17,785 nt of DNA. It comes from Ignavibacteria bacterium. GTDB taxonomy: Bacteria; Bacteroidota; Ignavibacteria; Ignavibacteriales; Melioribacteraceae. The stretch spans positions 1 to 17,785 of the forward strand of contig DAIEQT010000260.1 of NCBI GenBank assembly GCA_027347545.1, written 5' to 3'. The notes beneath the pieces are model-generated. The model was not told the DNA's origin and made no database searches. It saw only the letters and a program-made list of their open reading frames with translations. A program made the position numbers and the translations under genes. Below are positions 1-17,785 of this stretch, in pieces (the first letter of the stretch is position 1; every line of letters begins with the position of its first letter).

Positions 1-926
1 TAACCGCGTCCTTCATTGCCCGGAGTTGCGCCATCACCAATTGCAAAAGTCAACATGCGTATGTGATCGGCAATTACGCGCATTGAAATATTTATTTCTT
101 TTTGCTCAAACCCCAATAAATAACCTGAAGATTCAAACTCATATAGTTTTCCAGAAATATTTTCAAGCGTGTGTATTATTGGTGTGAATATGTCAGTTTC
201 ATAATTTGATTTTACATTTTGGAGAACCCTGCACATTCTTTCAAAACCCATTCCTGTATCAACATGCTTTGCCGGAAGTTCGTGCAGCGTTCCGTTTTCA
301 TCTCTGTTGTATTGAATGAAAACCAAATTCCAAATCTCAATGCACAAAGGAGAGCCGGCGTTTACCAAGTGTCCGGCATTCAAATCATCACTTAGATTGA
401 TGTGAATTTCAGAGAAGGGACCGCAAGGACCGGTATCGCCCATTTCCCAAAAATTATCTTTTTCATCAAAACGTAAAATGTGTTTCGGATTAATATCGGT
501 TTCACTCTTCCAAAAATTCATTGCCTCGTCGTCGGTTCTGTAAACCGTTACCCAAATTCTTTCTTTGGGAAGTTTCCAAACTTCGGTAAGCAATTCCCAA
601 GCCCAAGCGATAGCTTCTTTCTTATAATAATTGCCAAAGCTCCAATTGCCGAGCATTTCAAAAAATGTATGATGATATGTATCGTGACCGACTTCTTCAA
701 GATCGTTATGTTTGCCGGAAACACGGATACACTTTTGAGTATCGGCGGCGCGTTTGTATTCGCGGCTTCCGTTTCCTAAAAACACATCCTTAAATTGATT
801 CATGCCGGCATTGGTGAAAAGAAGAGTTGGATCGCCGTGCGGAACAACAGGTGCACTAGGAACAATTCTATGCTCTTTGCTTTTGAAGAAGTCTAAAAAT
901 TGCTGTCTAATTTCGTTTGATGTCAT
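1..926 (-). CDS. alaS: Alanyl-tRNA synthetase, N-terminal part (truncated by window edge)
   Basis: Charges tRNA-Ala with alanine in the cytoplasm. The minus strand reads without a stop from ATG at 926 to the window edge, giving 308 codons of a protein that is normally about 870-900 residues. What is present is the class II catalytic core. Seen in order: FTNAGMNQF (residues 38-46), the [13 protein letters not shown] stretch (86-98), [10 protein letters not shown] (161-170), [12 protein letters not shown] (197-208), [12 protein letters not shown] (220-231) and, near the edge, ADHIRM followed by [11 protein letters not shown]. These are hallmark AlaRS segments. The editing and C-terminal domains lie outside the window. 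No clear Shine-Dalgarno precedes the ATG; the start is chosen because the sequence opens with the usual AlaRS N-terminus ([14 protein letters not shown]). Confidence 0.97.
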
Positions 927-974
927 AGTTTTTTCGTGTTTTTTAGTGGCGCAAATATAAGAAAATAGCTTATG

Positions 975-1051
975 GCTTTCAGCGGTCAGCTGTCGGCAAA
1001 CAATCCTTTCTTTGAACAGATTGTTAATATTGAATGCTGATAGCGGACAGC
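975..1051. repeat. Imperfect 16-bp direct repeat between alaS and the sigma gene
   Basis: Two 16-base copies, 975-990 (GCTTTCAGCGGTCAGC) and 1036-1051 (GCTGATAGCGGACAGC), match at 12 of 16 positions and lie 45 bases apart in the divergent intergenic region. They look like remnants of the short GCTGATAGC-type repeats scattered in some genomes. No function can be assigned. Confidence 0.35.
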
Positions 1052-1117
1052 AATATCAATTGCAAATTTAGCCTAGTTAACATACTTTTGATTAATAGTT
1101 ATTCTGGAAATTAAGAT

Positions 1118-1702
1118 TTGAATTCGAGCAAGTTTAGAGATTTAACCGATTTGGAATTAATGCAGGAGATTTCGCGGTTCGAATCGCGTGCCTTGGAAGA
1201 ATTGTACGATAGATATTCCCCGCTACTCTATACAATTATTAAGAAAATTTCTCCGAACCAGGCTGTAGCCGAGCAAATTCTAACCGAAGTTTTTGTAATC
1301 ATCTGGCGCAAAATTTCGAAATTCGATTTGAACAATGGAAATGTTTACACATGGCTAATAACACTAGCAAGAAACAAAGCTGTAGATAGCTTGCGACGCG
1401 AACGGGTTGCCGGACAAACGGTTCAATTGTACGATGATGAATATGAAGATTATTTTATTATTCCGATGTTTGAAAAGAATATGGATAGTTTGGATTTCAG
1501 AACTGCATTTGCGATAAAGCCAAAGATTGAAAAAGCGCTTGCCAAACTTACCGATACTCAAAAATATGTCTTGCATCTTGCTTACTACGAAGGATACACT
1601 GTTGATGAAATTTCCGACAAGCTGAATGTTCCTATTGAGACCGTCCGCTCCAAAGTGATGAATGCCTTGCATAGTTTACGTGATTTTCTGGTGAGGGAAT
1701 AA
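1118..1702 (+). CDS. ECF-type RNA polymerase sigma factor
   Basis: A sigma-70 family factor of the extracytoplasmic function class, 194 residues, the usual ECF length. Region 2 spans about 25-95, with an EVFVIIWRKISKF helix and the WLITLARNKAVDSLRR stretch typical of the -10-recognising and core-binding part. Region 4.2 spans about 138-191 and holds the -35-binding helix-turn-helix (YTVDEISDKLNVPIETVRSKV). Translation probably starts at TTG 1118: an in-frame stop lies just upstream at 1112-1114 and GGAAA sits at 1106-1110. The alternative ATG at 1160 would remove part of the first helix. The stop overlaps the start of the following anti-sigma gene by one base (TAATG), so the two are translationally coupled. 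ECF factors of this kind are usually held inactive by the neighbouring anti-sigma factor until an envelope signal arrives; the signal here is unknown. Confidence 0.93.
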   Translation: MNSSKFRDLTDLELMQEISRFESRALEELYDRYSPLLYTIIKKISPNQAVAEQILTEVFVIIWRKISKFDLNNGNVYTWLITLARNKAVDSLRRERVAGQTVQLYDDEYEDYFIIPMFEKNMDSLDFRTAFAIKPKIEKALAKLTDTQKYVLHLAYYEGYTVDEISDKLNVPIETVRSKVMNALHSLRDFLVRE

Positions 1703-2841
1703 TGGCTGATAAAGCGATTCACGAAATGGTTGCGGCTTATGCTGTAGGATGTATGGATAAGCAGAACTTCGTTCAGTTCAAAGATTATATACAAGAAGGG
1801 GGCGAGCTGCCCGATGGTGAGCTTGGCGAACTTCAAAATATAATTGCAATGATTCCCGTGATTTTAGATTTGGAAAAACCGCATCCGGCTATTAAGGATA
1901 TGGTTGCCAAAAAACTTATCGGTATAAAAGATGAAATTAAAGCGAAGATAATTAATGAGCGGAACACAATAGTTGGTATAAATCCGCGTCTTACTACTCA
2001 GCTCGGCAATGTAACAAAAGCTCCCGCACCACCAGCAGTTAAACCGCCGGCAAATACTCCAACCTTTCAAACAAAAGTAGTTGGCATAAAACCTAAAGTT
2101 GATTTTCCCGAAGAAGAACTTACAAGTACGTTTGCGGATGAAAGCATTGAGAAAAGAAAGACTGGAAAAGCAACACCACCCAAGCCGAGACCGACGGAAA
2201 TCAAGTCCGTTGAAATAGATGAACCGAAATTAAACACACAACACATAACACATGAAGTAGCGTCGGTTCCGGATGAGAAATTTTCTCCAAGTGTTCTGCC
2301 AATTATTGGTTTAATTATCTCTTTATTGCTAATCACTGTGTTGGGCTATTTTGTTTTCTCATCCTACCAGAAATTAAACAATCGGCTGGATGATTTGCAA
2401 AGTGAAATAAACACGATGCGCAGCCAGGTTGCAAGTGCAAATAGTTTTGTTGTTAACAGTGCTGCTTTGGTAGAGTTTTTTAACTACAAAGACATCAACG
2501 TTTTTAGTTTGACAAGTGCGGACCCAAATGTAAAAGCAACTGCAAAAGTTTTGCTTTCTTTTAGTGAAAAAGAAGGTTTAGTTCAGTTTAAAAATATGCT
2601 GCCGCTCCAGAACGGACAAGTATTTCAGTTGTGGATTGAAAACAAAGGTCAATCTTATTCCTTAGGCACATATCAGCCAGTTGGCGGCGAGTATTTAAGA
2701 TTAACCGCGTTCCCGTTTTTGCCTAAGGAACAGATTAGCGCATACAAGATTACGATTGAACAAGGGACTGGAGTTACAACTCCCTCGGCGGCGGTGTTGT
2801 CATCGAATGCAACAAGTGGATTTCCAAGGTTGAACCGTTAG
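1702..2841 (+). CDS. Membrane-anchored anti-sigma factor with RskA-like C-terminal domain
   Basis: Likely binds and inhibits the ECF sigma factor encoded immediately upstream. The 379-residue chain has a helical N-terminal cytoplasmic part (about 1-95), a proline-rich linker (about 106-170), one strongly hydrophobic membrane segment at about 197-220 (from VLPIIGLII), a short coiled-coil-like stretch (about 222-245) and an extracytoplasmic domain at about 255-365. The last has the RskA features FQLWIENKGQ, LGTYQPVGG and an ITIEQGTG-TTPS ending. Unlike zinc-binding anti-sigma domains, the N-terminus starts plausibly (EMVAAYAVGCMD) but lacks the His-x3-Cys-x2-Cys motif, so zinc binding is unlikely. 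The TAATG overlap with the sigma gene supports a sigma/anti-sigma pair. Its stop codon abuts the stop of the convergent gene with no spacer. Confidence 0.85.
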   Translation: MADKAIHEMVAAYAVGCMDKQNFVQFKDYIQEGGELPDGELGELQNIIAMIPVILDLEKPHPAIKDMVAKKLIGIKDEIKAKIINERNTIVGINPRLTTQLGNVTKAPAPPAVKPPANTPTFQTKVVGIKPKVDFPEEELTSTFADESIEKRKTGKATPPKPRPTEIKSVEIDEPKLNTQHITHEVASVPDEKFSPSVLPIIGLIISLLLITVLGYFVFSSYQKLNNRLDDLQSEINTMRSQVASANSFVVNSAALVEFFNYKDINVFSLTSADPNVKATAKVLLSFSEKEGLVQFKNMLPLQNGQVFQLWIENKGQSYSLGTYQPVGGEYLRLTAFPFLPKEQISAYKITIEQGTGVTTPSAAVLSSNATSGFPRLNR

Positions 2842-3339
2842 TTATTTCTTTCGATTGATAAAAATACTCATCCCGAAAAGGATGAGTATTACCGGTAAGA
2901 AAACTTCGAACATATCCCCAACATTTTTGAGCCATTCAAACAAGCCTATCTTTTTCAAAACAGTTAGAGAAAAATAGCTTAGTATGATTAGCGCAAAGCC
3001 GCTAAACAGAAAAGTTTTTTGCTTCACGTTTTCAATGAAAAGAATTAGAAAAGCCGCGCCGGAAATAAACAGTATTGAAACAAGAACCAATCCGCGCGTG
3101 TCTATTATTTCGTATGAGTTTTTTACAATTAGAACAATGCCGGTCAAAAATAGAATTGCCGAAAGAACAATTGTTCTGCGGCTGCCTACGCGGAATGAAT
3201 AGTTTGTGTTGCTAATGCCGAATGCGGCAAGTACAAGTCCAAGCAAAATTTCGGAATCGTAAATTAGTATGCCGCTCCAAATCAGCAGTAAGCCCGCGCC
3301 TAGAATAATTAACGATATAGCTACAAGGTTTTTATTCAT
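2842..3339 (-). CDS. Small polytopic membrane protein, hypothetical
   Basis: A 165-residue, very hydrophobic protein with about five or six membrane segments and almost no soluble part apart from short loops and a basic INRKK tail. I do not recognise a family beyond a general resemblance to the membrane proteins that accompany PspC genes. The start is set at ATG 3339 (MNKNLVAISLII): it overlaps the end of the upstream PspC gene by eight bases (ATGAATAA), which implies translational coupling. A longer start at 3387 would only add 16 polar residues that lie over the PspC coding sequence. A terminator hairpin lies inside the final codons. Probably acts with its operon partner at the inner membrane; function unknown. 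Confidence 0.7.
   Translation of the reverse strand: MNKNLVAISLIILGAGLLLIWSGILIYDSEILLGLVLAAFGISNTNYSFRVGSRRTIVLSAILFLTGIVLIVKNSYEIIDTRGLVLVSILFISGAAFLILFIENVKQKTFLFSGFALIILSYFSLTVLKKIGLFEWLKNVGDMFEVFLPVILILFGMSIFINRKK
2857..2890 (-). terminator. Intrinsic terminator inside the 3' end of a coding sequence
   Basis: A perfect 11-bp stem (2863-2873 with 2880-2890) encloses a six-base loop. Read on the minus strand it is followed directly by a T-run (ATTTTTATC). The hairpin encodes the last membrane-segment residues of the minus-strand gene ending at 2842. On the plus strand no T-run follows, so it should work mainly for the PspC operon, whose coding region ends 21 bases beyond the stem. The two convergent genes have no intergenic space, which explains why the terminator sits within the gene. 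Confidence 0.7.
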
Positions 3340-4030
3340 TTTGAAGAGGTGGCAATAGCGGTTCTTGTTGGGAAGTGAAAGCGACAACTACATAAACGGC
3401 GGCAAACATTCCTAAAGTTAAGCCGGTTAGCAAAAGAAAAATTATCCTGAGCGATGATGAATCTATACCAAGATATTTGGCAATTCCGCCGCAAACGCCA
3501 AGCAAAAACTTGTCGCTTCTCGATCTGAAAAATTCAGTTGTTTCTGCCGGGTCAACTTTTGCTTTTGAGATTTTATTTGTGAAGAGAAAAACTCCACCGG
3601 CAATGGCGAGCAGAGGAAACATAAAAGTGTTTGGCAAAATAAAAATGCTGGAAGAACCATGAAGCCCAAATTTTACAAGAGCGAAGTGCAGCCCAACTAT
3701 TATAAATAATCCGCTTACAACCGTTTTAAAATTCTCTTTGCCGGTTGCTTTAACTTCTTTCTCTGTTAACGTTTCATCTTGTTTGCCCATTGGAAGAAGA
3801 AAAGCGATAATTAAATAAGCGGCAACTATCCAGGCTCCAAGAAGAAGCAGAAGCATAGCAATCACGCGTATTGTAGCGGTATCCTTTCCGGCATATTCAG
3901 CTATTCCGGCGCAAACTCCGGCAATTACAACATTATCTCCGGAACGCTGTAATTTTTTAATCCGGTAAACCGGATCAGACTGCGGCGGCTCTCCGCCAAA
4001 TAATTCGTTATGTAAGTTTTGTTCATCCAT
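3332..4030 (-). CDS. Membrane protein with two PspC domains
   Basis: A 232-residue protein with a duplicated PspC (phage shock protein C) domain, at about 23-81 and 166-219. Each copy has the family signature: a basic start, then G-V-C-A/G-G-I-A-x-Y (IAGVCAGIAEYAG at 36-48; LGVCGGIAKYLG at 177-188), I-R-x-I or L-R-I-I, and a long hydrophobic helix. Two further membrane segments (about 102-120 and 134-151) separate the copies. PspC proteins are small inner-membrane partners in envelope-stress responses. No pspA-like gene is seen here, so a stress role is only suggested by family and by the sigma/anti-sigma pair across the convergent junction. First gene of a two-gene minus-strand operon; its stop overlaps the start of the next gene. 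No clear Shine-Dalgarno is seen. Confidence 0.85.
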   Translation of the reverse strand: MDEQNLHNELFGGEPPQSDPVYRIKKLQRSGDNVVIAGVCAGIAEYAGKDTATIRVIAMLLLLLGAWIVAAYLIIAFLLPMGKQDETLTEKEVKATGKENFKTVVSGLFIIVGLHFALVKFGLHGSSSIFILPNTFMFPLLAIAGGVFLFTNKISKAKVDPAETTEFFRSRSDKFLLGVCGGIAKYLGIDSSSLRIIFLLLTGLTLGMFAAVYVVVAFTSQQEPLLPPLQNE

Positions 4031-4204
4031 CTATAAGCTAACACCAAGTAAACATAGCAAGTTTATTTTCGTACAAAATAATTTAGCGGCTACTATTAAT
4101 GCAGAACCGGTTGCCAATTTAGGAAAATAGGATGTGAAGAGCGAAGAAAGCCTTAATATTTTGCTTGGGACTTATATTATTCCTTAAAAAATATTAAATT
4201 CATC

Positions 4205-4400
4205 TGCGATTTTTGATTGCGTTACATTTCTAATCAAAACTTACCCAGTTGCAATCAAGTTAACATAACTTCACTAAGATTCGCCACAAGCGGACGAGTG
4301 GAAACGGACAATTCAAGACAATTGAATTGTGTTAATAGATATCTGCCGTTTAGCATCGGTTGAAGCCATAAGCCTCTTTCAGTTTACAAAGAGGTTTTTC
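4205..4400 (+). ncRNA. Candidate structured leader or small RNA upstream of the SPFH gene
   Basis: This gene-free stretch (4031-4441) holds an unusual density of perfect complementarities. TTTTGATT at 4211-4218 can pair with AATCAAAA at 4232-4239, or alternatively TTGATTGC at 4213-4220 with GCAATCAA at 4251-4258; the two are mutually exclusive. CCAC/GTGG forms a small hairpin (4284-4301). AAACGG at 4302-4307 pairs with CCGTTT at 4346-4351 and encloses a 9-bp hairpin (4308-4316 with 4322-4330). A terminator follows at 4373-4399. This could be an attenuating leader or a free-standing small RNA. I do not recognise a known riboswitch class. The 5' end is a guess, and 4031-4204 shows nothing else I can name. 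Confidence 0.4.
4373..4399 (+). terminator. Rho-independent terminator upstream of the SPFH gene
   Basis: Perfect 7-bp stem CCTCTTT (4373-4379) / AAAGAGG (4388-4394), eight-base loop, then five Ts (4395-4399). Three weaker outer pairs (A-T, A-T and a G-T wobble) can extend the stem into the T-run. It ends 42 bases before the SPFH start codon, so it either ends a small RNA or regulates read-through into that gene. Confidence 0.6.
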
Positions 4401-4441
4401 GAAGAATAAAATTTGATGAAATAAATTAGTAGGAGATCACT

Positions 4442-5413
4442 ATGTGGTATGGCATAATAATAATTGTTGCGGTTACAATATTTATCTATGAGTACAGATT
4501 AAGAAAGCCGGATCAGCTTGTTTTAACAGAGGCAAACGGGAAAATAATTTTGCGCTCTTCCCGCGTTTATCCAAAAGATTTTAGCCTGGTGCTTCCCAAG
4601 ACAACGCAGTCAATGCAGCTAACTGTTGAATCAAGCGCGAAAGGAAATCTGGATATTAAAGTGAAGCTTTCCGTTGCGGTTTCTTTGGCTGCGGGAAACA
4701 TTACTCAGCTTATAAAGGTTGGCGGATGGAACTCCGGTGCGGTTGCTAAAGCCGCTAAAGAGTTCGAAACCGTTCTTCAAAGTTTGATTAAGGAATTCAC
4801 CGAGAAATATGAAATTGAAGAATTGTCCTCGGAGAAAATTTACAACCACTTAATTGATAAAGTAGGAATAAGCAAAGAACAATTTGGGCTTGATACGGTT
4901 TCGGTTTCCGTTCAATCGTTTGAAGTTGTTGATCAGAAAATCGCCGAAGCGATTCGCCAGCAAGAATCTGCTAGAATTTTAGAGCAGACTGAATTACTCA
5001 ACCAGAAAGCGAGAATCACTGCCGCAAAAGCTAAACTGAAAGCTGATGAAGAGATCGCTTTCTTGGAAAACGAACTCGAACTCAAAAAGTTTGATTTGAA
5101 ACGCACCGAGTTAGATAAAGAATCCGAGCTTGCCGATAAACGCATGAAAGAAGAATTGAATAGAAAGAAACTAAACCTTGAGTTTGAAAAAGAGGAATTA
5201 GAATTGCTGAAGAACAATCCGGAGTTGTTAATCCTTTCTCCGCAAGCAGCAAGATTAGCTGAAGCAAGCCAGACTTTGAAGAACGCACGCACAGTGGTTA
5301 ATCTTTCTCCAAGCGAAATTGCGCAAGGCTCAGATTTATTAAATGTCTTTCAAAACTTTCTTCAGAAGTCGGTTGGTTCATCATCTAAGAAAAAAGATGA
5401 CGAGAAAAAATAG
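4442..5413 (+). CDS. SPFH/band 7 domain membrane protein (flotillin/stomatin-like)
   Basis: A 323-residue protein with an N-terminal membrane anchor (residues 3-16, IIIIVAVTIFIYEY region), an SPFH/prohibitin-type domain (about 25-165, containing LVLTEANGKIILRSS, a TVESSAKGNLDIKVKL strand pair and VSVQSFEVVDQKIAEAI) and a long charged coiled coil rich in Lys and Glu (about 165-258). It ends in a region with repeated LSPQAARLAE/LSPSEIAQG segments and a Lys/Asp tail. Proteins of this type oligomerise at the inner membrane and organise membrane microdomains or regulate membrane proteases. No NfeD-like partner is adjacent. The start is supported by AGGAG at 4431-4435, one of the better ribosome sites in the window. 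A terminator lies between the upstream structured region and this gene, so expression may be controlled by read-through. Confidence 0.85.
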   Translation: MWYGIIIIVAVTIFIYEYRLRKPDQLVLTEANGKIILRSSRVYPKDFSLVLPKTTQSMQLTVESSAKGNLDIKVKLSVAVSLAAGNITQLIKVGGWNSGAVAKAAKEFETVLQSLIKEFTEKYEIEELSSEKIYNHLIDKVGISKEQFGLDTVSVSVQSFEVVDQKIAEAIRQQESARILEQTELLNQKARITAAKAKLKADEEIAFLENELELKKFDLKRTELDKESELADKRMKEELNRKKLNLEFEKEELELLKNNPELLILSPQAARLAEASQTLKNARTVVNLSPSEIAQGSDLLNVFQNFLQKSVGSSSKKKDDEKK

Positions 5414-5426
5414 AACATTAAAACTT

Positions 5427-5534
5427 GAGGTTGTCTCAAAAGTAATGTTTTATGATATAATAGCCCGCGGATGACACAGATTAAACTGATTTTCGCAGAT
5501 TTATTATTTGAAGAATTACTTTTTAGACAACCTC
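5427..5534. mobile_element. Short terminal-inverted-repeat element (MITE-like, 108 bp)
   Basis: A 20-bp terminal inverted repeat, left 5427-5446 (GAGGTTGTCTCAAAAGTAAT) and right 5515-5534, with one mismatch, encloses 68 bp that cannot encode a transposase. GAGGTTGTCT ends resemble the ends of some insertion sequences, so this is probably a non-autonomous miniature element. The interior (5466-5503) carries CGCGGATGACACAGATTAAA, a phrase that I recall from dispersed repeats in several genomes. No clear target-site duplication was found. When transcribed, the ends would form a long hairpin just after the SPFH stop codon and could help end that transcript. Confidence 0.6.
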
Positions 5535-5549
5535 CTACAAAAATCTGTA

Positions 5550-5601
5550 GGGATTTGATTTAAGCCTCGGCGAGACGCGAGGCTCGACGGGTATCAAACC
5601 C
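5550..5601. repeat. Imperfect palindrome / strong hairpin before the giant gene
   Basis: Nested inverted repeats: GGG-a-TTTGAT (5550-5559) pairs with ATCAAACCC (5593-5601) with one bulged A, and inside it GCCTCG (5564-5569) pairs with CGAGGC (5578-5583). No T-run follows on the plus strand. It may be a dispersed repetitive extragenic palindrome or a structured 5' leader of the 5654 gene; the sequence does not decide between them. The rest of 5414-5653 shows nothing else that I can name. Confidence 0.5.
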
Positions 5602-5653
5602 AAAATTTTACTGAAGATATTTCTAAACAATCATAAGATAAATTCTATCATTA

Positions 5654-8600
5654 ATGATTAGCGAAAAAGATCCATTAGAATACTTTGCGATAAAACCGGT
5701 TAAAGCGGCTACAGTTTCTGAGATAAGCGAAGCAACTGCTTCATCTCCGGTGCCGCCGGAAGAGCGCGTAAATTTTCACATCGGCAACCCGGTGCAAGAT
5801 GTGCAGCTATCCTCTGCATATTTACGCATGGTGCTTGGTGTTGATATCACACGCGAGGAATTAACCGACGCCGATCTTGATGCTATCATTAATGAATTAG
5901 GTTTAGATGAAGATGCAAAAGTTGAGCTAGAATTTTTCCGCGATCTAATTAAGAAAAGTGCGCCCTACACTCCGCGCGGCGGATTTAATAAGAACGCGCC
6001 AAACTTTTTAATAAAACATTTTAATGAATGGCTTACAAAGAATCAGCAAGAGCCGCTTGCTTACGATCTTGGCGAGAAATCCGGAAGACGTGAAGTAATA
6101 ATCGCAACCGGCGGAATCAATGAAACGTTAAGACTTCTTTTTCACGCGCTCTCAAATTTTCTTGTTACTAAGCCTGCAAAAGTTTTTCTATACGGAATTT
6201 CACTCCCGGCACACTTAACAATTTTTAAGTCGCTGGGTTTTCATTATTTGCCGGAAGTTGAAGAAAAGCTAGTCAAATCACTAAAGGAAGAATTAGTTTC
6301 TTCGCCGAAGACTCCGGCATTTCTTGTTCTTGGCAAAAACACAAAAGAAGAAGTACGCAGAAAGCTTAGACAGCTAAGCATGGAGCGTCCTTTATTTTTT
6401 GTTGAAGCGAACGATGCGCCAAATCATCTTTCGCTTGCTCGCGAAGCTAAAATGATGAACCGCGTTCTCCGCATTTTAACTCCGGGAATATTTTCTCCGG
6501 CGCTTAAAGATCTTTCAACTTTGTTCTTTGCCGGCAATCCGGATTTTATAGAAATCATAGAAACAATTCACTTCCAGCTAAAAGGAACTCCGTCGGCTTC
6601 CGAAATTGAATTGCTTTCGTTCATTCTTAAAAATGATTTAACAAAAAAGTTTGAAATTTCCGGCAAGCCAAATGTGGTTGTTGAAACCGAATACGACGGC
6701 TACGTTACAAGAGGAATTAACGAAGCTGCTTACGGCACGCATGCCAAAGTTTATGAAGAGAAAATCGGCGTTTTGATTAACGACAAAAGTCAAAGGTTTG
6801 GCGAGATTGCGGAATCGTTACAAGAGAAAGCTAATTCGCTTATTTCAAAATCCGGCAAGCAAACAAATGTTTATAAAAGTGATTTGTTTGGCGGATTAAC
6901 TGCAAGCGAAGTGCTTGATAAACTCACTTCAAATATTTTTTCGAGAGACTTTCATCAAGAGCTGGTTGATAGTTTTCTCTATTCGTTTTTACATCATCAC
7001 CCGGAATACCGAAGCAGAAACTGTTACGTAATAAGCGGTTCATCACGTACAGGCTTGGGTTTGCTCGGGTTTCATTGCGGAATTACAGAAGTAATTTTTC
7101 CGGATTTAAGCTGGACCTACGAACACTGCTTTCCAAAAGTTACAGTAGTTCCTCTAGCAGACAATTTTGAGTTAGATATAGATGGAATTATCGCCGCCGT
7201 GAAGAAAAAATTATCCGATGATCCTCATTGGAGAAATTACGGAGCTGTTGCTCTTAACAATCCTCACAACGCAACCGGACAAGAATTTGATAAATCAGAA
7301 TTAAAAAGATTGCTCAAATGGCTTTTGGGCAACAAAATTTTTGTTCTCGATGATCTTTCATACCAGAACGTTGCACCAAAAGATTCGCTTGATGTAATAA
7401 AGACAATCCGCCAGTTAACGGACGAGCTTGTTGAAGAAGGCTATCTGATTGAAGAAGAAGCAAACTACGCAATCACAGTTCATTCTGTTTCTAAAACAGA
7501 TTCACTTGCCGGAGCGCGCCTTTCGGTAATCGAAATCCGTCACCCGGAAATTGCTGAAAAGTATAAAGCCGTTCTCTCAACAATAAAATTAAATCTCGGC
7601 GCAATCTTTCTCACATATTTGTTTTACAGAAACAAAGTTGAAACAGTGAACGCTTATTGGCGTTTACGGAATAAAATTTTCAAAGAAAGAAATGCCGCTT
7701 TAGCAGAAGCGGTAGAGATACTCCCCGATATTCGAAACCGGTTTGATATTTTCATCAAGCCGCCAAAAGGAAGTATGTATCCGCAAATGATTATCAACAG
7801 GCTTCCAGCCGGGCTTTCTTTAGACTGGCTCGCATCGGGACTCGCGCGGCAAGGAATTGGTCTTGTACCGCTTTCAACTTTTGCCAGAACAGAAAAAGGT
7901 TTTGAAACGGGAAGAAAAACTTTCCGCTTAACTCTTGGCGGAACAGACAACGCAGAAATTCTCCGCAGCAAAACCAGAAGAGTTTTAATTGATCTGAACA
8001 GAATGATTGCCGAAGAAGCCGCCCATTACAACAGAAAGAAGTTTCGCGTTCAGCCGCTAACTGTTAAAAAAACTCAAAGTAAGATTGATTATGCTTTAAG
8101 CTGGGAAAGGATTGAAACGAATGTTAAAGCAAATTTTGGAATTGTTGTAAGCCGCTACGCTATTCAGTTCAACGGCGAAGTTTCAAATACGAACAGAATT
8201 GAAAAAGACTATCTGGCTGAGCGGCTTGAATTATTTAAGCAGCGCTTCTTTGAGCGGACAAAAATTATATCCGATTTGACAGACGTAATCAGCGCCGACA
8301 AAGGAAAACATCTCGCTCAAGTTCTTGACCGTGAATTTTACCGTGATGATTTAGTTAGAAGAGAAGCTTCATTCAAAAATAGATTGTACGATAGAACTGT
8401 CCATCCAACTCAAATGTACTCCCTCAAAGCTGAGTGGGCGTTTGAAAAAGTGATCGAAGCATTAATCCGCGGAAAAGAGATTCAGCAAAGCCATTTTGAT
8501 TTGCTTCGCGAGGAATTGGTTAAAGAATATCTCGGATTAAACGTTGCGATTGTTTCCAATGAAGAATCCGAAGAACTGATTTTAGATTTGAATTCAATCA

Positions 8601-11260
8601 TCACTGCCGAAAATTATTCAGCGCTTTACTCAGATCGTCCGTTTGAAACATTCTTATCATTCTGGGGCGATTGGGATGGAAGCAACAGACCAAGCGGACA
8701 AGGGCACCGCTTGGTATCAGCTGTTCTAATTGAAAACGTTGTCCGCCAAGCAAGAATTATTCAGTTGCTGCACAGGCATGATAAATCTCTAAAGATTGAT
8801 CCGGCGATTATCAGTGAAATTGAAAAACTTCCGAAGAACAACAACCGCTTCACGGAATTGTTCAACGAGATTAATTCGCTCACGCATCAGCTTGAAAAAC
8901 GTTACCGTGGAATTCTTCCGGTGAATATTAAAGCGGGAAGAGTCCGCCAGTTTGGAATGAAGCTTCACATCGCGCAAGATCCGCTAACCCGCTTGTGGCA
9001 TCATAACGATAGGCTCGAGCGCAAAATGCTTGATCTGAGAAAGCAGCGCCGCGATACGCTTGAATATTATTTTTCGTTGAACAAACAAATCAGAAAAACT
9101 TTACACGGGTTAATTCCGGCAATACAAAAAAATATTTCCAATTATGAGTTAATGATTGAAGCCGGAACTTACCGCGATTTGTTGAAGCGGTTTATAATTA
9201 CTCCGCGCATTCATCAAAAGTTAATTACAACGCAAGACCCGTTTGCGATTGATACTACAGTTTATAACATCAACGAGATAAATGAAATTTCCGGCAAGTA
9301 TGGAAATCCCGGAATGGTGATGGCATTGCAAGTAAGTATGTCCACCAAACCGGATGCGCTTATTTCGCTTGATAGAAAACTACGCGCAAGCCGCGAACAA
9401 ATTTTACGAGAGAAATCGGATGCAAATATTCCAAACGTTTGGAGCGTTCCTCTCTTTGAAGATTTGGATTCAGTGAAAAAGATTGGCGGCTTCCTGAATA
9501 AAATTTGGGAATACTCTCTGCAAAGCAGAAGATTAAATCAAGAAACGAGTGAGCGCTTTACAGAAATTATTACAGAAGTTTTTGTCGCGGGATCAGATTT
9601 AAGTCAGCAAATTGGGCAGGCTGCCGGAATGAGTTTTTACAAAGAAGCCAAGCATGAAGTTACAACATGGCTTGCCGAGCGTGGTTTGATTGGAAAAATT
9701 AGAATGAAAATGGGAAGCGGCGAACCGATGCAGCGGCAAGGCGGTTATTACACAACCGTTGCCGGTACACGTGCGTTTATTCAGTCAAACGATTCTGCTA
9801 AAAGATTTTCAGAGTATCTGCAAGAATCAACAAAGAAAAGTACAGAGTACGCAACAACTCCCCTTATTGGTGTTTTTGCCGGCGGCGATTTAAGAACTTT
9901 CCAGAGCAGCATTTCCGAAAAACTCCGCTACTTGCCGGTTCAAGATTATGCGCAGTTGTTGTATCATGTTAAAGAATCTCAAAAGTTTTATGAAACGGAA
10001 ATACACCGCGCCGGTGAACCGATTGTTGAAACTCGTCTTCAGTTTAGAAACCGTGGATTGAAAGAACTTGAGCGGTTAACAATTGGCAAGAAGGATAAAG
10101 TTTTTGATGAGTTCCTTCCAATTCTAACCGAAAACTTCAGACAGATTCTTTACGGAAGAGAAGAAGATGTAGTTGGCATTCATATAATTTCTTATTTCAT
10201 TGGAAGAACAACTCCGCCGCTCAGAGACCGTCCTACTGTTCGTCCGGGACAAGGAGTTGGTGAAAGTGCGGGACAAAAAATTCTTGAAAAGATTGCCGGA
10301 ACAATTCCGTTTTCTAAGTATGGAAGTTTGCTGCGGGCAATTTCACACAATCAATCACAAACAGTTGTGTTGGGAATAAACCAGCTAACAACCGGCTTAT
10401 TCCGCGCACTAGATTCGTTTTCGCAAAAACAATTTACCGGAGGCGTTTCATCTTCATTAATTACGGATAGAATTTTGCCGAACCTACCGGTTTATGAAAT
10501 TCTTCATACGCTTCGTATTTATCACGATGTTGATTTGGTTTATCTAAACAAACTTGAAAAAGCGTTCCCGGCTGGAAATTCTGCGTTGTTAGCATTAAGG
10601 GAAGACATTGACGCGATTGCAAAATACTTGCCGCTGTTTCAGCGCGAACTTTTACGCCGTCATGGAATTGATGTAAATGATTTCTTTGAGAAGGATAAAT
10701 TTATTGCCGATCTACTTCCTACGCTTCGTCCGGATGTTTCGGTTCTGCTTCAGCCGGATTTGTTCAATACAAGTTTGGATAATTTGCTTTCCCAAATCAA
10801 CGGAAGTGTTGATAAATCCTGGCGCGAAGAAATGCTAAAACTTCTTGCTATGCCGGTAAAGATTAAAAAATGGCGTGCGGGGATTTGGAATTTACTTGAG
10901 CAGCCGGTATTTCAGCGTGTTGCAAGTTTTGTAGAACTCGCGATTGCGCTCCATTCTCTTTCGGTTAATAGTTCTTCTAAGGAAAACATCTTCTCATCAA
11001 AGAAAGCTAAAGCGCCGCAGATGCCGAATCTTTCTCAAACATCTGTTGATGAGAATATGCATCAGTTTTTAGCTGCTGCAATGGAATATCTGTCTGTGGT
11101 TTCTCAAGAAATGGTTGAAGTGCCGATTAATATTATCCGTGCGTTAAAAGAAGCTGAGCGCATAATTAAAATTGAAGTGCAAGCACTCACTTCCAAACAA
11201 CAAGACATGCTAAGATTTTATTTGCTGCAAATCGCCCGATTAACCGGAGAGAACGGGTAG
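5654..11260 (+). CDS. Giant fusion: degenerate aminotransferase, PLP aminotransferase and PEP carboxylase-like domains
   Basis: One 1868-residue chain. Residues ~36-360 resemble an aminotransferase fold (GRREVIIATGG, VEANDAPNHLS) but lack the PLP lysine. Residues ~370-790 are a full class I/II aminotransferase: NNPHNATG (535-542), D567-x2-Y570, Schiff-base K614 in HSVSK followed by R622, and carboxylate-binding-type R758 in FRLTLGG. Residues ~790-1868 carry PEP carboxylase landmarks in order: VHPTQ (His917), FWGDWDG (1003-1009), FGMKLHIAQ (1100-1108), SMSTKPDAL (1228-1236), PLFED (1266-1270), GSD (1313-1315), GSGEPMQRQGG (1354-1364), LRAIS (R1561). PEPC makes oxaloacetate; an aminotransferase could convert it to aspartate, so channelling is plausible but inferred. 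Counterparts of several PEPC substrate residues look changed. No signal peptide is visible, so probably cytosolic. No Shine-Dalgarno is visible at ATG 5654. Alternative: a PEPC-fold protein with a different activity. Confidence 0.8.
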   Translation: MISEKDPLEYFAIKPVKAATVSEISEATASSPVPPEERVNFHIGNPVQDVQLSSAYLRMVLGVDITREELTDADLDAIINELGLDEDAKVELEFFRDLIKKSAPYTPRGGFNKNAPNFLIKHFNEWLTKNQQEPLAYDLGEKSGRREVIIATGGINETLRLLFHALSNFLVTKPAKVFLYGISLPAHLTIFKSLGFHYLPEVEEKLVKSLKEELVSSPKTPAFLVLGKNTKEEVRRKLRQLSMERPLFFVEANDAPNHLSLAREAKMMNRVLRILTPGIFSPALKDLSTLFFAGNPDFIEIIETIHFQLKGTPSASEIELLSFILKNDLTKKFEISGKPNVVVETEYDGYVTRGINEAAYGTHAKVYEEKIGVLINDKSQRFGEIAESLQEKANSLISKSGKQTNVYKSDLFGGLTASEVLDKLTSNIFSRDFHQELVDSFLYSFLHHHPEYRSRNCYVISGSSRTGLGLLGFHCGITEVIFPDLSWTYEHCFPKVTVVPLADNFELDIDGIIAAVKKKLSDDPHWRNYGAVALNNPHNATGQEFDKSELKRLLKWLLGNKIFVLDDLSYQNVAPKDSLDVIKTIRQLTDELVEEGYLIEEEANYAITVHSVSKTDSLAGARLSVIEIRHPEIAEKYKAVLSTIKLNLGAIFLTYLFYRNKVETVNAYWRLRNKIFKERNAALAEAVEILPDIRNRFDIFIKPPKGSMYPQMIINRLPAGLSLDWLASGLARQGIGLVPLSTFARTEKGFETGRKTFRLTLGGTDNAEILRSKTRRVLIDLNRMIAEEAAHYNRKKFRVQPLTVKKTQSKIDYALSWERIETNVKANFGIVVSRYAIQFNGEVSNTNRIEKDYLAERLELFKQRFFERTKIISDLTDVISADKGKHLAQVLDREFYRDDLVRREASFKNRLYDRTVHPTQMYSLKAEWAFEKVIEALIRGKEIQQSHFDLLREELVKEYLGLNVAIVSNEESEELILDLNSIITAENYSALYSDRPFETFLSFWGDWDGSNRPSGQGHRLVSAVLIENVVRQARIIQLLHRHDKSLKIDPAIISEIEKLPKNNNRFTELFNEINSLTHQLEKRYRGILPVNIKAGRVRQFGMKLHIAQDPLTRLWHHNDRLERKMLDLRKQRRDTLEYYFSLNKQIRKTLHGLIPAIQKNISNYELMIEAGTYRDLLKRFIITPRIHQKLITTQDPFAIDTTVYNINEINEISGKYGNPGMVMALQVSMSTKPDALISLDRKLRASREQILREKSDANIPNVWSVPLFEDLDSVKKIGGFLNKIWEYSLQSRRLNQETSERFTEIITEVFVAGSDLSQQIGQAAGMSFYKEAKHEVTTWLAERGLIGKIRMKMGSGEPMQRQGGYYTTVAGTRAFIQSNDSAKRFSEYLQESTKKSTEYATTPLIGVFAGGDLRTFQSSISEKLRYLPVQDYAQLLYHVKESQKFYETEIHRAGEPIVETRLQFRNRGLKELERLTIGKKDKVFDEFLPILTENFRQILYGREEDVVGIHIISYFIGRTTPPLRDRPTVRPGQGVGESAGQKILEKIAGTIPFSKYGSLLRAISHNQSQTVVLGINQLTTGLFRALDSFSQKQFTGGVSSSLITDRILPNLPVYEILHTLRIYHDVDLVYLNKLEKAFPAGNSALLALREDIDAIAKYLPLFQRELLRRHGIDVNDFFEKDKFIADLLPTLRPDVSVLLQPDLFNTSLDNLLSQINGSVDKSWREEMLKLLAMPVKIKKWRAGIWNLLEQPVFQRVASFVELAIALHSLSVNSSSKENIFSSKKAKAPQMPNLSQTSVDENMHQFLAAAMEYLSVVSQEMVEVPINIIRALKEAERIIKIEVQALTSKQQDMLRFYLLQIARLTGENG

Positions 11261-11409
11261 TTGAAACTTCTTCGCTAAAACCACTCAATTCTCTTATGCC
11301 TTGTTTTAGAGTAAATGAAAATTTAAGTTGTGATTGAAAGTAGCCCTTCTTAATTGGGGTTTTATAACTTTAGCTGAATTCTTCCTAACATTGTTAAACA
11401 GAGTAATTG

Positions 11410-13164
11410 ATGAGCTGGATAATCGGCGCCGTAGGGCGTTGTTCTGTCGAATTACAAAAGAAAATAGAATCCTTTACTAAGAGTAAATTAGTTGAATACC
11501 GGGAGGATAATTTTGTTGTTTTTGCCGGTGGAAATGATAAAACATGTTTGTTTGAAGTAAATGAATTATCAACCGAGAGATTTATAACTGTAGGCATTGG
11601 GATTAAGAATGACGAGAATAAAACACGGTTCATGCAGGCTTGTGATTGGGAAAATGTTTCAAGCAGTTCCAGTGCTCAAAAACTCGACGGTCATTTTGTA
11701 AATGTTAGATGGAATGATAATGAAGTTAAAATATTTACCGATGTTTTAGGATTACGGGATATTTACTTTACCCGAATGAGCAAAGAAGTATTTGTTTTTT
11801 CAACAAGGGGAGATTGGCTTTCGAAAATCTGCGACTCGGAAATAAATCTTAAAGAGTTTGGAAGCCGCTGGCTATTGTTCAATCAAATTTCTGATAGAAG
11901 TATATTTACCAACGTTGAAAGAGTTAGCGGCGGTACAAGTGTAATAGTAAGCAGACCAAATACTAGTTTTACGGTTAATAAATTTACTTGGTTACCAAAA
12001 TTCGAGAGCGAACATGTACCAATAGAAGAACACTCTCGGCAACTTAACAGACTTATTCACTTCCCGTTTTCTAGTTCGCATCAAATAACATTAAGCCTTT
12101 CCGGCGGTATGGATTCGAGGCTTATTTTATCAAGCTTACTCAATGGCAAAAATAGAAATTGGTATGCGCATACTTTTGGAAATAATAATCACCCTGATTC
12201 CGTGGTAGCGCAAAAGATATCCGGCGATCTGGGAATTAAACACGAGCAAATAAATCTGGATTTACCAACAATCGATACGTTTTTATCAGAAGCTGCAGAG
12301 TATGTTTCCCTCACCAATGTAAATAATGCAGTTACCGGATATCTGCAGTTAAGAAATTACAAAAGTCTAATTGGTAGAAACGAAGTAGTTGTTGACGGCG
12401 GATTTGGTGAGATATGGAGACGTGAGTTTTTTAATCGTCTTTTGATCAAAGGCAGAAGAGAGTTGATTAACAGAAATATTGATGGGATGATACCTTATTT
12501 ACAGGTCCATCATGCAAATATCTTTACTGAAGAAATTCAGAAAAGTTTACTTGCCGGATGTAAAGAGCAATTGGAAGATATTATAGAGATTTTGCCCAAA
12601 GCCGAGTTGACAGGGGTTGAAAATTGGATAGATTTATTTGCTATCAAAACCAGATTATCAAACTATTATTCTTCGGCTCAAATCCATTTAGATGGCTGGG
12701 TATTTAGCTACATGCCATTTATTCAACCAAATATTCTAAGTAACCTTTTTAATGTAACCCTAACGGAACGGAAAAACGGTAAAATGTTCCGCGAGGTAAT
12801 TAAGCAAAACAATAAGTCTCTCGTTAAATATCCTTTAGCTAAAGGGCAATATTCTCACCCATTTTTCTTGAATACAATTCAGTCGCGTGTTTGGAATGCC
12901 GCTTATAAGAAACTAAGATTCAAAATGTATGATGATCGCAGTCAGGAAAAGCTAATCTATTTACTTTCTCCATTTATACAAGATACAATTGCTTCTTCGG
13001 GTGTTAAAAATTGCGGGTATTATGATTATCCCAAACTTCTGCATCTTTCCAACACTATTTCGAAAAGAAGCGCAACCGCTTCTGATCTGCACGAATTGGA
13101 TTGGTGGCTATCGTTCGAATTGTTTAGGCAGGGACTTAATAATCCGTTCGTTAAAAATAATTAG
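11410..13164 (+). CDS. Asparagine synthetase-like protein with inactivated glutaminase domain
   Basis: 584 residues in the AsnB family. The N-terminal part (about 1-190) keeps the class II amidotransferase fold outline (LDGHFVNVRWNDNEVKIF, DVLGLRDIYF, FVFSTRGDWL), but the nucleophilic Cys that should follow Met1 is Ser2 (MSWIIGAVGR), so glutamine hydrolysis is not expected. The synthetase part has the ATP-pyrophosphatase loop SGGMDSR (231-237) and a later DGGFGEIW segment matching the family's second conserved loop. It could be ammonia-dependent, or form amides or ring bonds on another substrate, as beta-lactam synthetase and lasso cyclases do with related folds. ATG at 11410 is preferred; a TTG directly before it (11407) would put an extra Met in front. 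It follows the aminotransferase-PEPC gene on the same strand after 149 bases, where only a weak hairpin plus T-run (about 11341-11362) is seen. Confidence 0.8.
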   Translation: MSWIIGAVGRCSVELQKKIESFTKSKLVEYREDNFVVFAGGNDKTCLFEVNELSTERFITVGIGIKNDENKTRFMQACDWENVSSSSSAQKLDGHFVNVRWNDNEVKIFTDVLGLRDIYFTRMSKEVFVFSTRGDWLSKICDSEINLKEFGSRWLLFNQISDRSIFTNVERVSGGTSVIVSRPNTSFTVNKFTWLPKFESEHVPIEEHSRQLNRLIHFPFSSSHQITLSLSGGMDSRLILSSLLNGKNRNWYAHTFGNNNHPDSVVAQKISGDLGIKHEQINLDLPTIDTFLSEAAEYVSLTNVNNAVTGYLQLRNYKSLIGRNEVVVDGGFGEIWRREFFNRLLIKGRRELINRNIDGMIPYLQVHHANIFTEEIQKSLLAGCKEQLEDIIEILPKAELTGVENWIDLFAIKTRLSNYYSSAQIHLDGWVFSYMPFIQPNILSNLFNVTLTERKNGKMFREVIKQNNKSLVKYPLAKGQYSHPFFLNTIQSRVWNAAYKKLRFKMYDDRSQEKLIYLLSPFIQDTIASSGVKNCGYYDYPKLLHLSNTISKRSATASDLHELDWWLSFELFRQGLNNPFVKNN

Positions 13165-13172
13165 TGAAGAAT

Positions 13173-13200
13173 CGAACTGATTTACACTGATTGAATTAGT
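13173..13200. repeat. Short dispersed-repeat remnant between convergent genes
   Basis: The 45-base gap between the AsnB-like and arginase stops contains GAACTGATTTACACTGATTG, with an internal TGATT-N5-TGATT repeat. It resembles the interior of the 5427-5534 element (ATTAAACTGATTTTCGCAGATT) and may belong to the same repeat family. No terminator hairpin is visible here. Confidence 0.3.
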
Positions 13201-13209
13201 CATTCACAG

Positions 13210-14136
13210 TTACATAATTCTTAAACCCAAACTTGAAGCAATCAACTCGGCAGTAATTTCTGCGCTTCTGTTTCTTGAATCAAGAATTGGATTGACTTCC
13301 GCTACTTCCAGCGATGACATGCATCCGCATTCTGCAATAGTTTCCATCAGCAAGTGAGCTTCGCGGTAATTCAATCCTCCGCTAACTGGTGTTCCAACTC
13401 CCGGCGCTATGGATGGATCAATACTGTCAGCATCAAAACTAACGTGTATATGCTGCACACGCGGTTTCAAATCTTTTAACACTTTGTTGATGATAAAATT
13501 AATTCCCTTCCGGTCAATTTCTGTCATTGTGTAAACTTTCATTCCCAGTTTTTTAATAGTTTCTCTTTCTTCAGCATCTAAACTTCTTATTCCAATGAAG
13601 GCAACATTTTGTGGTTTTATTTTAGGCGAAAATCCATGAATCGTAGAAAGTGATTCACTGCCAAGTCCAAGTGAAACGGCAACACTCATTCCGTGAATAT
13701 TGCCGGATGGAGTTGTTGCGTCCGTATTCATGTCGGCGTGAGCATCAATCCAAATTAAGCCAAGTTCTTGCTTCTGTCTTTTGCAATGAGAAGCAACTCC
13801 GGCAAGAGTTCCAATTGCCATTGAATGATCTCCGCCGATGCAAAGAGGAAAATTTCCATACTCGAGTGATTTCTCAACCTTCTTAGCAAGCAGTTCTGTG
13901 GTGCGGATAATTTCGTCAAGATATTTCAGCTTAGGATTTTTAACTAATTGGTGCTCTTGGTTTTTGATGAACACATCGCCATGATCTGTAACCTCATAAC
14001 CTAGCCGCTCGAGCTGCTGTTCAATTCCGGCAATACGCAAAGCCGATGGACCCATATCAACGCCGCGTCTTCCGGCGCCAAGATCCATTGGGAATCCGAA
14101 AATATCTATGTGCTTACTTATCGTCGCTTGTTTCAT
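13210..14136 (-). CDS. rocF: Arginase (ureohydrolase family)
   Basis: Hydrolyses arginine to ornithine and urea with a binuclear manganese centre in the cytoplasm. The 308-residue length is typical. All metal-site motifs are present: GGDHS with His104, DAHAD with Asp131, His133 and Asp135, and SFDADSIDP with Asp235 and Asp237. Arginase-type features include GVDMGPSALR (25-34), SGNIHGM (144-150) and E280 in the EVAEVNP stretch. The SGNIHG loop favours arginase over agmatinase, though substrate cannot be proven from sequence. The ATG at 14136 is preceded by GGGA on the minus strand, a weak ribosome site. Divergent from the OsmC-family gene across 130 bases that contain a 21-bp palindrome; convergent with the AsnB-like gene. 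Confidence 0.9.
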   Translation of the reverse strand: MKQATISKHIDIFGFPMDLGAGRRGVDMGPSALRIAGIEQQLERLGYEVTDHGDVFIKNQEHQLVKNPKLKYLDEIIRTTELLAKKVEKSLEYGNFPLCIGGDHSMAIGTLAGVASHCKRQKQELGLIWIDAHADMNTDATTPSGNIHGMSVAVSLGLGSESLSTIHGFSPKIKPQNVAFIGIRSLDAEERETIKKLGMKVYTMTEIDRKGINFIINKVLKDLKPRVQHIHVSFDADSIDPSIAPGVGTPVSGGLNYREAHLLMETIAECGCMSSLEVAEVNPILDSRNRSAEITAELIASSLGLRIM

Positions 14137-14201
14137 TTTTTTCCCAAACTTTATGAATAAATTTACAACCGTAGTTTTTAGAAAAAAACACTAAAGTCTG
14201 T

Positions 14202-14222
14202 GAAAGATTTGAAGAATCTTTC
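14202..14222. promoter_or_regulatory. 21-bp perfect palindrome in the arginase/OsmC divergent promoter region
   Basis: GAAAGATT (14202-14209), a five-base centre, then AATCTTTC (14215-14222): perfect 8-bp arms. It lies 44 bases before the OsmC-family start and 66 bases before the arginase start. A dimeric regulator could control both genes from here; a transcript hairpin is the alternative. Confidence 0.4.
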
Positions 14223-14266
14223 CAGCAAGCTACACATCTAACAAAATAAAAATTAAAGGATAAATC

Positions 14267-14698
14267 ATGGCTGAGAAAAAAGCTGTAGTTAAACACATTA
14301 AAGGTGTAACATTCCTGGGCAAAGCCGATTCAAACCACTGGATTTCCATGGATGGACCGGAAGAGTTTGGCGGAAGTAACGCTGGAACGAGACCGAAAGA
14401 GCTTTTGCTTTTGGCGCTTGGCGGATGTACTGGAAGTGATGTAGCAGTAATCTTAAAGAAGAAAAAAATCAATGTGGATGGTTTTGAAATTAATTTAACA
14501 GGGGACATGCAAGAAACACATCCTCAAGTTTATACTAAGATAAATGTGGAATATGTTTTTTACGGAAATAATATTCCTAAGGAAGCTGTTGAGAGAGCAA
14601 TCGAGCTTTCGCAGAAGAATTATTGTAGTGTTACCGCAATGCTGCAAAAAGCAGTTGAGATAACACACACGTTCAGAATTGAAGAAGCAAAATTATAA
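14267..14698 (+). CDS. OsmC family protein (peroxiredoxin-like)
   Basis: 143 residues, the usual OsmC/Ohr size. Members reduce organic hydroperoxides with two reactive cysteines. Both are present: Cys54 in LALGGCTGSDV on the central helix, and Cys120 in QKNYCSVTAML. The Glu of KELLLLAL (Glu45) and the Arg/Pro before it (TRPKE) match the family's helix start. The closest overall look is to the general OsmC-like (YhfA-type) branch rather than to Ohr, so peroxidase activity is family inference. A good ribosome site, AAAGGA (14255-14260), precedes the ATG by six bases. The last six bases (TTATAA) overlap the convergent DUF2203 gene and supply the stop codons of both. Confidence 0.9.
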   Translation: MAEKKAVVKHIKGVTFLGKADSNHWISMDGPEEFGGSNAGTRPKELLLLALGGCTGSDVAVILKKKKINVDGFEINLTGDMQETHPQVYTKINVEYVFYGNNIPKEAVERAIELSQKNYCSVTAMLQKAVEITHTFRIEEAKL

Positions 14699-15073
14699 AT
14701 ACTCTTGCGGTATGGGTTTTCTTCCGGGAAACCCATCTAACAAACCGTGGTAGTAACGAATATCTTCCTCGTCACTTTTCCAGCAAAGCAAAACTTCGTT
14801 ACCATTTATTATAGCCGGAAAATCAACTAAGCCGATTTCAAAATTCCAATCTTTATATGAGCAGCCAATTTCTTCAAGCTCACGCATAAAATGATGTATT
14901 TGAGCCGAGAGAGTTTTTACTTCTTCGTTTTCCTCAAAATCTCCGCCGATAGATTCCGCGATAACTTTTATTTTGTTGGCGTTACCGAGAATATCACGGA
15001 CAATTTGCTTAACTAGCGGCAAAGTTCTCTGCGCTTCACGCGGCGTAAAATATCTCACATCAATTTGCGGCAT
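14693..15073 (-). CDS. DUF2203 family protein
   Basis: A 126-residue protein of uncharacterised family DUF2203. It shows the family's opening (YFTPREAQRTLPLVKQIV), a helical middle (about 30-75), and the conserved C-terminal run with IGLVDFPA, NGNEVLLCWK, a YYHGLLDGF turn and FPGRKPIP. Biochemical function is unknown. The start is set at ATG 15073 because AAAGGA lies six bases upstream on the minus strand; a longer start at 15133 would add 20 residues overlapping the promoter region of the divergent MarR gene. Converges on the OsmC-family gene with a six-base overlap. Confidence 0.82.
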   Translation of the reverse strand: MPQIDVRYFTPREAQRTLPLVKQIVRDILGNANKIKVIAESIGGDFEENEEVKTLSAQIHHFMRELEEIGCSYKDWNFEIGLVDFPAIINGNEVLLCWKSDEEDIRYYHGLLDGFPGRKPIPQEYL

Positions 15074-15118
15074 TTGTAATCCTTTCGCTTGGAACAAATT
15101 TAGCTTTATTCGTACAAC

Positions 15119-15147
15119 TTGACAAACCGTCAACTAATATATATTTT
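15119..15147 (+). promoter_or_regulatory. Likely marR promoter with embedded palindromic operator
   Basis: TTGACA at 15119-15124 is followed after 17 bases by TATTTT at 15142-15147, a plausible sigma-70 pair. The -35 box is inside a palindrome TTGAC-N5-GTCAA (15119-15133), the size and shape of a MarR-family operator. The site lies between the divergent DUF2203 and MarR genes, so the regulator could repress itself and possibly DUF2203. Binding is inferred from position and symmetry only. Confidence 0.45.
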
Positions 15148-15178
15148 GATGTCGTAATAATCTAATTAGTGATAAATT

Positions 15179-15634
15179 ATGAAAACAACCAAAAAATATG
15201 GTAAGAAAGCCGATTTAGCATTATCAACTTGGGTAAAGCTGGCGCGGGCTTATACTTCATTCAACAAAAAATCCACAGAAAGCATAAGGGAATTCGGCTT
15301 AACTCAGCCGCAGTTTGCAGTAGTAGAAGTTCTCGGGCATTTGGGTCCCTTAAAAGTAGGCGAAATTTGCGATAAGATGTTAGCCAGCGGCGGGAATATG
15401 ACTTTGGTTTTAGATAATGTTGAAAAGCTTGGCTTTGTAGAACGAACGCACAGCAAAGAAGATAGGCGCGCAATTCTTGTTCAGCTTACGGCAAAAGGGA
15501 AGCAGCTTTTTGATGAAGTTTTTGTTGGGCACGCAGAACAGATTACAAAATTTATGTCTGTTCTTTCTGCCGATGAACAAAAAACCCTTGGCGATCTATT
15601 AAAGAAGCTGGGTATAGGTGTTGGTAAACTTTAA
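15179..15634 (+). CDS. MarR family transcriptional regulator
   Basis: 151 residues, a typical MarR winged-helix DNA-binding dimer. Seen: an N-terminal dimerisation helix (about 10-40), the core FGLTQPQFAVVEVLGHLGPL start (39-58), recognition region around KMLASGGNMTLVLDNVEKLG (66-85), and the wing with the family hallmark SKEDRRAI (92-99), followed by LTAKGKQLFDE. Ligand unknown. The start codon is the only good one; no clear Shine-Dalgarno precedes it. A palindrome overlaps its likely promoter, suggesting autoregulation. The restriction-modification genes begin 47 bases downstream on the same strand; there is no sign that MarR controls them, and no terminator is visible between them. Confidence 0.92.
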   Translation: MKTTKKYGKKADLALSTWVKLARAYTSFNKKSTESIREFGLTQPQFAVVEVLGHLGPLKVGEICDKMLASGGNMTLVLDNVEKLGFVERTHSKEDRRAILVQLTAKGKQLFDEVFVGHAEQITKFMSVLSADEQKTLGDLLKKLGIGVGKL

Positions 15635-15681
15635 ATATATTGCCAAGTGACTATTCGAAACATCTTTATAAGAGGAGAAAT

Positions 15682-16820
15682 ATGGCGTACGAATCTGTAG
15701 ATAACTACAAAAAGCTTTAGTTGATAATGTTTTTCATTATGCTAAAGATTCGAAAAAGGCTGCCGGACGAGCTCTTGGGACAATTGTTGAAATAATAACC
15801 TACTATCTTTTGAAAACGTGGGGTATGAACAACCAAATCTCTATCGAAAGAGGCTTAGAGGAATACGGAAATCCCGACATTACCCACAACGTAGAATTTT
15901 CGCTGCATCCTATTATCCATAGCGTGGTTTTAACGATTGACAAAAACAATGAATCAATAACAGCCAACAAAATTTTAAAAGCACTTCAAGAACAAAAATC
16001 TAATCTAAAAGAATTTGAGCCGAAGCCAAATCAGCTTATTAGCAAAGGTGTTCTTCGTAATGCATGTACAATAGCTGTATCAGAGAAGTCCTTTTTACTT
16101 TGTAGTGTTAAAGCCGATATGGGCAATAAATATGAACTGTATATTTATGAACAAAGCAAAAAGCCCTATTCGGTTTTCGAATGTAAACGAGTTGGAGTAG
16201 AAGAGGGGATGTCTAAAGGACCACAAACAATAGAAAAAGCTAAACAAGGAGCTTATGTTGCGCGTACTGCCTCCTCGCTTCAGAAAATTAGAAATGAGTC
16301 CGGTGAGATGTATGGAATAATTTATAAAAGTAACAGTGCCTATATTGTTAAACCATTCACCTCTTTACTTGATGAAGTAATATACTCTAAAGATAAAGAA
16401 TTGCTAAGGCGCTTCATACTGACTGTTGGTGTGGTGAGTAATCATGGCAATTGGTTTACATCCAATAATCAGAATAAAGAATTAAAAGTTCTCGCACAAT
16501 CTTATGATTGGTTACTTTTCCTTACAGATAAAGGTCTTTCGGAATTTATTGAGAAATTGCTTTTCAAACCCAGACGAGAGTTTAAACCGATTAGAGACGC
16601 GTTTATTTCGAGCTACACGGCAGCGAAAAAGAAAAATCAATTCACCAAAGTTCAGATGAATGTTGAAGCCGATAGAGTTCTACTAGAATATTTTCGTAAA
16701 AACTTAAAAGCTATTGAGAAGTGGTTTAATATTATTTCACCCCAAAAGAAAAATTTATCTAACTTAAGACAAGAGTTAAAAGAACTAAAAGATAAAGACT
16801 GGAATGAGATTCTAAAATGA
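15682..16820 (+). pseudogene. Frameshifted type II restriction endonuclease (candidate)
   Basis: From ATG 15682, with a strong AGGAG at 15673-15677, only 12 codons read before TAG at 15718. Shifting by one base in the A-run at 15709-15713 joins this start to an open frame running to 16820, restoring a 379-residue protein (MAYESVDNY, then ALVDNVFHYAKD). The frame itself offers only a TTG at 15810 as a later start, losing about 43 residues. The call as a nuclease rests on a PD-(D/E)xK-like site (restored D146 in KADMG, then E167-C-K169 in SVFECKRVG) and on its four-base ATGA overlap with a DNA adenine methyltransferase gene. I do not recognise its specificity. The shift may be real inactivation, a homopolymer sequencing error or, less likely, programmed slippage at C-AAA-AAG. 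Confidence 0.6.
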
Positions 16821-17443
16821 GTGCAGGAAGAAACGTAAATACTTTAAGTCAAAGTTGGGGAACACCCAGTAAATATGTAAAGGCTGTAAAAGACGTATTC
16901 GGCGGATTTATAGACTTAGACCCATGTTCAAACGAGTATTCTGTAGTGAAAGCAAAAGTAGAATATGCATTGCCCAAACACGATGGATTGAAAGAAAGTT
17001 GGAATTATCCCACCATCTTTGTCAATCCACCTTATGGTATTGATAAAAAAAGTGGGACTACAATCAAAAGTTGGCTGGCTCGTTGTGCTCATGCTTATGA
17101 CGAATATAATTCCCAAGTTCTAGCGCTTGTTCCTATTGCGGCAAACACCACACATTGGAAGAAGTATGTTTTTACCAAAGCGAAAGCTATTTGTTTTCTC
17201 TATGATACGAGACTACGGTTTCTTGAAAATGGTAAGGATACTGGAAAAGGGGCACCTATGGCTTGTGCAATGATTTATTGGGGCGATAACTATGATAGAT
17301 TCTATAAGGTCTTTATTGAACACGGGGCAGTTGTTGACATATCGAATTTAATAGGCGAACAGATTGGTTCCGATCGCCAAAATTTTAAGCACTTCACCGA
17401 AGCAAAGAAAAGCCACCATGTACAGAAAATAGTGAACCTATAG
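16817..17443 (+). CDS. DNA N6-adenine methyltransferase, phage Dam-like family
   Basis: 208 residues. Transfers a methyl group from S-adenosylmethionine to adenine N6 in a specific DNA site. The signatures match the phage-type Dam family: a WGTP motif (14-17), LDPCSN (34-39, in the position of the family's D-x-C/A-A/S stretch), a conserved W (62) before the catalytic NPPYG (70-74), and an APMACAMIYWG strand near 145-160. Overlap of ATGA with the nuclease gene upstream points to a coupled restriction-modification operon in which this protein protects host DNA. Such methyltransferases are often carried by phages or mobile elements, so this pair may have been acquired by transfer. If the nuclease is truly dead, this would be an orphan methylase. 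Target sequence unknown. Confidence 0.85.
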   Translation: MSAGRNVNTLSQSWGTPSKYVKAVKDVFGGFIDLDPCSNEYSVVKAKVEYALPKHDGLKESWNYPTIFVNPPYGIDKKSGTTIKSWLARCAHAYDEYNSQVLALVPIAANTTHWKKYVFTKAKAICFLYDTRLRFLENGKDTGKGAPMACAMIYWGDNYDRFYKVFIEHGAVVDISNLIGEQIGSDRQNFKHFTEAKKSHHVQKIVNL

Positions 17444-17448
17444 TTATC

Positions 17449-17785
17449 GTGGAAAGGAATTTAGTAAAACTAATACAAGAAAAAATTTCCGATCAGCTTT
17501 CTCTTTGGGATGATGTTACAATTCATCCTCACAGATTTGGCGGAATTGAGTTTCAGTTAAACGGAAAAGAGTTTGGGCATATTCACAATTTTGGAACGAT
17601 GGATATTCTTTTAGGCAACAAGCTGAGAGAAGCAATTGTTACAGAAGGTTTGGCGAAACCGCATCATATCTTTCCGCAAACCGGATGGATCTCTTACTAC
17701 TTCGAAAGTGAAGCCGATATTAAAAACGCGCTATGGCTTTTGCGCTTTTCTTATCTGCTCAATTCGTTTAAGCAAAAAACAATTA
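17449..17785 (+). CDS. DUF5519 (luciferase-domain-like) protein, start only
   Basis: An open frame from GTG 17449 to the window edge gives 112 residues with no stop. It shows the DUF5519 pattern: an F-GGIEFQLNGKEFGHIHNF strand pair, a MDILLGNKLREAIV helix, and KPHHIFPQTGWISYYF followed by an LLRFSYLLN helix. Function of the family is unknown; the luciferase label is historical and does not imply light production. The GTG start is chosen because no ATG, TTG or GTG occurs in frame between the previous stop and it, and no ribosome site helps. It follows the methyltransferase stop by five bases. Confidence 0.65.
   Translation, partial: MERNLVKLIQEKISDQLSLWDDVTIHPHRFGGIEFQLNGKEFGHIHNFGTMDILLGNKLREAIVTEGLAKPHHIFPQTGWISYYFESEADIKNALWLLRFSYLLNSFKQKTI

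Follow-up and report, generated by a model that had tools for sequence, protein, structure and literature searches.

Does a single open reading frame from an Ignavibacteria bacterium join an aminotransferase to a phosphoenolpyruvate carboxylase (PEPC), and what would such a chain make? The question is raised by positions 1 to 17,785 of contig DAIEQT010000260.1, the 17,785-nucleotide stretch analysed here and termed the window, in which one frame spans 1868 codons (Table 1). The one-chain fusion proposed in the initial annotation is real. At E ≤ 0.001 it is matched by 735 database proteins, and its gene is present at 60 loci in public genomes. All 120 homologues among the matches listed are 1835-1892 aa long and 54-96% identical, and their records, where named, read aminotransferase or hypothetical protein. 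Of 97 related genomes, 25 matched the fusion and 24 were kept; G083 (E 8.1e-4, 20% identity, aminotransferase stretch alone aligned) was removed from the count. The frame is uninterrupted in 21 of these 24 carriers, and broken or at contig ends in G050, G051 and G077. Within the class, 56 of 391 genomes carry the fusion, and it is also encoded by the named strain Stygiobacter electus 09-Me. Conservation is given below for 43 aligned sequences (the window and 42 loci). These exclude partial loci and L021, which was kept in the tree; duplicates (L061, L063, L066-L069) are absent from both, and L062, L064, L065 and L070 were missed by the plus-strand pick-up.

Table 1. Position of the fusion gene, its parts and its partner gene in the window
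Feature	Coordinates	Strand	Basis or remark
SPFH/Band-7 protein, 323 aa	4442..5413	+	Band_7 match in relatives; directly upstream of fusion, same strand
Aminotransferase/PEPC-like fusion ORF	5654..11260	+	ATG start, 1868 aa
N-terminal segment of aminotransferase fold, residues ~1-140	5654..6073	+	boundary inferred
Inserted domain, low-confidence linker and long helix, residues ~141-410	6074..6883	+	strand/helix order
Active aminotransferase large and small domains, residues ~411-790	6884..8023	+	Pfam and fold match
K614, presumed Schiff-base lysine	7493..7495	+	invariant 43/43
PEPC-fold domain (predicted), residues 791-1868	8024..11257	+	
H917 (HPT), corresponding to His138 of E. coli Ppc	8402..8404	+	invariant 43/43; hhalign register
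R1185 (ITPRIHQ, third barrel strand)	9206..9208	+	strand order in model; invariant
E1269 (PLFE), corresponding to Glu506, a metal ligand	9458..9460	+	invariant 43/43; profile alignment
D1315 (GSD), corresponding to Asp543, a metal ligand	9596..9598	+	invariant 43/43; profile alignment
R1361 (GEPMQRQGG), counterpart of Arg587	9734..9736	+	invariant 43/43; profile alignment
R1561 (LRAI), counterpart of Arg713	10334..10336	+	motif by eye; invariant 43/43

The N-terminal half is recognized directly by profile. Residues 450-765 match the class I/II aminotransferase family PF00155 with an E-value of 2.9e-14 (53.5 bits against a cut-off of 19.7). The motif residues first picked out by eye (N539, D567, Y570, K614, R622 and R758) are as claimed and invariant in 43 of 43 sequences; from family knowledge, K614 is taken to form the Schiff base. 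The first ~140 residues contain NFHIGNP (G44) and the PYxPRGG loop (Y105, R108), and a further invariant motif, DxxWTYEHCFP, is specific to this family. Each of the 25 NCBIfam models among the matches listed falls far under its cut-off; the best, PRK07568, describes a general aminotransferase and reaches 30.4 bits against a cut-off of 389. The initial annotation, which saw both enzyme parts, overlooked the domain inserted between the N-terminal segment and the active large domain, as well as the linked SPFH gene. In the predicted model the strands and helices of this insert follow the order of the active large domain. Profile comparison of the two by hhalign was collinear but weak (P 0.12 and 0.46) and gave no significant support to a common origin by degeneration. 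Judged from the model, the insert is probably a degenerate aminotransferase large domain without the lysine. The chain would then hold a single working aminotransferase site next to a degenerate partner-like domain.

In the C-terminal half, sequence is nearly silent and the predicted structure is informative. Residues 790-1868 have no PEPC match by sequence in Pfam, NCBIfam or the PDB, and a profile of the 43 C-terminal sequences retrieved no PEPC from the PDB either. By the first refuting condition of the initial annotation, this absence of a significant hit counts technically against its proposal. Canonical PEPC (PF00311) is matched weakly by four of 43 relatives (best 7e-4) and archaeal-type PEPC (PF14010) by five (best 0.0012), the window protein matching neither; two unrelated Pfam families match nine and eight of the 43. 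Fusions in two relative genomes match PF00311 at 7e-5 and 5e-4, under the Pfam cut-off. Direct comparison with PEPC profiles is weak as well, with P 0.0025, 0.043 with fewer sequences and 0.81 in global mode. The domain thus stays under the gathering score for canonical PEPC, and with about 1079 aa and no profile match it has neither the signature nor the size of the archaeal type. The predicted structure, however, is a PEPC alpha/beta barrel with helical additions. The second refuting condition was the absence of this barrel and so favours the proposal. All 50 Foldseek matches listed are PEPCs, although the TM-scores with those from bacteria and plants are low, at 0.29-0.39 of the query. As read from the strand list, eight model strands of at least three residues bear or precede HPT, GDWDG, ITPRIHQ, SMS, PLFED, GSD, KMGSGEP and LRTFQ, in that order, and pLDDT drops below 50 in two loops, one holding GEPMQRQGG and one preceding LRAI. 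The proposed union of an aminotransferase with a PEPC-like enzyme is supported by the predicted barrel; sequence searches on their own did not reveal a PEPC.

Most of the PEPC landmarks first listed are present in the family (HPT, GDWDG, SM, PLFE, GSD, GxGEPMQRxGG and LRAI); the exception is FG-x8-Q, with F in only three of 43 sequences. The reported spacing of 352/46/46/200 between the key residues is correct, as are the residue letters quoted for E. coli Ppc at His138, Glu506, Asp543, Arg587 and Arg713. In that enzyme, His138 is taken here to be catalytic, Glu506 and Asp543 to bind the metal, and Arg587 and Arg713 to be the bicarbonate/PEP arginines. All five counterparts are invariant in 43 of 43 sequences, down to 41% identity. 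By strand order in the model, R1185 is probably the counterpart of Arg396. Two other columns have changed: that of Arg581 holds S, A, C or N (37, 3, 2 and 1 sequences) and that of Lys546 holds Gln, which implies an altered PEP site. Because the five counterparts are kept and these two columns are not, the model places the C-terminal half as a PEPC-superfamily domain that is filed neither with the canonical nor with the archaeal-type PEPCs and that appears to represent a third and very divergent type.

Shorter proteins with the PEPC-like part were also found, 175 in all (41-98% identity among the 120 in the matches listed), and these 120 include no clean case of a stand-alone PEPC-like protein. 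In 31 of the shorter proteins, picked mainly for long contigs, start points are mostly scattered and five lie near the domain junction. These five (P0161, P0171, P0183, P0189 and P0191) are without the aminotransferase half, four of them on contigs of at least 89 kb, and are either natural splits or frameshifts. At locus L045 (7752-13280), a single in-frame stop lying just ahead of the R758 position splits the fusion into two ORFs of the same frame; the frame behind it has the same length as a 1112-aa frame with a complete C-terminal part in genome G474. A 589-aa weak match to PF00311 in genome G071 is by eye a binding-protein-type ORF and not a PEPC. Among 198 genomes searched in the phylum, PF14010 has matches in 47; the frames concerned measure 839-996 aa and look like cross-matches of canonical-length PEPCs rather than archaeal-type enzymes.

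The fusion travels with a second gene. Its product consists of an N-terminal hydrophobic stretch, presumed from its sequence to be a membrane anchor, a Band-7-like domain and a charged helical tail. Of 20 aligned relatives, 15 match Band_7 (PF01145), the best at 6.7e-10, whereas the window member does not; a PDB sequence search also gave no match. Neighbour clustering (ORFs of at least 100 aa, at least 600 bases upstream required) placed this SPFH gene beside the fusion in 45 of 53 loci, the window included, and a profile search recovered it in six of the eight misses, one partial. With L039, absent from the first count, added, the gene lies upstream in 51 of 54 loci; in the sequence searched at L023, L039 and L053, all three Bryobacteraceae, it was not found. 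Any other neighbour is shared by at most five of the 61 clustered loci. Among the relatives, the gene is present in 24 of 24 fusion genomes and in none of 73 others, the strongest of the new clues, which argues that the functional unit is the gene pair. Both fusion halves and the SPFH gene evolve together, with distance correlations of 0.90-0.95 across the 37 sequences with both genes.

Between the SPFH gene and the fusion gene, positions 5427-5534 hold a MITE-like element of ~108 nt whose terminal inverted repeats are 20 nt long and 95% complementary; a 120-base query matched 31 stretches in the window genome, itself included, a few being two pieces of one copy. Downstream, the gene at 11407-13164 combines a sub-threshold asparagine-synthase match (PF00733, 0.0026) with an LSGGMDSR motif and is not a recurrent neighbour. 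At 15810-17443, a 336-aa ORF with weak similarity to type I specificity subunits is followed by an orphan Dam-type methyltransferase.

The family is spread unevenly. The window bin (2.7 Mb, 75% complete, 530 contigs) has its nearest tree row in the Stygiobacter MAG L001 (Melioribacteraceae, Ignavibacteriota), at 96% identity. In a 44-row tree built by a quick method and bearing long branches, nine Acidobacteriota form one clade nested among Ignavibacteriota/Bacteroidota, and three Calditrichota stand apart. This nesting and the patchy presence suggest gain and loss, possibly with transfer into Acidobacteriota. Members also occur in bins whose record names read Anaerolineales, Marinimicrobia and Limnocylindrales, bins being able to hold foreign contigs. 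Carriage on plasmids or phages was discarded, since neither collection held a match; two pattern matches on viral contigs were not confirmed. Searches on PEPC-aminotransferase fusions, on SPFH proteins with aminotransferase or PEPC and on Melioribacter PEPC, with subscription papers mostly outside their reach, listed no paper that describes the fusion.

What, then, might the chain do? PEPC yields oxaloacetate, which an aminotransferase can convert to aspartate, and the route from PEP to aspartate proposed in the initial annotation is thus the most economical interpretation that gives both sites a role. The two genes would form a module of a membrane scaffold and a bifunctional enzyme. The PEPC-like domain would most likely turn PEP and bicarbonate (HCO3-) into oxaloacetate, and the fused aminotransferase would use this product, with glutamate, to make aspartate. 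The unstable intermediate would be passed on within the chain, which the SPFH partner would keep at the membrane. The fusion and its near-constant SPFH adjacency together suggest that an amino acid is made from PEP and bicarbonate by a route of this kind, self-contained and associated with the membrane.

The genomes permit this reading without forcing it. The 24 fusion genomes hold PEPCK-ATP in 19 cases, canonical PEPC and PEPCK-GTP in three each and PYC_OADA in none, and in the window genome 12 other places exceed the PF00155 cut-off; the fusion would therefore be dispensable for the general supply of aspartate. A role as replacement for canonical PEPC was set aside, as its scarcity (3/24 with the fusion, 22/73 without, P = 0.11) is a non-significant trend; a PF00311 search of the window genome gave no match. 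All four enzymes are missing from 4/24 genomes with the fusion and 2/73 without, at a P of 0.03 that is uncorrected for kinship or several tests and drawn from incomplete bins. The SPFH-tethered PEP-to-aspartate enzyme with a third, divergent PEPC type is accordingly held tentatively, at slightly under an even chance.

Other substrates are a substantial possibility. Both domains would be active, the PEPC-like part carboxylating or lysing another enolpyruvate-type compound, and the aminotransferase would use the product or supply the keto acid, leading to a specialised metabolite or a membrane modification at an SPFH microdomain. The altered PEP loop (Arg581 and Lys546 columns), the family's own DxxWTYEHCFP motif, the accessory distribution within the class and the usual presence of further PEP/oxaloacetate enzymes all fit this view. 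The retention of all five active-site counterparts speaks against it, as does the lack of a recurrent neighbour besides the SPFH gene. A role as sensor or scaffold for one of the domains is rather improbable; the PEPC-like part, for instance, might bind PEP or dicarboxylates and control the aminotransferase or SPFH assembly without carboxylating. Strong divergence, the two low-confidence loops, the altered residues and the tight linkage to a scaffold-type protein would suit such a role, but unbroken conservation of catalytic and metal-binding positions across so wide a range would be unusual in a dead enzyme. An assembly or gene-calling artefact, or chance PEPC motifs, which a fragmented bin and a C-terminal part lacking Pfam and other sequence matches might have hinted at, is ruled out by hundreds of homologues across many genomes, the predicted fold and the controls. 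PADLOC returned no match for the fusion or its partner as a defence system.

Should the PEP-to-aspartate reading hold, a third sequence class would join an enzyme family at the PEP-pyruvate-oxaloacetate junction, one uncalled by the Pfam and NCBIfam profiles used here. Carbon fixation and amination would be naturally combined in one protein, which could serve as a model of how oxaloacetate is channelled and for synthetic C4-type pathways. To our knowledge, the clients of SPFH scaffolds are mostly unknown, and one such scaffold would gain a specific, testable client enzyme. The boldest version, a membrane-microdomain metabolon that makes aspartate from PEP, bicarbonate and an amino donor, combining a third PEPC class, a single-chain pseudo-dimeric aminotransferase and a dedicated SPFH protein inherited as two genes across several phyla, is speculative and on balance doubtful.

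Each part of the module has known relatives from which it departs. Bacterial and plant PEPCs (PF00311; E. coli Ppc, PDB 1jqn) share 13% identity with the C-terminal half, which is fused, scores under the Pfam cut-off and has other residues in place of Arg581 and Lys546 at the aligned columns. Archaeal-type PEPCs (PF14010; PDB 3odm) share 17% identity and are described as proteins of ~55-60 kDa (PMC8100219); the fusion domain is about twice as long (1079 against 527 residues), is joined to an aminotransferase and, in the window, has no Pfam match. Compared with class I/II aminotransferases (PF00155; LysN 2egy, aspartate aminotransferases, ACC synthase), the N-terminal half has an inserted domain of ~270 residues, a fused C-terminal part and a motif of its own. 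SPFH/Band-7 proteins of the stomatin and flotillin type share the Band_7 match with the partner. SPFH genes often share operons with NfeD genes (PMC13086221), and the main text of a survey of prokaryotic SPFH proteins uses neither 'aminotransferase' nor 'carboxylase' (PMC2636767); here, the SPFH gene is paired with a metabolic enzyme.
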